Shown piece by piece: positions 1 through 64,000 of a DNA stretch of 64,000 nt. The DNA is from Nitrococcus mobilis Nb-231 (GTDB taxonomy: Bacteria > Pseudomonadota > Gammaproteobacteria > Nitrococcales > Nitrococcaceae), in the NCBI RefSeq assembly GCF_000153205.1, contig NZ_CH672427.1, positions 871,671 through 935,670 of the forward strand. The letters run 5' to 3'. Numbering within the stretch: position 1 is the stretch's first letter; each line of letters opens with the position of its first letter. The notes below the pieces were generated by a model. That model had not been told where the DNA came from. It ran no database searches and saw nothing but the letters and a program-made list of their open reading frames with translations. The position numbers and the translations under genes were made by a program.

Positions 1-360
1 ATCCTGCGCGTGACACTTGGTCTGCTCGTGCTCTTGCACGGGATACATAAATTACTAAACGGGGTCGGTGGAGTCGAAGGCATGGTGGTGAATGCCGGCC
101 TGCCCTGGATCTTGGCTTATGGCGTTTTCCTCGGCGAGATAGTCGGTCCCATTCTGCTGATCATCGGTTGGTATGCCCGGATTGGCGCATTGCTGATCGT
201 TATGAATATGATTTTCGCGTTCGCCCTGGCCCACATGAACATGCTATTCCAATTGAACGCCCAGGGTGGCTGGGTGCTCGAGCTTCAAGGGATGTATCTT
301 TTTACTGCGATAACGCTTGCGCTCATAGGCCCGGGACGACTCAGCATCAACGACCGGTGA
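1..360 (+). CDS. DoxX family membrane protein (5' end outside the window)
   Basis: The frame is open from base 1, so the true start lies upstream; the GTG at 10 is only the first possible start inside the window. The visible 116 residues hold about four hydrophobic helices with the DoxX-type opening 'GLLVLLHGIHKL' and the later 'GEIVGPILLIIGWYARIGAL'. DoxX/DoxD-like proteins are small integral membrane proteins linked in some species to quinone or thiosulfate oxidation and redox stress. The exact role here cannot be told. It ends 157 bases before the Nudix gene on the same strand. Confidence 0.8.
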   Translation: MLRVTLGLLVLLHGIHKLLNGVGGVEGMVVNAGLPWILAYGVFLGEIVGPILLIIGWYARIGALLIVMNMIFAFALAHMNMLFQLNAQGGWVLELQGMYLFTAITLALIGPGRLSINDR

Positions 361-517
361 GCAAATCCCGCAGCCAAGTATTCCAAGTCTACAGCGCCGA
401 TCTTTTACCATGGATGCCTTTGGAAAAACGCAGCGCGTCGAAACCGTTGCCGAAAGTGGCGCGAATTTCGCGTTTCCCGTGCATCGGAGTTAAGCATGAT
501 GCTAGGCTGCTAAGCAA

Positions 518-1075
518 ATGAGCACGCATCACGTCAACGACGTTGGCCCAAGGGTGCAATGCATCCCCGAAGGGGACGATCGGCACCGCCTGACCTGCCC
601 GGACTGCGGCTATATCGCTTATGAAAATCCAAAGATCGTAATCGGCGCGGTATGTCGCTGGGATGCCCGTATCCTACTCTGCCGCCGGGCGATCGAGCCG
701 CGCCGCGGCTATTGGACCTTGCCGGCGGGCTATCTGGAGTTGAACGAATCGGTCGAGGACGGTGCGCGCCGTGAGGCTTGGGAGGAGGCCCGGGCCGAGC
801 TTGCGTTAGGACCACTGCTCGCTGTCTACAGCATAACCCGAATCAATCTAGTCCAGATCATCTTTCGCGCCCGGCTGCTGCGCGCCAATGTAAGCCCAGG
901 CCCCGAATCCAGCGAGGTTCACTTGTTCCGATGGGATGAAATCCCCTTCGCCGAGTTGGCCTTCCCCTCGGTGCAGTGGGCCCTTGAACACGATCGGCGC
1001 GCCGAGGAAGGGGTAACCCCAGTGGCCGCGTCCAACCCCGAACCGGAGGTGCCGCTCAAGTCTCCGCCACTCTAG
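518..1075 (+). CDS. Nudix hydrolase (NADH pyrophosphatase-like group)
   Basis: This 185-residue protein has a clear Nudix box near residues 71-93 (GYLELNESVEDGARREAWEE), the Mg-binding signature of enzymes that cleave nucleoside diphosphates linked to another moiety. Upstream is the end of the zinc-ribbon segment typical of this subgroup (CPDCGYIAYENPK, residues ~27-39), but the first CxxC knuckle expected about 20 residues earlier is missing, with a single Cys in 'RVQC'. The ribbon may therefore be non-functional. The last ~25 residues are Pro/Glu-rich. Substrate is not predictable. Confidence 0.85.
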   Translation: MSTHHVNDVGPRVQCIPEGDDRHRLTCPDCGYIAYENPKIVIGAVCRWDARILLCRRAIEPRRGYWTLPAGYLELNESVEDGARREAWEEARAELALGPLLAVYSITRINLVQIIFRARLLRANVSPGPESSEVHLFRWDEIPFAELAFPSVQWALEHDRRAEEGVTPVAASNPEPEVPLKSPPL

Positions 1076-1375
1076 CCCAGCGGCCAGCAAGCAAGAGATC
1101 GTACAACTCCGCTATGCACCGAGAGCGGCAGCTACCGAGACCTGTTCGAAGTTTTTCACCACTCACGATCCGATCCAATGCGAAAGCCCCTATCGCCAGC
1201 TGGTGGTTGGCCCGGAGGTGGTCAAGTTTCGAGAGCATTTCCGGAATCGGCTGTGCAGCTAGCCGCCTGCCGAACTTAAGAACTTAAGCCTCCCGGCACG
1301 TGCCAGATTTATTTACGTCCATTGTGCCCTAGGTAAGCGAGCCGGCAGAACGTCGATGAGATGCAGGAGAACGCA

Positions 1376-2239
1376 GTGAAACCCGATGTAAAAGCCTTCT
1401 TCGACAAAGTGACGAACACGGTAAGCTACGTCGTCACCGATCCCGAGACTCGAACCTGCGCTGTGGTCGATACGGTGCTTGATTTCGATCCGGCGGCCGC
1501 GCGCACCAAAACCGACTCCGCCGACGCCGTGATCGACCATGTGCGCCGGCAGGGGTCCACCTGCGCGTGGGTGCTCGAAACCCATGTCCACGCCGACCAT
1601 CTCTCCGCCGCGCCCCACGTCCAGGAGGCACTCGGCGGCAAGCTCGGCATCGGCGCGGAGATCGTCACCGTGCAGGAGGTTTTTGGCAAAGTGTTCAACG
1701 CCGGCACCGAGTTCAAGCGCAACGGCAGTCAGTTCGACCATCTCTTCAGGGATGGCGAGACTTTCCGCATCGGCAATCTCGTAGCCCGCGCGATTCACAC
1801 GCCGGGCCATACGCCAGCCTGCATGACCTATCTGATCGGTGATGCGGCGCTTGTCGGCGATACGCTGTTCATGCCGGACTACGGCACCGCTCGGGCCGAC
1901 TTTCCCGGCGGCGATGCGCGCACGCTCTACCGCTCCATACAAAAGCTCTTCGCCCTACCCGACGATACGCGCTTGTTCATGTGCCACGATTACCTCCCCG
2001 AAAGCCGCAGCAAGTATCGTTGGGAAAGCACGGTCGGCGAGCAGAAGCGCTCGAATGTGCACGTCCATGAGGGCGTGAGTGAGGATGCCTTCGTGACCAT
2101 GCGTGAGGCGCGCGACGCCACGCTCGGCATGCCTCGGCTCATCCTACCCTCGATCCAGATAAACATGCGTGCCGGATGCCTGCCGCCGCCCGCGGACAAC
2201 GGCGCCCACTATCTGAAACTACCGATGAACATGTTTTAG
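1376..2239 (+). CDS. MBL-fold metallo-hydrolase, persulfide dioxygenase (ETHE1/BLH)-like
   Basis: The metal-binding motif THVHADHLSA is followed by the downstream ligands in HTPGHTPACMTY, GDTLFMPDYGTAR and the final CHDY region, the order seen in glyoxalase-II-like persulfide dioxygenases and Blh proteins. These non-haem iron enzymes oxidise glutathione persulfide to sulfite, so a role in sulfide detoxification is likely but not proven. The GTG at 1376 is chosen because AGGAG sits six bases upstream and family members begin 'MKPxVKAFFD'; an ATG at 1361 would add five residues. About 287 residues, normal for the family. Confidence 0.82.
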   Translation: MKPDVKAFFDKVTNTVSYVVTDPETRTCAVVDTVLDFDPAAARTKTDSADAVIDHVRRQGSTCAWVLETHVHADHLSAAPHVQEALGGKLGIGAEIVTVQEVFGKVFNAGTEFKRNGSQFDHLFRDGETFRIGNLVARAIHTPGHTPACMTYLIGDAALVGDTLFMPDYGTARADFPGGDARTLYRSIQKLFALPDDTRLFMCHDYLPESRSKYRWESTVGEQKRSNVHVHEGVSEDAFVTMREARDATLGMPRLILPSIQINMRAGCLPPPADNGAHYLKLPMNMF

Positions 2240-2339
2240 CGTCAGGGCTTAGGCGGATGGGATTTGGGTCTTCGATGCAAATGCACTCTATTCCGTAGCC
2301 GTTTCTCAGTAACCCATGGGCCGGTGTAGGATTGTTCGG

Positions 2340-2358
2340 CCCGTCACGCGGGTTTTTT
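2340..2358 (+). terminator. Weak possible terminator after the MBL-fold gene
   Basis: A short CCCG/CGGG stem with a five-base loop is followed directly by six T residues. The stem is only four base pairs, and the next gene starts just 22 bases later, so this may be chance or an attenuator-like element. Confidence 0.3.
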
Positions 2359-2379
2359 ATTATATTGTGGGGATTATCG

Positions 2380-3162
2380 ATGTTGCTCCAGATACTACTG
2401 ATCGTACAAGTGGTTGCGATGGCGGGGTTGATCGTCATTGGCGGCTTGGTCGAGGGCTACGGTTACGGGCTGTCGCTCGGCACCCGCTGGCCGTATCACG
2501 AAAAGATGCTTACTCGCGCCATATGGCACGACCCCGAAATCTGGCACCGCATGCTCGCCACGATTTTGGGATTGAACGCGATTGTCATTCTGGCACTTGC
2601 TCCCACCGCCAACACAATTGCCGGTCTAGTGCTCATCGCCCTTACCGCACTTCTCGGCATAGCCACACTGCATGTGCTAGCCGGCAAGGCACCGGCCTTT
2701 CTGCACGGTTTGCACGGATTGCTGGCCTACACCACCTACATTACCTACCTACTGGCGTTGCATCCGGACTCGTTGAGCATTTGGGCCTATCTCGCTGGCA
2801 TGGTGCCGCTGCACCCGTTTCTACTGATGATTTTCCTCGGCGGTATGACGACCGGACAACGGGGCTATCAACGCCCGATCGGTGCCTTCGTGCTGCCACG
2901 CACGAAAGGCCAGTGGGCCTTCGCACTGCACTATCTGGGCGGGCTGCTGTTTCTACTTGCATTGGGCTACTACGCGCAGTCCTACAGCGGTGCCCTGGTT
3001 CTCGCGCTAACTCAGTTTATTGTTGGTTTCATGCTCTTTCATGCAGTCAACGACAACCCGAAACGCCCCGGCATTTTGGTCGCCTTTCACCAGATAATGG
3101 CGCTGTTGATCCTGTTGGCGATCGTCTATACGTGGCAAGTGCATATTCCCGGTTTGGGTTAA
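2380..3162 (+). CDS. Polytopic membrane protein, function unknown
   Basis: The 260-residue product is almost entirely hydrophobic, with about eight predicted helices and several histidines inside or at the ends of helices (IWHRMLATILGLN, LHGLHGLLAY, FALHYLGGLLFLL, FHAVND). That histidine pattern resembles membrane haem or quinone proteins such as the CtaA/Cox15 group, but I cannot assign it to a family. The ATG at 2380 has GGGGA seven bases upstream and is preferred to an in-frame ATG at 2332 that lies in terminator-like sequence. It is 33 bases before the DUF302 gene and probably co-transcribed with it. Confidence 0.65.
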   Translation: MLLQILLIVQVVAMAGLIVIGGLVEGYGYGLSLGTRWPYHEKMLTRAIWHDPEIWHRMLATILGLNAIVILALAPTANTIAGLVLIALTALLGIATLHVLAGKAPAFLHGLHGLLAYTTYITYLLALHPDSLSIWAYLAGMVPLHPFLLMIFLGGMTTGQRGYQRPIGAFVLPRTKGQWAFALHYLGGLLFLLALGYYAQSYSGALVLALTQFIVGFMLFHAVNDNPKRPGILVAFHQIMALLILLAIVYTWQVHIPGLG

Positions 3163-3195
3163 CCAGCCATCGGAGTTCGGGAAGGAAAGAAAGAT

Positions 3196-3654
3196 ATGCG
3201 AAGAATAGCTTGCATAATGGCGGCGGCAATCGTTGTTGCGGCACTGCCCATAGCGGCTATGACGGCTGAGCTTACTACGAAGCAAAGCCCCTATTCGGTC
3301 TCCGAGACGCTCGACCGTCTGGAAAATATCCTCGCCGAGAAAGGCATCGCAGTGATGGCGCGGGTCGATCATGCCAAGAATGCGGAAAAGGTCGATCTGG
3401 AGTTACGCCCAACCCAGCTGTTGATCTTCGGCAAGCCCGAGATCGGCACGAAGTTGCTGCAACAGGACCAAACCATCGGAATCGATCTACCGATGAAGGT
3501 GCTCGCCTGGCAGGACGCAGCCGCTCAGGTGTGGCTCGGCTATGAAGATCCGCGGGCGATCGCGGCTGAGCGGGGTCTCACTGGAGCAAAAGACACCCTT
3601 CAAAAAATGGCGGAAGGGCTCGACAACCTAACTGACGCGGCGCTCCGGCAATAA
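3196..3654 (+). CDS. Exported DUF302 domain protein
   Basis: A 152-residue protein with an N-terminal signal peptide (MRRIACIMAAAIVVAALPIAAMTAE, cleavage likely near residue 24) and a DUF302 fold: 'SVSETLDRLENILAEKGIAVMARVDHAKNA' followed by 'LRPTQLLIFGKPEIGTKLL' and 'DLPMKVLAWQD'. DUF302 proteins are small periplasmic or cytoplasmic proteins often seen near sulfur-oxidation and haem genes, without an established biochemical role. It follows the membrane protein closely and is followed by a terminator-like hairpin. Confidence 0.85.
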   Translation: MRRIACIMAAAIVVAALPIAAMTAELTTKQSPYSVSETLDRLENILAEKGIAVMARVDHAKNAEKVDLELRPTQLLIFGKPEIGTKLLQQDQTIGIDLPMKVLAWQDAAAQVWLGYEDPRAIAAERGLTGAKDTLQKMAEGLDNLTDAALRQ

Positions 3655-3730
3655 AGGACGACCTGTGACCCAGCTGGTCTGCCCTTACTATTTCAGGTGA
3701 TGGCAGCCGGTAGAACCCGAGCGGGCTAGA

Positions 3731-3765
3731 AAAAGGCTCCGGCGAGCTGGAGCCGCTTGCTTTTT
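3731..3765 (+). terminator. Probable rho-independent terminator after the DUF302 gene
   Basis: A stem of GGCTCC (3735-3740) and GGAGCC (3749-3754) is flanked by an A-run upstream and a T-rich tail (GCTTGCTTTTT) downstream. It separates the DUF302 operon from the asparagine synthase-type gene. Confidence 0.55.
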
Positions 3766-3820
3766 GCATGCGTCTCACAATTATTCACTACGATGCTTTT
3801 TGCAGGAGGCAATGAGGCTT

Positions 3821-5794
3821 GTGTGCGGGATCGCGGGCTTGTGGCGCTTAAACCCTGGCGCGAAGATTCGCGGGCCAATTGGGCCATGCGCCAAACGTAT
3901 GGCGAGCGCACTCGCTCACCGCGGTCCCGACGACGCGGGGCTATGGGAGGATGCAACCGCCGATATGGCTCTGTCCCACCGGCGCTTGTCGATTATCGAT
4001 CTCTCGCCTGCAGGCCATCAGCCGATGGTTTCGCCATGCGGGCGCTATGTAATCGTTTTCAATGGGGAAATCTACAATTTTCGGGCTCTTCGAAGGGAAT
4101 TGGCCAAGCTGGGCTGTCTCTTTCGTGGCCATTCCGATACGGAAGTGCTGCTCGCGGCCATTGTCCAGTGGGGGCTGGACAACGTCTTGCCACGCCTCAA
4201 CGGCATGTTCGCCTTCGCGCTGTGGGACCGGCGGGCACATCGTCTCCACCTGGCGCGTGACCGACTGGGTAAAAAACCGCTGTACTTCGGTTGGATCGGC
4301 GGGACATTCGTTTTCGCCTCGGAGCTCAAAGCCTTTCGGGTACTTGATGCATTCCCCGGCGATCTCAACCGCGACGCCATAAGCCTTTATTTGCGCTTCG
4401 GCTATATCCCGGCTCCATGGTGCATTTACCAGGGATTCTACAAACTCCGCCCAGGGAGCATCTTTAGCTTCGACCAGCAGCAGAGCCGAGCGCCATTCAA
4501 TCCGGAGCAATGTGTTCGAGCTTATTGGTCCACACCGAAGGTCGCCCAGGCCGGGGTAGACAATCCGCTCGACAATAACGAACAGCACACCATCGACCTT
4601 CTCCAGCAGCTACTGGAAGACGCCACGGCCCAGCGCATGGTGGCGGATGTGCCGATCGGCGCATTTCTCTCGGGCGGCGTTGACTCGTCTTTAATCGTCT
4701 CTCTCATGCAGGCGCAAAGCGCCACCCCAGTTAAAACTTACGCGCTGGGGTTCGGTGACGGCCCGGTCAGTGAAACACCTTATGCAAGTGCCATTGCCAA
4801 CTATTTGGGGACGGACCATACGGAGCTGCACGTCACGGGGAAAGACGCTATCGACATAGTGCCCAAACTGTCGGACATCGTCGACGAGCCCTTAGCGGAT
4901 TTCGCCCAAGTACCCAATTATCTCATCGCTCGAATGGCACGTCCGCACACCAAGGTCGTACTCACAGGCGATGGCGGAGACGAGTTGTTCTGCGGTTACC
5001 CGCGTTTCAACGGTACTGCCAACCAATGGCGTAACTTGCAACGGGTACCGCTGCCCGTGCGCGAGCTCGCCGCACTTGTGCTCTCCTGCCGATCCTGGCC
5101 CGAAGGAGAGCAAAACAAGTGGATGAAATCTGCACTGCGCATCGGTGCACGGTCAGTGGACGCACTCTACTTCCAAAAAGTGTCGCAGTGGCTTTATCCG
5201 AGCGCGCTACTCATCGGTGTGCAAGAACCCTCAACCGCCTTTCCCGATGGCGGCAAATGGCCTGGTATAACCGACCCTTTGCTGCGCACCCAACTGCTCG
5301 ACCTGATTCACTACCTGGCCGAGGTGATCCTGGTGAAAGTAGACCGGACCAGCATGGCCACGGGCTTGGAGGTCCGCACCCCACTGCTTGATTACCGGGT
5401 GGCGAAATGGTCCTGGCGCCTGCCGCGGCATATGAAAACCCGCGACCAACATGGCAAGTGGATTCTGCGTGAACTGCTTGCCCGGTACCTTCCGCGGCCG
5501 CTTTTCGAGCGGCCCAAGCAAGGCTTCGGCGCGCCCATAGGTCAATGGCTAGCCGGTCCGCTGCGCGGTTGGGCAGAAGACTTATTGGCTCCCGAGCGGC
5601 TGCGCCGCCAAGGTCTCTTTAATCCCGAGCCGGTGCGGCGAGTGTGGGCAACACGGTCCAGCGACAGCCGTCAGTGGCAGCACCGCATTTGGAATCTGCT
5701 TATGCTGCAAGCATGGCTGGATCGGGAGGCCTCGTCAGCGCCGCGTCGCTCAGCTAATACCAAGAATCGGGTGCGAAATGTCGTCTGGCAATGA
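3821..5794 (+). CDS. asnB: Asparagine synthase (glutamine-hydrolysing)-type amidotransferase
   Basis: The 657-residue product has a class II glutamine amidotransferase domain followed by an asparagine synthetase ATP-pyrophosphatase domain. A GTG start at 3821 is preferred because it places the catalytic cysteine at position 2 (CGIAGLWR), as needed for the N-terminal nucleophile, and AGGAGG lies 11 bases upstream; the longer frame from 3764 would bury it. Further marks are AHRGPDDAG, FNGEIYNFR, the PP-loop FLSGGVDSSLIVSLM and the C-terminal VDRTSMATGLEVRTPLLD. AsnB-like proteins in polysaccharide clusters often amidate sugars or precursors, so the substrate may not be aspartate. Confidence 0.9.
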   Translation: MCGIAGLWRLNPGAKIRGPIGPCAKRMASALAHRGPDDAGLWEDATADMALSHRRLSIIDLSPAGHQPMVSPCGRYVIVFNGEIYNFRALRRELAKLGCLFRGHSDTEVLLAAIVQWGLDNVLPRLNGMFAFALWDRRAHRLHLARDRLGKKPLYFGWIGGTFVFASELKAFRVLDAFPGDLNRDAISLYLRFGYIPAPWCIYQGFYKLRPGSIFSFDQQQSRAPFNPEQCVRAYWSTPKVAQAGVDNPLDNNEQHTIDLLQQLLEDATAQRMVADVPIGAFLSGGVDSSLIVSLMQAQSATPVKTYALGFGDGPVSETPYASAIANYLGTDHTELHVTGKDAIDIVPKLSDIVDEPLADFAQVPNYLIARMARPHTKVVLTGDGGDELFCGYPRFNGTANQWRNLQRVPLPVRELAALVLSCRSWPEGEQNKWMKSALRIGARSVDALYFQKVSQWLYPSALLIGVQEPSTAFPDGGKWPGITDPLLRTQLLDLIHYLAEVILVKVDRTSMATGLEVRTPLLDYRVAKWSWRLPRHMKTRDQHGKWILRELLARYLPRPLFERPKQGFGAPIGQWLAGPLRGWAEDLLAPERLRRQGLFNPEPVRRVWATRSSDSRQWQHRIWNLLMLQAWLDREASSAPRRSANTKNRVRNVVWQ

Positions 5795-6211
5795 AATTCA
5801 CATCTATATCGACCGTACCGAGGCGCAGGAGTTGATCGCCAAAGTCTTGCCCTGGTCAGTTGTTCGCTGAGCACGGTCAATGTTTTTAATGGCGATTTCG
5901 CCTGTGGCGATCAAGTGACGCCGCGGCCACCGTCGTTGACGGCCCATCATCAATCGTGAAAATCAGTCCATCAAAGGTGGCGCAGATCAAGCCCGAGGGC
6001 ATTACAGGACGCTACTACGTCAGTCTGCACAGTGCGATCGCCGAGGCGGCGCCACTCGATCAGTCTAGCGATGAACGGTTTCCGATCATTGGCAGCACCC
6101 CTCGAGCTGGATCAGCTGTTCGAGGGCGTCCCAATGATGATATCCGTCCCCGGGTAGAGGCGGAAAATTGCCGACATTAACAGCACGTGACCCGGGCAAG
6201 GGCGCATTCAC
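5795..6211. other. Intergenic stretch without a convincing gene
   Basis: This 417-base stretch between the convergent amidotransferase and methyltransferase genes has no long frame with coding character. A 30-codon frame from the ATG at 5778 overlaps the amidotransferase end and stops at 5870; it could be the start of a lost gene, but I cannot identify it. Confidence 0.5.
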
Positions 6212-6985
6212 TCAACTTATATCAACGCCCGACTTGGCCATCCAGCAAAGTGCCACGATTGTGTCCCGGCTCAGAGGAAAACGGTGATTACAAAAAGACT
6301 TCATCCAAGCACGCGGTTTGCGACGTTTTTTGAGACTGCGCGGATTGAGATTTACCAAGTGAAATTCTCTCATAACATATCCTGCACGGTGCAACACCTT
6401 GGCAACGGTATACGGCGTGAACCAATAACGGTGGTCGGTGTTGATACGCTCCACGCCATTCCATACTAACCGTAGGTTCCGGAACCGAAACGCATTGGGT
6501 ACGGTGATCAGCAATTGGTCCACGCAGTGAGCGTAACGCTCACGGAGGCCTGACAGGAACGCCACGGGGTCGTCGACGTGCTCCACGATTTCGCCTAACA
6601 ATAGTACGTCCCAGTGTGCCCCACGGATCTCCCGGGCCTCGTCATGCAGCAGGTCCATACAGTACACATCTTGATAGCCCATTTCCCGGCGCACAAACTC
6701 CACGCCGGCGACGTCAATGTCCACCCCAAGACAGCGTTGCGCCACTGCATCGATACGGGCATGCAACCAGTGACCCTGTTGCCATTTGCGCCGGATCTGC
6801 TCCTCGGAATGGTCTACACAGCCAACATGGATCACCCGCTTTCCTCGTAACATTTCTTCGAGAAGGCGGGTTCTGTCCCAGAGTTTGACATCGAAGGTAG
6901 AGTTGGTGTGCAGCAGGCGAATCTTCCGACTGTCGCAGAATGCATCACCCCTTAGATAGGCTTCCACATCATCGGTGAATCTCAT
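6212..6985 (-). CDS. Class I SAM-dependent methyltransferase
   Basis: The protein has the class I methyltransferase layout: motif I as VIHVGCVDHS, an acidic residue after the next strand in CLGVDIDVAGVEF, and the motif LLLGEIVEHVDDP typical of the Methyltransf_11/UbiG-like group. The ATG at 6985 (MRFTDDVEAYLRG) is chosen over the upstream GTG at 7030, which would add 15 residues of unusual composition. It lies at the end of the minus-strand glycan genes and probably methylates a sugar or glycan precursor; the acceptor is unknown. Confidence 0.8.
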   Translation of the reverse strand: MRFTDDVEAYLRGDAFCDSRKIRLLHTNSTFDVKLWDRTRLLEEMLRGKRVIHVGCVDHSEEQIRRKWQQGHWLHARIDAVAQRCLGVDIDVAGVEFVRREMGYQDVYCMDLLHDEAREIRGAHWDVLLLGEIVEHVDDPVAFLSGLRERYAHCVDQLLITVPNAFRFRNLRLVWNGVERINTDHRYWFTPYTVAKVLHRAGYVMREFHLVNLNPRSLKKRRKPRAWMKSFCNHRFPLSRDTIVALCWMAKSGVDIS

Positions 6986-7288
6986 CGTGCCGCCATTCTC
7001 CCTATGGCCCCATAACCCGCCGCGCTTCACCTAAGAGGGTGTTTAGGGGGTAAACCAAATACGAAGCCAACTTGTTGGAATTGATTGGTGTAAGATCTCG
7101 TATGGTTGCGAACCTGACATTTAAACACGGGAGCCCCAAATACCGCCGCGCCGTCAAATATTGTCCTGAAAGTCTCTTGATATCCTAACGGCCAAGTGGC
7201 TAGCGCATGCTTCTCTTATCGACATCAACCTGTGCCATGTAAGGTGTGTAGAACGAGATTTGAGAGGCAAACGCCGGCGCTGCATCCC
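6986..7288. other. Intergenic region upstream of the methyltransferase gene
   Basis: About 300 bases between two minus-strand genes. The middle is AT-richer than its surroundings and could hold the methyltransferase promoter, but no clear -35/-10 pair, terminator or open frame stands out. Confidence 0.4.
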
Positions 7289-8299
7289 CTACCGCCCCCG
7301 CATATAACGCAGCAACTGCGGCAGCGCCTGCATCGGTCCACGCGGATCGCGCTTTGCCCGGCGCAAATCGTCGAGCAAAGTATCGATGTATTCCAGCACT
7401 GGCGCCCGCGCTGCCAGTGCTTGCTCGATTCGCTGCCAGTCCTCCCACAGCGCCCCAGAGTCCGAGGCAATCTCATCATGCGCGAGCTGATGGAGCCAAC
7501 GATAGGCATCACGCACCAGGGGATCGACTGCTTGATTGGCCTCGAGGTCCTCGATAGTAAACTGGCTGTGGCGCAGGCCGAGTACCAAAAAGTCGGTCGC
7601 AAAGGCTTTGATCGCAGCCTGGGTTTGCGCCGTCAGCGCAATTCGCAAGCATCGCGCCGCACGCTCAAGCTGAGCGACCGGGTCTGCGATCATGGCATCG
7701 TAGTCGACCACGACGAAGCTTCGCTGCGCCACGGTCCGAAAGTAGGGGACGACGTTTACCAGCCATTCCAGGTCGCTTTTGACCTGCACACCCCGCTGCG
7801 GATCCAGCTGGGCGCGCGATCTCGCCACGCTGAGCGGGTTGCGCAACGCCACGACATAGCGCACCTCGATATCGAGCTCGCGCAAGACCGCCTCCCAGAA
7901 CGGCAGCATGCGCAGGGTCCGGGCGTACTTGAAGCCCCACAGCCGGCTCGCGCCGAAACGCCGCTCGATCGTCTGCATGGCGCGGCGCCGCAGCAGCCGA
8001 ACCTTGGGATTATCCCATTGCGAAGGCGGTATGAGCCGCACGCTCTCGCCGGTGATCCCGAGCGCGCGCTTCAAACGCTTGTTGAGCGCCAGTAGATCGC
8101 GATCTTCGAAGAAACCGGTGGGGTTCTTACCACGCCCGCGGCGCAACCGGTTCCCCAGATCCACCCCCAACGCCTGCACCCCGCGGGTGAGTGCGCTGGT
8201 GCCACTGCGCCCGGCGCCGAGCACGACGATGGCGGTGTTGCGGGACAATACCCCATGGCCGGATCCATCATCTGCGCTTCCCGCAGGCTCAGTAGTCAC
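7289..8299 (-). CDS. Sulfotransferase family protein
   Basis: A 336-residue protein with a sulfotransferase-type P-loop (VVLGAGRSGTSALTRGVQAL, residues ~25-44) that binds the 5'-phosphosulfate of PAPS, and a 3'-phosphate binding segment (RYVVALRNPLSVARS) with the expected Arg and Ser. The family transfers sulfate from PAPS to hydroxyls of sugars, lipids or peptides. The start is a GTG that overlaps the end of the upstream oxygenase gene by 11 bases, so translation is probably coupled. With a second sulfotransferase at 13035 it argues for a sulfated glycan. Confidence 0.85.
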   Translation of the reverse strand: MTTEPAGSADDGSGHGVLSRNTAIVVLGAGRSGTSALTRGVQALGVDLGNRLRRGRGKNPTGFFEDRDLLALNKRLKRALGITGESVRLIPPSQWDNPKVRLLRRRAMQTIERRFGASRLWGFKYARTLRMLPFWEAVLRELDIEVRYVVALRNPLSVARSRAQLDPQRGVQVKSDLEWLVNVVPYFRTVAQRSFVVVDYDAMIADPVAQLERAARCLRIALTAQTQAAIKAFATDFLVLGLRHSQFTIEDLEANQAVDPLVRDAYRWLHQLAHDEIASDSGALWEDWQRIEQALAARAPVLEYIDTLLDDLRRAKRDPRGPMQALPQLLRYMRGR

Positions 8300-9011
8300 G
8301 GATCGCCTCGCCCTTGAGACGCGCGCCGATCCGCCGCAGGCTTGCGCGCAGCCGATCGTTGATGACTACGATAAACACCTTACGGTAATACCCTTCTGGA
8401 GCACGGATCTCGCGCACCCCATGCCAAGAGTTGCCTTGGCGCTGAAACAACAGGCTGCGGTTACCGAGGCTCTCGCCGGCCAGCGCTTGGTCGAAATCGG
8501 CAAAATCCGGTGCCGAGCTGCGCTTGAACCGGCCCCCGTCATCGAGGATGAGGGTTTCACCGCCCCAAGCGGAGTCCCAATCATCCGCGGTGTTGAAGTA
8601 GAAAATATGCGAGCCCAGCTTGCGCATCGCATCGCAGTGGGGTGATACCGAGCAACCCCGAGGAGTGTAATGCCAGTGGAAGTTGAGCTGGATCCCGCCG
8701 CGGCCGAACAGACGCCGCAAAAACCGATTGTACTCGGTACCGCGCAGCTCCTCGACGAAAGCATGCCAGGGCTCGGCCACCGCGAGGTCCGTGCGGTATT
8801 CCAAAGCGAGGCGGTCGTGGGATTTCTGTCCATGCGAGCGCCGGATGCCGAACAGGGAGGTAAACAGCGATGCGTCGGGCAAAGACTCCAACAATCGGCG
8901 ATAGCCCGCTTCCGTCAACAAACCTTGCGGGTTACACCAAGGGAAAGGTGCGCGTGTACGAAAGGCCTGCTCATCCAATGCCGCCAAGCGTTCGTAATCC
9001 AGGTAAGTCAT
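8289..9011 (-). CDS. 2-oxoglutarate/Fe(II)-dependent oxygenase
   Basis: The product carries the HxD...H facial triad as PHCDAMRKLGSH and SWHGVREI, followed by the 2-oxoglutarate-binding Arg in YYRKVFIVVIN. A jelly-roll oxygenase of the 2OG-FeII_Oxy_3 type is implied, acting as a hydroxylase on an unknown substrate. The ATG at 9011 (MTYLDYERLAALDEQ) has GGGAG just upstream and is preferred to the longer frame from 9065. The 11-base overlap with the sulfotransferase suggests that it may create or prepare the hydroxyl that is then sulfated; this is inference. Confidence 0.82.
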   Translation of the reverse strand: MTYLDYERLAALDEQAFRTRAPFPWCNPQGLLTEAGYRRLLESLPDASLFTSLFGIRRSHGQKSHDRLALEYRTDLAVAEPWHAFVEELRGTEYNRFLRRLFGRGGIQLNFHWHYTPRGCSVSPHCDAMRKLGSHIFYFNTADDWDSAWGGETLILDDGGRFKRSSAPDFADFDQALAGESLGNRSLLFQRQGNSWHGVREIRAPEGYYRKVFIVVINDRLRASLRRIGARLKGEAIRDY

Positions 9012-9091
9012 AGGCTCCCATGAGATAGCTGTGCAAGATGATCGCAGCGCGTGGTCGAGCGGCACGATGGGTGCCGAGCGAACCGGTGATA

Positions 9092-10258
9092 CTAGTTTTT
9101 GCCGGCCTCCGCCGCGATCGACCCGCGCGACATTAATTGGCGAATACGCGCCACGGCGCGCTCCATATCATCCAGTGGCTGCCCGGTTGCGCTCGCCGCT
9201 TGCTCGCCAAACGCCGTGATCAGCCCCCGCTCCTCGAGCACCCGATGATAGGCGGCAAAATCACGCGCCGGCTTGATCAGACCCCAATAAACGAGCCACT
9301 GGAAAGCAGACTCACCCAGCCGATTCCCCGCTGCCTGCACTCCTGCGTCGGCGCGATGATCCGCTCGGCGGCGTCCTCGCCGGCGCCCGGGCCAATAGTA
9401 TACTGCCACTGGCTTGCCGGTGGCGCAGGCTTCGATCGCCAAAGAGGCACTGTCCGCCGTGACGATAAAGCGATCCGCCAGCCGCAAAAACCCTAGATAC
9501 GGGTTGTCTGGATCCTCCGGGCACCAAGCATAACGATACGTCGGGCAATCCACGGCCTCGAACAGCGCCTTCACGGCGTCACGGCGCGTTCTGGGGCTGG
9601 TGGTAAGCAACAGCGCCCCACCCGTTGCCTGCACATAGCGGCTTACCTCCCGACCCAGCCGGTGCGCCGTCACCCGATCCAATATGTAGCTGGAACTATT
9701 GCCGCCGACCAGCAATGCGATCAGCGGTCGCGGCAGATGGCGCAAGCGCGGCGCCCAACGCGCCGCAGCCTGCTCCAGGCGATGGGGGTCGATCCGGTTG
9801 AGTGGCGCGGTCAGATGAAGCACGTTAGACCGGGCGGGCAGCCGATACTGCGGCAGGGTAATGATCAAATCGAAGCGATGCAGCGGGGCTTGCGCATGCA
9901 GCAAATGCACCAGTCGAGTGTGCCCACCGGAGCGCTTCTTGATCCACTGGGCGATCGGCGCACTGCGCCGCGACGCCGCGATCACCAAATCCGGCCACGG
10001 CGGGCGCAACGGACTGCAACGCTTTCGTCTAAGGCTGACCGCAGTGCTACCCAGAACGAGGTTGGGACATAGATTGAGGATGTTGTAAGCGAGGCGTTTA
10101 GCCTCGTACGGCCAGCCGAGCGCCTCGGCGAGCGCAAGCATCTGCGCGTTACCGCCGGCGCCTTTACCGAGCAAGACCCAGACGCGCGGCACCCGGGCCG
10201 TGGGTACTCCAGCCCTCGCCAACTCGACGTCGGCCGTCGGTTGCGAGGCGCCGCTCAT
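9092..10258 (-). CDS. ELM1 family (DUF1022) protein, stand-alone copy
   Basis: The 388-residue product belongs to the ELM1/DUF1022 family, whose bacterial members resemble GT-B glycosyltransferases. Visible marks are the opening PRVWVLLGKGAGGNAQMLAL, LGWPYEAKRL, PPWPDLVIAASRRSAPIAQW, a glycine-rich LIALLVGGNSSSYILD and the C-terminal FIVTADSASLAIEACATGKPVAVYYW. Its ATG overlaps the stop of the upstream fusion gene by four bases (ATGA). The C-terminal half of that neighbour is a paralogue, so the two may act as a pair in glycan assembly. Confidence 0.8.
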   Translation of the reverse strand: MSGASQPTADVELARAGVPTARVPRVWVLLGKGAGGNAQMLALAEALGWPYEAKRLAYNILNLCPNLVLGSTAVSLRRKRCSPLRPPWPDLVIAASRRSAPIAQWIKKRSGGHTRLVHLLHAQAPLHRFDLIITLPQYRLPARSNVLHLTAPLNRIDPHRLEQAAARWAPRLRHLPRPLIALLVGGNSSSYILDRVTAHRLGREVSRYVQATGGALLLTTSPRTRRDAVKALFEAVDCPTYRYAWCPEDPDNPYLGFLRLADRFIVTADSASLAIEACATGKPVAVYYWPGRRRGRRRADHRADAGVQAAGNRLGESAFQWLVYWGLIKPARDFAAYHRVLEERGLITAFGEQAASATGQPLDDMERAVARIRQLMSRGSIAAEAGKN

Positions 10259-12810
10259 GACACCGACTCCGTGCGTCCTTCGACGGCACAGTTCCGATCA
10301 GCGGGGCGCACCGGGCGCGGTTTTTCGGGCGTGCGCGAGGCATCATCGTGATCATAAAAGCCCAGTCGCTCGCGCACGCGAGCGGCGAGCTCCGCGCTCT
10401 CCCGAAACGGCACGCGGGATCGCAACTCCAATGGAGCGCCGAACATCTGTGCTACGCCGCGTTCGAGCAGGGCCTGATACAACGCGGCCGTATCGCGGGC
10501 CGGCAGTACCCATGCCCGGTCGATCAAGCGGGCGCAAAGGTATTGCAGACCGCGCTGGGGCCGTACGCTGCCGCGTTTGTTCCGTGGCTGGGCTTGGGCC
10601 TGGCGGGTCACCCAACGGGCGAAGCGGTCCCAGAGCCTGACGCGCTCCGCAATCGGGTAGATATAAAGCGGTTTATCGGTAGCGGCCGCCTCCGCCAGCA
10701 TCGATTCGCTGTCCCCCGTCACCACGAGCACATCCGCGGCGCCCAAATAGGCGAAGTAAGGATTATCCGCCTCGTCTCTACGCCATTCATGCACGTATTC
10801 GGCGCCACCAATCCCGAGCTTGAGCGCCGCGCTCGCGCGGGTACCGGTGCGCCGGCTGGTAACGGCCAACGCCACTCCACCCGCCCCTTGGGCGAACGCC
10901 TGCAGGTCCTTGCCCAAACGATACGCGAGCGCCGTATCAAGTATGGAATGCTTGCTGTCACCACCCACCAGCGCCACCACGCGGGGACGAGGCAGCCCAG
11001 CGAAGCGCTCCGCTCGACGCTCGAGCGCGCCTCGAAGCCGCTCCCTGCTCACCGGATGCACGGGCAGCAGTGTCTCGATCCGGTTCGCCGCCAAAGGCAA
11101 GCCGAAGTGCACGCAGCCGATCAGCAAATCGGACGGCCCGCTCGGACCGTTTTTGCGACCCAACAGCACGGCGCGCAGAGCCGGATTCTCGCAGCGCAGC
11201 CAGCGCGCAACCCGGGTGGGAAACCAGCCAGCAGCGATCACCACATCGGGCCACGGTGGGCGCAGTTCACCGCCTCGGCCCGGCCTGGGCGACCAGGCCG
11301 GCCAACCAAGCCGCTGCACTATCCATTGCCACAAAAGTGCCCAAGGCAGCGTTTGCAGCAACTTGATCTCATAAGGCCAGGCAAGCGCCTCGGCCAGACC
11401 CACGGCTTGTGTGGTATGTCCGGGTTTGCGGTGCGCCAAAACCCAGACGCGTGGCGCACCGCCCACCAGCCGCCCGCCTACCCGCGTCGCCTGGGTCCGC
11501 CGCCCGGCGCCATCCCGGGTGTTCAACACCAGGTGGTAGTGTACGCCCGGGTGGCGGCGACTCGCCTGCTCGAAGCAGGAAAACCAGCGGGCCGGGCGAC
11601 GCGGTGCGATCTCCAGCGTGCTGCCATCCGGTAACCGTTTAAGCACCGCGGCATCGTCCACCTCCACATGCAGCAAGCGATCGCTCAACGCGAACAGCTG
11701 CTCGATTAGCCACGGCAAATCCTCATCCGGAAAGTATTCCAAAGCACGTCGACAGAGTACGGCATCGAAGGACTGCGCAGCCCCCCCCTTCTCCCAGGGC
11801 GGATAGTCCGGCTCGCTGCGCTCAACCACCCAGTCGGCGGCCCGCTGTACGCGCTCATCAGACAGTGCCGTGCATCCCGAGACGAAGCCGAACTCCAAAA
11901 TCGTGCGGGCGTGGGATTGCTGTAACAAGCGTTGGACCGCCGGCCAATCCGAAAACCCGGCGTCGACTGCGGTGCTTGACGAGTCGGCAACGGCTGCCGT
12001 CAGGCGGCGAAAATGCGCCTGTAAGGCACGATAACCGGCGCTGGGAGTGGATGCATCGAAGAGCTGATAACCCGCTTGATCGGCCGAGCGCTCCAACTCC
12101 GACCAAAGCGCACCGACCGGATTGTGCCAATAAACGTAATCATCGGGAAATGGCAGCCACGGCTGGGTCTGCAAGGTGGTGAAATGCACCAGTCGGGACC
12201 GGCCTGGGGTGTATTCGCTGTCACGCGCGTTCCAAGCGCCATCCAAGCGGCCCCATGTTCCCGAAACCGCCAACGCCTTGGCCTCGAGCTGCTTGCGGCG
12301 CCGCCAGCGCGCGCGCGCCAAGGTCCAAACACGGACCATGCGCGCGCAGTCGATCAACATCACCGAGGTATCCCGCGGCTGGATGGAGAGGAACCCATGC
12401 CCCTGCATCGGCGTATCGAACAGCTCAGCAGGATCAGCGAGATAGATTTGGTCAGTGTCATTATAGATTGCCCGCCCCACACCGCCTGCAAGCTCCGGTA
12501 TGGCAAAGCGATAGGCGGTGAAGCCGGTCAACCACCAGCGCCGATCGAAGCCGGGCAGGTCCTTTAACAGATAAATCTCGTAGCGGCGCGCCGGATCTCT
12601 TACCTTAGCAATGGACCACACGAACACCCGCTCCGCGCGGAACTGAGCCCCCTCAGTGCCAAGAAAGATCCGCACCGGGGGTTTATGACTCTCCCCTGTC
12701 CCCGGCTCTGCCGGCAACACCACGCACTCCAGCTCGGGCCACCGCTTGCGGCTTCTGGCCGGATCCTTCTGTGCGAGGCCCGCGAACACGCGTTTGATCA
12801 GAAATGCCAT
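10255..12810 (-). CDS. Three-part protein: GT8-like domain, methyltransferase-like segment, ELM1 (DUF1022) domain
   Basis: The 851-residue product has three regions. Residues ~45-250 resemble a GT-A glycosyltransferase of GT8 type, with RIFLGTEGAQFRAERVFVWS, YEIYLLKDLPGF and a DxD-like AIYNDTDQIYLADP. Residues ~285-440 look like a methyltransferase fold (ARTILEFGFVSGCTAL, FDAVLCRRALEYFPDEDLPW), but the glycine-rich SAM motif is degraded. Residues ~455-820 form a full ELM1 domain (PRVWVLAHRKPGHTTQAVGL, WPDVVIAAGWFPTRVARW, VVALVGGDSKHSILD). It is probably an envelope glycan enzyme. The downstream gene encodes a second ELM1 protein and overlaps by four bases. Confidence 0.75.
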   Translation of the reverse strand: MAFLIKRVFAGLAQKDPARSRKRWPELECVVLPAEPGTGESHKPPVRIFLGTEGAQFRAERVFVWSIAKVRDPARRYEIYLLKDLPGFDRRWWLTGFTAYRFAIPELAGGVGRAIYNDTDQIYLADPAELFDTPMQGHGFLSIQPRDTSVMLIDCARMVRVWTLARARWRRRKQLEAKALAVSGTWGRLDGAWNARDSEYTPGRSRLVHFTTLQTQPWLPFPDDYVYWHNPVGALWSELERSADQAGYQLFDASTPSAGYRALQAHFRRLTAAVADSSSTAVDAGFSDWPAVQRLLQQSHARTILEFGFVSGCTALSDERVQRAADWVVERSEPDYPPWEKGGAAQSFDAVLCRRALEYFPDEDLPWLIEQLFALSDRLLHVEVDDAAVLKRLPDGSTLEIAPRRPARWFSCFEQASRRHPGVHYHLVLNTRDGAGRRTQATRVGGRLVGGAPRVWVLAHRKPGHTTQAVGLAEALAWPYEIKLLQTLPWALLWQWIVQRLGWPAWSPRPGRGGELRPPWPDVVIAAGWFPTRVARWLRCENPALRAVLLGRKNGPSGPSDLLIGCVHFGLPLAANRIETLLPVHPVSRERLRGALERRAERFAGLPRPRVVALVGGDSKHSILDTALAYRLGKDLQAFAQGAGGVALAVTSRRTGTRASAALKLGIGGAEYVHEWRRDEADNPYFAYLGAADVLVVTGDSESMLAEAAATDKPLYIYPIAERVRLWDRFARWVTRQAQAQPRNKRGSVRPQRGLQYLCARLIDRAWVLPARDTAALYQALLERGVAQMFGAPLELRSRVPFRESAELAARVRERLGFYDHDDASRTPEKPRPVRPADRNCAVEGRTESVS

Positions 12811-13034
12811 GCGGTTGGCTCCAAACTGCAGCGAAATCCGAAAATCACGGCTCAGCCGTCACGGTTTGGTCATCGTATTGGGTTTGACCGGCACGTGCAC
12901 TACGCGCACGGCCATTCCTACGCCAGTTTCGTCCGTTCGGCTTCGGAGGCGAGCCAGCGACCACCCGATCGCCCGGTAGGTACACGCGGCCGACGTAGCA
13001 TATAATGGCCGCGGCGGACAATTAGAGGAATGAC
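12811..13034. promoter_or_regulatory. Divergent promoter region with a consensus -10 box
   Basis: This 224-base region separates the minus-strand glycan genes from the plus-strand sulfotransferase. TATAAT at 13001-13006 matches the sigma-70 -10 consensus and lies 28 bases before the ATG at 13035, with GAGG at 13024-13027 as ribosome binding site. No good -35 hexamer is evident at 17 bases. A promoter for the minus-strand operon should also be here, but I could not place it. Confidence 0.5.
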
Positions 13035-13988
13035 ATGGTACAAATACCCGACCGGTACCAACGCGCCGCGGTGATCGGTGGCACGGCCTGGCTCCCCGAG
13101 ACACTGCGCGTGCACGCCCGGCGCACCTTGCTCGGTACGCTGCAGCGCCGCCAGGCTCGCAGGGCCAACGTGGTGCTCATCGTCCACCCCAAAAGTGGCG
13201 GCACCTGGCTGCGGGTTATGCTCTTTCGGCTGTTTCAACGCAAATACGATCTCCCGGCACGGCGGGTGATGAAAACAGACGAACTCCAGCGCTACAACCA
13301 AGCCTTGCCTCGGTTCATCGTCAGCAACGGGCATTACAGCTACGAGGCAGCCGTTCGCGAGGTTTTGACCAACGAATCCGCTGACGACAAGCAGCTGATC
13401 TTCCTCGCCCGCCATCCTTGCGACATCGCCGTATCCTGGCATCTCCAGTTCACCCGCCGAATCTCGGCAGCCAAGCGTGAGCTCATTCTGCACGAGCTGC
13501 ATCGGCCGATCGATTATAAAACCATCCCTCTGTGGGAGTTTGTGATGCACCCCGAACTCGGGCTGCCAGGGCTGATCGATTACCACAATCAATGGGCCGA
13601 GTTCTTCGCCGGCCGTAGCAACGGTCTCATCGTGCGCTACGAGGATCTGCGGGCCGATACCCGCGCTACGCTGCAACGCATCACGGCTCGCTTGGGCGAG
13701 GCATTCAGCAGCGCGGAACTCGATGAGGCGATCGAATTCGCCTCCTTCGACAACCTGCGCCGGCTCGAGGAGGCCAACTACTTCCACAATGCCAGCCTGC
13801 GGCTACAGGACCGCGGCGATCTCAGCCGCTACAAAGTGCGGCGGGGCAAGGTAGGCGGCTTCCGCGACGACTTCGAACCGGCGCAGGCAGACGAGATGGA
13901 AGCGCTCGTGCGCGCCCATCTGAGCCCGATTTTGGGCTATAGCGGGCCTGTCACCCCAGGCGCGCTAGCTGCCAGCCAACGGGCCTAG
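13035..13988 (+). CDS. Sulfotransferase domain protein (Sulfotransfer_1 type)
   Basis: A 317-residue protein with the classic PAPS-binding elements: the 5'-phosphosulfate loop HPKSGGTWLRVMLF (residues ~53-66), the 3'-phosphate strand IFLARHPCDIAVSWH and a C-terminal RRGKVGGFRDDF that replaces the usual RKGxxGDW loop. This is the cytosolic sulfotransferase architecture, distinct from the shorter-motif protein at 7289. It most likely sulfates a sugar or lipid-linked intermediate of the surrounding glycan pathway. It is transcribed away from the ELM1 genes. Confidence 0.87.
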   Translation: MVQIPDRYQRAAVIGGTAWLPETLRVHARRTLLGTLQRRQARRANVVLIVHPKSGGTWLRVMLFRLFQRKYDLPARRVMKTDELQRYNQALPRFIVSNGHYSYEAAVREVLTNESADDKQLIFLARHPCDIAVSWHLQFTRRISAAKRELILHELHRPIDYKTIPLWEFVMHPELGLPGLIDYHNQWAEFFAGRSNGLIVRYEDLRADTRATLQRITARLGEAFSSAELDEAIEFASFDNLRRLEEANYFHNASLRLQDRGDLSRYKVRRGKVGGFRDDFEPAQADEMEALVRAHLSPILGYSGPVTPGALAASQRA

Positions 13989-14078
13989 CGCGCCAGGCAA
14001 TGGAGATGTACTCGACGTGTACAGTGCAGACTCTGTGACTGCGCTTGGAGATAGCGAACGCCCGTGGTTCGCCGATGA

Positions 14079-14492
14079 TCATGGAGTGAGCCCCCTAGCT
14101 AGTTTCAGTTGCGGTTCGATCCTTGCGAGATGCAGATAGTCATTGTCGTTATGGAGCAGCAACAGCTTGTGCTCGATGGCGATACGCGCAATCAAACAAT
14201 CTATCGTGGAGCGGACGGTGATGCCCTGATGGCGGCAACGAACGTATAAATGTGCGGCCTCGGCATGACTTCGTACGAAATCTGTTGGGTGATAAAACCG
14301 CTGGCTGCCGAGATAATTGCGTAAGTGCTTAAAATCGCGCTCGCTATTGGCGCCCTGGAGCACTTCCTGATAAATCACGCCGGTGATTCCGTAGGGCAAG
14401 CGTTGATCAAGCAATACGCGCAGCATTCTGGCGGGGCCGGTATCGCGTTGGCGGAAAAGATCGATCCATACTGAGGTATCAATCAGATACAT
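14079..14492 (-). CDS. vapC: VapC-type PIN domain toxin
   Basis: A 137-residue PIN-domain ribonuclease with the conserved acidic residues in place: MYLIDTSVWIDLF at the N-terminus, Glu in VIYQEVLQG, Asp in STIDCLIARIA and Asp in LLHNDNDY. The start at 14492 is set by this MYLIDTS motif; the longer open frame upstream overlaps the antitoxin. It overlaps the vapB gene by 14 bases, the usual coupling of toxin to antitoxin. Expected to cleave tRNA or rRNA when free of VapB. Confidence 0.92.
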   Translation of the reverse strand: MYLIDTSVWIDLFRQRDTGPARMLRVLLDQRLPYGITGVIYQEVLQGANSERDFKHLRNYLGSQRFYHPTDFVRSHAEAAHLYVRCRHQGITVRSTIDCLIARIAIEHKLLLLHNDNDYLHLARIEPQLKLARGLTP

Positions 14493-14700
14493 CACCGCCC
14501 CGATCTTGGCGCAACCGCTTGTGGTCGTAGTCAGGATCGATTCGCACTTTGCCCACCAACTCCAGAACATCCTTACGCTGATGGTTTTCCACAAACTCCT
14601 TGAGCGCAAGGTGTACCAGTTCCCGCTTGCTCCGGACCTTGGCCAAACGCAACGCCTGCGTGATCAGCTCATCATCCAACTCGATATTGGTGCGCATCAT
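14479..14700 (-). CDS. vapB: VapB-type antitoxin
   Basis: A 73-residue protein with an N-terminal ribbon-helix-helix-like segment (MRTNIELDDELITQALRLAKVRSKRELVHLALKEF; given here as contiguous family signature pieces MRTNIELDDEL, ALRLAKVRSKREL and VHLALKEF) and an acidic/basic tail that would occupy the VapC active site. AAGGAG precedes the tandem ATGs at 14700 and 14697. It is the first gene of the module, and the palindrome just upstream is its probable operator. Confidence 0.9.
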   Translation of the reverse strand: MMRTNIELDDELITQALRLAKVRSKRELVHLALKEFVENHQRKDVLELVGKVRIDPDYDHKRLRQDRGGDVSD

Positions 14701-14714
14701 TCAATGCTCCTTAT

Positions 14715-14744
14715 TACACCATCAAAAGTGTACATCATGGTGTA
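14715..14744. promoter_or_regulatory. Palindromic operator candidate of vapBC
   Basis: TACACCAT (14715-14722) and ATGGTGTA (14737-14744) form a perfect 8-bp inverted repeat with a 14-base spacer, 15 bases upstream of the vapB start. VapB and VapBC complexes commonly autorepress through such paired half-sites. Confidence 0.65.
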
Positions 14745-14825
14745 TTGACTTATGTAATCAAGCTGATTGTAATCCAGTAGAACTCGGCAAGTACAAGGCG
14801 CTGGTGGGAAGGGGGCTACCACGGC

Positions 14826-16124
14826 ATGGCATCGATTGAAAAGGCGGCGGCAACAACCCCATTCACTCCCGCCGAATGCGGTGAGAGGGCGCCTAGCCGG
14901 AGCCTGGGTAAAGCCCACATCGCCTTGTTCATGCGGGACTTGGAGGGCGGCGGAATCCAGAAAAACCTGTTGCGGCTAGCAGAGAGTTTCAGCCAGCAGG
15001 GGCATACGGTCGATTTGGTGGTCTACAAGGCGAAAGGGCCGCACCTTGCGCATATTCCACCCGGCGTCAACCTCGTTGCCCTAGGATGCATGGCATTCAA
15101 ACCGGCCGCCCGGGGATTGGCGTTTGGCTACCTGCTCGCAGCCGACCCGCCGAAATTACGCCCGTCGCTGCAACCGCTGCGGCTGGCGTGGGACGTATCG
15201 CCCTGGCTCAAATGCCTGCCGGCGCTGACGCGGTATCTGCGCCGAACACGGCCGCAGGCCCTACTCTCCGCGGGCAACACCCTGAACTGCACGGCTGCAC
15301 TGGCCCGACGGCTGGCAAATACCGCAACCCGGCTGGTGGTGAGCGAGCGCAATCATCTCTCAGCCTATACCGAGGGGAAACGACAGCGGCGACGCTGGCG
15401 TTGTCTGCCCGGATTAATCGCGCGAACCTACCCCTGGGCCGATGCTACCGTCGCCGTCTCCAACGGCGTGGCGGACGACCTCGCGCTGACCGCAGGTCTG
15501 TCGCGCGAGCAAATTACCACCGTTTACAATCCGATCGTTTCGGCCGAGCTATTTGAACGGGCCAAGGCGCCGCTAAGCCATACTTGGTTCGACTCCGATT
15601 CTATCCCCGTGATACTGGGAGTAGGGTCTCTAAACGAGAAGAAAGATTTCCCGACCCTGTTGCGCGCCTTCGCGCGCGTCAGAGAGCAGCGGGCAGTTCG
15701 GCTTCTGATCCTGGGCGAAGGCGATGGACACGCACAGCTGGGGATGCTAGCCGAGGAACTCGGGGTCGCCGACGACGTCGCCCTGCCCGGCTTTACGGCC
15801 AATCCGTTCGCCTATATGGCACGGGCCGCCGTGTTCGTGCTGTCTTCGGTCTATGAAGGCTTGCCGACTGTGCTCATCGAGGCACTTGCTTGTGGTTGCC
15901 CGGTCGTATCGACCAACTGCCCAAGTGGTCCGGCCGAAATTCTACAGGGCGGTCGCTATGGACCATTGGTGGCAGTGGGCGATGATCGCGCCCTGGCTCG
16001 AGCCATCCTCGGCGTGCTGGATAACCCACCGGACCGGGAACAGCTGCGGCGACGCGCGGCCGAGTTTTCGGTCGAACGTGGCAGCGAGCGGTATTTGGAG
16101 ATACTTTTGGGAACCTCGAAATAA
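14826..16124 (+). CDS. Glycosyltransferase family 4 protein
   Basis: A 432-residue GT-B enzyme. The N-terminal domain begins HIALFMRDLEGGGIQKNLL and the C-terminal Glycos_transf_1 domain shows VILGVGSLNEKKDFPTLLRA, ILGEGDGHAQLGMLAEELGV and the donor-binding VYEGLPTVLIEALACGCPVV with its catalytic-type Glu. It is closely related to the convergent gene at 16210, which shares the GGGIQ/GGGVQ opening and the same length, so the two are probably diverged duplicates. Retaining sugar transfer to a surface glycan is likely. Confidence 0.9.
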   Translation: MASIEKAAATTPFTPAECGERAPSRSLGKAHIALFMRDLEGGGIQKNLLRLAESFSQQGHTVDLVVYKAKGPHLAHIPPGVNLVALGCMAFKPAARGLAFGYLLAADPPKLRPSLQPLRLAWDVSPWLKCLPALTRYLRRTRPQALLSAGNTLNCTAALARRLANTATRLVVSERNHLSAYTEGKRQRRRWRCLPGLIARTYPWADATVAVSNGVADDLALTAGLSREQITTVYNPIVSAELFERAKAPLSHTWFDSDSIPVILGVGSLNEKKDFPTLLRAFARVREQRAVRLLILGEGDGHAQLGMLAEELGVADDVALPGFTANPFAYMARAAVFVLSSVYEGLPTVLIEALACGCPVVSTNCPSGPAEILQGGRYGPLVAVGDDRALARAILGVLDNPPDREQLRRRAAEFSVERGSERYLEILLGTSK

Positions 16125-16209
16125 CTCCAAATTTCGTCATTACGACTAGCACCGGGATGACAGACGGAGCGAGCTGATTCAAAACTCCCGTATAGCGTCA
16201 TACCGAATT

Positions 16210-17439
16210 TTACGGCGACCCCAACAAAACCTCCTGGTAGCGCTGCACGGCGCGCTCGACGGAAAAATCATCGGCGCGCGCCTTGAGCCGCGCACCATCG
16301 GGCGGCGAATCGAGCGTAGCCAAGATGGCCGCCGCCATGGCCGACACATCGCCTATCGGCACCAGCCGGCCGAAAGCGCCATTGCCCAAAATTTCCGCGC
16401 CACCGCCGGGGGAATCGGTTGCCACAATCGGGCAACCGCTCGCCAGGGCCTCGATCAACACGCCGGGCAAGCCCTCCCAATGCGAGGCCAGCACCAAAAC
16501 CCCCGCATTGGCCATATAGGCAACGGGATTATCCACCCAGCCGGGCATGGCCACGGCATCGGCCACGCCCAGCTCGCCGGCCAGCCGCTGCAGCGCTGCG
16601 CGCTCCGGCCCGTCGCCTAAGATCATCAAGCGCGCTGGCCGTGCCTCCCGCACCTGGGCGAAGGCTCGCAGGAGCGTGGCGAAGTCTTTGTGCGCCACAA
16701 GACGACCGACACCGAGCACCACAGGCGGCGCATCGGTAGCAAACCACGGATGGTCCGGCCGCGCGCGTGCCTGCGTCAGCAAGGCCGGGGTGACAACCGG
16801 ATTGGGTATGGGGAAGATGCGTGTACTGGGAAAATCGGCTACGGTGACCAAATCGTCGGCCACGGCCTGCGAAACCGTTACCACTGCATCCGCGAACGCA
16901 TAGGTGCGCCGAATCAGCGGCGGAAGATAGCGCCAGCGCCACTGGTGCCGGTAATGATCGACGTAGCTCGACAGCATGTTGCGCTCGCTCACGACGACTC
17001 GCGTGGGAACGCCCGCTAGGCGTCGCGCCCATAGAGCGACCAGATTCGGCTGCGTCATGGCCGAAAGCAGGGCCTGAGGCCGCTCCCGGCGCAGGTAACG
17101 CGTCAAACCAGGCAGATAGCGCAACTTATTGGAAGATTTCAGGGGCATTAACACCGGCCTGAGCAGATCTCCAATCCCATCCGGATCAGCTCTCAATGCC
17201 AGCACTCGCCCCAACACCGACGGAGCGGGCTGCAGCGGAATCAGCCGTACACCCGCCGGCACCACCTCCTCCGGCTCCCGGGCATTCACACGACACACGA
17301 GCAAATCTACCCGATGCCCACGGCTGGCGAGCGCGCCAGCCAGCTTGAGCATGGAGCGCTGGACTCCGCCACCGATTAGTAAGGACATGAACAGAGCAAT
17401 ATGCGCCACGTCGCGCCCGACTTCAGGCATCCCCCTCAT
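16210..17439 (-). CDS. Glycosyltransferase family 4 protein
   Basis: A 409-residue GT4 enzyme: HIALFMSLLIGGGVQRSMLK, VVLGVGRLVAHKDFATLLRA, LGDGPERAALQRLAGELGV and WEGLPGVLIEALASGCPIVA. The ATG at 17439 overlaps the stop of the upstream GT2 gene in an ATGA, which fixes the start; the longer frame reaching 17685 would run inside that gene and has no family similarity. It is a paralogue of the 14826 gene and faces it tail to tail. Confidence 0.9.
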   Translation of the reverse strand: MRGMPEVGRDVAHIALFMSLLIGGGVQRSMLKLAGALASRGHRVDLLVCRVNAREPEEVVPAGVRLIPLQPAPSVLGRVLALRADPDGIGDLLRPVLMPLKSSNKLRYLPGLTRYLRRERPQALLSAMTQPNLVALWARRLAGVPTRVVVSERNMLSSYVDHYRHQWRWRYLPPLIRRTYAFADAVVTVSQAVADDLVTVADFPSTRIFPIPNPVVTPALLTQARARPDHPWFATDAPPVVLGVGRLVAHKDFATLLRAFAQVREARPARLMILGDGPERAALQRLAGELGVADAVAMPGWVDNPVAYMANAGVLVLASHWEGLPGVLIEALASGCPIVATDSPGGGAEILGNGAFGRLVPIGDVSAMAAAILATLDSPPDGARLKARADDFSVERAVQRYQEVLLGSP

Positions 17440-18482
17440 GGGCGGGACAGGCCAGGCAGTTGCGCGGCGAAACGCGTTCGCGCGAGCCGGGCCAGCCCCG
17501 GCCAAGCCTGCGTATGCAGCGGCGAAGCCCAAAAACACCGCCAAGCGTGCCGGCCCATCACCGGGGCCGCATACCAGCAAGCCTTCAGCCAAAAGGTTCC
17601 CAGAAGGTAGGAGAAGGCCGGTTCCGGATAGCGGAGGGTGTGGACGTTCGCGGCCCGTAAGCGCTGCAGCCACTCCTGCGCCCATTCCAGATAAGCGCGG
17701 TCCGGGCGGATGGGCAACTTTTGCATGCGCCGCAACTCATAATGACGTTCCAAGTCATCCGCGCTGTATGGCAAACCGAGCGCACCCAGCTGCTCGGCAA
17801 AGATCTGCAGCCGCCAAGCCTTGATCTCCTCGCTGCGCCCATGGGTGCTCCGCCCCCCGTGCTGCCTGCGGTAGGTTAGCACGTGCGGCAGCGCCGCCAA
17901 CTTGTGGTCCGCCGCAATACGCGCCCATAGGTCGTAGTCCGAACCAAGCTTGATGCGTTCGCGGTGACGGTAGCGGCGTAAAATAGCGGTGCGCGCCGTA
18001 GCCGCCGAGTTCTCCAGGCAGGAGCGAAACAAGCGCTCGGCGGCGATTTGCTCCGCCGCCACGGCTTTGCGCTTGATCCGTCCCAGCGGTTTGCCATTTT
18101 GGCTCATCCATTCGATCCAGCTGCCCACCGCAGCATGATCCGGATGATCGCGTAAAAAAGCCACCTGACGCGCTAATCGCTCAGGTCGGGCGCGATCGTC
18201 GCTGTCGAGAAAGGCCAAATACTCGCCGCGCGCCTCGTCGATGCCCCGATTGCGGCTACCGGGGATACCGAGATTGGTCTCATTGCGGAGCAGCCGCAAC
18301 CGCGGATCCCGATAGGAGGCGACCGCATCGGCGCTGCCATCGCTCGAGGCATCATCGATGATCAGCAACTCGAAATCCGCAAAGGTCTGCGCCAGGACGC
18401 TATCAATCGCATCACGGATATAGCCCACCCGATTGTGGACCGGAATCAAAACGGTAACCGTCGGTGTGCTGTACGCTGTCAT
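17436..18482 (-). CDS. Glycosyltransferase family 2 protein
   Basis: An inverting GT-A enzyme with VTVLIPVHNRVGYIRDAIDS, LLIIDDASSDGS and the metal-binding FLDSDDRARP. The downstream SDYDLWARIA segment is typical of the acceptor side of this family. The ATG at 18482 (MTAYSTPTVTVLIPVHN) is chosen; a GTG at 18518 would add 12 residues and cannot be excluded because neither has a strong ribosome binding site. Its stop overlaps the start of the GT4 gene by four bases, so the two are translated together. Confidence 0.88.
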   Translation of the reverse strand: MTAYSTPTVTVLIPVHNRVGYIRDAIDSVLAQTFADFELLIIDDASSDGSADAVASYRDPRLRLLRNETNLGIPGSRNRGIDEARGEYLAFLDSDDRARPERLARQVAFLRDHPDHAAVGSWIEWMSQNGKPLGRIKRKAVAAEQIAAERLFRSCLENSAATARTAILRRYRHRERIKLGSDYDLWARIAADHKLAALPHVLTYRRQHGGRSTHGRSEEIKAWRLQIFAEQLGALGLPYSADDLERHYELRRMQKLPIRPDRAYLEWAQEWLQRLRAANVHTLRYPEPAFSYLLGTFWLKACWYAAPVMGRHAWRCFWASPLHTQAWPGLARLARTRFAAQLPGLSRP

Positions 18483-18575
18483 TGGCAATAGGGTTGGAGA
18501 ATCGCCTTCGATAGACACGTTATGTCACGCCGGCCTGACCCGCCCCGAGCGTTCGGCCAAGTTGTCCGCCGCGCC

Positions 18576-18602
18576 ATGAATTTAATATTATGAATTTAAT
18601 AT
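18576..18602. repeat. Short AT-rich tandem repeat
   Basis: ATGAATTTAATAT occurs twice (18576-18588 and 18590-18602) separated by one base, in otherwise GC-rich surroundings between two divergent genes. It could be an UP-element-like or regulator-binding tract. Confidence 0.6.
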
Positions 18603-18740
18603 AAGGTAGAATATCGGATTTTATCCGGACACGATGCGGGTACAACCCATCGCACCGCACCGTCGGCGATCGACTTCGGGTCCGTCGCAATAGGCGCGTC
18701 CTGCGCAGCCGCGGCAAGCTCAGCGCATAAAGCAAACGCA

Positions 18741-19649
18741 ATGTTCGGAAACAAGTCGATGACCTATAAAGAAAAACCCGCTTACGGCGCAATGAAGCGG
18801 CTGCGGCGTAAACTGTTGTCCATTTTCAAGCGATGGCACCGTAAAGGCTACGATGTTCGCTATGTTCACATCAACCAAAAACAATACAAAAAAGTAATTT
18901 TTCGTACTGAAAGTTTGGCACGGCGCGTACACGCGGACCTGACGGCGTTTGGATCCAGCCCGCATTTTCCCACCGTAATCGGTCAGCACCGAAACACGGT
19001 CTGGGTGAAATTCGTCCAGGGTCAGGCTATTCGCCGTGTCGACACGAGCAACTTAGCGCGATTAGCCGACTTCTACGCCGCCGTCTATAGGCGCCAGTAC
19101 CAACTGGTAGCGTTTCGCGAGACAACCGAATGGCACGATTTTTACCGGGATTTAGCGTTCCTGCACGATACAGAGCTTTTAAGCGATCGCCTCTATCGAG
19201 AATTGATTGCTCAAAGCGATGAGATCGTGCCGGCCATGGTGTGGCGAGGTTTCGACTACACGGATCCCATTACCGCGAATCTCCTTTTCCGAGAGGCTGA
19301 CGGCGTCGTCTGCGCCATTGATATCAAAAACCTCTATTCGGAGACCCTAATCGGCCGGGGTGTTGCCAAGGCGCGTTCCCGCTGGCTTTCCGACACTCTC
19401 ACCGAGTCCTTTTTCGAGCAACTGCTGGCAAAAGGCGCACCGGATTTTCGAGGCTACCTGCCCTTTCTCGAAATACTGCATCAGGTCACTCGTGCCAAAG
19501 GCATGATATTGCGAGGACAGATCAGGCCCTTGCAACCGACCGCGCTCAACCAACGCCTCGAAAGCTTGATCCGGCAAGCAAAAGCGGGTTCCCACCCGCA
19601 GCGGATACGGTCCTTGGCCGAATCCCAGCGCGGAGAGGTGCGCTCATAG
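18741..19649 (+). CDS. Kinase-fold-like protein, possibly a lipopolysaccharide kinase relative
   Basis: The 302-residue product begins with a basic segment, then a region resembling the N-lobe of protein-kinase-like phosphotransferases (KKVIFRTESLARRVHADL) and a segment resembling a catalytic/metal loop pair (RGFDYTDPITANLLFREADG followed by VCAIDIKNL). This pattern is seen in the WaaP/Kdo kinase and aminoglycoside phosphotransferase superfamily, but the loop is unusual, lacking the HxD sequence. Its place beside the glycan genes supports a role in modifying a lipid-linked sugar. The assignment is tentative. Confidence 0.45.
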   Translation: MFGNKSMTYKEKPAYGAMKRLRRKLLSIFKRWHRKGYDVRYVHINQKQYKKVIFRTESLARRVHADLTAFGSSPHFPTVIGQHRNTVWVKFVQGQAIRRVDTSNLARLADFYAAVYRRQYQLVAFRETTEWHDFYRDLAFLHDTELLSDRLYRELIAQSDEIVPAMVWRGFDYTDPITANLLFREADGVVCAIDIKNLYSETLIGRGVAKARSRWLSDTLTESFFEQLLAKGAPDFRGYLPFLEILHQVTRAKGMILRGQIRPLQPTALNQRLESLIRQAKAGSHPQRIRSLAESQRGEVRS

Positions 19650-19732
19650 TCTCACATAAGCCCGCCAGCCGGGGCGCATTGCGCGCAAGTTCAACTCAGC
19701 TCCGCCCAGCCGGCCCCAAGGCGAATTTGTTC

Positions 19733-20160
19733 TCATGGCCCAGTTGTGGCTGCTCCGGCTGAATGAGCGGTTAGCCTCAAGTAGTCGAGCACTTGGCGTG
19801 GCCGACGTGCGAGTTGGCGCATCATTTCAGGGATGTATTGCCCGGGTTTTGGGAAGTGCTTGAGCACGCCGATGGCGAAGCGGCGCAGCCGTGTCACGTT
19901 GGCTGGTCCATGGCCGGTGCGGATCTGACCGCGATCCTCGTTATAGTTCCAGTCGCTGATGTAGTGCAGGCTTTTAATGCTCTAGTGACCCCGATTGATA
20001 GCCAGTACTTGTTGCGGTGTCATCTGTTGGAGCGTTCGACTGGTGAGGCCGACGACAGTCTCGCAGCTGTGTTTAGCGGTTTTCTTTTCGGTGCGTTCGC
20101 GCTCGATCAACCAGACTTGACCGACGTGTGGGAAGTCGAGGTAAGTATTTAGTACTAATC
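19733..20160 (-). pseudogene. ISAs1-family transposase C-terminal remnant
   Basis: Read on the minus strand the region encodes the C-terminal part of an ISAs1-type transposase: YLDFPHVGQVWLIERERTE, TPQQVLAINRGH, LHYISDWNYNEDRGQIRTG and RLRRFAIGVLKHFPKPGQY. The conserved Trp after RGH is replaced by an amber stop (position ~19983-19985), the frame is lost upstream of YLDFP, and the N-terminal half is absent. It is therefore a dead fragment of an insertion sequence. Confidence 0.8.
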
Positions 20161-20217
20161 ACCGAGATGGGATACGGGTTGCGCTTATTGCCCTAGATCG
20201 AGGCCACTCGGCGCGGG

Positions 20218-20410
20218 TTATTCACAGCCTCGCTCAGCCGGCTCACTGGGTATCCAACTCGAACCTGGTACGGCGCCAAGTGCGAGGGCCTTGTATGTTA
20301 TTGTTTTTTATATTGTGTGAACACTGTCACGCAGCGCATAGCTTGACAACGACAACCCCATCAGAACACACGCTCACGGCCGCAGGAAATTATCCACAAA
20401 CTTATCCACA
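20218..20410. other. Cluster of DnaA-box-like sites
   Basis: Two perfect consensus DnaA boxes TTATCCACA stand in tandem at 20390-20398 and 20402-20410, and a third site TTATTCACA, which fits TTATNCACA, lies at 20218-20226. An AT-rich tract (about 20288-20320) sits between them. No dnaA, dnaN, gidA or mioC gene is near, so a replication-origin role is not supported by context; DnaA titration or DnaA-controlled transcription are alternatives. Confidence 0.55.
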
Positions 20411-20431
20411 ACCTATAGCTGTTGTTTCGTC

Positions 20432-20773
20432 TCAACCCCCTACCCCGATTAGCAGCAACGCAAGCCCGACCAATGCGGCGCCACCGTGTAAAATGACCAT
20501 GAACACGGGCGGCGGCTCACGCTGCAATCGAAATAACAAGTTGAACGCCCCGCCAACCACCGCCAAGCTGAACAACAGCAAGGCCGAGTTGACGGGCATT
20601 CCCTGCGAGTGAGCAAACACGGCAATCGCCAGCAAAACAACGCCAGCCAAGCCCACCGCGCCATGGATATAGCCCACAGAGGCGGGGAAGGGTCGCTGCC
20701 TGACAAGGGCAACAGCCAACGTCACACCACCGATAGCGGCTACCGCCAAAACAGCAAGAGCGATCCAAAGCAT
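20432..20773 (-). CDS. Small four-helix membrane protein, function unknown
   Basis: The 113-residue product has four hydrophobic helices (WIALAVLAVAAIGGVTLAVAL, GAVGLAGVVLLAIAVF, ALLLFSLAVVGGAFNLLF, LHGGAALVGLALLLIGVGG) and a conserved-looking His in 'YIHGAVGLAG' and 'VILHGGAALVG', reminiscent of small DoxX- or DUF-type membrane proteins. The ATG at 20773 has GGAAGG ten bases upstream; a TTG at 20791 is less likely. No family can be assigned. Confidence 0.65.
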   Translation of the reverse strand: MLWIALAVLAVAAIGGVTLAVALVRQRPFPASVGYIHGAVGLAGVVLLAIAVFAHSQGMPVNSALLLFSLAVVGGAFNLLFRLQREPPPVFMVILHGGAALVGLALLLIGVGG

Positions 20774-21125
20774 TCTCTTGGTACCTTCCAAGCAGTGGAT
20801 TTGACACTTGCATCGACACGGCTGAAAAACGCCCGGCTATCGACATTCAGCCGTGCCGCGATACACTGGACCATAGGCAAGGTCCTCAAAAGGGACCACC
20901 GGTAACCGAAGCGGCAATCCTGCGACGGAGACCCTCACGACACTGAAAGGCCAAAACCCGGCCCGGTATTGTACTCTCTCCCGCCGCAGTACCTCCAGGT
21001 TATCGATAGTTGCTTCCCTAGGGTCGGTTGTCGAATGATCCGCGCGTGCATTGCTTCGAGAAGCCAGCAAGACAGGCGCGCCTTCGCGATCGGTCCACTT
21101 TTCGAGGCATGGAGGGAAATTCATC
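20774..21125. other. Divergent intergenic region
   Basis: About 350 bases between the small membrane protein gene (minus) and the leucine-dehydrogenase-like gene (plus). Only short frames without family features are visible. Promoters for both genes are expected here, but none was clear by eye. GGAGGG at 21113-21118 is the ribosome binding site of the dehydrogenase. Confidence 0.45.
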
Positions 21126-22199
21126 ATGAGCGTGTTCAATAACGTCCATTTGCACGGTCATGAAGCCGTCGTCTACGGCTTCGATCCTGATGCGGGCTTA
21201 CGGGCGATCATTGCGCTGCACAACACCAGCTGCGGCCCGGCACTCGGCGGTTGCCGCATGTGGGCGTACGAAAATGAGGAACAAGCCCTTGCCGATGTGC
21301 TCCGCCTCTCCCGCAGCATGACCTACAAGTCGGCCCTGGCCGGACTGCGGTTCGGCGGCGGTAAAGCCGTGGTCATCGGCGATCCGCGGCGCGACAAGAC
21401 AGAAGCCTTGTTGCGTGCCATGGGTCGCTTTATCGACAGCCTCGGTGGGCGCTATATCACGGCCGAAGACGCCGGTACCAGTGTCGAAGATCTTAAAATC
21501 ATGGCCAAGGAAACGGACCATGTGGCCGGAATTGCCGACCGGCGGGATATAGACGGCAACTGGCGCAGCGGCGATCCGTCGCCGGCCACGGCCTACGGGG
21601 TGCTGATGGGTATTCAGGCTAGCGTGCAGGAGCGCTTGGACCGCAGTGATCTCGAAGATATCCGTGTCGCGCTTCAGGGTCTCGGGCATGTGGGCTGGTG
21701 CTTGGCGCAGTATTTGCTGCGTGCTGGTGCCCGCCTATGGGTCACGGACATCCGCCCCGAAGTGCGCGAGCGCGCGGCCGCCGAACTCGACGTCACAGTG
21801 GTCGAGCCTAACGCCATCTACGCTCAACCGGTAGACGTATTCGCCCCCTGCGCGCTCGGAGCCGTGCTCAACGATCAGAGCATTCCCCAGCTACAGGCAC
21901 GGGTCGTGGCCGGCTCGGCCAATAATCAGCTGGCGGAGGAGCGTCACGGCGAAATGCTGCGGCGACGGGGAATCTTGTATGCGCCCGATTACGTAATCAA
22001 CGCCGGGGGCGTCATCGACGTGGCCCATGGATTTGACGGTTACGATCCCCGTCAAGCGCGGCTCCATATCGAGCGCATCGCCGAGACATTGGCCGAAATT
22101 TATTGCCGTGCCCGACGCAGCGCCAGTCCGACCAGTCGGGAGGCGGATCGCATCGCCGAAGAACGGTTTCAGCTGCGCCGCACGGTCGCAGCCGCCTGA
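21126..22199 (+). CDS. Leu/Val/Phe dehydrogenase family protein
   Basis: A 357-residue NAD-dependent amino acid dehydrogenase of the Glu/Leu/Phe/Val family. It shows the glycine-rich substrate region GPALGGCRMW, catalytic Lys in LRFGGGKAVVIGDP, SMTYKSALAGL, ITAEDAGTSVEDLK and the Rossmann motif LQGLGHVGWCLAQYLL. Leucine dehydrogenases of this length deaminate branched-chain amino acids to 2-oxo acids. The start at 21126 follows GGAGGG; an upstream in-frame ATG at 21051 would add 25 residues unlike the family. The ammonia-lyase downstream suggests a branched-chain or threonine catabolic unit. Confidence 0.88.
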   Translation: MSVFNNVHLHGHEAVVYGFDPDAGLRAIIALHNTSCGPALGGCRMWAYENEEQALADVLRLSRSMTYKSALAGLRFGGGKAVVIGDPRRDKTEALLRAMGRFIDSLGGRYITAEDAGTSVEDLKIMAKETDHVAGIADRRDIDGNWRSGDPSPATAYGVLMGIQASVQERLDRSDLEDIRVALQGLGHVGWCLAQYLLRAGARLWVTDIRPEVRERAAAELDVTVVEPNAIYAQPVDVFAPCALGAVLNDQSIPQLQARVVAGSANNQLAEERHGEMLRRRGILYAPDYVINAGGVIDVAHGFDGYDPRQARLHIERIAETLAEIYCRARRSASPTSREADRIAEERFQLRRTVAAA

Positions 22200-22353
22200 G
22201 GTCGGCCGCCGGTCGCGTGCCAGTATGGCGGTTCGACGTGGCTCAAGGATCGACCCACCCTCGGTGAGGGCCAATCTGACCACAGACATGCCGTTTCATA
22301 AACGATCGACAGGCTCCCAAGGGCCATCACAGACATCGGGAGGATCGCACGGC

Positions 22354-23595
22354 GTGACAGTCGGCATCGATGACATCCGGCGCGCGGCGCAGGCCATCGA
22401 GCCGAGCATCGTGCGTACGCCTTGTGCGCACTCACGTACGCTATCTGCTATCAGCGGTGCGCAGCTTTACTTGAAATTCGAGAATCAGCAGTTTACCGCC
22501 GCTTTCAAGGAGCGCGGCGCTCTGAACAAACTGCTCAACCTCACGCCGGAGGAGCGCCGGCGCGGGGTAATTTCCATGTCGGCCGGCAATCATGCGCAAG
22601 CGCTCGCCTATCATGCCCAGCGTTTGGGCATCGCGGCGACGATCGTCATGCCGATCCACACGCCGAACGTGAAAATCTGCAACACGCGGGCTTTCGGCGC
22701 GAATGTGCGCCTGGAGGGCGAAGGCATAGCCGAGGCGGGAGAGGTCGCCACCCGGCTGGCCAAGGACAACCATTACGTTTTCGTTCACCCCTATGACGAC
22801 GCCGCCGTCATCGCAGGCCAAGGGACCATAGCTCTGGAAATGCTCGATGACTATCCGGATCTCGAAGTCCTGGTCGTACCCATCGGTGGTGGCGGATTGA
22901 TCGCGGGCAATGCCATTGCCGCCAAGGCCCTCAATCCGTCCATCGAGATCGTCGGTGTCCAATGCCGCCGCTTCCCTTCGATGCAGCGCGCCCTGCTCGG
23001 CGAACCCGCCTCGTTTGGGCTGGCGAGCGTCGCCGAAGGCATTGCCGTCAAACAGCCGGGACGCATCACCCTGCCGCTGGTCCGGCAACACGTCGGCCGA
23101 ATCGTTCTCGTCGATGAACCGGAGATCGAGGAAGCCATCCTGATGCTGCTCGAGATCGAGAAAACCGTTGCAGAAGGCGCCGGCGCGGCCGGCCTGGCCG
23201 CGATACTAACCGAACCCGAGCGGTACCGTGGCCGCAAGGTCGGACTGATCATCAGCGGCGGCAATATCGATCTGCTGCCCTTGTCCTCGGTTATCCAGCG
23301 CGGCTTAGTGCGCTCGGATCGAATCGTGCGCCTACGGGTCGGCATCCCCGATGTTCCCGGTGCGCTTGCGGATCTGACCCGGCTGCTCGCTGCGCACAGC
23401 ACCAACATTATTCAAATCGCCCACCAACGGGCCTTTACCGACCTATCGCTGCGCGCGGTGGAGGTGGAGGTAACCATCGAGACCCGCGGTCGCGAACACA
23501 CGAGCGAAGTGCTCGCGGCGCTACGCGTAGAGGGCTACGATCCCGTGTTGCCAAATACCGAGCCACATCCCGACGAGCGGCGCACCAATCGGTAG
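22354..23595 (+). CDS. ilvA: Threonine ammonia-lyase (threonine dehydratase)
   Basis: A 413-residue PLP enzyme with a C-terminal ACT domain. The PLP lysine lies in FTAAFKERGALNKL, the substrate loop is SMSAGNHAQALAYHA, the phosphate-binding glycines are VPIGGGGLIAGNA and the end of the fold shows SGGNIDL. The ACT segment starts at RVGIPDVPGALADLTRLL. The length and single ACT domain fit the catabolic/short biosynthetic type rather than the two-ACT IlvA of enterobacteria. The GTG start at 22354 is preceded by GGGAGG with ten-base spacing; longer in-frame starts overlap the dehydrogenase gene. Confidence 0.88.
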   Translation: MTVGIDDIRRAAQAIEPSIVRTPCAHSRTLSAISGAQLYLKFENQQFTAAFKERGALNKLLNLTPEERRRGVISMSAGNHAQALAYHAQRLGIAATIVMPIHTPNVKICNTRAFGANVRLEGEGIAEAGEVATRLAKDNHYVFVHPYDDAAVIAGQGTIALEMLDDYPDLEVLVVPIGGGGLIAGNAIAAKALNPSIEIVGVQCRRFPSMQRALLGEPASFGLASVAEGIAVKQPGRITLPLVRQHVGRIVLVDEPEIEEAILMLLEIEKTVAEGAGAAGLAAILTEPERYRGRKVGLIISGGNIDLLPLSSVIQRGLVRSDRIVRLRVGIPDVPGALADLTRLLAAHSTNIIQIAHQRAFTDLSLRAVEVEVTIETRGREHTSEVLAALRVEGYDPVLPNTEPHPDERRTNR

Positions 23596-23702
23596 ACCCA
23601 ACGTAGCCCATCTTTAACGCTCTCTGCCTGATTTCGGGCTGATTTGGGCGTGTATGCGAAGAGAAGTTATTGATTCGTATAGTGGCGAGGGTGGCGCGCT
23701 GG

Positions 23703-23713
23703 ATGTAGTGCCA
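23703..23713. repeat. Left copy of 11-bp duplication flanking the IS1634-type element
   Basis: ATGTAGTGCCA here is repeated exactly at 25634-25644 on the other side of the transposase gene. An identical pair around a transposon is best read as a target-site duplication. Confidence 0.7.
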
Positions 23714-25633
23714 TAATATTTGTTGTTATCCCTTGTGCGGAGCGCCCGCCCACGCTAGCCTCGCGGGCATGTTCATCCGCCGCACCCAGACCCGCAGCAC
23801 GGCCACCGGCGAGTCGTATGTCACGTATCGTCTGGTGCGCTCCGAGCGGCGCGCCGGTAAGGTCCGCCAGCGCACCCTGTTGAACCTGGGGCGGCACTTC
23901 CCAGTGGCGCAGGCACACTGGTCGGCGTTGTGTGCGCGCATCGAGCAACGGCTCAGCGGCCAGGCGGCGCTGTTCGACGAGGAGGGGAAGGGCCTCCCGC
24001 TCGCCGTCGAGCGCCAGGCCGAGCGTATTGCGGCGCGGCTGCTCGCCGAGCAGGGCGGTACGCCGGCACCGGCCGATGCTGGCGGTGTACCCGGCGGTGG
24101 GGGTGACGTGCAGTCGGTGGACGTGGACTCGCTCTCACTGGTGCGCCCGCGCTCGGTGGGCGTCGAGCAGCTCGCCCTGTGGGCGCTGCGCCAGGCGGGC
24201 TTGGAGGAGCAGCTCCAAGCGCTGGGGCTGACCGGCCCGCAACGTGCGGCGGCGCTGGGGCTGATCGTTGCCCGCATGGCCGCCCCGGGCTCGGAGCGGG
24301 CGACGTATCAGTGGCTCGCCCGGCGCAGCGGCCTCGGCGAGCTGCTGGAGGTGGACTTCGAGGCGATGAGCCCGATGCAGCTCTACCGTACCTCCGATAT
24401 CCTGCTGCGCCACCGCGCGGCCCTCGAAGGGCATCTGTTCGCCCGGGTGAGCGATCTGTTCGCGCTCGCCCCGACAATCACGCTCTACGATCTGACCAAC
24501 ACTTACTTCGAGGGCGAGGCACCGGTCAATCCGGCCGCGCGCCACGGCCACTCCAAGGAGCGGCGCAGCGACTGCCCGCTGCTCACCCTGGCGCTGGTGC
24601 TCGATGCCTGCGGCTTTGTGCGCCGCTCGCGGGTCTTCGCTGGCAATGCGGCCGAGGCGCAGACCCTCCAGGGGATGCTCACCGGCCTCGCGGCGCCCGC
24701 CGGCGCGCTTGTGGTCATGGACCGCGGGGTGGCCACCGAGGCCAACCTCGCCTGGCTGGCCGAGCAGGGCTACCGCTATCTGGTGGTCAGCCGCGAGCGC
24801 CGCCGCGCGGTCGATTTTAAAGAGGCCATCACCCTCGACAACGCCGGCGGGCAGGCCGTGGAGCTACTCAAAGTGCCCTCGGCTGATGGCCAGGAGGTGC
24901 GCCTGTATTGTCGCTCCGAGGGCCGCGTGCGCAAGGAGCAAGCGATCGCCGGGCGCCTGATGGACCGCTTCGAGGCTGGGCTCGACAAGCTTGCGACCGG
25001 ACTCAGCCGGCGGGGCACCACCAAGCGCATCGACAAGCTCTGGGAGCGCATCGGGCGGCTCAAGGAGAAAAGCCGCGGCCTCGGCCAGCACTACCACATT
25101 GAAGTGATCGCCGGTGACAGCGGCGAGCGCGCCCGTGCGATCCACTGGCAGCGCCTGCCCGTGAAAGGCTCTCTGGTCACCGAGCCGGGCGTCTATTGCC
25201 TGCGCAGCAACGAGACCGGCTGGGACGAGAAGACAATGTGGCGCACCTACATCATGCTCACCGACCTTGAGGCGGTCTTCCGAAGCCTGAAATCGGAGCT
25301 CGGCCTGCGCCCGATCTTCCATCACAAGGAAGAGCGCGCCGAGGGGCACCTGTTCATCACCGTGCTCGCCTATCAGTTCGTCCAGCTCATCCGCCACTGC
25401 CTCGCCGCCCACGGCATCTGCGAGCGTTGGAGCACGCTACGCGATACCCTCGCCGGCCAGTGCCGGGTCACCGCCACGTTCAACCGCGGCGATGGCCGCA
25501 CCCTGCACGTGCGCAAGGCCACCCGCGCCGAGCCCGATCAGGCGCGAATCTATCAGGCCCTCGGGGCCGATCCCGCCCCGGGCGGCGTGCAGAAAACAAT
25601 CGTGTGAGCCCGCTGATTTATAAAATGAACGTA
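23714..25633 (+). mobile_element. IS1634-type insertion sequence
   Basis: The 1,920-base segment between two 11-bp direct repeats contains one intact transposase gene. Joining the outer sequences gives a plausible uninterrupted target. IS1634-family elements are known for variable and sometimes long target duplications, so 11 bp is acceptable. The ends (TAATATTTGTT on the left, the complement of AAAATGAACGTA on the right) are only weakly inverted, so exact termini are uncertain. Confidence 0.7.
23769..25607 (+). CDS. IS1634 family transposase
   Basis: The 612-residue protein is a DDE transposase of the IS1634/IS4 superfamily. It opens MFIRRTQTRSTATGESYVTY, has the first Asp in ITLYDLTNTYFEGE, the second in GALVVMDRGVATEANLAWL, and the C-terminal YxxxR-K-E region in LTDLEAVFRSLKSELGLRPI. 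HxxxR-like HHKEERAEGHLFITVLAY follows. The frame is intact, so the element may be active. The start at 23769 matches the family opening; a GTG-type start at 23733 would add 12 residues. Confidence 0.9.
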   Translation: MFIRRTQTRSTATGESYVTYRLVRSERRAGKVRQRTLLNLGRHFPVAQAHWSALCARIEQRLSGQAALFDEEGKGLPLAVERQAERIAARLLAEQGGTPAPADAGGVPGGGGDVQSVDVDSLSLVRPRSVGVEQLALWALRQAGLEEQLQALGLTGPQRAAALGLIVARMAAPGSERATYQWLARRSGLGELLEVDFEAMSPMQLYRTSDILLRHRAALEGHLFARVSDLFALAPTITLYDLTNTYFEGEAPVNPAARHGHSKERRSDCPLLTLALVLDACGFVRRSRVFAGNAAEAQTLQGMLTGLAAPAGALVVMDRGVATEANLAWLAEQGYRYLVVSRERRRAVDFKEAITLDNAGGQAVELLKVPSADGQEVRLYCRSEGRVRKEQAIAGRLMDRFEAGLDKLATGLSRRGTTKRIDKLWERIGRLKEKSRGLGQHYHIEVIAGDSGERARAIHWQRLPVKGSLVTEPGVYCLRSNETGWDEKTMWRTYIMLTDLEAVFRSLKSELGLRPIFHHKEERAEGHLFITVLAYQFVQLIRHCLAAHGICERWSTLRDTLAGQCRVTATFNRGDGRTLHVRKATRAEPDQARIYQALGADPAPGGVQKTIV

Positions 25634-25644
25634 ATGTAGTGCCA
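25634..25644. repeat. Right copy of 11-bp duplication flanking the IS1634-type element
   Basis: Exact second copy of ATGTAGTGCCA (first at 23703-23713), 26 bases after the transposase stop codon. Confidence 0.7.
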
Positions 25645-25751
25645 CTCGCCGCCGCGGCCGATCTTAACTCTCTGAGTATCGCGAAGTTATTTTTGGGGAC
25701 GTTAAACTTGGGGTAGCGTTATGGCGCGAAGCAACCGACTCTCCAAACTGA

Positions 25752-26132
25752 CCGCACTGTCCGGCCAGCGAACCCGAATCTCGGACGACCGTCGAGTTCG
25801 CCGCGCAACCTCCGAACCTGGTCACCTGGTTGAACCTGCGCACTTTTAGTGGCGTTTTTATCTGGCCGCTGGGCGAGAACGCTTACCGATTGCAGCTCAC
25901 CGCCGCCAATCACGGCTATCTGCCCAGCTACATCCTCGCTTCGGCACGCCGTCTGCACTGGAATGAGCCACCGTTTGCCGAGCTCGCCACCAGTAACGGC
26001 TGCGCGTTGATCGACCATCACGAATGGCGCCAACAGGTGGGCCATCTCGACGGTTGGGGCGGGGGCTTTTCGGCACCGCCACCGTGGTACCCTACCCTCA
26101 CGGCCAAGGCGATGCGCCGCAACGCAACCTAA
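25752..26132 (+). pseudogene. Probable truncated gene fragment beside the insertion sequence
   Basis: A frame open from 25752 to the stop at 26130-26132 has protein-like composition (PPNLVTWLNLRTFSGVFIWP, GYLPSYILASARRLHW, CALIDHHEWRQQVGH) but no ATG at its beginning and no ribosome binding site; a TTG at 25830 is the only plausible start. It reads like the C-terminal part of a lost gene lying just outside the IS1634-type element. No family recognised. Confidence 0.4.
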
Positions 26133-26276
26133 GTTGGACATTGTAGGGTCAGGGCCGCGCTACGGTGCAGGTCGGATCTTGCCGCGCGGGTTGGCCGACC
26201 GCGTCGGTGCATGTCGGCTAGCACAAGCTCATACGGCGAGTTTGCCTATGGTCGCGGGTAGGAGGGAGGTCATCTA

Positions 26277-26951
26277 TTGGAGCCATTGAGTGCACTGGTA
26301 TCGACCATCGCCCTGACCCTCGGTGTCGGCTGGGCCAGTGGCATCAATCTATATGCCACCATCCTGACCTTGGGATTTCTACACAATGCCGGCTACATGA
26401 GCTTGCCAACGGGCCTCGCGATCTGCGCCGACCCACTGGTCATGGCCGCCGCCGGCGCCATGTACTGTATCGAATTCTTTGCCGATAAGATCCCGGGGGT
26501 CGATAGCGGTTGGGATACGCTACACACCTTCATTCGCATCCCGGCCGGCGCTGCACTCGCAGCCGGTGCCGCGGGTGATGTGGCGCCGGCCGTTCAGGTG
26601 GCCGCCGGCCTCGCGGGAGGCACTCTGGCCGCCGGCACCCATACCCTCAAAGCCGGTGGACGCGTGTTGATCAACACCTCGCCGGAGCCGTTTACCAATT
26701 GGACCGCCTCCGTGTTAGAGGACGTGGCCGTCGTTACAGGGCTGTGGACGGCGCTGCAACATCCCTGGTTTTTCCTGCTCGCCTTGGCGGCCTTCCTGCT
26801 GCTCATGGTCTGGCTGTTGCCCAGAATCTGGCGCGGCATACGCGGGCTCTTGCGCGCGCTCGCCGAGCTTTTCCGGCGTACCCACCATCGGGAGTCGAAC
26901 GACACCACACCGAGCCTACCGCCACCACGGCGCAAGCGCCTGCCGCCCTGA
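26277..26951 (+). CDS. DUF4126 family membrane protein
   Basis: A 224-residue protein with the DUF4126 features GVGWASGINLYATILTLGF, MAAAGAMYCIEFFADKIPGV and a C-terminal hydrophobic helix (WFFLLALAAFLLLMVWLLP). A poly-basic, proline-rich tail follows. DUF4126 proteins are predicted integral membrane proteins without known function. The TTG start at 26277 has AGGGAGG at the right distance (26262-26268). It is followed after 12 bases by the Nudix gene, suggesting an operon. Confidence 0.8.
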   Translation: MEPLSALVSTIALTLGVGWASGINLYATILTLGFLHNAGYMSLPTGLAICADPLVMAAAGAMYCIEFFADKIPGVDSGWDTLHTFIRIPAGAALAAGAAGDVAPAVQVAAGLAGGTLAAGTHTLKAGGRVLINTSPEPFTNWTASVLEDVAVVTGLWTALQHPWFFLLALAAFLLLMVWLLPRIWRGIRGLLRALAELFRRTHHRESNDTTPSLPPPRRKRLPP

Positions 26952-26963
26952 CGGAACAGCCGC

Positions 26964-27467
26964 ATGACGATCGGACGCTTTCAATGCGGCATTGCCGCGC
27001 TGATCCGCTCAGCCGTGGATGGACGCTATCTGTTGTTGCAACGCGCGGATAGCAAAGATTATGCGGCCGGCGTATGGGAATGCGTTACGGGACGGCTTGA
27101 ACAGGGCGAAGGTTTCGAGCAGGCCCTGCACCGCGAGGTAGCCGAGGAGATCGGCGCGCCGGTGCGGTTGCACTGCGTGCTCGGCACGACTCACTTCCAT
27201 CGCGGCTCGCCGGACGATCCGACCAACGAATCGGTGGGCGTGGTTTACGGCTGCGTTCTGGACAACCCCGATGCCGTCGCGCGCAGCAGCGAGCACAAAG
27301 AGCACCGTTGGGTCACCGCGCCAGAGGCTCTCGCGCTGCTGACGGCCGACGACCCGAGCACCGGCTGGATGCGCGGCATCATCGCGCGCTCCGAGGCGCT
27401 CTGGGATTATCTGCCCCCGCCTTGGGCGGCGTTTGCCGAGCGCCTCGGGCTGGAAACCGACGCCTGA
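26964..27467 (+). CDS. Nudix hydrolase
   Basis: A 167-residue single-domain Nudix enzyme with the box GRLEQGEGFEQALHREVAEE (residues ~43-62) and the strand YLLLQRADSKDYAAGVWECV before it. HRWVTAPEALALLTADDPS is the usual C-terminal helix region. It lacks the zinc ribbon seen in the Nudix protein at 518. The substrate is not predictable; family members clean up oxidised or damaged nucleotides. It is 12 bases downstream of the DUF4126 gene. Confidence 0.87.
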   Translation: MTIGRFQCGIAALIRSAVDGRYLLLQRADSKDYAAGVWECVTGRLEQGEGFEQALHREVAEEIGAPVRLHCVLGTTHFHRGSPDDPTNESVGVVYGCVLDNPDAVARSSEHKEHRWVTAPEALALLTADDPSTGWMRGIIARSEALWDYLPPPWAAFAERLGLETDA

Positions 27468-27568
27468 TACGCTCCATGTACCTACACTAATAGACCCCGC
27501 TTCTATACCACCAAGGCCCGCTCGGTTTTTGCTGGAGGCCTACGTAGCCGGTAACCTTGGGCCCCTTC

Positions 27569-27606
27569 GCCCTCTCAGAGGGCACAGTTCAAAGTCTTTG
27601 ACTTTG
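27569..27606. terminator. Two adjacent palindromes after the Nudix gene
   Basis: GCCCTCT-C-AGAGGGC (27569-27583) and CAAAGTC-TTT-GACTTTG (27590-27606) are perfect 7-bp palindromes placed back to back. The first could end the Nudix transcript. The second sits just upstream of the Fur-like site and could be a regulator site. Neither has a T-run. Confidence 0.4.
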
Positions 27607-27620
27607 CTGTTTGATGGCGC

Positions 27621-27656
27621 GATTATTAATGATAACTATTCATCATTATGATAACT
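27621..27656. promoter_or_regulatory. Fur-box-like operator before the FTR1 gene
   Basis: AATGAT (27628-27633) and ATCATT (27642-27647) form a perfect inverted repeat with an 8-base spacer, inside an AT-rich tract with further GATAA and TTATGATAA words. This matches the GATAAT-ATTATC logic of Fur boxes and lies directly before an iron permease gene, so iron-dependent repression is likely. Confidence 0.7.
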
Positions 27657-27664
27657 GAACTCCT

Positions 27665-29569
27665 ATGGCGAATTCACTGCTGCGCGCTTTGAGCGCCCTG
27701 CTTTTGCTCTCCTTATTGAGTCTGAGTGCTCGGGCCAATCAAGCTGCCTTAGTGCAAATGGTGGAATACATTGGCGCTGACTACATCAACGCCGTAACCG
27801 AGGGCGAGATCGTCAGCCCGGCGGAATACGCGGAGATGAGCGAATTCGCCGGTCTGCTGGCGCAAGGAGTGGCCGCCTTGCCGGCGGCCGATGGCAAGCA
27901 GGGGCTGGTAGATCAAACCGAAGCGCTGCAACAGGCGGTGGCCGACAAAGCCGGCGAGCTGCGCATCAAGGAGCTGGCTCGATCCATTCGTACCACTTTG
28001 GTGAATGTCTACGGCGTGCCGGTATCGCCGAAAAAGACGCCAGATTTAGCGCATGCCGCCCAGCTCTACCAGACCCAATGCGCCGCCTGTCACGGCGCGG
28101 AAGGTCGTGGCGATGGCGCAGCGGGCGCGGGGCTCGACCCGGCGCCGACGAACTTCCATGAGGCGGAGCGCTATAACGGCCGCTCCCTGTTGGGCCTGTA
28201 CACCGCCATCACCCAAGGCGTGAACGGTACCGACATGGCCGGCTATAGCGGCATCTTGAGTCAGGCCGATCGTTGGGCGCTGGCGTTTTACGTAGGTAGT
28301 AAAGCCGTTACCGACAAGGTGGCCAAAGAGGGTAAAACGGCCTTCAACACCCTCCCCGGCCTGAAGACTCAGCTTCCTCTGAGCGCTGTAGTAGCCAAGG
28401 CCCCAGCCGATGTGCTCAAGGAACAAGGCCCGAAAGCCTATGCGGCGCTCGGGTACCTGCGCACCGAACCCGGCGCGCTGTTCAACAAAAACCGCTTCAT
28501 CGAGCTAAGCGCCAATAAGCTCACGCAAGCGGAGCAAGCTTACCAGGCCGGAGATGTGGCGACGGCCCGAGCGGCGGCCCTAGCGGCCTACCTGGATGGC
28601 TTCGAAATGATCGAGCGGCAACTGGCCGCCGTGGACAAGGGCCTGATGCGCGCGGCCGAGCGGCGCTTCATGGCCGTACGCGAAGCCATTGAGCATGACC
28701 GAGGCCAGGCCAAGGTAAGCGATGCGATTGCCGCCGCCCAAGCCCAGCTGGATCGCGCCAGTGCCGCCTTGGACACGAGCGGCCTGGGTCCGGTGGCCGC
28801 CTTCTCGGCCAGCTTCTTTATTCTGTTCCGCGAAGGCCTGGAAGCGCTGCTGATCGTCACCGTGCTGCTCGCCTTCACCCGCAAAGCCAATGCCGCAACG
28901 GCCACCCGCCAAATCCACCTTGGCTGGCTCACCGCACTGGCCGCCGGAGGGGCCACTTGGTATGCGGCCTCCAATCTGATCAACCTCAGCGGCGCCACCC
29001 GCGAGTTCACCGAGGGGCTGGCCGGCATCCTGGCGGCGCTGATCCTATTCTACGTGGGTTTTTGGATGCACAATCACAGCCAAAGCCAAAAATGGCTGGG
29101 TTACATAAAAAATAAAGTTGATAACGCCTTGGACGGCGGAACCGTTTGGACGCTTGCCTTGGTGGCCTTCATTTCCGTCTACCGGGAAATTTTTGAAACC
29201 ATCCTGTTCTACCAGGCCTTGTGGGCCCAGGTAACCGAAGCCACCTACCTACTCTACGGTATTGCAGCCGCCGTGATCGCCTTAGCCATTGTCTCTACGC
29301 TGTTCTTCCGCATCGGCATGAAGTTGCCATTGAGCCTGTTCTTCCGCGCCACCAGCATTGTGCTACTGGTACTGTCGGTAATTCTACTCGGCAAGGGCAT
29401 TGCCGCCCTGCAGGAAGGCGGCACTATCGGTGCGTTCTACCTGAGTGTACCGACGATCGACTGGCTGGGCATTTACCCGACCATTCAAGGCCTAGCGGCT
29501 CAACTACTGACCGTGGCACTGGCCTTGTTCCTGTGGTGGAAAGGGAATAGGAGACTGCCGGCTACTTAA
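27665..29569 (+). CDS. FTR1 family iron permease fused to a cytochrome c domain
   Basis: A 634-residue protein with a signal peptide (residues 1-24), a periplasmic section carrying a c-type haem motif CAACH (residues ~138-142) with the following GAEGRGDGAAG loop, a coiled-coil-rich linker and an FTR1 permease domain (~375-630). The two REGLE-type iron-binding motifs are FREGLEALLIVTVL (~388) and YREIFETILFYQ (~507). FTR1/EfeU permeases import iron, usually with oxidation of Fe(II); the built-in haem domain may accept that electron. The Fur-like site upstream fits. The ribosome binding site is weak (CTCCT-ATG context). Confidence 0.88.
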   Translation: MANSLLRALSALLLLSLLSLSARANQAALVQMVEYIGADYINAVTEGEIVSPAEYAEMSEFAGLLAQGVAALPAADGKQGLVDQTEALQQAVADKAGELRIKELARSIRTTLVNVYGVPVSPKKTPDLAHAAQLYQTQCAACHGAEGRGDGAAGAGLDPAPTNFHEAERYNGRSLLGLYTAITQGVNGTDMAGYSGILSQADRWALAFYVGSKAVTDKVAKEGKTAFNTLPGLKTQLPLSAVVAKAPADVLKEQGPKAYAALGYLRTEPGALFNKNRFIELSANKLTQAEQAYQAGDVATARAAALAAYLDGFEMIERQLAAVDKGLMRAAERRFMAVREAIEHDRGQAKVSDAIAAAQAQLDRASAALDTSGLGPVAAFSASFFILFREGLEALLIVTVLLAFTRKANAATATRQIHLGWLTALAAGGATWYAASNLINLSGATREFTEGLAGILAALILFYVGFWMHNHSQSQKWLGYIKNKVDNALDGGTVWTLALVAFISVYREIFETILFYQALWAQVTEATYLLYGIAAAVIALAIVSTLFFRIGMKLPLSLFFRATSIVLLVLSVILLGKGIAALQEGGTIGAFYLSVPTIDWLGIYPTIQGLAAQLLTVALALFLWWKGNRRLPAT

Positions 29570-29612
29570 CGGAGTTTCTAAAAAACTCCCTTCATGCTTC
29601 GAGAAGGTTCTC

Positions 29613-29657
29613 CAGAGCCCTTCGGCAAGCTCAGCAGAGTCTTGCCGAAGGGCTCTG
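29613..29657. terminator. Perfect 17-bp inverted repeat between convergent genes
   Basis: CAGAGCCCTTCGGCAAG (29613-29629) and its exact complement CTTGCCGAAGGGCTCTG (29641-29657) frame an 11-base loop. It lies between the converging FTR1 and permease genes, where a bidirectional terminator is expected, but has no T-run. The sequence also resembles dispersed palindromic repeats common in some gammaproteobacteria. Confidence 0.6.
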
Positions 29658-29686
29658 GGCGAAAGAATCAATTAATCCGGTGTCCT

Positions 29687-31387
29687 TTAACTACCGACCG
29701 TCGACTCAGGCGCGTTTTGCTCGCCGCTGGGCCCTCGCAGGTGCTCTTCGACCTGTGCGCTGGACAGGCGCGCTGCGATCGCCAACCACATGATCAGACC
29801 GGAGAACAAAGTGAGCGCCAGAACAGACCAGCCAGAATCGAGCACACCCAAGTTACCGGCACCTTGGGACGGATCCGGATATGTCCCCAGCCAACTGATC
29901 GCGGTCAGACCTGTAAGCCATACAAGCATCCACGAGCCGGAACGCCATTCGAGGCGGGGCGTGCTCGCGTGGTAACGGATTTCATGGATCGCCAACACGA
30001 TGTAGCCGATCATGACGGCGAGCATGAGCTTCCATATCGTGGTCCAACCGGACCAGTACACAATCAGGTTGGACGATAGAAAAGCAAGGTAAGCCACCAG
30101 GTGGACTGCCGGCAATCGAAACGGCCGTGAATGGCGCGGCAGCTGCCGGCGCATCGCCAGCAGCGTTGGCGGGCCGGAGCCAAACGAAAGCACGGCCGCC
30201 GAGGTAACAAAGCCCACCAATTTCTGCCAACCGGGAAACGGCAACAAGAAGATGGCGCCGGCGATGAAGGTGACAATCAGGCTGACCCAGGGCACGCCGT
30301 GCTGGTTCACTTTGGCGAGTGAACGCGGGGCGTTGCCGTTGCGACCCATCGCATAGGAAATACGCGTCGTAACCGTAGCGTAGATCAACCCGGTATCGGC
30401 TGGTGAGATAACCGCGTCGATGTAAAGCAGCACCGCCAACCAGGTCAGCCCCATCACGCTGGCCAGCACGGCCAGCGGGCCATAGGTGGCTGCGATCTGG
30501 CTGAGGCCCCCGGTGAAGCTGGTGCCGATGCTGGCCCAACCGTTGGCCAGTGCTTGCGGCGGCAATGCACCGATGAAAGCCAGTTGCAGGGCGACGTAAA
30601 TCACGCTGGTAATCAATACAGAACCGATGATGGCGATCGGCACATTACGCTGCGGATTGTGGGTCTCGCCGGCCAGCTCGACCCCCTGGCGAAAGCCGAG
30701 GAAGGAGAAGACGATACCAGCGGTGGCGATAGACGAGAACACGCCCGACCAACCAAACGGCATGAACCCGCCCTCGACCGTGTGAGTGAGATTGGCGCCA
30801 TGAAAGGTGGTGACCATAAACATGACGATCACCAGAACGATGATGATGAGCTTCCACCATACCAACGCATTGTTCAGCCGCGCGAACCAACGGATACCGA
30901 TCGCGTTGATCAAGCTGAACAGCGCCAGCAGCCCCACCGCAACGGCAAATCCGGCACCGGTCAACACCGGTACGCCCTCATCCAGGCGCTGCAGCCACGG
31001 CAGGTAATTGGTCGAATACTGCAGCGCCGCCAGCACCTCGATCGAGGTGGTGGAAGCCAATGCCAGCCAGGTGATCCAACCCAGCGTATAGCTGGCGAAC
31101 GAGCCGAACGCGTAATGCGGGAAACGCACTACACCGCCGGATACGGGAAACATCGTGCCAAGCTCGGCATAGCAAAGACCAATCAACAAAATCATCAACC
31201 CGCCGATGCCCCAGGCCAGAACCGCTGCAGGCCCGGCAATCTGGGCGGCGCTGAGTGCACCGAACAGCCAGCCCGAACCGATAATCGAACCCACCGCGGT
31301 GAACAACAAGCCGACGACTCCTACGTCGCGCCGCAAACGGCCATCGTCGGCCGCCGAGCGGGATTTGGCGGTGGTGGGATTTTGCAT
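29687..31387 (-). CDS. APC superfamily amino acid permease
   Basis: A 566-residue protein with about 12 to 14 membrane helices. The APC opening is VGVVGLLFTAVGSIIGSGWLFGA, where the unwound GSIIGSGW loop binds the amino acid carboxylate, and FSFLGFRQGVELAGETHNPQ is the conserved TM6 region. The ATG at 31387 follows AGGGGAGG; an upstream GTG-type start at 31504 is less likely. Substrate cannot be inferred. It lies downstream of corA on the same strand, about 210 bases away. Confidence 0.87.
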   Translation of the reverse strand: MQNPTTAKSRSAADDGRLRRDVGVVGLLFTAVGSIIGSGWLFGALSAAQIAGPAAVLAWGIGGLMILLIGLCYAELGTMFPVSGGVVRFPHYAFGSFASYTLGWITWLALASTTSIEVLAALQYSTNYLPWLQRLDEGVPVLTGAGFAVAVGLLALFSLINAIGIRWFARLNNALVWWKLIIIVLVIVMFMVTTFHGANLTHTVEGGFMPFGWSGVFSSIATAGIVFSFLGFRQGVELAGETHNPQRNVPIAIIGSVLITSVIYVALQLAFIGALPPQALANGWASIGTSFTGGLSQIAATYGPLAVLASVMGLTWLAVLLYIDAVISPADTGLIYATVTTRISYAMGRNGNAPRSLAKVNQHGVPWVSLIVTFIAGAIFLLPFPGWQKLVGFVTSAAVLSFGSGPPTLLAMRRQLPRHSRPFRLPAVHLVAYLAFLSSNLIVYWSGWTTIWKLMLAVMIGYIVLAIHEIRYHASTPRLEWRSGSWMLVWLTGLTAISWLGTYPDPSQGAGNLGVLDSGWSVLALTLFSGLIMWLAIAARLSSAQVEEHLRGPSGEQNAPESTVGS

Positions 31388-31601
31388 GGCCCCTCCCCTA
31401 ATCAACTCGTGATACGGCAATCCAATGCCCAAAAGGCCACCGCGCGCCACCGTTAGGACACGGTAAATGAACTCGCTCACACGTCTCCCGTATAACGCCC
31501 GCAAGAGACTGGTCTTGAGAGGCGGCCTTCAAAGGCGCTTGCAATATGAAACGTGAGAGACCTTATGCATTCCTGCGGGCGGGGCGCCTCAAGAGTGCAC
31601 C

Positions 31602-32549
31602 TCAGAGCCAACCTTTGTGCTTGAAGTAAACGTATGGCGCCAGCCCCGAGAGAAGCATCAGGAGGATGGCAAGCGGATAGCCCCACTTCCAATCGATCTC
31701 AGGCATGAAATGAAAGTTCATGCCATAAATACTCGCCACCAGGGTTGGTGGCAGGAACACCACGGCTGCAATGGAGAAAATCTTGATGATTTGGGCCTGC
31801 TCGATGTTGCTGAAGCCCATCGCCGCATCCATCAGAAAGTTCACCTTCTCGAACAAAAAGGTATTGTGCGGCAACAGTGAGTCCAGGTCGCGCAGCTGCT
31901 CGCGGACCCATTCCCGCTTATCGGCATCCAGACGCCCCCTGCGGAGCAAAAAAGTAAGCGCCCGCTGAGAATCCATGAGACAGAGCCGAATCTTACCGTT
32001 GATATCCTCCTGCCGAGTCAGCTCGTCCATGGCCTCCTCGAGGTTGACATTGGAGTCGGCGAGCACCATCGTGCTGACGTGCTCGAGATCGGTGTGCACC
32101 CGCTCCAGGCGGTCGGCCAAATTCTCCACCTTGGTCTCGAACAGGCCCAACAGCAATGAGACCTCGTCCTCGGCCAGCTCCGGTTCCCGCCGGGCTCGCA
32201 AGCGCAGCAGGCGAAAGACCGACAGATTATGCTCGTGCAAGGTGATCAGCCGCCCGCCACTGAGGATAAAGGCCACAGTGGTGCTTACCGGCCGGCCTTC
32301 GATATCCTGCAGAAACAGCGAATGCACGTGCAACCCGTCCTGATCCTCGTAATAGCGCGCACTGGCTTCGATCTCCGAGACATCTTCCGCATCGGGGAGA
32401 TCCTGCCGGTAAAGTGCTTCGACCTGCTCGCGTTCATCGTCGCTGGGATCGGTCAGATCAATCCAGATCGCCTGGCGCAGGCTCTGTGAGTCAGCCCCCA
32501 CATGCAACGACTTGAGCATTCCATTATCTAAGGCGAACGCGTTGAGCAT
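31602..32549 (-). CDS. corA: CorA family magnesium/divalent cation transporter
   Basis: A 315-residue protein with a large cytoplasmic N-terminal domain of alpha/beta and long helices, and two C-terminal membrane helices. The defining selectivity motif is present as SIYGMNFHFMPE, with the first helix IFSIAAVVFLPPTLVASIYGMNF before it and the second helix ending in the basic tail YFKHKGWL. Length and layout match canonical CorA. GAGAGG precedes the ATG at 32549. Confidence 0.92.
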   Translation of the reverse strand: MLNAFALDNGMLKSLHVGADSQSLRQAIWIDLTDPSDDEREQVEALYRQDLPDAEDVSEIEASARYYEDQDGLHVHSLFLQDIEGRPVSTTVAFILSGGRLITLHEHNLSVFRLLRLRARREPELAEDEVSLLLGLFETKVENLADRLERVHTDLEHVSTMVLADSNVNLEEAMDELTRQEDINGKIRLCLMDSQRALTFLLRRGRLDADKREWVREQLRDLDSLLPHNTFLFEKVNFLMDAAMGFSNIEQAQIIKIFSIAAVVFLPPTLVASIYGMNFHFMPEIDWKWGYPLAILLMLLSGLAPYVYFKHKGWL

Positions 32550-32607
32550 GAGTACCTCTCGCGGTCAGCTTCGCGACTTATAGACCAGGCCATCCGGGTC
32601 CGGTTCG

Positions 32608-32968
32608 ATGCCCGGCCAAGTATACTGCCCCTCAGGGCTGAGAAGCGATTGGCGCACGCTGTTCGCGGTGTTTGCGATCATTATGGGAATGAGCTTGTTC
32701 TGGTTCGGCTCAAAACCAGAATCCACCACCACGGAACTCTCGTATTCTCAGTTCAAGCAGACGTTAGAGGCCGAAGGTCTAGCGTATTTTGGAGGAAATC
32801 GACCAGCGCACTCGATGCCTAGTGGAGGAGCATCGGCAGCGGTTGCGGGTGCCGACTGATTTGCTTCTGGAGCAGAAAACCGTCGAAGGCGAAAAGCTGC
32901 ACCGCTTGCTCGAGAAGAGCCCGCCTGAGCACGGCCGCCTGACCGAGCTGACGGATTCTCAGCGGAGG
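32608..32968 (+). pseudogene. ftsH remnant with large internal deletion
   Basis: The first part encodes an FtsH-like N-terminus (TLFAVFAIIMGMSLFWFGSK as membrane helix, then TELSYSQFKQTLEAEG as the start of the periplasmic domain). After a frame change near 32785 it continues as the extreme C-terminal helix region of the M41 protease domain (RILEEIDQRTRCLVEEHRQ followed by LLEQKTVEGEKLHRLL). The AAA and zinc-protease domains between are gone. This is a decayed extra copy of an ftsH-like gene; the piece ends where the norE-like fragment begins. Confidence 0.7.
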
Positions 32969-32969
32969 C

Positions 32970-33421
32970 TTCATCATGTACCAGTAGCTGGCGCCGCTTT
33001 CTACGGCGCCGACGCCGCGAGCGGTATCGCCGAGATAGTGGCCGCGGCGGCAACGTGAGGCCACGACGATGAGCACGATCATCCCCAGCACGACATGCAT
33101 TAGATGGAAAAAGGTCATGAAGAAATAGAAAAAATAAAAGGTCGAACTGCGCAGCGTATAGCCAGCCATGAACAGATGTACGTACTCGGTCATCTTAATG
33201 ACGACATAGGCTGCACCCGTACCAGCACCAGCCAGCAACCAGCGGCCACACGCTGCTGTCGCGCCGGCTTTGATGGCCGTGACGGCGCGCACCGCGCAAT
33301 AGCTGCCCGTCAGCAGTGCCACGGTGTTGGCTAGCCCCATACCGATGGTGAGCGTACGAACACCGGCAGCAAAGACCTCGGGCTGATTGGCACACGCCAC
33401 GGCGAGGCTCACCAGCAACAA
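32970..33421 (-). pseudogene. NorE-like (cytochrome oxidase subunit III family) fragment
   Basis: The minus strand encodes the middle of a haem-copper oxidase subunit III/NorE-type membrane protein: GLANTVALLTGSYCAVRAV, the segment ending in MTEYVHLFMAGYTLRSSTFY, FMTFFHLMHVVLGMIVL and GASYWYMM. The N-terminal helix is missing at 33421, where norR sequence starts, and the last helix after ASYWYMM is replaced by sequence antisense to the ftsH remnant. It is thus truncated at both ends. Confidence 0.72.
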
Positions 33422-34022
33422 GCCCGATCACCGCCTGCGCGATGGCGTACGGGACGGCCACTTTCGAGCCGATCTCTATCATCGTTTGTCGGTGTATCCG
33501 GTACGCATCCCGCCACTGCGTGAACGCGGCGACGATATTCTGGTGCTCGCCGGGCATTTCCTGGAGCTCAATCGATCGCGCCTGGGGGTACGCAGTCTTC
33601 GGCTCTCCGAACCGGCTGAACAGGCGTTGTGCGACTACAGTTGGCCCGGCAATGTACGCGAGCTGGAGCACGTGGTCAGTCGAGCCGCGATCAAGGCGCT
33701 AAGCCGCGGTGCAGCCCGCAATGAGATTATCACCCTGGCGACGGAACTGCTCGACTTGTGCTACCTGCGCCCGGCGCCGGCAACGCCACCTCTCGCCGAC
33801 GCAGCCGATACGTCACCGGCGATCGGCAGGCCACCGCCTCGGCTCTCCCTGCAAGGCCAGGTGGCCCGCGCACAGCGCCGCGCCATCCAGCAGGCACTGG
33901 AAGCAACGCACGGCAACTGGGCCGCAGCGGTGCGGTTACTGGAGGTCGACCCCAGCCACTTACACAAGCTGGCCAGCCGGCTGGGCCTCAAAAGCAGTAA
34001 GCCGTCGTGCGAGCCAATTTGA
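33422..34022 (+). pseudogene. norR-like sigma-54 regulator, C-terminal fragment
   Basis: The frame encodes the end of an AAA+ sigma-54 activator domain (DGHFRADLYHRLSVYPVRIP, PLRERGDDILVLAGHFLELN, YSWPGNVRELEHVVSRA) and a Fis-type helix-turn-helix (THGNWAAAVRLLEVDPSHLH followed by KLASRLGLK). This combination, including NRSRLGVRSLRLS, matches NorR, the nitric oxide sensor. The GAF domain, Walker A and GAFTGA regions are missing because the frame starts at the junction with the norE-like fragment. It cannot act as a regulator. Confidence 0.75.
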
Positions 34023-34197
34023 GCCACCGCCGACCCGCTTCGCTGCGTAACCCGGCCGAATCGACGCTATTCGGCCTCAAGGAGCAGCGTACTGTCGGGG
34101 CAACCACCGATGCTCTCGGTTTTCCGCACGCAGTCGCATTTGCCCTTCGACCGACTCGGCGCATCGCCCCGCTCCAGACCGCCTCTGCCGACGCCGC

Positions 34198-36402
34198 CTA
34201 CCACTTGAACGTATAGCTCGCCCGCAGCATCGCGCCCCGCGCGGCGACGTGGCTGGTGTTGGAGCCGTTACGTAGGAGCTGGCCATACACAGTGTAGTAT
34301 TGATTGTTCAACAGGTTCTCGATACCGAGGCGCAGCGTCCCGGGACCGACTGCGAACCGATTGTACAGATCGACCACGGTGTAATCGTGCACCTTGCGCG
34401 TGGCGAAGGCCCCGGGGTTGTCTTTGAAGGCGTCATTTCGATTACCCGAATACAGGGCCTGGAGGCGTATGCCCCACCAATGGTAGGGGCTGTATTCCAC
34501 GAAACCGGTCAGCTTGATCGGGGGAATACGCGTGCCGTTGAGGGCGATATCCGAGCCGGGATTGTTCGGGTCCTCACGCTCACCCTTAATCCAAGTGAAT
34601 GTGCCGCCGAGCTTGGCGGCCGGTGTAAAAGTGTAATCCAGGCTCGCCTCCGTACCGTAGATCTTCTCTTGGGTGCGCTCCTGGACGAGGGAGAAATTTT
34701 GCACCGTCACTCGACCTTTGTCCGATTCACTGTAGAAGGCGGCAACACTCGCGTGGAAGCCACCCCAGCGACCGCGCACACCGACCTCATAGTTATCGGT
34801 GATCCTTGGGCTTAAGTTGGAATCATTGACGTTGAAACCCGGCTGGGCAAAACGCAACTGCAGGCCGATATCCGGCAGTTCGAAGGACTGCGAGTAGTTC
34901 GCATAAAGCTCCATGGCATCGCTCGGCATAAAAACAGCCCCGGCGTTGAAAGTGGTCTCCGAGTAGTCGATGCTTCCCCCATCAATCGGGTTGCCACCGA
35001 GCGTGGTGAAATCGTCGAAGCTGACATCGACCCATTCGTGACGCACACCGCCGCGCAGAATCAGCCAATCGGTCGGAGTGAGCTCCGCCTGACCGAACAC
35101 GCCAACCGACCCGGTGGTGGTTAGTGGCACGAACGTACGCTTAGCGTCGGTCTCCACGAATCGCCGCCCCCCGGAGGCATCGAAGGCCGCGCCATCGTAG
35201 ATACTTACCGGCTGCTCGGTTTTCTCGCGGTTCACATCAGCTCCCCAGAGCAGCCGAGCCCCGAGCGAGTCGAGCGGCGTAATCGGTGTATCGACGGTCA
35301 GTCGCCCACCCCACACCTCGGAGTCGAGGAAGCTCTGCGCGAGGTTGTTCCCCCAACCACTGAACGCTCGGGCATCGAACGGAAAAAAACGGGTCTGATA
35401 ATTACGATAGTAGACCTGCGAGCGCACCTTGCTACCGAACAGGTTCTGCTTGCTGTAGTCGAGGTTGACGATCAGGTTCTCTCGGCTGGTCTGATCGTCG
35501 AGCTGCAGCCCTTTGAGGGCTCGCGCCTTCACGGTGCCATCGGGGAACGCATCCACCGCCGGGTCGGAGATGAAATCGGAATCCTGCTCGGCCCGCAGGT
35601 AGCTCGCCATAAGCTGAAGGCGTTGGTCGCCGAAGTCGTAGCCGACCTTGCCGAGCAGGTCGATGGTTCCAGTATCGGACAAACCGCCCTGGCTCGGCTC
35701 CGGCGGGATGCGATCGCCGTGGGCGTCAAAGAACCCCCCGGTTTGCTCGCCCAAGGCCGAGATCAAGTAATCCACACCGGCTGCTTTGCCGCTTAGCTTT
35801 TGCTGGATACGGCCACCCAGGGCGTCGTCGTCGAACTCGGTCAGGCTGCTGGAGGCCCCGAACGTGGTCTCGAAGACCGGCGCACCGGCCTTGCCCTTCA
35901 GCGTATTGATATAGATGATGCCGCCCGCCGCACCACCCCCGTATGTGGAACTGCCGCCGTGGACCACCTCGATGCTCTCGATGTTGGACGCCGAGATGTT
36001 GAACAGATCGCGTGAGACGTTACGATTCGTTTGCGTCGGCACACCGTCGATCAGCACCAGCACGTCCCGACCGCGCAGCTTCTGCGCTGAATTGGTCAGC
36101 GTCTGACTCGACGGCGCCATCCCCGGCACCATCTTGCCTAGAAGGTCGCCAAGGCTCCCCGCCGTCGCCTGTTGCTCCAAAATCTCCTTGCGGGAGATGA
36201 CGGTTACGTTGCGCGACAGCGTATCCAGCGCCCCACCCTCGCGGCTGGCGGATACGCTGATCTCGGGCATAACGCGAACGGCACCCCCTGCTTCCTCAAA
36301 ATCTTGGGCGGAGGCCGGCAGGGTAAGCGTGGCTACAACGGTTGCTGCACAGCCGCGCAGCGCATAACGCACGCGCCAGCGCAGCGCATAGAAATTACGC
36401 AT
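34198..36402 (-). CDS. TonB-dependent outer membrane receptor
   Basis: A 734-residue protein with a signal peptide (cleavage after TLPASAQ), a TonB box-like EISVSA segment, a plug domain (DVLVLIDGVPTQTNRNVSRD, SNIESIEVVHGGSSTYGGGA, AGGIIYINTLKG) and a 22-strand barrel ending in the aromatic SYTFKW. Motifs such as ITDNYEVGVRGRWG and LSPRITDNYE are typical of siderophore or haem receptors. A Fur-like palindrome upstream supports iron-regulated uptake. The ATG at 36402 has GGGGGT upstream; the TTG at 36420 is less likely. Confidence 0.9.
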   Translation of the reverse strand: MRNFYALRWRVRYALRGCAATVVATLTLPASAQDFEEAGGAVRVMPEISVSASREGGALDTLSRNVTVISRKEILEQQATAGSLGDLLGKMVPGMAPSSQTLTNSAQKLRGRDVLVLIDGVPTQTNRNVSRDLFNISASNIESIEVVHGGSSTYGGGAAGGIIYINTLKGKAGAPVFETTFGASSSLTEFDDDALGGRIQQKLSGKAAGVDYLISALGEQTGGFFDAHGDRIPPEPSQGGLSDTGTIDLLGKVGYDFGDQRLQLMASYLRAEQDSDFISDPAVDAFPDGTVKARALKGLQLDDQTSRENLIVNLDYSKQNLFGSKVRSQVYYRNYQTRFFPFDARAFSGWGNNLAQSFLDSEVWGGRLTVDTPITPLDSLGARLLWGADVNREKTEQPVSIYDGAAFDASGGRRFVETDAKRTFVPLTTTGSVGVFGQAELTPTDWLILRGGVRHEWVDVSFDDFTTLGGNPIDGGSIDYSETTFNAGAVFMPSDAMELYANYSQSFELPDIGLQLRFAQPGFNVNDSNLSPRITDNYEVGVRGRWGGFHASVAAFYSESDKGRVTVQNFSLVQERTQEKIYGTEASLDYTFTPAAKLGGTFTWIKGEREDPNNPGSDIALNGTRIPPIKLTGFVEYSPYHWWGIRLQALYSGNRNDAFKDNPGAFATRKVHDYTVVDLYNRFAVGPGTLRLGIENLLNNQYYTVYGQLLRNGSNTSHVAARGAMLRASYTFKW

Positions 36403-36475
36403 GCTACCCCCTACCCCCAAGGCAGTCGAAACAGGGCCGCCTTTTTAACTTATCAATAACGCGAATGTCAAACAC

Positions 36476-36494
36476 AATGAGATTTATTGTCATT
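36476..36494. promoter_or_regulatory. Fur-box-like site upstream of the TonB-dependent receptor
   Basis: AATGA (36476-36480) and TCATT (36490-36494) flank an AT-rich core, giving a 19-base palindrome-like site of Fur size, about 75 bases before the receptor start and within the only AT-rich tract of the region. The adjoining AATTATTTTGATG tract may hold the promoter. Confidence 0.5.
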
Positions 36495-36713
36495 AATTAT
36501 TTTGATGTATGAGCCTGAACGGTACCGGGGCAGTCCACCCGTCGCAGCGCTCACCTGCATTGTTGGGGTTTACCCCTGTTAGGATTGCGGCGCTGTGCTC
36601 ATGGAATCACGCGCCGCCGCCAGAGTATTCGAATGTTGGGCACGCATCTGTGCCAGAAATGGTGGAACGCGGGGCTCGGGGCATACGCCCCAACCACACG
36701 GTTCAAAAAGATA

Positions 36714-37319
36714 ATGGATGAAACAGCCTGCGCACTCCTTGAATTCTGGTTCGGTCCCATGGCTGACGGCGATGCCTCGATTGCCGAGCGGCAAGCCGGC
36801 CTCTGGTGGGACAAATCGGAACGGGTCGACCATGAAATCACTACCCGCTTCGGCGCCTTATTTCAGCAAGCCGCCGCCGGCCGGTTCGAGCATTGGCCGC
36901 GCCACCCCCGCACCCGCCTCGCCTTAATCCTCGTGCTCGATCAGCTCCCCCGCCATCTCTTCCGTGCTCGACCCGAGGCCTATGCCTATGATCCCCGCGC
37001 CCTGGAGCTCTCGCTGCAAGGTCAGGCCCTTGGCCAAGACCGGACGTTGCGTCCGGTAGAACGGGCTTTTTTCTATCTGCCCATGGAGCATGCCGAATCC
37101 CTGCCGATCCAGCATCAGTGCGTGCGTTGCTTCGAGCTGCTCTTGATCGAGCTTCCCGCAGAGCACCAGCCGCCCTTCCAAAATCTCCTGCAATACGCCC
37201 GCCGCCATCGCGACATCATCCGGCGCTTTGGCCGCTTCCCTCACCGCAACGCCATTCTGGGACGCACGTCCACCGCAGCCGAGGAGGCCTTCCTGAATGA
37301 GCCCGGCTCACGATTTTGA
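36714..37319 (+). CDS. DUF924 family protein
   Basis: A 201-residue protein matching DUF924: the opening LLEFWFGPM, then RQAGLWWDKSERVDHEITTR, FGALFQQAAAGRFEHWPRHP, LALILVLDQLPRHLFRARPE and PVERAFFYLPMEHAES. The family is all-helical and resembles tetratricopeptide proteins, with no established activity. The ATG at 36714 gives the typical start just before the 'LEFWFG' motif; the longer frame from 36585 adds 43 residues without similarity. It ends just before the convergent argS gene. Confidence 0.85.
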   Translation: MDETACALLEFWFGPMADGDASIAERQAGLWWDKSERVDHEITTRFGALFQQAAAGRFEHWPRHPRTRLALILVLDQLPRHLFRARPEAYAYDPRALELSLQGQALGQDRTLRPVERAFFYLPMEHAESLPIQHQCVRCFELLLIELPAEHQPPFQNLLQYARRHRDIIRRFGRFPHRNAILGRTSTAAEEAFLNEPGSRF

Positions 37320-37397
37320 TCCCATCGACAGCCAGGGATCCAAGCGCGTTTATCGAGCCGGCCGCAGCCGGCTCGACGCGCCACAGCGTGCCGCCGC

Positions 37398-39443
37398 TTA
37401 GATCGCCGCAGGGCACTCCACGTGACAGAGCCTGAGGCCGTTCACCAACGCCTGCTGGACCGCTTGCGTAATCAGCAGCCGCGCCGGATTGGCCACCCCC
37501 GCACTGATCACCGGTGCCCGCATATAGTAAGAGTTGTAAATCGCCGCCGTATCCAGCAGGTGGCGCACGAGCACTGCGGGATTGGATTGATCCGCCGCCG
37601 CCACGATCTTCTCGGGGATCTGCTGGAGCTTCAACAGCAGCACCGCCTCTTGATCGTCAATCTCGAAATCGTCGATCTGCTCGGCCGGCACCGGCTTGCG
37701 GCCGTACTTGCGCAGAATGCTGCGGGCGCGGCACGCGGAGTAAACCATATAGGCGCCGCCCGACTTCTCGAATGCCGCGATCGTTGCCGTTAGCTCCGTA
37801 GCGTCGATTTCGACAGCCGTTTTCATATCTTGCTTGAGATCGTTGAAAACCAGCGAGCCCACCGCGAGCTCGTGCGCCGCCCGGTCGAACTCGTCCTCGG
37901 TCTGCTCGGCGCGCTCGCTGAGCCGCGCGCGAAAGTGCTCGAACGAAGCGGCAAGCAAGTGGTTGACGTTGGCGACCGTATCACGGCTCGAGAGCTTCTT
38001 GCCCGTCTTCGCATTGACGTAAAAGCCGAAGTAGAGGTGTTGGAAACGCAGCCGCTCGGGCGTTGCCAGCGCGACGGCGTAGGCCGCCCTGAACAAACGG
38101 TCGAAGTGAACCTGCTGTTCCTGGCCGACTACGTAGATGCTGTCGGTTGGCGCGAAAATCTCACCGCGCAGCTCGATCGCGCCCAAATCCCGCGTCGCAT
38201 AGATGCTGCGGCCGTCGGCGCGCCGCACCACATAGCGCTCGCCGTTTTCCAGTGGCACGACCACGGCACCGACATCCTTCCTGATCAGTCGGGCCAGACT
38301 GTCGCGTTCGGCCTCGGTGATCTCCCCGGCCAAGCACTTGTCCTCGAGCGCGCCCAGATCCTCGTCCGCCAGCGCCTGCGTGTAGATGACAGCCGTACCG
38401 GCTGCAAGGCAGGCGTCTACCAGCGCCTGGCCCGCCTCGGCATAGAAGCTCTCGCCAATGATCAAATCGAAGCGGATGTTGAGCGCGTTGTAAAACTGCT
38501 CGAAGTCAGCAAGGCTCCAGCCGACCATCCGCCGCCACAGCTCGACTTCGTGCGCATCACCGGCCTCGAGCGCAGCGAAACGCGCGTCGGAGGCCGCAAC
38601 GAACTCCCGGTAGCACGCCGTAAGCTCCGCGGTGCTCCCGACCTCCGGGAAATACCGTGCCAGAAGCGCGCGTTCGTCCGCACTAAGCGCCTCGAAGGGA
38701 GTTGAGTCGTCGACGATCCGCTCCGCAGTGCGGCGGATACGGTAAATTTCGAGAAGCCGTTCGTTGGCGCTCACATGCTCGGGGAATTGCTCCTCGAAGC
38801 GGCGATAGCCTTCCAGGGTAAAACCGAACCCGCCAAAGTCGTTGATGTGATTGACCCTGTAGACGAGCGCGCCGCAGGCTTCGTAGAGGTTCGACAGCAC
38901 ATGGCCGATGATGGTCGAGCGAATGTGCCCGGCATGCAGCACCTTGGCCACGTTGGGCGAGGAGTAGTCGACGACGAAGGTGCGCTCGGAATGGGAATCG
39001 TTGCCCCCGAAGGCATCGCCGAACTCAGCCACCGCTTGGGCGCTATCGAGCAGCCAGCGATCGGAGAGCGTGAGGTTGATGTACATGCCTTTGGTTTCGA
39101 TGCGGGCGATGACATCGGCCAGCGCCGAACCGGAGAGCACTTCGACGATCCAAGGCAAATGTTTCTGGATGAAGACCTTGGGGCCGCCCTCACGCAGCAG
39201 TTGCGGGAACTTCAGCGCTATGTCGCCGCCGTATCGGTCGCGCTCGATCAGATCGAATTGCGGTATCAGCCACCCCTCGCCCCAGCGCTCGGAGAGCGCC
39301 TCGGTGATCCGCCGCTTCACCGTCGGCAACGGGTAATCAACCAATTTCGGGACAAATGCGTCCTGATGCGCGGCCACCTGCCGGTCACGAAAGGCTTCGA
39401 TTTCACGCCGGCGGCGTTGATTTATCTCTGCAAGCTCATTCAT
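37398..39443 (-). CDS. argS: Arginyl-tRNA synthetase
   Basis: A 681-residue class Ia aminoacyl-tRNA synthetase. The HIGH-type ATP motif is HAGH in SSPNVAKVLHAGHIRSTIIG, followed by HINDFGGFGFTLEGY; the KMSKS counterpart is KLSSRDTV; and the C-terminal anticodon-binding DALR domain starts around ILRKYGRKPVPAEQ and ends VNGLRLCHVECP. It is longer than the common bacterial ArgS (about 550-590) and has an extra N-terminal segment, so it belongs to a divergent ArgS subgroup. The ATG at 39443 (MNELAEINQRRRREIEAFRD) is preferred to one at 39470. Confidence 0.88.
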   Translation of the reverse strand: MNELAEINQRRRREIEAFRDRQVAAHQDAFVPKLVDYPLPTVKRRITEALSERWGEGWLIPQFDLIERDRYGGDIALKFPQLLREGGPKVFIQKHLPWIVEVLSGSALADVIARIETKGMYINLTLSDRWLLDSAQAVAEFGDAFGGNDSHSERTFVVDYSSPNVAKVLHAGHIRSTIIGHVLSNLYEACGALVYRVNHINDFGGFGFTLEGYRRFEEQFPEHVSANERLLEIYRIRRTAERIVDDSTPFEALSADERALLARYFPEVGSTAELTACYREFVAASDARFAALEAGDAHEVELWRRMVGWSLADFEQFYNALNIRFDLIIGESFYAEAGQALVDACLAAGTAVIYTQALADEDLGALEDKCLAGEITEAERDSLARLIRKDVGAVVVPLENGERYVVRRADGRSIYATRDLGAIELRGEIFAPTDSIYVVGQEQQVHFDRLFRAAYAVALATPERLRFQHLYFGFYVNAKTGKKLSSRDTVANVNHLLAASFEHFRARLSERAEQTEDEFDRAAHELAVGSLVFNDLKQDMKTAVEIDATELTATIAAFEKSGGAYMVYSACRARSILRKYGRKPVPAEQIDDFEIDDQEAVLLLKLQQIPEKIVAAADQSNPAVLVRHLLDTAAIYNSYYMRAPVISAGVANPARLLITQAVQQALVNGLRLCHVECPAAI

Positions 39444-39608
39444 CGTTTTCGATACCCATACCTTGATCACTGCGTACTAACTATCGTAATCGACGATGCC
39501 GTCACGAACGAGACACCCAAGTCCATGGGCACCAAATACCAAGGAGCGGGCAGGAGAACTCGGACAACGTCCGCTCGTGCAGCTCACGCGCCGGGAGCGG
39601 ACCAAACG

Positions 39609-39770
39609 CGTTACAAAGGCAAGCTCAAATGGGAAGGCGGCCTCGACGAGATGAGGGCTCCAATGAGCCCATTGGACAACGGCATTTGGATCGACTATTT
39701 CAACGGCCAAGAATCTCCCACCGCCGCCAAACTCGAGGGTCTGCTCTCTTCCGCCATAGGGCGCGGGTAA
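39609..39770 (+). pseudogene. vapBC remnant
   Basis: GKLKWEGGLDEMR resembles the C-terminal end of a VapB antitoxin of the 'RGKxxWEGDLDxMR' group. It runs directly into MSPLDNGIWIDYFNGQESPT, the N-terminus of a VapC PIN toxin, where the usual DTS is altered to DNG. The PIN frame stops after 35 residues, so no catalytic domain remains. This is a decayed toxin-antitoxin module between argS and the Hsp20 genes. Confidence 0.65.
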
Positions 39771-39850
39771 CCTGATTCTTGGCCGAGGCGCCTCCAGAGC
39801 CTTAAAAATAACGCCAATGACGCCACAGCAAATCGCACCCTCGCTTGCCC

Positions 39851-39878
39851 CTTGAATTCTCCATCGTAGGCCCTATAC
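39851..39878 (+). promoter_or_regulatory. Heat-shock (sigma-32 type) promoter for the Hsp20 pair
   Basis: CTTGAA (39851-39856), a 14-base spacer and CCCTATAC (39871-39878) match the sigma-32 consensus CTTGAA-N13/14-CCCCATNT in all but one or two -10 positions. It lies about 90 bases before the first Hsp20 ATG. Confidence 0.65.
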
Positions 39879-39969
39879 GAGCCTATGTGCAGTCCGCCGG
39901 CAATACGCTGCCGGGGGCGCTGCGGATCAACGCGAAAGCTGTGTTCGGTGCAAAAGGAGGTGTTCGATC

Positions 39970-40455
39970 ATGTTCGGGGATCTCTGGCGATTCGATGTTC
40001 CGCAATTCCGTGAGCTGGACTGGATGCGTCAGATGATGGACGAGCTGTTCCAGGACGTTGCGGCTTCGGACATCCGCTCCGTGCCTCACGGAACGTTTCC
40101 CATGGTGAATGTGGGCACGACTGCGGATGCCGTGCGCGTTTACGTATTCGCACCCGGCATCGATCCCAAAGACTTGGATGTGTCCATTCAGGATAATGTG
40201 CTCATCCTCAGCGGCAAGCGCGAGCTTCCGGTGAAGAGCGCGGAGGGCGATCAGTGGCCGGCGTTTTATCGCCGGGAGCGAGTGGGCGGTGAGTTCTCGC
40301 GTGCTATCGCTTTGCCCGATGGACTCAACAGCGAAGCCGTGGAGGCGCGAGCCCGCAACGGTGTGCTCGAGATCAATCTACCCAAGCGCGAAGAGCTGCA
40401 GCCGCGCAAGATCAAGATCAAAGCCACTAAAAGGGAGGTGAACAGTCATGGGTAA
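39970..40455 (+). CDS. Hsp20 family small heat-shock protein
   Basis: A 161-residue protein with an alpha-crystallin domain (residues ~47-145): PMVNVGTTADAVRVYVFAPG, DLDVSIQDNVLILSGKRE and the closing ARNGVLEINLPKREELQPRK, where the family signature GVLxIxLPK is present. Small heat-shock proteins form oligomers that hold unfolding proteins. AAGGAGGTG precedes the ATG, a very strong ribosome binding site. The next Hsp20 gene overlaps by eight bases, so the two proteins are probably made together and may co-assemble. Confidence 0.93.
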   Translation: MFGDLWRFDVPQFRELDWMRQMMDELFQDVAASDIRSVPHGTFPMVNVGTTADAVRVYVFAPGIDPKDLDVSIQDNVLILSGKRELPVKSAEGDQWPAFYRRERVGGEFSRAIALPDGLNSEAVEARARNGVLEINLPKREELQPRKIKIKATKREVNSHG

Positions 40456-40861
40456 GGAGCACAATGGCACGGGTCATGAGGTCTCAACCCGCAAGGGCTC
40501 ACGCGATGTGGCAACGCAGGATCGGCGTGAGCGGAGCTTGCGGCCGGCGGTGGACATTTATGAGGAGGACGATGCGATTCGCATCTTGGCGGACATGCCC
40601 GGGGTCAGCAAAGAGGCGTTGAGCATCGAGGTGGACGGCACGGTGCTCACGATCTCCGGCGATATACAGATCGATATACCGGAAGGCATCTCGGCTACCT
40701 ATGCCGAGGTGCGCGGTTCCCAGTACTACCGTCGTTTCATGCTCGGCCAGGAGATCGAGACCGAGGGGATCAGCGCCGAGATGAACAACGGAGTGCTGAG
40801 CCTCGTGCTGCCGAAGAAGGCATCCCACCGCCGGCGACGAATCGAAGTCAAAGCCGCTTGA
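40448..40861 (+). CDS. Hsp20 family small heat-shock protein (second of pair)
   Basis: A 137-residue protein with an alpha-crystallin domain: LRPAVDIYEEDDAIRILADM, SIEVDGTVLTISGDI, YAEVRGSQYYRRFMLGQEIE and the closing NNGVLSLVLPKKASHRRR. It starts within the end of the first Hsp20 gene, with AGGGAGGTG upstream. Sequence identity to its partner is limited, so they are not a recent duplication. A strong terminator follows after 16 bases. Confidence 0.93.
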   Translation: MGKEHNGTGHEVSTRKGSRDVATQDRRERSLRPAVDIYEEDDAIRILADMPGVSKEALSIEVDGTVLTISGDIQIDIPEGISATYAEVRGSQYYRRFMLGQEIETEGISAEMNNGVLSLVLPKKASHRRRRIEVKAA

Positions 40862-40877
40862 CAGCGGGCCCGTTGTA

Positions 40878-40911
40878 AAAATAAAGGCGCCCACTTGGGC
40901 GCCTTTATTTT
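40878..40911 (+). terminator. Strong rho-independent terminator of the Hsp20 operon
   Basis: AAAATAAAGGCGCCCA (40878-40893) pairs perfectly with TGGGCGCCTTTATTTT (40896-40911) over a two-base loop. The T-rich side after the GC core gives a termination signal in both directions. Confidence 0.9.
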
Positions 40912-40936
40912 GCACATGACGACCCCGATTGCTCAA

Positions 40937-41074
40937 TCAACAGGAGCACGGCCAACATATCGATAGCGCGATAATAACCTCGTCCCCGTCATATGAGGCG
41001 TGGGAATGAAGTGGTGCATGGTCATCGAAGCACATACGAATGATGATTCCGTAGAATCGGCAGAGCTCAGGCAT
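40937..41074 (-). pseudogene. DUF4160 protein gene, copy A, truncated by frameshift
   Basis: The minus strand encodes the DUF4160 start MPELCRFYGIIIRMCFDDHA with the downstream HSHASYDGDEV, but two extra bases (relative to copy B at 59407) shift the frame after the 'DEVII' segment and it stops after 45 residues; similarity to copy B ends shortly after. DUF4160 proteins are small partners of DUF2442 proteins, a pair found in many genomes and thought to behave like toxin-antitoxin modules. The start overlaps the DUF2442 stop by eight bases. Confidence 0.7.
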
Positions 41075-41333
41075 CCGCGCTCAACGTCCACGCACCTGGC
41101 AGCACCTCTTCGACGGATTTGCCAGTGAGCTGTACATAGTGCGCATCCGGGCAAAGGTCCAGATCTTCACCCCATGCGATCGCTCCAGCTTCCGACACGT
41201 ACACCGTTTCAAAAAATGCCCGTTCGTTCCAACCCCTGAACACCCCGCGGCCGTCCAGATGAGATAAGTCGATCTCTCCCGCCGTGCCGTCAGAGTACCG
41301 TAGCCAGATTCGGTAGCCGTCCCGAGCTTCCAC
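41067..41333 (-). CDS. DUF2442 domain protein, copy A
   Basis: An 88-residue DUF2442 protein: GYRIWLRYSDGTAGEIDLSH, GRGVFRGWNERAFFETVYVS, GAIAWGEDLDLCPDAHYVQL. Compared with copy B at 59659, codon 3 after the expected ATG is a TAG stop (ATG ATC TAG against ATG ATC CGG), so translation would have to begin at the GTG at 41333. Whether this still works is unclear; with a broken partner gene the module is probably inactive. Confidence 0.75.
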   Translation of the reverse strand: MEARDGYRIWLRYSDGTAGEIDLSHLDGRGVFRGWNERAFFETVYVSEAGAIAWGEDLDLCPDAHYVQLTGKSVEEVLPGAWTLSADA

Positions 41334-41488
41334 TTCGGTCGGCTAGATCATGTTGCTCTCCGTTACACGCTCACCCTTTTGAATATTTTGCCTCCTTTAG
41401 ACCGCCTCACAAGCCCACCGGTTTTTGCTAAGTCGTCCCCTGAAGCACACCAAGCTTCTACCCTCTCGGGTTCGACACCTTACTGAAC

Positions 41489-41935
41489 TCACGCGCTCAC
41501 GCCATCCAGATACCGAACGAAGGCGTGCCGGAACACTTCTTCGGCAAGCGCCTCCACGTCCTCGTCGTACACCAGGCCGGCGGCAACCCCATGCGCTCGT
41601 CATAGAGTAAGTCGTGGATCGCCATGCGCAGGGTATCGCGCGTCGCCTGCTTGTCCCGCCGGCAGTCGACCCGCCGCTTCTCCGCCTTCAGCGCCTCGAA
41701 CTGCTCCCGAACCACGGCTTTGATCCGGGCGACCTCTCTCGGCTCCAGGCCCGGCTTGCGCAGCAGGTCGTAGACGGCCAGCGACTCTTCGTCGAAACCT
41801 TCGCGCACCGCCCGCCGTGCTTCCTGGGCCACCCCCCACGAAACGCAACAGCTTCTCGAAAGTCTGCACCACCGTCTGTCGATCCTTGCCCGCGCGTGGC
41901 GGGCGTGCTCGTTGTCGATGTAGTCGTTGAAATGG
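41489..41935 (-). pseudogene. hsdR (type I restriction endonuclease) C-terminal remnant
   Basis: Three frames must be joined to read it: NDYIDNEHARHARA; then DRQTVVQTFEKLLRFVG; then EARRAVREGFDEESLAVYDL, LRKPGLEPREVARIKAV and RDKQATRDTLRMAIHDLLYD; and finally LVYDEDVEALAEEVFRHAF to the stop at 41489. These are the C-terminal helices of HsdR that contact the rest of the type I complex. The helicase and nuclease domains and hsdM/hsdS are absent. Confidence 0.75.
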
Positions 41936-41990
41936 AAAGACGGACGTCCCGCGTAACCGAATGCGCGGTTCGTTTCTTTAACATCAGTAG

Positions 41991-42015
41991 GGTAGATAAG
42001 CGCAGCGCATCTACC
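41991..42015. repeat. REP-type palindrome (left of RAYT)
   Basis: GGTAGAT and ATCTACC flank the core AAGCGCAGCGC. The same unit in opposite orientation occurs at 42529-42553, on the other side of the RAYT gene. Confidence 0.75.
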
Positions 42016-42029
42016 ATCCAAAAGTACAA

Positions 42030-42493
42030 TCATTCGCAATCCATGTAATCCATATGCCGGCGCCAATCGCCCTCATCACGAATCGCATGCTCCCAGAAAC
42101 GCCGTTGCCATACGTCAGCAATTCTCATTTTGCCCTACCGGCGAGCAGATGACGGGCACTGCGGTGCAGCGGATACACGAAGATGCGCTTCACGGTAGTG
42201 GTGGGCAAAATGAGAATTGCTGGTCATACAGGACGCTCGTTTCGGGTATTGACTTGGCGTGTCACGGCACGCGAGAACCCTTTCTTAATCACCCGCCACC
42301 GGCCGGAGTAATCGCCAACGCCTTCCGGTAGGCGCCAAATGCAATGCAGGTGATCGGACAACACCACCAACGCATCGATTTCGAAGGGCCGGAATTGGTG
42401 CGCCCTGCGAAACGCGGCGCGTAACAGATCGACCTGTGCCTCTGCGGAAAAGATCGGAGCGCGGTTGTGGGTGACCACGGTGAAGAAATACAC
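42030..42493 (-). pseudogene. REP-associated tyrosine transposase (RAYT), split by a 111-bp insertion
   Basis: The 5' part encodes the Y1-transposase core VYFFTVVTHNRAPIFSAEAQ, HQFRPFEIDALVVLSDHLHC (HUH-type His pair DHLHCIW) and RWRVIKKGFSRAV, up to NERPV, then hits a stop. The 3' part beyond the insertion continues in register as VWQRRFWEHAIRDEGDWRRH and MDYMDCE. Removing 111 bases plus one 5-base duplication restores one frame (…ERP-V-WQRRFW…). There is no ATG: the frame runs back into the REP at 42529, and a GTG at 42493 is the only start. RAYTs mobilise REP sequences. Confidence 0.85.
42114..42224. mobile_element. 111-bp inverted-repeat element carrying the end of a DUF4338 gene
   Basis: Perfect 20-bp terminal inverted repeats, CAGCAATTCTCATTTTGCCC (42116-42135) and its complement (42203-42222), enclose 67 bases. 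The element is flanked by CATAC at 42109-42113 and 42225-42229, a 5-bp target duplication. Read on the minus strand the interior encodes KRIFVYPLHRSARHLLAG followed by RAK and a stop inside the repeat (42125-42127). This is the C-terminal end of a DUF4338 protein. It looks like an internally deleted, non-autonomous derivative of a DUF4338-coding element. Confidence 0.85.
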
Positions 42494-42528
42494 TCCACCG
42501 GGAATGATGGCGCGCCGGTAGGTTGAAG

Positions 42529-42553
42529 GTGGATGCGCTGCGCTTATCCACCC
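42529..42553. repeat. REP-type palindrome (right of RAYT)
   Basis: GGTGGAT and ATCCACC flank the core GCGCTGCGCTT, inverted relative to the copy at 41991-42015. It lies at the 5' end of the RAYT gene, the typical RAYT-REP arrangement. Confidence 0.75.
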
Positions 42554-42560
42554 TACCGGT

Positions 42561-42911
42561 GCTGCACCGACGCGGGGGCAGGGGCTCTTTCAAAACCATG
42601 CCCAGCGAAAGCCGCATTGGCACCGCGGCGAGAGGCGCGGCGCAAAGGACCATCTCATCAAATGAGCCAAGCCGCCCTGCTAGCAGTACTAGCAGGCGTT
42701 AGAGGTTAACCCTTATTGATTTGGATCATTCACCATCAACGATCTGGCGGACGGCATCGAGCCGCGTCAAAATGCCATCGTGACAGCGACGTTCGAGACG
42801 ACGGTGAGGATCGATGCAGCGAAGGTGATGCATGACACGCGGCTATGAAGCGTCCGCTATGTCCAACGAAGCCCGCAGCTGCTGCCCGGCTGACAACCTC
42901 TGGAGAAACCC
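42561..42911. other. Intergenic stretch with a small palindrome
   Basis: No coding frame of credible quality. CCTGCTAG (42676-42683) and CTAGCAGG (42689-42696) form an 8-bp perfect stem around a five-base loop, followed by AT-rich sequence (ACCCTTATTGATTTGGATCA) that may hold the promoter of the BaeRF gene. Confidence 0.45.
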
Positions 42912-44060
42912 ATGCATTCACTGGCCCACGACTACCCCGCCACATTGCTGGACGAGCGCGAAGCACCGTGCCTGTCGCTCTATCAGCCCACCCACAGGCA
43001 GCACCCGAACAACGCGCAGGATCCGGTTCGCTTCCGCAACCTCGTCAAGCAGCTGGCCGCATCGCTGCGTACAAAGTACCCAGCGCGCGACATACCGGCG
43101 CTGCTGCGCCCCTTCGAGGCGCTCGCCGAAGATCGCGAGTTCTGGAATCACGCTGGCGACGGACTCGCCGTTCTGGGCGCGCCGGATTTCTTTCGGGTCT
43201 ACCGGCTGCAACGCCCGGTTGCCGAGCTGGCGATCGTCGCTGAAAGCTTTCATGTCAAGCCGCTGATGCGCATCGTGCAGTCGGCGGATCGCTACCAGAT
43301 CCTCGGCTTGAACCGACACGCATTCAAGGTATTCGAGGGCAACCGCGACGCGCTGGATGAACTGCCGCCGATCGCCGACGTGCCGCAGACCGCCGTTGAG
43401 TTGCTGGGCAAGGCCAGCGACGACCGGGAGGGCGCCCACCGCGCCCACGGACCGGACGGCTCCACCAATGTAGCCCGCCACGGCACCGACGTCATGCAGG
43501 ACGCCGAGGACCGCGACACCGAGCAGTTCTTCCGCGCCGTTGACGCGGCGGTGCTGAAGCACTGTTCGCAACCGTCGGGGAAGCGTTTGATCCTGGCGGC
43601 GCTACCGCAGCACCATCACTTGTTTCGAACCGTCAGCAACAATCCGTCGCTAATGGACGAAGCGATCGATGTCCATCCGGATGATCTGTCACTGGACGCA
43701 CTGCGCGAACGCGCCTGGCAGGTCGTGCTGCCGCACTACCTGCAGCGACTGGCCGGGTTCGTCGAATCGTTCGGCGCCGCCGCCTCGAACGGCCGCGGCT
43801 CCGACGACCTGCCTGGCATCGCCGAAGCGGCGGTCGCCGGACGAGTGGAGACGCTCCTGATCGAGGCCGACCGACTGCTTCCCGGTCGCATCGATGCCAG
43901 CAGCGGAAAGATCACGACCGCTGATCTGACCCACCCGGAAATCGATGACGTGTTCGACGATCTGGGCGAGATCGTCCTGAAAAGAGGTGGCGAAGTCATC
44001 GTCGTCCCTAGCGACCGCATGCCGACTGACTCCGGCGCCGCCGCAATCTATCGCTTCTGA
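42912..44060 (+). CDS. BaeRF (bacterial archaeo-eukaryotic release factor-like) family protein
   Basis: The 382-residue product opens CLSLYQPTHRQHPNNAQDPV, RFRNLVKQLAASLRTKYPAR and contains FRVYRLQRPVAELAIVAESF, HVKPLMRIVQSADRYQILGL, the pattern of BaeRF family 3-like proteins, which share the eRF1/Pelota fold of domains 2 and 3. The later part shows RLILAALPQHHHLFRTVSNN and VETLLIEADRLLPGRID. Their function is thought to involve ribosome rescue or stress, without proof. TGGAG precedes the ATG. The stop overlaps the start of the MFS gene (TGATG), so the two are translationally coupled. Confidence 0.75.
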   Translation: MHSLAHDYPATLLDEREAPCLSLYQPTHRQHPNNAQDPVRFRNLVKQLAASLRTKYPARDIPALLRPFEALAEDREFWNHAGDGLAVLGAPDFFRVYRLQRPVAELAIVAESFHVKPLMRIVQSADRYQILGLNRHAFKVFEGNRDALDELPPIADVPQTAVELLGKASDDREGAHRAHGPDGSTNVARHGTDVMQDAEDRDTEQFFRAVDAAVLKHCSQPSGKRLILAALPQHHHLFRTVSNNPSLMDEAIDVHPDDLSLDALRERAWQVVLPHYLQRLAGFVESFGAAASNGRGSDDLPGIAEAAVAGRVETLLIEADRLLPGRIDASSGKITTADLTHPEIDDVFDDLGEIVLKRGGEVIVVPSDRMPTDSGAAAIYRF

Positions 44061-45376
44061 TGACCGGTTTCGCCCGCCTGCACGCACTGCTCGTCGACGA
44101 CGACGAGTCGGCGCAGGTCTGCCGCGACCTACCCGAATCCGCGTGCCGCGCGCAGCCGCATAACTACGGCGTGCACGTCGTGTCGCTGAGTCTGGCGAGA
44201 GTCGGCGAAGGCCTGGCCGATACCAAGCTCGTGCTCGCCTGGTTGCTCGACGCCATCGGTGCGCCGACCTGGGCGCTCGGCCTGCTGGTGCCGGTGCGCG
44301 AATCGCTGGCGATGCTGCCGCAGCTGGTGATCTCGGCGCGCATTCGGCGGCTCGCCATGCGCAAAACCGTCTACGTGTTCGGCTGTGTCGTTCAGGGAGC
44401 GACGGTCGTCGGCTTCGGCCTGATGGGATGGTTTGCACAGATGTTTTCCTGCGCCCTCGTCGGCATCATCGCGGTCGCACTGATCGCGATCTTCGCTCTC
44501 GGCCGCAGCCTGTGCTCGATCAGCCACAAAGACTTGCTTGGCAAGACCGTGGACATGGGCTGGCGCGGCTCGGTCAGCGGCACGGCGGGCACTATCGCTG
44601 CCTTGGCGACGCTGCTGTTGGCGATTGCCTATTCAGTCGGCTGGATCCCACTTACGGTGCCGATCGTCGCCGGCATGGTCGCACTCGGCGGGGCCTGTTG
44701 GCTGTTGGCGGCGTTCGTCTTCGGATTGCTTCGAGAAGAGCCCGGCGCGACCACAGGCGACATCGACGGTCTGGCTGCAGTCATCGCGCAACTCGGCTTG
44801 CTGCGTAGCGACGCACAGCTACGCCGCCTCATCGTGGCGCGTACACTACTGCTGTCGTCGGCGTTGGCGCCGCCGTTCTACATCGCACTTAGCGGTGATC
44901 GTGCAGCCAGCGGACTCGGTACGCTGGGTCCCTTCATGGTCGCAGCCGCGGCGGCGAGTCTGACCAGCACCTACGTTTGGGGACGGTTCTCCGACAAGTC
45001 GAGTCGTCTGGTGCTGATGCTCGCGGCGACGCTCGCCACGCTGGCGAACGCGGTTGCTGCCTTCGTTGCACTGACAATGCCGACCGTACTGGAGGAGGCG
45101 TCATTGCTGCCGGTGCTGTTGTTCGTACTCATGATCGCGCATCAGGGTGTGCGGCTCGGGCGCTCAGTGCACGTCGTCGACATGGCCGACCGCGACAACC
45201 GCGCAACGTACACTGCGCTCAGCAATTCGGTGGTCGGTCTGATCCTGCTCGCCGGCGGCGTCTTCGGCGTCATCGCGCAGTGGCTCGGCATTGGCGCTGT
45301 GCTGGCGGTCTTCACATCGATGGCAGCCCTGGCGATACTCGTCGCGGCTGGATTGGACGACGTTCAGGCCGTTTAG
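44060..45376 (+). CDS. MFS-type transporter
   Basis: A 438-residue membrane protein with about 12 hydrophobic helices after a 40-residue polar N-terminus. Typical features are AIGAPTWALGLLVPVRESLA, the central loop RIRRLAMRKTVYVFGCVVQG in the position of the MFS A-motif, FALGRSLCSISHKDLLGKTV and the final helix IGAVLAVFTSMAALAILVAA. Substrate unknown. Coupling to the BaeRF gene is unusual and suggests a joint role. Confidence 0.75.
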   Translation: MTGFARLHALLVDDDESAQVCRDLPESACRAQPHNYGVHVVSLSLARVGEGLADTKLVLAWLLDAIGAPTWALGLLVPVRESLAMLPQLVISARIRRLAMRKTVYVFGCVVQGATVVGFGLMGWFAQMFSCALVGIIAVALIAIFALGRSLCSISHKDLLGKTVDMGWRGSVSGTAGTIAALATLLLAIAYSVGWIPLTVPIVAGMVALGGACWLLAAFVFGLLREEPGATTGDIDGLAAVIAQLGLLRSDAQLRRLIVARTLLLSSALAPPFYIALSGDRAASGLGTLGPFMVAAAAASLTSTYVWGRFSDKSSRLVLMLAATLATLANAVAAFVALTMPTVLEEASLLPVLLFVLMIAHQGVRLGRSVHVVDMADRDNRATYTALSNSVVGLILLAGGVFGVIAQWLGIGAVLAVFTSMAALAILVAAGLDDVQAV

Positions 45377-45526
45377 CCCACACTTCTCGACTCGCGACCC
45401 TAAGAGGAGTGTAGCCGTTCATCTCGTTCTACCGAATGCCCGGGCGTCTTCACTGCATGACTGGGCCTTCCCCGGGATCCTGGGCACCTCGGGGCGATAG
45501 GATCGAGCGGCCGGAGGAGCTGACGA

Positions 45527-47092
45527 ATGGGTTGCCTGGTCCGAATCTTGAAGTGCGTCGCCGCCTGCATTGTTGCGACGCTCCTACTCCTTCTTATGAT
45601 CGGCTGGTGCAGCAAGTTGCCTTCGCTCGAGGGCCGCACCACTTCCACCGCTCTACTGGATACCGCTGATACACGGCTCGGAAAATCCATCACGCCGCTG
45701 GTTGAAGCGCATCCCAGGCTCTGTGGAATTTATCCGCTGGCGGATTCGCGCGATGCCTTTGCCGTGCGTGCGCGCTTGGCCGAAGTCGCGGAGCGGACGC
45801 TGGATGTTCAATATTACATCTGGCAGAACGACATGACAGGCACGCTGTTGTTCGAGGCTCTGCACGCGGCGGCGGATCGCGGCGTTCGTGTCCGCTTTCT
45901 CTTGGACGATAATACAACCCAGGGTCTCGACCCGATCCTCGCCGCGCTGGATTCGCACCCGAATATCGAAGTGAGGTTATTCAATCCGTTTGTCATTCGC
46001 AAGCCGCGGATCGGTTATCTGGCCGACTTTTCGCGCGCGAACAGGCGCATGCACAACAAGTCATTCACCGTCGATAATCAGGTCACCGTTATCGGCGGCC
46101 GCAACATCGGCGACGAATATTTTGGCGCGGCGGAGGAGGGTTTGCTGTTCGTCGATCTCGATGTCGTGGCGGTAGGACCGGTTGTGACGGAGGTATCGAA
46201 AGATTTCGATCGGTATTGGGCGTCTGCTTCCTCTTATCCGCTCGATCGCATCGTCCAGTCTGTTGAGTCAGCGCGAATCGCGGACGTCGCTGAGGCGGCG
46301 GCTCGCGTCGAGAACGACCCGGCGGCGCTGGCTTACACCGCCGCCATTCGCGATTCTCCTTTCATCCGTGCAGTAATGGAGAGGCGACTCGATTTCGAAT
46401 GGGCGGTCACGCGCATGATCAGTGATGATCCAGCCAAGGGCCTAGGGCGTGCTCCCTCGCAAGAGCTGTTTCATCACCAGCTGACGAGAATCATTGGCCA
46501 CCCGGTCTCTGATCTGGAACTGGTCGCCCCATATCTTGTTCCCGGGGAGATTGGCACCGACTCATTTGCCTCGATGGCCAGGCGCGGCGTCAAAATCAAG
46601 ATGCTAACCAACTCACTGCAAGCTTCCGATGTGCCGGCGGTCTACTCCGGCTTTGCGAAACGGCGCAAGCCTCTACTCAAAGCCGGTATCACCCTTTACG
46701 AAATGCGGCGCTTATCGCCGGATGCCGGCGAGCGCGAACTCACCGGGCCGTTCGGTAGCTCCGGTTCCAGCCTGCACGCGAAGACGTTCTCGGTGGATCG
46801 CTCGCGTTTTTTCGTCGGCTCGTTCAATTTCGATCCGCGGTCGCGGAAGCTGAACACGGAACTCGGATTCGTCATCGACAGTCCGGTGCTGGCCCGAATA
46901 ATTGAAGCCGCATTTCACGACAGCATCCCGGCAAATTCCTACCAAGTGCATCTATCGAGCACCGGACAACTGTATTGGACCGAGCATCGCGATGACCGGG
47001 TGCTGCGATACAATCGCGAGCCGGGCACGAGTTGGTGGTTGCGAGCAGCCATTTGGTTTCTGTCGCTCTTACCGATCGAGTGGCTCTTGTGA
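45527..47092 (+). CDS. Phospholipase D family protein (ClsC/YmdC-like)
   Basis: A 521-residue protein anchored by an N-terminal helix (CIVATLLLLLMIGWCSKLP), with two HKD motifs: HNKSFTVDNQVTVIGGRNIG and HAKTFSVDRSRFFVGSFNFD. Each half also has the partner strand (ERTLDVQYYIWQNDMTG and VSDLELVAPYLVPGE). The layout and length fit periplasm-facing cardiolipin-synthase-like PLD proteins (ClsC/YmdC group), which act on phosphatidylglycerol. It stands alone, with the preceding gene 150 bases away. Confidence 0.88.
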   Translation: MGCLVRILKCVAACIVATLLLLLMIGWCSKLPSLEGRTTSTALLDTADTRLGKSITPLVEAHPRLCGIYPLADSRDAFAVRARLAEVAERTLDVQYYIWQNDMTGTLLFEALHAAADRGVRVRFLLDDNTTQGLDPILAALDSHPNIEVRLFNPFVIRKPRIGYLADFSRANRRMHNKSFTVDNQVTVIGGRNIGDEYFGAAEEGLLFVDLDVVAVGPVVTEVSKDFDRYWASASSYPLDRIVQSVESARIADVAEAAARVENDPAALAYTAAIRDSPFIRAVMERRLDFEWAVTRMISDDPAKGLGRAPSQELFHHQLTRIIGHPVSDLELVAPYLVPGEIGTDSFASMARRGVKIKMLTNSLQASDVPAVYSGFAKRRKPLLKAGITLYEMRRLSPDAGERELTGPFGSSGSSLHAKTFSVDRSRFFVGSFNFDPRSRKLNTELGFVIDSPVLARIIEAAFHDSIPANSYQVHLSSTGQLYWTEHRDDRVLRYNREPGTSWWLRAAIWFLSLLPIEWLL

Positions 47093-47436
47093 TTACGGCA
47101 CAGTCACCGCTGCTCGGCCCGTGCGTTTACCCAACGAAAGAACTGCCGCCAGGGTTGCTGGCCAGCAGTAGTTATGGGATGCGAAATTGTTCTGTGGCCG
47201 GAAGCGATTCGCCTTCTTCGCGAGCACCGACTCCAAGAGCCGGATCAACTTCCTCGAGTTGCTGCGCGCCGGCGAGAAGCGCTACGTCCTCAACCACCAA
47301 GGGCTCGCCTACCTGCGTGCCCAGGGTTGGCGCAGGCGGTGCTGGCGCAACTACGCGCGCGGTGTCCAGGTAAGCGCACGCCGCGCCGCCACAGATCGGT
47401 CTGTAGGCGAGCAGCTCCGCCGCCGGGTTGCTGGGG
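47093..47436. other. Fragment-rich stretch without an intact gene
   Basis: Between the PLD gene and the IS orfA fragment. A plus-strand frame around 47187-47340 reads RFAFFASTDSKSRINFLELL RAG-like sequence reminiscent of transposase or IS-accessory proteins, but it has no clear start and ends in scrambled sequence. It is most likely IS debris fused to the orfA fragment read from the other strand. Confidence 0.4.
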
Positions 47437-47699
47437 ATAGTGGCGCGTTCGAGCTCGTGCTCGTTCATGGCCGCCGTCTCCAGCACCGCCGCAAACTTGT
47501 CTCTCGCCGTCCAGCCCTCGGGGCCATCGGCATGAACATCGGGCGGGCGCTGGCCGCGATTACGAGCCTGTTTGCGCCAGTTATAGATCATCGCCGTAGA
47601 CACGCCTTCCTCGGCAGCAACCTCGGAGACCGTGCGGTTACTCGGTGGCATCAGCTTGACCAGTGCCGCCGCCCTGCGCTCGTCAGGATACTTGGACAT
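47437..47699 (-). pseudogene. Transposase OrfA (IS3-like HTH) N-terminal fragment
   Basis: The first ~87 residues read MSKYPDERRAAALVKLMPPS, TVSEVAAEEGVSTAMIYNWR, EGWTARDKFAAVLETAAMNE, the helix-turn-helix part of IS3-type OrfA proteins. After NEHELERA the frame continues into sequence of alien composition (antisense to the debris at 47187), so the protein is truncated and no OrfB follows. The ATG at 47699 is the natural start. Confidence 0.7.
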
Positions 47700-47753
47700 C
47701 GTTTCCCCTATCGCCCCCCATCTTTATTAGAAGGATAACTCGGTGACACACAT

Positions 47754-48235
47754 CTATCCTGATAGGGAGAGGGATAGACCAAGGGCTACGCGATCGGGAT
47801 GGTTCAACAGCCTCGGAGCATTGCACTGTAGCGGATAGACAAACACCCGCTTGGGGCGCTCGGGGGTGTTGCTGTAGCCACCCCGGATGCGGCCAAAGCC
47901 GCGGGTCAGGCCCAATTCGAGCCAGTTCGCGGCGCGGTAGACGCCGCCGTGGAAACGACAGGGATCGACAAAAGTCTCCAACAACAACAGCCGATGCCCG
48001 AAGCGCTGTTGCCAATCCGCGGCCGCGCGGCGGGCCAGGTCGCGACGTACCACCGCGTCTCGCCAATCTTGGGCAGCGCGCCGAGGTAATGATGCGCCGC
48101 CATCTGAGCCTGATAGCGAGACTCCTCATGGCGTTCGACCGGGCGGACGATGAGATCGGATAAGATGGGTGCGACAACTGGAAAAGGCTGTGTGATGCGG
48201 TCTTTGTAGCCGCCTGCGATCCAGAAGTTCAGCAA
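47754..48235 (-). pseudogene. DUF4338 (DruA-type) gene with internal deletion and frameshift
   Basis: The 5' part encodes SDLIVRPVERHEESRYQAQM and AAHHYLGALPKIGETRWYV, the start of a DUF4338 domain. About 150 expected residues are missing, and in another frame the 3' part continues DLARRAAADWQQRFGHRLLL, LETFVDPCRFHGGVYRAANW and PKRVFVYPLQCNAPRLLN. DUF4338 proteins include DruA of the Druantia anti-phage system, but many are multi-copy orphan genes. The tail is homologous to the fragment inside the 111-bp element at 42114. Confidence 0.8.
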
Positions 48236-48430
48236 CTGGCCTTAACTCTTTGCTAGGACTGGCCTGTCTGTGTAGAACAAATTAGTCCTGGCCTGAAATG
48301 GGTCCGAGGGCGACAATCTCGACGCGTCGCTGTATCTTGTAAGTAATTCGTTTGTCTCGGACCCCCGCGCCGACGGCGCCGTGTGATTCCACGTCATATA
48401 ACCAGGTATCGCACGCCCCTCCGCGAGGCA

Positions 48431-49135
48431 ATGGAAGTGACCAGATCGTCTCTGCAGCCGCTACGGACGTTCGATTCACCATGCGCTCACCACCTCTCTC
48501 TGGCGGCTTTCCTTCTTATACTCGTGGGCATCAATGCACCAGCGGACTATCAGCCCATCGCCCTAGCGAAGTTATTCGGGGGTTCGGAGCTTATCGTTCT
48601 CGGCACAATCGAGGGTGTCGGTGACGACAGCTTCACCTTGCGAGCGACTGAAGTGTACGCCGGCAGCATCGAAGATGCGCCCGTGGAGGTGAGAAAGTAC
48701 GCGGACTGGACCGGCGGGCGTCGCTGGAGCGCGTATCGCGTCGGCCAGACCGTTCTATTGTTCCTCAGGAAGCCCGCGGCAGACGAGAAGGCCGCCGGCG
48801 ATTACTGGCAGATCAGGGGCTTTGGCGGCGAGGGCGAGATGCCGATAGACGGCGGTGCCGTCTTCCCGCACGGCCTCAACCTCGATGGGTTCCGGCGGCA
48901 GATATTCAAGGTCGATAGCGGTGAACTTTACGGCTATCGCTTCGATCTGGATACGTTCACATCGGCGCTGAAGGGTTACCTGAGTTGCTTCGGTTCGCCG
49001 CAGCAAGCAGCTGCCGAAGGCATCGAAGAGCCGGCACGCGAATGCGCCGACAGTGAGCTTGCATCCTATCGGGCGACATCTGCGTTGCATCGCTATCTGG
49101 CGTCATCAAGATCACGTGATAACCAAGTGAGGTGA
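48431..49135 (+). CDS. Secreted protein of unknown function upstream of the metzincin gene
   Basis: The product has an N-terminal segment with a hydrophobic stretch (HHLSLAAFLLILVGINAPA), which looks like a signal peptide, then a beta-rich region (GGSELIVLGTIEGVGDDSFT, LRATEVYAGSIEDAPVEVRK, YRVGQTVLLFLRKP) resembling an OB-like or small beta-barrel fold. The ATG at 48431 is preferred over the GTG at 48383, though neither has a strong ribosome binding site. It is about 110 bases before the secreted protease gene, on the same strand, so it could be its chaperone, substrate or inhibitor. No family recognised. Confidence 0.55.
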   Translation: MEVTRSSLQPLRTFDSPCAHHLSLAAFLLILVGINAPADYQPIALAKLFGGSELIVLGTIEGVGDDSFTLRATEVYAGSIEDAPVEVRKYADWTGGRRWSAYRVGQTVLLFLRKPAADEKAAGDYWQIRGFGGEGEMPIDGGAVFPHGLNLDGFRRQIFKVDSGELYGYRFDLDTFTSALKGYLSCFGSPQQAAAEGIEEPARECADSELASYRATSALHRYLASSRSRDNQVR

Positions 49136-49243
49136 GTAGACGGCCCCGCCGTTCGCGCGAGAGCGTGGGGGATACAAGGAGAGTCGAGCAGAAATACCGG
49201 GGCAAGAAGCATGGACCACCATGTTCTTATCGGGAGTACTGCC

Positions 49244-51988
49244 ATGCAAGAACAAAATTACCAGGAATGTCCCGTCACCGCGCGATCTGCGGCCGATGAC
49301 GGCCGGCGCAAGCACGAAATCGCGCCTCCGAGGTTCGGTCCTCTGCCAACCATCTTGGCAGGTCTATTGATCAGCTTGTCGATCGTATCGTCCCCGCGGG
49401 CTGCAGTCGTGGACTGCCAGGCGAATCGTCCCGGTGCGGGCAGTGTGCTGTACCTCTACTTCCCCACCGCGACAGACAGCGACTTTCCGGACGATCCCGG
49501 CGGGTGGGGTATCTCCACTTCACCGCTGGAGCCCTTCGATATCAATGACCTCGATCCGGGGGTCGGCAGCACCACGCAATTGCGCAACGCCATCACCGAG
49601 CGGGTGAAGACCGACTACTGTGAGTTCGACGTCCGCGTGGTGCAGACGATAAGCGCCAATGGCACCACGGATCCCCCACCGAGCGATCCGCGCTGGCAGG
49701 TCATCGGCATCGGGTCCGACACCAACCCGGACCTGTTCGGCATCGCCCAGGCCTTCGACGACTTCGACGACAACGAGATGGACTACGCGAGGGTTTGGGC
49801 GGGGAGTTTCGAGAGCTCATTCGGTGGCTCCGGTGGAGCACTGAACGGCGCCAACTCCACCCTCGCACGCTGGGCCAACGCCATCGGCGGCACGATCAGC
49901 CATGAGGGCGGCCACAATTACGGCCCCGATCACCCGGACGCCGCCCCGGTGGGATCCGAAGACGAGGAATCCAATCACCTGATGTCCACACCCTCGGGTG
50001 AGGACCGGGCTCAGGACAGGCACTTCAGCAACACCAGTTTTGAAATCCTAGCGCGAAATCTCGGCCTCTACGAGCAAACCGTCAGCAACTGGGATTTCAT
50101 CAACCCGAACGACAGCACGGCGGATGGCTTCCGGATCACCGTGCTGGTGAGGCCGGCCGACGGTACGCCGACCAAAGGATCGATGTATACGGGCGGTCTC
50201 AGCCCCTGGGGAGACGTAAGCATCAGCGGGGATGGTTCCGAGACCTTCAAAGGTGACAACTACGATCGTTTCATCATCACTTTCACCGCTGCGAAGTCCT
50301 GGGACAACGGCGCCGATGGTCAGATCCCCGCCGGCGAGGAATTCCACGTCGGCGTGGGACTGACGACGGACTATATCGTCCGCGACGTCGAGTTCACCGC
50401 GGGTGGATCGCCCATGGAACTCAAGCCGCGAGTGGTTGGGTACACGACCGGAGGATCCTTCGATCCGGCAACGGGCGGCTTCCACGTCACCTTCTCCAAC
50501 CCGGATCCGGAGAACGGACCGCTGATTCTGTCCGACTTCGTGGTGCGTTACCTGCCACGAACCGTAGACATCAATGAGATGGTGCCCGGCGGTGAGCTGA
50601 AGGGCTTTGATGGTCGGCCGGTAGAGCCGTGGGCCGTCCGCGGAACAGACCAGGACACGTTCACGGTCGTCGACACGACGGATGTGACCGTCGGTAGCCT
50701 GGCAGAGAAACGTGCCGTGGACTTCATCGCCAAGCCCCCGGCCGAATGCGGTCTGATCACGCCGCCGCCCATTCCCGATGCGATTGCACCCAATCGCATG
50801 GAATACTGCCGGAAAGGGCACGTTCTAGGGCTGTTTCCGGCAGCCCGCATCTACCTCGAAGCGACGCTGACCGATCCCCATGCCAGATATTTCGACCGCG
50901 ATCTGCAGCGGTTCGTCGTCGGACCTCTGAAGTCGCGGATCTTCGCACAGCTCTCTGGGGTGACTCCGGACCTCAACGGGAACGGTGTCGACGATGCGAT
51001 CGACATCTCGAGCGGTGCCTGCACGGACCAGAATCGGAACGGCGTGTGTGACGAGGTCGAACCAAGGTATCGGTATTCAGCCAAGGTGGTATGCGGCCTG
51101 CAGAAGGATGCGGCCGGGATGCGACTGGCTCCGGGACGTTACGCCACCGCGATCAACGTCCTCAACGCGAACAACGGCACGGCAAGGTTCAGCAAGACAT
51201 TGTCCCTGACGTTCCCGCCGGATGGCGATGAACCAGGCGAGGTGCTGTCGCTGGGCAAGGATGCGCTGGCCCCAGGCGAGGCGATGGAAGTGGACTGTAT
51301 CGATATCCGTCGGCGACTGTTCCCGACCGGGTTACCGTCCTCCTACCTCAAGGGGTTCGTCGTCCTGCGCAGTGACAAGAGCCTGGATGTCACCGCCGTC
51401 TATACTGCCAGCGGCCTGGTGCATGAGAGCAGGCGCTGTAAGGCTGACGTGGAGTGCTGCGATCACTCCGGCAAGAAGCGCCACTGCCGGCGGAAGCACG
51501 GCTGCTGTGACCAGACTCGCGGGCAGTGCTCGAAGGCGTCCCAGTGCTATCGTTGCGAGACTACCCAGCATGGCACAATCAGTATCGATGTGGAGGACAT
51601 CCGCGAGCGTTCGATCAAGCGTCAGCCGCCCACGTCCAGCTGCCCCGACCTGGTCGTGAGTGAGATAGGCACACCGAAGGTGAGCTGCCCCACCGGGGCA
51701 GGAAGCTGCAAAACCTCGGTTCGTGTCGGGATTGCCAACATAGGTAATGCCGACGCCGGACCCTTCGAGCTGCGTACGGTTTTCGATCCCAGGCAGTCGG
51801 TGGCAGTCACCTCACCCGTCCCTAGCGGGCTGGGGGCCGGGGACAATGCGTCGCTGACGGTGGTGACCCCACCCGGCGGCAATTGCTTCGACCCCAACTG
51901 CACGATTCGCGCGGACGTAGACAGCAACCAGTCCGTCAGCGAATGTGCGGAAGACAACAACAGCCGGGACGAGACAACGCAGGGCTAA
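49244..51988 (+). CDS. Secreted metzincin-like metalloprotease with Ca-binding-type and CARDB-like domains
   Basis: A 914-residue exported protein. After a ~30-residue polar leader a signal peptide is seen (ILAGLLISLSIVSSPRAA). The zinc motif HEGGHNYGPDH (residues ~220-230) fits HExxHxxGxxH/D of metzincins, and NHLMSTPSGED about 15 residues later is a Met-turn. Further on are EF-hand-like loops (TPDLNGNGVDDAID, TDQNRNGVCDEVEP), a cysteine-rich stretch (CCDHSGKKRHCRRKHGCC) and a C-terminal CARDB-like Ig domain (CPDLVVSEIGTPKVSCPTG). It probably degrades extracellular protein. GGGAG precedes the ATG at 49244; an ATG at 49211 is possible. Confidence 0.72.
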   Translation: MQEQNYQECPVTARSAADDGRRKHEIAPPRFGPLPTILAGLLISLSIVSSPRAAVVDCQANRPGAGSVLYLYFPTATDSDFPDDPGGWGISTSPLEPFDINDLDPGVGSTTQLRNAITERVKTDYCEFDVRVVQTISANGTTDPPPSDPRWQVIGIGSDTNPDLFGIAQAFDDFDDNEMDYARVWAGSFESSFGGSGGALNGANSTLARWANAIGGTISHEGGHNYGPDHPDAAPVGSEDEESNHLMSTPSGEDRAQDRHFSNTSFEILARNLGLYEQTVSNWDFINPNDSTADGFRITVLVRPADGTPTKGSMYTGGLSPWGDVSISGDGSETFKGDNYDRFIITFTAAKSWDNGADGQIPAGEEFHVGVGLTTDYIVRDVEFTAGGSPMELKPRVVGYTTGGSFDPATGGFHVTFSNPDPENGPLILSDFVVRYLPRTVDINEMVPGGELKGFDGRPVEPWAVRGTDQDTFTVVDTTDVTVGSLAEKRAVDFIAKPPAECGLITPPPIPDAIAPNRMEYCRKGHVLGLFPAARIYLEATLTDPHARYFDRDLQRFVVGPLKSRIFAQLSGVTPDLNGNGVDDAIDISSGACTDQNRNGVCDEVEPRYRYSAKVVCGLQKDAAGMRLAPGRYATAINVLNANNGTARFSKTLSLTFPPDGDEPGEVLSLGKDALAPGEAMEVDCIDIRRRLFPTGLPSSYLKGFVVLRSDKSLDVTAVYTASGLVHESRRCKADVECCDHSGKKRHCRRKHGCCDQTRGQCSKASQCYRCETTQHGTISIDVEDIRERSIKRQPPTSSCPDLVVSEIGTPKVSCPTGAGSCKTSVRVGIANIGNADAGPFELRTVFDPRQSVAVTSPVPSGLGAGDNASLTVVTPPGGNCFDPNCTIRADVDSNQSVSECAEDNNSRDETTQG

Positions 51989-52037
51989 GCGGTGACCGGG
52001 TCAAACTGAACCACAGCTATATTCTGCTGCGGGCGGG

Positions 52038-52068
52038 AGCCCCGATCGACAGGTCGGGGCTTCTTCTT
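52038..52068 (+). terminator. Terminator after the metzincin gene
   Basis: AGCCCCGA (52038-52045) pairs with TCGGGGCT (52054-52061) over an eight-base loop, followed by TCTTCTT. Position 50 bases after the stop codon supports a terminator. Confidence 0.65.
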
Positions 52069-52228
52069 GAGCTGCGCGGAGTCGAATTCGAGCCTGACGC
52101 GATACGCGAGCATCAGCGCAGCGGCGATCTGACCCGCTTTCACGGGGTATTTGCGCCGAATAGCAAACACCGCGCACTGGTGGCATCGGCGGGCCTGTAG
52201 TCGAGGTGAATTTGAGTGGCGCAATGCC

Positions 52229-52320
52229 GGCCCGAGGCACTTCACGGGTCAGACCAACGGCCGACCGACGAAAGCGAAGATGGGGTGCTGTCGAAGGAAA
52301 GGCCATCTATACTGCTTATA
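52229..52320. repeat. Imperfect ~90-bp direct repeat, left copy
   Basis: From GGCCCGAGGCACTTC to TCTATACTGCTTATA, matches the segment at 54913-55001 at roughly 70% by eye with a short gap. It sits about 190 bases before the 781-residue protein gene. The rest of the 51989-52504 stretch, apart from the terminator, holds no clear gene. Confidence 0.55.
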
Positions 52321-52504
52321 TCAATCGGCTGCAAGTTCATAATACGCTCTAGATCTTCTGCCATCATCAGCACCAGCCGCAGCGCCATCCTGGGCGTGGT
52401 GCCATTGCGACGCACCGCTTGCGCCAGATCGCTGCCGGCCGCCGCCCTAGCGATATCGCCGGATACCTCGGCCGGACGCTGACGAAGAGGGAAAGGAGGA
52501 CGAG

Positions 52505-54850
52505 ATGATCTCCTCGGACTTCGAGTACCGGCTCTACAGCGGCTCCGTAGCCGGGGTACCCATCGACCTGGCCCTCGCCACCGAGCTGAACGAGTTCATC
52601 GGCGGCCTCCGGCTCGCCACCGGGCGATCGATCCGCGACCAACTCGCCGACTTCTTCGCCGATCAGAACCTCACCTGGAGCTTCTTCGGAAACGAGTTCG
52701 ACCTTCGCCCCACCATCGACGACGCCATCGCCAACGTCGATGCCGCTCTCACCTTCGACCCCATCGAGCTCTTCTTGGGCCAAGGGCGCTGGCCGCTGAT
52801 CGGCCCCGTTTACGCTCGGCTGCGCTTCTACTTCGTGAGCGGGTTCGAGCTGCGGCTGCCCGAGGAGAAGGCCCTCGCCAACTGGCCCGACCTGCCGGCC
52901 CTGTTGGATCCGGACGCCGACCAGCTCCGGATCCAACTCAACGTGGAGCAGATCAGCTTGCTCGACGCGGGGCTCCGGGTCCATATATACAACCCCTTCA
53001 AAAACGAATGGCCTGAGCTGTTCACGGTGCCGCTGCTCTCGGGCACCGGGCTCTACGACGTCGCCACGCGAGTGGCACTCGGGCTCAGCGTCGAGCCGGA
53101 TGCGTATGTGATCGGCGCGGGCACGGGCCAACGGTTTCGGCCCGTCGTCCCGACGATTCTCCAGCGCGACTCCACCATCGACCGTGCCGAGTTCCGCTTC
53201 GGCCAGGTAGACGAGTGGGTGATCCTGGCGCTGGGATTCCTCTTCGGGCTGATGGGCACCCTCACCGCCGTGTTCCTGAGTCAGCTGCAGGTGGCGCTGG
53301 GCGAGCGGGTGCTCCAGAAAATCGAGGACGATCTCGAGGCCAAGCTGGCGGAGATCGACACCCCCACGATCTTCGATTTCCCCTCCATCGCGAAGTACGG
53401 GGCGGCCTTCGAGCGCCCGGTGACGGAGCAGGTGACCTTCGAGTACCGGCCGGGGATAGACGTCGTGGGCGGGCCGCAGAACCAGCGTGCGATCCACTTC
53501 CGGCACGAGGAGCCGGAGGATCCGCCGGACGGCGGCGGGTTCGACCCTCGCGATCTCTTCGACCCGGACAGCTTCACCAACCCGTTCGACCGGATCCACG
53601 ACTACGTGGACGTAGGCGACCTAATCGTGGACCTGTTCGACGTTTACGTCCCGATCCCGGACTACACGACGGCCATCGTGCCCCGCCAGGAAGTGGACGC
53701 CGCGGTGAGGCAGCTCGCGACCCCCCGCTTCCGCCTCCGCGACCGCGCCCTCCTGCACCTCCTGGCAGACGGGCTCCCTGCGCCGCTCCTGAGCGGGCTC
53801 CGCTGGTCCCAAGTGGACGTCCGCCGGCGGATCGTCGAGATCGGACCGCAAGGACGTACCCGGAGCCTCAAGATCAGCGCAGAGAGCGCAACGACGCTCC
53901 GGCTCTGGCGCGAGGGCCAAGCCCGATACCTGGCGCTGCCTGCCCTCCGGAATAGCCCGACGCGAGTCTTTCCCACTCCACAGGGCCTGCCCTTGGGTGA
54001 CCGCGGCATCGTCGCGGTGCTGCTCGCCTATGACCGATGGAAGGACATCCTGGACGGCTGGGAGGATCCGTGGGCCGAGCGGTACCGTACGGCCCCGCCC
54101 CTGCCGGACACGCTCGACACGCTCCTCGCCCTAGGCTATGCCGTCAACTTCGTCGTCCCCAACGTGCAATATGCCTTCCTCCACGCCGCGGACGGCTTCG
54201 CCCTCGTGTCGCCGGAGCTCGCGACCACCGATTACACCGGGGTCTACCCCCTGCCCCCGGACCAGGAGTTCGTCGTCCGCGCTCTCACGCCGCCGGACCC
54301 GCCACCGGTCGAGTTCTTCGACCCGACCGATCGCCCTCGGCTACGGCTCGCCACCCTGCCGCTGGAGCTGGAGCTGGCCGGCGCTGTGCAGGCACCCCTC
54401 CGGGCCACCGCGCGGGTCCGCGCCGATCTCGCGATTCGATTCCATCGCTGCCCAAGCTGCGTGGCCGGAAAGGAGGACCTGTTCCAGGACCTGCTCCGGA
54501 ACCTGCTCTGTCTCCAGGACGTGGGTCTGGTCGAGCTCCAGGGCAACCCGGCCGAGTTGCTCCAGTGCCTGATCCACCGGCACGCGATCGCGCTGATCCC
54601 GAGCGCCGAGGAAGGGGCAGCGACGGTCGAGAGCGTCGCCATCGACGACCCCGGGGGCTTCCCTCCAGGGTCGGCGGCGGAGTTGGCGGCGCTGCTCACG
54701 GCGACCCTGCCGCTCGTGCTCAGCCGAGCCATCCCGGTGCCCGTCCTCTTCGACTTCTTCCACCGGATTCCACTCGGCTCGCGCAACCGCGAGGCCGAGA
54801 CCCTGGCGGCGAAGAGCGGCTGGTTAACGCTGGTGCAGCCGCTGGTGTAG
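52505..54850 (+). CDS. 781-residue protein of unknown function with a degenerate recombinase-like segment
   Basis: No family recognised for the whole. Residues ~1-230 are acidic and look like a beta-rich domain (ELFLGQGRWPLIGPVYARLR). One hydrophobic helix lies at ~238-265 (WVILALGFLFGLMGTLTAVF). Residues ~407-500 resemble the first half of a tyrosine recombinase catalytic domain (RDRALLHLLADGLPAPLLSG, LRWSQVDVRRRIVEIGPQGR, TRSLKISAESATTLRLWREG), but the catalytic Arg is absent ('GLPAP') and the HxxR...Y half is missing. AGGAGG is followed closely by the ATG. The reverse-strand frame over the same bases has no natural composition. Confidence 0.6.
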   Translation: MISSDFEYRLYSGSVAGVPIDLALATELNEFIGGLRLATGRSIRDQLADFFADQNLTWSFFGNEFDLRPTIDDAIANVDAALTFDPIELFLGQGRWPLIGPVYARLRFYFVSGFELRLPEEKALANWPDLPALLDPDADQLRIQLNVEQISLLDAGLRVHIYNPFKNEWPELFTVPLLSGTGLYDVATRVALGLSVEPDAYVIGAGTGQRFRPVVPTILQRDSTIDRAEFRFGQVDEWVILALGFLFGLMGTLTAVFLSQLQVALGERVLQKIEDDLEAKLAEIDTPTIFDFPSIAKYGAAFERPVTEQVTFEYRPGIDVVGGPQNQRAIHFRHEEPEDPPDGGGFDPRDLFDPDSFTNPFDRIHDYVDVGDLIVDLFDVYVPIPDYTTAIVPRQEVDAAVRQLATPRFRLRDRALLHLLADGLPAPLLSGLRWSQVDVRRRIVEIGPQGRTRSLKISAESATTLRLWREGQARYLALPALRNSPTRVFPTPQGLPLGDRGIVAVLLAYDRWKDILDGWEDPWAERYRTAPPLPDTLDTLLALGYAVNFVVPNVQYAFLHAADGFALVSPELATTDYTGVYPLPPDQEFVVRALTPPDPPPVEFFDPTDRPRLRLATLPLELELAGAVQAPLRATARVRADLAIRFHRCPSCVAGKEDLFQDLLRNLLCLQDVGLVELQGNPAELLQCLIHRHAIALIPSAEEGAATVESVAIDDPGGFPPGSAAELAALLTATLPLVLSRAIPVPVLFDFFHRIPLGSRNREAETLAAKSGWLTLVQPLV

Positions 54851-54912
54851 AGGATATGGCCACTCGGATGACGGGGTGGGAAAGGGGGGGCGGATTCGGG
54901 CCATGGAAAACC

Positions 54913-55001
54913 GGTCCGAGCCACTTCGCGGATCAGATCGACGATCGGGCGCAGGCGAGGAGATGATTCTGTCGGACGAGAAGGGGTCTATACTGCCTAT
55001 A
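54913..55001. repeat. Imperfect ~90-bp direct repeat, right copy
   Basis: From GGTCCGAGCCACTTCG to TCTATACTGCCTATA, aligned with the left copy at 52229-52320. It ends in the same TCTATACTGC-TATA string, which looks promoter-like. The remainder of 54851-55377 has no convincing gene; a frame open from 55096 lacks a usable start until 55378. Confidence 0.55.
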
Positions 55002-55377
55002 CGTTTCGAGGTTGAGCGCCGGTGGCCCAACGGAGCGAACGTATGGTGGTGGAATCCGAGGACAGGGCTCATGACCAAGCACGGCGCCGGAACGCTTGGG
55101 TCGAAAACACAGCAGCGTGCCGCGCGGCAATTCAACGAACAAGATAGTTTTTCAGATCGTTCAGACAAACGTCAGTTCGCCGTTGGGCACACTGCTTTTG
55201 CTCAGAAAGAGGCCGTCTCGCGAACCTGTGACCCACTGGGCCGCCAATCGCTACAAGCCGGGAGACGTGGAGCATGCCACCGCCCGCGACCCGCTTCTCC
55301 GCATCACGCCCAAAGAATCCGACGAGCCAGTGGCGCTTCACCGTGCCCGCGTATCTGTCGCAACGGAGGGAATCAGC

Positions 55378-56757
55378 GTGACGCAACAACAAACCGCCAT
55401 CGCAACTCGGATCGCCGATCTCCGCCTCACCGGATTCCCCGGATTAAGCTCCACCGCTTCCTTGCTCCGTGAGCTGCTGGACACGCCGGCCGCACTGCGC
55501 GAAGCGGTCAATGCCTCGGATTGGCCACGCACCGAGTTGTTGGGAATTCGCAGCATGGGAGTGGGATACGCAGCGCTACGCGTCTTTCAGGGCACCGAGA
55601 GAATGGCGACCCGCCGGCTGCGAACTGCCAGAGAGATCGATGGCGATCTCGCCGTATACCTGGATCAACCGGCCGGGGCTGACGGCCGCGGGTTGGCAGC
55701 AGGGCTCGGACGGGGTAACCATCTTCCTCCGCACGGTCACGACGTGGCGATCGTGAGTCTGTCCCGAGGTCTGCTCGGTGTCGTACACGCAGCGTTCAAC
55801 CTCACACTTCGCTCGGTACAGTCGGAGTCTTCAGCGCACTTCCACACCGAAACCACAAACGCGTTTCAGCGTATCGTCGAGGAGGTGGAGGCGCTGATCC
55901 GCGCCGGCCAGCTCCGGATTTACCACCGGATGACGTCTCGGGCCCCAACGGACGACGTGGTAGAGGAGGCCTGCGCGTTAGCCGGCATCATCGAGCAGAG
56001 CCTCCCGCGCCTCGCGCGCCCTCAGGCCAAGGTTTTCGTGGCGATGCAACGGCTCCGCGAAGAGGGAAAAGGCGGCGCCGCCGAAAATCTGGGCCGCCTG
56101 GCAATGCGTGCGGGGGCCCTGACCCGGGAAGCGACCGCTGCCCACGCGGCGAGTTACCGCATTGCCCTGAACCTGCTCAGGGATGAACCAGACGTCGACG
56201 TACTCGAGCTATACGACAAGGCGGCCGACCTCGCGTTCGACACGAAGCTCCCCAACGGCAAGGACACTCAACTCGCCCATATGGGCCGGCTCGAGGGGGG
56301 CGAGTTCGTCGAGGTGGAAGGCTTTGCAACGCGGGTGGAAGCGATTCAGCCAGGGGGCAGCGGGCTGGTCAGCCGCATCGAACTGCTCGACCCTTCGAGC
56401 CAAACCCGCGCGAGGGCGGCGGCGCTATTCATGCACCTGCCCCACCTGGGCGTGACTGACGGGGCCTTTTGCCGTCTGAGCGGGATTTTCCGCAAGAACT
56501 CTGCGCTGCTGGATGATTCGCCAGGCATCGAAGTGGATAGACTTTCGTTGGCAGATCTCAGTGACAAGAGTTGGCGAATCGCTTTTCTTAGATCCGCGAG
56601 GCGCTGGTATCAGCCGTGGCGAAACGGGCTCAATATGCACTGGTCGCTTGGTCCGCACCAGAGCGCGGCAGAGCCCCGCCGTCAGGCGAGCGTCGAAGGA
56701 GCCGGCGAGTTGATTTATCTTGATTTCATGAAGGATCTAATCGATCAGGGCGAGTAA
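55378..56757 (+). CDS. 459-residue protein of unknown function, possible OB-like domain
   Basis: The GTG at 55378 follows GGAGGG by seven bases and is chosen over longer frames from 55096. Residues ~100-140 hold a histidine-rich segment (GRGNHLPPHGHDVAIVSLSR). The middle is helical with many Ala and Arg. Residues ~310-400 look like a small beta-barrel (EGGEFVEVEGFATRVEAIQP, LVSRIELLDPSSQTRARAAA, TDGAFCRLSGIFRKNSALLD), comparable with OB-fold nucleic-acid-binding domains. No signal peptide. It is followed after 80 bases by a small coiled-coil gene and then the transglycosylase-like gene, all in the same direction, so an operon is plausible. Confidence 0.55.
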   Translation: MTQQQTAIATRIADLRLTGFPGLSSTASLLRELLDTPAALREAVNASDWPRTELLGIRSMGVGYAALRVFQGTERMATRRLRTAREIDGDLAVYLDQPAGADGRGLAAGLGRGNHLPPHGHDVAIVSLSRGLLGVVHAAFNLTLRSVQSESSAHFHTETTNAFQRIVEEVEALIRAGQLRIYHRMTSRAPTDDVVEEACALAGIIEQSLPRLARPQAKVFVAMQRLREEGKGGAAENLGRLAMRAGALTREATAAHAASYRIALNLLRDEPDVDVLELYDKAADLAFDTKLPNGKDTQLAHMGRLEGGEFVEVEGFATRVEAIQPGGSGLVSRIELLDPSSQTRARAAALFMHLPHLGVTDGAFCRLSGIFRKNSALLDDSPGIEVDRLSLADLSDKSWRIAFLRSARRWYQPWRNGLNMHWSLGPHQSAAEPRRQASVEGAGELIYLDFMKDLIDQGE

Positions 56758-56838
56758 CCCTCCACCGCCCTGGCCAGCGAGCCAGCTGCGCGGGCGGTCT
56801 CTTTTCGATTCCAGTCCACGGGGGTAAGGAGGTAGGCA

Positions 56839-57144
56839 ATGTCCGGTCCGTGCGAAGAACTGTACGACACTTTCGAGCAAGACTATGCCGCGTTCCAAAA
56901 TGCCCGTGATCAGCTTGCCGCGGCGGAGGAAAGTGTCTGGCTCATAGAAAGCGGTATCCCTTTGCATTGCAAGGGGAGCATACCGAGCGAAGACCCCGAA
57001 TGCACCGGCCTGTCACAGCAGCTCGGCGAAGCGCGGGCCGAGCTGGAGGCAGCCCAGCAGGCCGCCGACGAGGCTGCAAAGAAATCCGGCCAGTCGTTCT
57101 TCGTCTATTTGGCATGCAAGATCAAACATTTCTTCGAGGATTAG
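56839..57144 (+). CDS. 101-residue coiled-coil protein with paired cysteines
   Basis: AAGGAGG is nine bases before the ATG, so this small gene is clearly translated. The protein is helical and acidic with heptad-like Ala/Leu/Glu runs (DQLAAAEESVWLIESGIP, LGEARAELEAAQQAADEAAK) separated by a short loop containing Cys (LHCKGSIPSEDPECTG), suggesting a helical hairpin. It ends with a basic aromatic tail (VYLACKIKHFFED). No family recognised. It lies between the 459-residue protein and the transglycosylase-like gene. Confidence 0.65.
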   Translation: MSGPCEELYDTFEQDYAAFQNARDQLAAAEESVWLIESGIPLHCKGSIPSEDPECTGLSQQLGEARAELEAAQQAADEAAKKSGQSFFVYLACKIKHFFED

Positions 57145-57175
57145 GCGTGCGCATCGTCGCAGACGAATATCCGCT

Positions 57176-57215
57176 TACAAGAATGTCACCCGCCCATGCC
57201 GGTGACATTCTTGTA
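57176..57215. promoter_or_regulatory. Perfect 15-bp inverted repeat before the transglycosylase-like gene
   Basis: TACAAGAATGTCACC (57176-57190) and GGTGACATTCTTGTA (57201-57215) enclose ten bases. There is no T-run, so it may be a regulator operator or an RNA hairpin between the 101-residue gene and the downstream gene, rather than a terminator. Confidence 0.6.
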
Positions 57216-57306
57216 CTGAAACCGGTGCCACGCCACAGTCCTAGAAGGAGCGGATGGGCTGCGTATGCCGTACGCGCCCGTTCCGTGAACGGATTCAGAG
57301 TGCATC

Positions 57307-58692
57307 ATGCGATTCGTTGCAAATCTGCGCAATGAGACCATCGAAGCATTTGCAACGGAATCGATTCAGCCGCGCGCTTACCTGCTTTCATCCCACCGAC
57401 TAACCCCGGCCACACTAAAAGCCGCGGAAAAGATACGGGCGCTGGGGCTACCGCTGTTCGCGGACAACGGCACCAAGCCCATGATCGACGCTACGATCGA
57501 CCATTTCGCCGAACCGGCAAAACGATTACGGACGGAGGTCAAGCAGCTGCGCAAGGCGCTCGGCCATGTGCCCCGCGGCGCGGGCGTTCCGGCCGTATTG
57601 AGGGACCGGGCTTCACGACTCGCCCAGGCGGTGCTGGACCATACCCTCGAAACCTCGGAGGCCATCGACGCCGAAGCGCTATTGACCACCCAGCTATCGA
57701 TGCTGCCGACCGATCTCATCGCTCAGGAGGATTTTGCAACGGCTTGTCTCATCGCGCTGGACCTGGAGCGGGAGACGACCGGGTGGCGGGTCTCCCGATT
57801 CGACACTCGCAACCGGCGGACGCTACGGCTCTGGAAGCGCGTCGCCAACGATACCCGCTGCAAGGGAATCCGCGTACACGCGGTCTTGAGCGCTATGGAT
57901 TACAACACGGCACGCTCTGCAGGCAGGCTTGCCGCCCGGGCGGGAGTACGGCACGCCGCGGTCGGCATCGCCGGTATCACGCGTGACCCGAGCGCGACGG
58001 ATTTCTTCGTCATGGAAACCAAGAGCATCAGGCTCGCGCGACCCGTGCCGCGGCGCTACGTGCGGCTGGCTCAGATCATTCGGGGCTTTGCGGAGGGCTT
58101 CGGTGAAGCCGGACGACCCCCCGAAAGCTTTCACTGCCTGGGACTGGGAGCACCGTATCTGTTTCCCGTCACCGCCGCGGCGCTGGCCGAAGCGACGCGC
58201 GCCACCACGGATGCGACAAGCCCCATACACGCCGCTGTAAGAGATCGCGTGCTCTACGACCCGGTGAAAGACGGCGATCGCGCAAGCACCAAGGAAATCG
58301 TCGATCGCATCGTCAGAGGCGGCGACTGGCCGTTTTTGAGCCCGTTCACACGCGCCTTCCGCGAGAAGTTCGGACACGATCCCGAGGCGGCACGGAAGGC
58401 TTGGGCGGCGCTGGGAAAGCCCGCGATCACCAGGCAGCTGCTCGAGGTAGCAAGCCCGTTGACCGCCTCCTTGCCGCTTTTCGCCGACGCTGATGACGAG
58501 GTACGGAAAATCGCCGCGCGAGCATGGATTGCGCACAATCATTGGGTCCTTGGCGCGATCGCCGACAGCTTGCCGAATGAGAAAGGACGCCGTGACCTGG
58601 CTCTTTCCGTCATCGACAGATTGCTTTCGAACCCGCCGACGATGACAACACGCGGCCTCGCTGCCGCCCGCGAGGTTATCCTCAGCGATTGA
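57307..58692 (+). CDS. tRNA-guanine transglycosylase/DpdA-like protein
   Basis: The 461-residue product resembles the TGT superfamily TIM barrel. LPLFADNGTKPM (residues ~49-59) matches the first active-site Asp strand (TDSGGF in TGT). HAVLSAMDYNTARSAGRLAA and HAAVGIAGITRDPSATDFF fit the central strands. FHCLGLGAPYLFPVTAAALA (275-294) followed by TTDATSPIHAA (Asp302) matches the LGxG...D nucleophile region. The zinc-binding cysteines of bacterial TGT are not visible, as in DpdA, which inserts 7-deazaguanines into DNA. The function is inferred from motif similarity only. A C-terminal ~150-residue helical region follows. Confidence 0.5.
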   Translation: MRFVANLRNETIEAFATESIQPRAYLLSSHRLTPATLKAAEKIRALGLPLFADNGTKPMIDATIDHFAEPAKRLRTEVKQLRKALGHVPRGAGVPAVLRDRASRLAQAVLDHTLETSEAIDAEALLTTQLSMLPTDLIAQEDFATACLIALDLERETTGWRVSRFDTRNRRTLRLWKRVANDTRCKGIRVHAVLSAMDYNTARSAGRLAARAGVRHAAVGIAGITRDPSATDFFVMETKSIRLARPVPRRYVRLAQIIRGFAEGFGEAGRPPESFHCLGLGAPYLFPVTAAALAEATRATTDATSPIHAAVRDRVLYDPVKDGDRASTKEIVDRIVRGGDWPFLSPFTRAFREKFGHDPEAARKAWAALGKPAITRQLLEVASPLTASLPLFADADDEVRKIAARAWIAHNHWVLGAIADSLPNEKGRRDLALSVIDRLLSNPPTMTTRGLAAAREVILSD

Positions 58693-58772
58693 GGGCGGTG
58701 CGAGCGGGACGGATCGGCAGAGGCCAGATACCAGGCGAGTTCCGGCACGGCCTGGATGGGGCCGGCCATGGC

Positions 58773-59042
58773 TCACCCAGGGAGGTCGGGCAGATAGCCG
58801 ACCTGGGTGACGGTCGCCATCCCACCGAGCACCGGGGCGGTGAACCAGATGGTGAAGCCGCAAGCCTCGAGGCAGTAACTGCCGCCCGGAAGATTCGGGT
58901 CTTCGTGGAACTCCCACCGCCCCTCGGAGAGGGAGCGCAGGGCTTCGCTGAGGCAGTTCCATTCCTGGGTCAGCAGGCGGTCGAGCAAGCGGCGGGTTCG
59001 AGCACCGGGGATCTGGATGCGCACGAAGGAGTGCCGGGGCAT
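58773..59042 (-). CDS. Small protein, probable toxin partner of the Phd/YefM-type antitoxin
   Basis: An 89-residue basic-to-acidic protein (VRIQIPGARTRRLLDRLLTQ, EWNCLSEALRSLSEGRWEFH, GFTIWFTAPVLGGMATVTQV) just downstream of an antitoxin gene. It does not carry a clear RelE or Doc signature, so its family is not identified. The toxin role is inferred from position. Its ATG lies six bases after the TGA that would end an extended antitoxin frame. Confidence 0.55.
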   Translation of the reverse strand: MPRHSFVRIQIPGARTRRLLDRLLTQEWNCLSEALRSLSEGRWEFHEDPNLPGGSYCLEACGFTIWFTAPVLGGMATVTQVGYLPDLPG

Positions 59043-59129
59043 CTCTGCTCAGCCTTCGTGGCCGACCAGATCGTGCCGCCCGGCGCGCTGCGCGGCGTAC
59101 TCTTCCAGCGAAGGGCCTTCGGCGCAGCC

Positions 59130-59360
59130 CTACATGGCCTCGCGATGTACGCGCAGCATCTCCTCGAGGCCCTCGGGGTCGCGCATCAGCTCGCGCAGCT
59201 GGGCCAGGGCGCGGTAGTGTTCCACCGAGAGCATGACCGCGGCCGGACGGTTGTCACGCATGACCAGCACGTGGTCGGTCTCACGGTTGGCAATCTGGCG
59301 CAGGGCCTCTGCGGCGGCACTGATGGATACGTAGCGTATAAGGGTACTCTCCGCCGGCAA
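59130..59360 (-). CDS. Phd/YefM family antitoxin
   Basis: A 76-residue antitoxin of the Phd/YefM group: YVSISAAAEALRQIANRETD, HVLVMRDNRPAAVMLSVEHY and RALAQLRELMRDPEGLEEML. The start is a TTG at 59360 with no clear ribosome binding site. After the final HREAM a TAG stop interrupts a frame that continues in phase for 26 more codons (GPSLEEYAAQRAGRHDLVGHEG) to a TGA six bases before the toxin ATG. The original protein may have been longer, and the amber codon may be a later mutation. Confidence 0.75.
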   Translation of the reverse strand: MPAESTLIRYVSISAAAEALRQIANRETDHVLVMRDNRPAAVMLSVEHYRALAQLRELMRDPEGLEEMLRVHREAM

Positions 59361-59406
59361 GGCGATGGCGTGACTATCAGATTATTATGCCTATCTATGC
59401 CGAAGC

Positions 59407-59628
59407 TCAGTCCAGAGGGTCGATTTTCCCGGGTGACTCCAGACGCTTCGCACGTCTCCAGGCTTCTCGCAGCTCGGATTGATGCAGCAAGGCCCACTCA
59501 ACCACAAGCCCTTGCGCTCTCGCTGGAAGATGTCCATGGAGCACGGCCAACGTATCGATAGCGACAACAACCTCGTGCCCGCCGTATGAGGCGTGGAAAT
59601 GAGGCGGCGCATGGTCATCGAAGTACAT
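59407..59628 (-). CDS. DUF4160 protein, copy B (N-terminus shifted)
   Basis: The 73-residue frame begins MYFDDHAPPHFHASYGGHEV and continues VVAIDTLAVLHGHLPARAQG, LVVEWALLHQSELREAWRRA, the complete C-terminal part of DUF4160. Upstream of it LCRFYGIIIR is present in phase, but a one-base deletion relative to copy A (GACTC for GAGCTC) puts the normal ATG out of frame. Translation may still begin at the internal ATG at 59628. Copy A has the opposite damage: intact start, broken end. Confidence 0.7.
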   Translation of the reverse strand: MYFDDHAPPHFHASYGGHEVVVAIDTLAVLHGHLPARAQGLVVEWALLHQSELREAWRRAKRLESPGKIDPLD

Positions 59629-59658
59629 ACGAATAATGATCCCGTAGAATCGGCAGAG

Positions 59659-59943
59659 TCAGGCATCTGCGATCAGCGTCCGCGCACCCGGCATCACCTC
59701 TTCGACGGATTTGCCAGTGAGCTGCATATAGAGCGCATCCGGGCAAAGCTCCAGGTCCTCGCCCCATGCGATCGCTCCAACTTCTGAGACGTGCACCGTT
59801 TCAAAAAATGCCCGCTTGTTCCAAGCCTTGAACACACCGCGGCCAGCCAGATGAGACAAATCGATCTCTCCCATCGTGCCATCAGAATACCGCAGCCAGA
59901 TTCGGTAGCCGTCTCGGGCTTCCACGTCAGCCGGCCGGATCAT
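59659..59943 (-). CDS. DUF2442 domain protein, copy B
   Basis: A 94-residue DUF2442 protein with an intact start: MIRPADVEARDGYRIWLRYS, GTMGEIDLSHLAGRGVFKAW, HVSEVGAIAWGEDLELCPDA. It is nearly identical to copy A at 41067 but has CGG where copy A has a TAG at codon 3. It precedes and slightly overlaps the DUF4160 frame, the usual gene order for this pair. Confidence 0.85.
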   Translation of the reverse strand: MIRPADVEARDGYRIWLRYSDGTMGEIDLSHLAGRGVFKAWNKRAFFETVHVSEVGAIAWGEDLELCPDALYMQLTGKSVEEVMPGARTLIADA

Positions 59944-60189
59944 GCCCCCTCCGTTACACGCTCATCCTGTTTGAACATTTTGCCTCCTTTAGACTGAAGG
60001 GCCGCTTGGCGATGCATTCAATGCCGTACTCTGCGCCGCCGGGCACGACATCCGGTTACTGCTGTAGACAATAACCAATCTTTTGCGCCGATTTTTTTAG
60101 ACGATTCTAAAAATCCATTTACCCTAGAGCAATGGTTCGTCCATTCCACTACGCTGCTTCAATGGCCGCTTAGCATTACCCAGACGGGA

Positions 60190-61407
60190 TTAGTTCGTGA
60201 CCGAGGCGGGTTTACATTTCAGCCTCACAAGAGGTTTATTCCCATCCGGACAAAAAGAATCCCACCCGATATCAACGCCATGATCGACCACCTTACCGCA
60301 GTATGGTGATCTAAGAGTTATCGTTGGCGAGCCAGAATTTTCTTGATAAACAGCTAGCGGGTCGCCTTGCTTCACGTGTTGGCCAACCCGAGCCTCGTAG
60401 CGAACGAGCCCACGCCGCCCGAAGAGCCTGATGGGGCTAATAAGGAAATCTTCCGCACTAACGCAATCTTCTAGACTTAGTGTCACCACGCTTAAATCAA
60501 CATCACACTCCCGAGTCGTTAGGATTAAGCGGTCCCGGTACATCAATTGCTCTCCATGGTGCTTGAGTATGGCCCTGACATAGCCGCCCAGGACGGATTC
60601 AATGTAGAAGCGTTCCTTCCACTCGTCCAGCGAGCCGGTAGCTCCGCTAGGGTAGACAAATCCGATGCGTTCACCGGAATTTATTAGTTCGCCAAGCTCG
60701 GGGCCATTATGGCCGCTCCGATTCTTGTAGTAATGCACCCGGCCGGGGGAACGGTACCAATCAATCCAGGATCCAGAATAATGACTTTCTCTTGGTCCAA
60801 ACTGTGTTCGGTCCCAACACAAAGCCTCGAATTCCTTTATGGAGTCGCGCAGGGAATTTTCAATCGCCGATTTATCTTCTTTAAAAGATTTTTTATCTTC
60901 GACCTTGAGTGCTGATCGCAAAAAAATCCCTACTGCATTAAGGCGATAACTTCTATAGTAGTCAGCTGTCGCAATAAGCTTCGTTGAGTACCGTTCGTAA
61001 GGAGTTAGCTGGAAAGTGTAATAAGCAGGCTGGTCGTCATGGCGGCAATCCTGAATAGACAGCTTGTACCGATGCGTATACTTGTCTAGCTCGCAATCGA
61101 CAATGAAACTGCTTTGGCCTCCAGGCGGGCATCTCGATAGACGTTGCCCCACGCAAAAGCGCTTAGGCAGATACAAGTAGATTGCTTTGTAATTGAAATT
61201 CCTAGACTTAATCCAATGATACCAGTGCTGTGTCTCAAGCAAGAGTTGCCATGTCACTTGAAACTCGTGAGGGATGATGGCAGTTAACTGCTCTGTGACC
61301 CCGGGGTATCGGGAAGGCTCTCTGCTGACCGCCCGAAATCGGTCTATTGCTTGTCTCGCATCCTCGTCGCGGCATTCTCCGTTAGGGTCAAACTCCCTGA
61401 TCAACAT
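60190..61407 (-). CDS. 405-residue protein of unknown function, lower GC than neighbours
   Basis: The protein is rich in Tyr, Arg, Asp and His (HWYHWIKSRNFNYKAIYLYL, YYTFQLTPYERYSTKLIATA) with no signal peptide or membrane helix. The C-terminal ~70 residues (YEARVGQHVKQGDPLAVYQE, TITLRSPYCGKVVDHGVDIG) look like a barrel-sandwich hybrid (biotinyl/lipoyl-like) domain without the modified Lys. Codon use is visibly AT-richer than in flanking genes, which suggests recent transfer. No family recognised. About 240 bases without a gene follow before the DUF2442 gene. Confidence 0.6.
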   Translation of the reverse strand: MLIREFDPNGECRDEDARQAIDRFRAVSREPSRYPGVTEQLTAIIPHEFQVTWQLLLETQHWYHWIKSRNFNYKAIYLYLPKRFCVGQRLSRCPPGGQSSFIVDCELDKYTHRYKLSIQDCRHDDQPAYYTFQLTPYERYSTKLIATADYYRSYRLNAVGIFLRSALKVEDKKSFKEDKSAIENSLRDSIKEFEALCWDRTQFGPRESHYSGSWIDWYRSPGRVHYYKNRSGHNGPELGELINSGERIGFVYPSGATGSLDEWKERFYIESVLGGYVRAILKHHGEQLMYRDRLILTTRECDVDLSVVTLSLEDCVSAEDFLISPIRLFGRRGLVRYEARVGQHVKQGDPLAVYQENSGSPTITLRSPYCGKVVDHGVDIGWDSFCPDGNKPLVRLKCKPASVTN

Positions 61408-61512
61408 GTGAAACCTCTATAGCTACTACGAGTAGGTATTATACGGATAGCATCCTCATTATAAGGCTTGTCAGATCCCTCACAGTGTTACAACCGGCTG
61501 AATGCATGCTTC

Positions 61513-62448
61513 TCAGCTCAGCACCGCCGGGCTGAGCTGCGTGGCGACGGTGCGCAGTTGCTCCAGGGTGGTGATATCGTGCGGATCGTGGACGATGTGG
61601 ACAATGCCGGTGGCGGCGAAGCGGCGTTCGATCTCGGCTAGATATTCGGCCTGCTGGCTGAGCCGCGCGCGCATGAACGCCCCTTCCGCGTCGGCTGGCA
61701 GCACCCGATTGATTAGCAATCGCCCTACGGTGAGGTGGCTCGCCTGTAGTGCTCGCAGTGCCCGGGCCGTCTCCTCGATGGGTAGTCGCTCAGGGATGAG
61801 CACCAAGTAAAAGCATGCGTCTTCCAACAAGCGCCGGCGGGCCTGCTCGAAGCGGCGCTGGCGCTCGGCGAGCCGCTCGAGCACCGGATCCTCGGCGCGC
61901 ACCGGCTCCCGGCCGGCCATGTTGCGCAGCATGCGCTCCATGCCGCTTACCCGCTCGCGCTGGCGGCGCACGCCCTGCACCCAGGCGGTGAGTAGACTCG
62001 GAAGGGTGAGCAGGCGCAGCGTCTGCCCGGTCGGCGCGGTGTCGAAGACGATGCGCTCGAACTCCTCCGGACAGCGGCCGATCAGCTCGACGAAACGGTC
62101 GAACAGCGCCGCTTCATCCGTGCCGGGGCTGGATCGGGCGAGGTCGAGCTGCCTTTCCACGGTCGCTATGACCTCCGGGCTCACAGCCGCCCGCGCGTCG
62201 GCCTTGATGCGCTCGATGTGGCGTTCGGCCTCGGCCGCGGCATCGATCTCGACCGCCCATAAGGTGCCCGCCACCCGGCTGGGCTCGGCTCCGAGCACAC
62301 GACCGAGCACATCGCCGGTGGAGTGGGCGGGGTCGGTGGAGACCAGCAGCACCCGCTCACCCGCCTCGGCACGCCGCAAGGCGAAGGCGGCGGCGAGCGT
62401 CGTCTTGCCCACGCCACCCTTGCCGCCGAAGAAGATCAGCCTGGCCAT
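61513..62448 (-). CDS. arsA: ArsA family ATPase
   Basis: A 311-residue single-copy ArsA/Get3-type ATPase. The deviant Walker A is GGKGGVGKTTLAAAFALRRA, switch I is VLLVSTDPAHSTGDVL and switch II is IVFDTAPTGQTLRLLTLPSL. The start at 62448 gives MARLIFFGGKGGVGKTT, the standard opening; the upstream frame lacks similarity. It is adjacent to the cory-CC-star gene and cstA, an arrangement seen in several proteobacteria, so it may serve that transport system rather than arsenite export. No ars genes are visible. Confidence 0.9.
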   Translation of the reverse strand: MARLIFFGGKGGVGKTTLAAAFALRRAEAGERVLLVSTDPAHSTGDVLGRVLGAEPSRVAGTLWAVEIDAAAEAERHIERIKADARAAVSPEVIATVERQLDLARSSPGTDEAALFDRFVELIGRCPEEFERIVFDTAPTGQTLRLLTLPSLLTAWVQGVRRQRERVSGMERMLRNMAGREPVRAEDPVLERLAERQRRFEQARRRLLEDACFYLVLIPERLPIEETARALRALQASHLTVGRLLINRVLPADAEGAFMRARLSQQAEYLAEIERRFAATGIVHIVHDPHDITTLEQLRTVATQLSPAVLS

Positions 62449-62458
62449 GGGCAACCCG

Positions 62459-62725
62459 TCAGCAGCAGAAGCCGACCTCCGGGAAGCGCTCCATGCCCAT
62501 GCGGCGGTGCCATTGGTGGAAGGCTTCGACCATCTCCGGATAGAGCTCCAGCGTGTAGTAGCCCGCCGGGTTCGGAACCCCCAGGGCCTCGAGGAAGAGC
62601 ATGGCGAGCAACGCGTCCTGCTGGCGGTTGGCCTCCCGCTGCAGGGCCGAGCGCCAGGGCGCGACGAAGAGCTCGTCGTGGAAGGCTTCGATACGACAAT
62701 AGAGGCGGCGCAGATCAGGTGGCAC
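62459..62725 (-). CDS. cory-CC-star protein
   Basis: A short protein with the features named in the cory-CC-star family: an RRLYCRIEAFHDELFVAPWR-type conserved core and the terminal GFCC followed by a stop. The middle shows QDALLAMLFLEALGVPNPAG and YTLELYPEMVEAFHQWH. A GTG at 62725 is taken as start because GGAGG lies ten bases upstream; a longer frame reaches 62806. It sits ten bases before arsA and about 130 after cstA. Function unknown; the gene set points to a CstA-linked role. Confidence 0.75.
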   Translation of the reverse strand: MPPDLRRLYCRIEAFHDELFVAPWRSALQREANRQQDALLAMLFLEALGVPNPAGYYTLELYPEMVEAFHQWHRRMGMERFPEVGFCC

Positions 62726-62859
62726 TGGAATCGGCCTCCGCGGCCGTTGTGCCCGCCGGCAACGCCAAGCCCGAACCGAGGGCTTTGGGATTCCGCTCCC
62801 GAGCACGCCTGAGGCAATGCATCATGGCCGTTCACCTCCCATCGACCGGGCCGATCTTA

Positions 62860-64000
62860 TTAGCGCTCGACCGGCACCGCCTGAGCCATCGGTGCACGGC
62901 GCAGCCGGTTAAAGGCCATGACGGCCTCCACCAACAGCCAGACGCTCAAGACCAGAATGATGGAATCCAGGCTCAGCAGCAACCAGTCCCTCTGGGTATA
63001 GAACGTTACCAGGTTCAAAAGCAGCGCGTAGACCGTCATGAACAGCAGGAACACCAGCGGGATGAGCGGCGCGGCCGGATTGCACCGACGCGCGGCGGTC
63101 CACACCGCGATCACCGCCAGGGTGAGCCCGGCAGTGAGCTGATTGGTGGTGCCGAACAGCTGCCAGAGGCGACCGAAGGCGAAGCCCTGCTCACCGCCGC
63201 CCGGCGCGAGCGCCAGGGCCAGCGGCGCCGCCACCCCTGCGGTGGTGGCGGCGGTGACGTTGCGGGCCAGCCAGCGCACACCGATCAGCTCGCCGACCTC
63301 CTGGAAAATATAGCGCTGCAGGCGCACACCCGTATCCATGGTGGTGCCGGCGAAGGTGATGACCACCACCGAGGCGAAAATCGCCCCCAGCTCCGGCGGG
63401 ATGCCGAGATGACTCACGAAGTGGCCGACACCGCTGACGAAATTATCCACCGCGCCGCTCGAAGCGGTACCGAAATCTACGTATTTCTCATTCCAGACGG
63501 CGGCGGTACCGATGCCCGCCGTGGTGGCGAGGATGGCGCCCAAAGCGAGCGAGCCCTCCCCCAGGGCACCGAGATAACCGACGTAGCGGGCGTCGGTCTC
63601 CTTGTCGAGCTGCTTGGAGGTGGTACCCGAGGCAACCAGGCTGTGAAAGCCGGAGATCGCCCCGCAGGCGATGGTGATGAACAGGAACGGGAACCAGCTC
63701 GGCGAGTCTTGCGCGATATAGGTGTTGACCGCGGGCGCGTTGATGGTGTCGAAGCCGACCAACACACCGCAAAAGATCAGCCCGAGGGCGACGAACAGCT
63801 GATGGGAGTTGATGTAGTCGCGGGGCTGGAGCAGTACCCAAACCGGCAACCGCGAGGCGAACCAAGTATAGAGAAAGATCAGCAGAACCCAGGTGGTCTT
63901 CGGGGTGAACCCGACGAGCGCCGCCAGGCCGTCGACCGACACCGGGTAGAGCTGGCCGACCGGGATCATGAGATAGAGGACGACCAACCCGATCAGCGAA
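62860..64000 (-). CDS. cstA: CstA-type carbon starvation protein / pyruvate transporter (5' part outside the window)
   Basis: The visible 380 residues are the C-terminal part of a CstA-family permease: NTYIAQDSPSWFPFLFITIA, GFHSLVASGTTSKQLDKETD, ASVVVITFAGTTMDTGVRLQ and WQLFGTTNQLTAGLTLAVIA. The frame is open through base 64000 (…GLVVLYLMIPVG), so the start lies beyond the window. CstA imports pyruvate or peptides in starved cells. It is the first gene of the cstA, cory-CC-star, arsA group. Confidence 0.92.
   Translation of the reverse strand, partial: SLIGLVVLYLMIPVGQLYPVSVDGLAALVGFTPKTTWVLLIFLYTWFASRLPVWVLLQPRDYINSHQLFVALGLIFCGVLVGFDTINAPAVNTYIAQDSPSWFPFLFITIACGAISGFHSLVASGTTSKQLDKETDARYVGYLGALGEGSLALGAILATTAGIGTAAVWNEKYVDFGTASSGAVDNFVSGVGHFVSHLGIPPELGAIFASVVVITFAGTTMDTGVRLQRYIFQEVGELIGVRWLARNVTAATTAGVAAPLALALAPGGGEQGFAFGRLWQLFGTTNQLTAGLTLAVIAVWTAARRCNPAAPLIPLVFLLFMTVYALLLNLVTFYTQRDWLLLSLDSIILVLSVWLLVEAVMAFNRLRRAPMAQAVPVER

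Follow-up and report, generated by a model that had tools for sequence, protein, structure and literature searches.

TGT-fold enzymes recur at the interface between bacteria and phages, where they occur in the Dpd restriction-modification system, as the phage proteins DpdA and DpdA2, as Cap10 and in BREX-related capture (BRC) systems. DpdA2 of Vibrio phage nt-1 was described by Hutinet et al. 2019 (PMC6884629). In type IV CBASS, a TGT-family enzyme, Cap10, has been remodelled so that it binds a modified protein N-terminus (PMC11996544), and the partner proteins of CBASS and qatABCD require an N-terminal glycine at position 2 (PMC13279940). BRC systems likewise include a TGT component (PMC12839542).

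Here we examine a three-gene cassette in the window, the whole stretch of 64,000 nucleotides of Nitrococcus mobilis Nb-231 DNA that was analysed, whose third gene encodes a predicted TGT/DpdA-superfamily barrel. No description of this trio was found in the literature covered, mostly open access. TGT-fold conflict proteins themselves are already known; gene 3 represents a new subfamily whose gene setting is also new, and the trio allows a test of whether the TGT fold here performs a new base exchange or acts on a new target.

Bacterial DpdA (7ui4, NF041059), the enzyme of the Dpd system, resembles gene 3 in its barrel fold, in a D-x-G motif after strand 3 and in an H-x-L-G-x-A/G sequence followed by a D-[AST]-[TS]-[ST]-P block at strand 8, whereas gene 3 lacks a DpdA HMM match and CxCxxC, and carries a helical insertion at residues 57-130. 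In place of DpdB or any other Dpd gene, the trio has OB-fold and hairpin partners. DpdA2 (nt-1, YP_008125322) and gene 3 both show the pattern H-x-L-G-x-G...P...AL...D-S/A-S/T and the absence of CxCxxC, and DpdA2 is probably the best viral structural match of gene 3, yet no BLAST or HMM similarity is detectable between the two; DpdA2 is placed in a phage preQ0 synthesis gene cluster, in which no OB or hairpin partner was seen. Cap10 and gene 3 both represent a TGT fold recruited into a multi-gene accessory cassette, but the Cap10 partners, QueC-like Cap9 and a CD-NTase, are absent from the trio, and gene 2 has no glycine at position 2. BRC and the trio each have a TGT homologue in a horizontally spread locus, that of BRC being a conflict locus; the BRC partners PglZ, DUF6079, HerA/FtsK, STAND and GNAT are absent from the trio. 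Finally, Tgt (PF01702) presumably has its superfamily and active-site layout in common with gene 3, which differs from it in giving no PF01702 match, in a chance-level profile score, in the lack of a zinc motif and in its partners.

The three genes and their coding evidence

All three genes lie on the forward strand of the window. Gene 1 (55378..56757) encodes 459 aa from a GTG start, gene 2 (56839..57144) a predicted acidic helical hairpin of 101 aa with four cysteines, and gene 3 (57307..58692) the 461-aa protein whose AF2 model matches DpdA 7ui4. As an earlier reading made from the sequence alone had proposed, they are co-directional and of no known family: Pfam, NCBIfam, PADLOC and PHROGs gave no convincing match for any of the three, the PADLOC anti-phage defence models left them unmatched at E up to 1, and a direct PDB sequence search with the cassette proteins returned helical-bundle noise only.

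Between the window and the locus of a sister species (L007), start sites are preserved and dN/dS is 0.12 for gene 1, 0.13 for gene 2 and 0.20 for gene 3; all three are therefore protein genes under purifying selection. The strong ribosome-binding sites claimed for the set are found at gene 1 (GGAGG) and gene 2 (a strong GGAGGT), but gene 3 has none in any genome with the cassette. This absence, together with a gene 3 start some 10-22 bases past the gene 2 stop in the loci outside the window's genus, suggests translational coupling.

The spacer between genes 2 and 3 in the window contains an inverted repeat (57176..57215) with 18-nt arms, 94% complementary, and 4 nt between them. The hairpin noted earlier before gene 3 is real, but it is not a conserved part of the locus, since the sister locus is without its 5' arm, and it is probably not part of the cassette system. 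On account of the same loss and the lack of an Rfam match, we rejected a riboswitch or conserved regulator.

Distribution and genomic neighbourhood

Relatives of gene 3 were sought by a single scan of 84,980 species genomes. Five were found, and since the scan demands exact eight-residue matches, there are probably more members than these. They belong to a gammaproteobacterial MAG of the window's genus (L007, the sister species; gene 3 93% identical), Marinobacter sp. SS21 (L008, 60%), an alphaproteobacterial MAG (L009, 62%), Modicisalibacter ilicicola (L010, 62%) and a Nitrospirales MAG (L011, 46%). Gene 3 identity to the window is 46-62% across the lineages outside its genus, and the alphaproteobacterial copy is as close to that of the window as are the other gammaproteobacterial ones. 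The gene order 1-2-3 and the strand are constant in 6/6 genomes (the window and the five others) from at least four lineages, so that the three genes adjoin wherever the cassette occurs, with gene 2 always in the middle; the co-occurrence that had been named as a check on the gene set is borne out.

Outside the sister pair, the flanks have nothing in common with those of the window. They are of a housekeeping kind in Marinobacter (EamA and YcaO/OsmC), the Nitrospirales locus (TtuA-like and DEAD helicase) and the alphaproteobacterial locus (TctC), and consist of a PIN toxin and a TIR-nSTAND-WD40 gene in Modicisalibacter. No further member beyond the sister species was found in about 1,200 other genomes (around the window's genome, G000, and from Marinobacter, Halomonadaceae, Nitrospirota and the family of the alphaproteobacterial MAG), the gene 1 family stood alone in none of 398 genomes, and no relatives were found in phages, plasmids or viral contigs. 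Weak matches in three genomes (G016, G360 and G378) were dropped as short segments with E around 0.0006-0.006. The constant trio, the unrelated flanks and the patchy occurrence give the cassette the look of a rare unit, exactly three genes long, that moves horizontally. Integration repeats were not found around the window copy.

The sequence-only reading had also placed the genes among toxin-antitoxin and restriction relics, as in defence islands. Downstream of the window cassette we do find a DUF4160 gene, a DUF2442 gene and a sub-threshold Phd/YefM antitoxin, but a non-exhaustive search saw no restriction relics nearby. The notion of a defence island holds weakly, as defence genes neighbour the cassette in one of the five non-window loci, that of Modicisalibacter, against the three with housekeeping flanks. 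Overall, that reading had the enzyme class largely right but over-read the hairpin and the neighbourhood. DpdB (DGQHR/ParB-like) is absent among the cassette genes and the neighbours examined. Full-length QueC is encoded in 5/6 cassette genomes, Modicisalibacter giving weak partial matches only. In the alphaproteobacterial locus, 29 bases separate the end of the cassette from a tRNA-Asn gene.

Gene 3: a predicted barrel closest to TGT/DpdA

An AlphaFold2 model of gene 3, built with six sequences (pLDDT 71.6), has eight strands arranged as in a (beta/alpha)8 barrel; strand 3 is followed by a long helical insertion and strand 6 by a beta hairpin. Residues 1-302 are modelled well and 303-418 poorly, the C-terminal third being unreliable. 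When the model was compared by Foldseek with 350,542 PDB chains, the best match was 7ui4, the DNA preQ0 insertase DpdA (E 1.5e-4), the sole one below E 0.001 among 910 PDB candidates, with other barrels following at E 0.002-0.1; TM-scores to the PDB matches are low (0.35-0.38). The list of viral models is headed by uncharacterised phage proteins and includes several annotated queuine tRNA-ribosyltransferases, the best match being R9TGF0 of Vibrio phage nt-1 (464 aa). R9TGF0 is very probably nt-1 DpdA2, because phage and length, rather than a sequence comparison, agree with YP_008125322 (464 aa). As modelled, gene 3 belongs to the TGT/DpdA superfamily at the level of fold, its predicted barrel being closest to TGT/DpdA.

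Within that superfamily, gene 3 is not a member of the DpdA or tRNA-TGT families: the zinc site, DpdB and a model match are all absent. Neither PF01702 (TGT) nor NF041059 (DpdA; cut-off 200 bits) matches any of the six members at E up to 1, and the CxCxxC zinc motif, which the bacterial DpdA and Tgt examined have and DpdA2 and phage DpdA lack, is missing from 6/6. The earlier description as TGT/DpdA-like stands for the structure, DpdA being the best match, but not for family membership. A TruD match in NCBIfam (best E 0.00045, four members) was set aside, as it spans some 30 residues of the model's 353 positions and falls 400 bits under the cut-off.

Gene 3 carries two predicted catalytic aspartates, after strands 3 and 8, both invariant over the six homologues. 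The ADNGTK and LGLGAP...D motifs singled out from the sequence are present and contain them. Asp53 (codon 57463..57465, forward strand; ADNGTK), at the end of strand 3, is the predicted counterpart of the Asp in D-S/C-G-A/G of DpdA/TGT, and Asp302 (codon 58210..58212, forward strand; DATSPIHAAVRD), at the end of strand 8, the predicted nucleophile. In hhalign comparisons, D302 falls on D258 of bacterial DpdA (FDTTSPL..AFKD), its strand-8 Asp, and also on D266 of DpdA2 (YDSSTH), while D53 (LFADNGT) falls on D72 of phage 9g DpdA (IFLDSGA). Following the TGT/DpdA literature, we take these aligned residues to be the catalytic aspartates of the three families, in keeping with the proposal that the motifs form a TGT-superfamily active site. 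Column shuffling, done 420 times, never aligned an Asp to all three DpdA families and did so to two or more in 3/420; the scores against single families are weak, being reached by 9-18 of 420 shuffles (p about 0.02-0.04). In place of the guanine-recognition Q/H-G motif after strand 5, the gene 3 family has SAMD. D53 and D302 offer a clear active-site prediction, and the trio is compact (about 3.3 kb) and cloneable from Marinobacter or Modicisalibacter isolates.

The partner proteins

The AF2 model of gene 1 (pLDDT 73.6) consists of a helical bundle (residues ~20-285) followed by a C-terminal OB fold (~305-390), modelled as a barrel of five strands in which a helix lies between the third and the fourth. 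Foldseek matches are mostly OB domains of MCM, DP1, PolC, RecG, RPA, CST and SSB; over 80-120 columns their probability comes near 1.00, yet the best E is only 0.014. Predicted topology and matches agree on a five-strand OB barrel, as the sequence had hinted, and because most of the matched OB domains bind nucleic acid, it is fair to suppose that gene 1 does so too.

Gene 2 proteins are barely alignable, with 14-30% identity outside the sister pair, and are coiled-coil-like, as was noted before; matches to PUMA, FliJ and tape-measure proteins were put down to coiled-coil composition. What they retain, in four lineages, is a Cys-x36-38-Cys spacing at each end. In the window the pairs are C5-C44 and C55-C93; the Nitrospirales protein has 3-42 and 59-97, the alphaproteobacterial one 9-48 and 84-122, and that of Modicisalibacter 7-44 and 70-107; Marinobacter keeps the outer pair only (6 and 101). 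Residue shuffles match this spacing at about 0.001, 0.008 and 0.0008 in the three non-window lineages (joint p ~7e-9), a value that measures constraint and not independent origin, because shared ancestry contributes. They are read most simply as antiparallel helical hairpins that have a variable middle and are putatively clamped, by disulfides or metal, at the two ends. That middle is soluble and acidic in the window and hydrophobic in the Nitrospirales protein, where it weakly resembles SLATT_1 (E 0.0011, below cut-off).

Possible roles of the cassette

We give about an even chance to the trio being an autonomous, horizontally spread base-exchange cassette around a new, very divergent TGT/DpdA subfamily, whose likeliest role would be to mark DNA, or to attack it, during conflict with mobile elements. 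The gene 3 barrel would break a glycosidic bond through Asp302 with a covalent intermediate, assisted by Asp53, and would exchange or remove a base while the OB protein holds the nucleic acid. The gene 2 hairpin, small and well translated, could act as regulator, adaptor or effector, and we propose that it evolves fast because its partner, for instance a phage, keeps changing. As we infer substrate and role, the cassette probably serves anti-phage activity or DNA marking. Gene 3 might, we infer, modify DNA or RNA with 7-deazaguanines, as had been suggested from the sequence; a 7-deazaguanine in free form is a possible substrate though not a required one, full-length QueC being encoded in five of the six genomes but not in Modicisalibacter. 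In favour of the base-exchange cassette speak the constant trio with its unrelated flanks and patchy occurrence, the DpdA and DpdA2-like structural matches, the register of the two aspartates and the OB matches of gene 1. Against it count the weak sequence similarity to DpdA, the unreliable C-terminal third and low TM-scores of the gene 3 model, the missing zinc motif, SAMD in place of the guanine-recognition motif, the QueC result in Modicisalibacter, the inconsistent proximity of defence genes and the failure to find relatives in phages or plasmids.

The strongest rival, unlikely though we consider it, is a protein-directed role like that of Cap10, in which the barrel would bind or process a protein, most likely gene 2 (or the OB protein), bearing for example a nucleobase conjugate. 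Cap10 itself provides the precedent of a TGT-family enzyme bound to a protein (PMC11996544), gene 2 always accompanies gene 3 and has the better ribosome-binding site, and both the base-recognition motif and the zinc site of gene 3 are altered. However, the cassette has no QueC-like conjugating enzyme, none of the six gene 2 proteins has the glycine at position 2, both putative catalytic aspartates are invariant and a predicted nucleic-acid-binding OB fold is included, all of which speaks against such a role.

Accessory RNA modification appears distinctly doubtful. On this reading gene 3 would exchange bases in an RNA, be it tRNA or another, to which the OB protein binds, possibly as a means of repair or of resistance against RNA-targeting agents. 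The TGT superfamily does work on tRNA, and gene 1 matches aspartyl-tRNA synthetase structures among its OB domains and, weakly, tRNA_anti_2 (E 0.12). Nevertheless, a separate bona fide Tgt is already present in the host genome (G000:C1:156429), structural comparison puts the DNA enzyme DpdA and the DpdA2-like viral protein first, not tRNA TGT, and the profile score against tRNA TGT is no better than chance, 235/400 shuffles scoring as high.

Very doubtful, too, is a conflict system in which the TGT-fold enzyme would act on its own hairpin or conjugate a nucleobase to it while the OB protein senses foreign nucleic acid; if it were so, the hydrophobic SLATT-like stretch of the Nitrospirales hairpin would fit a membrane effector.

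Most improbable is that gene 3 is a metabolic enzyme with a (beta/alpha)8 barrel that has no relation to TGT and resembles it in motifs by chance, as the many other barrels in the Foldseek list and the modest single-family profile scores might suggest, since DpdA comes first with a tenfold better E-value, the viral list is led by phage proteins including the DpdA2-like one and holds several queuine transferase models, and the alignments to three DpdA families converge on the two invariant aspartates of gene 3.

Genomic context of the cassette

In Modicisalibacter ilicicola, the three-gene cassette is immediately preceded by a PIN-domain toxin gene (L010, 5688-6029), and some 2.3 kb beyond its downstream end a TIR-nSTAND1-WD40 protein is encoded (L010, 11666-15973). 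In the alphaproteobacterial MAG (L009), genes for tRNA-Asn (GTT) and tRNA-Cys (9442-9735) start 29 bases past the cassette end, and constitute a possible integration site. Upstream of the cassette in the window, a 2.7-kb segment (52260-54922) was found by locus comparison to be missing from the sister species (L007). It contains a 781-aa ORF (52505-54850) without a Pfam match, in which one stretch, approximately GLPAPLLSGLRWSQVDVRRRIVEIGPQGRTRSLKIS, resembles a tyrosine-recombinase motif as judged by eye.

Phd/YefM-like, DUF4160 and DUF2442 genes occupy the minus strand at 59130-59943 of the window. Since a second DUF2442-like protein with a closely similar start is encoded at 41067-41333, this toxin-antitoxin-like module may be present in two copies within the window.

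Among the cassette small proteins, only that of Marinobacter sp. SS21 (L008, 7478-7990) carries a long C-terminal tail, rich in Asp, Glu and Ile.

Other TGT-family and queuosine genes

The PF01702 profile also matched an additional divergent ORF in two genomes of the window's genus (G002:C100:135957-136265 and G004:C46:21144-21506; about 450-499 aa, 35 bits), distinct from both the cassette and the normal Tgt. In the M. ilicicola genome, PF06508 matches were weak and partial and no full-length QueC was found, which suggests that the queuosine precursor is probably not synthesized de novo. In six phage records (L084, 11913-13307, and L085 to L089), DpdA2 genes are still annotated as 'hypothetical protein', with GTP cyclohydrolase or QueC genes nearby.
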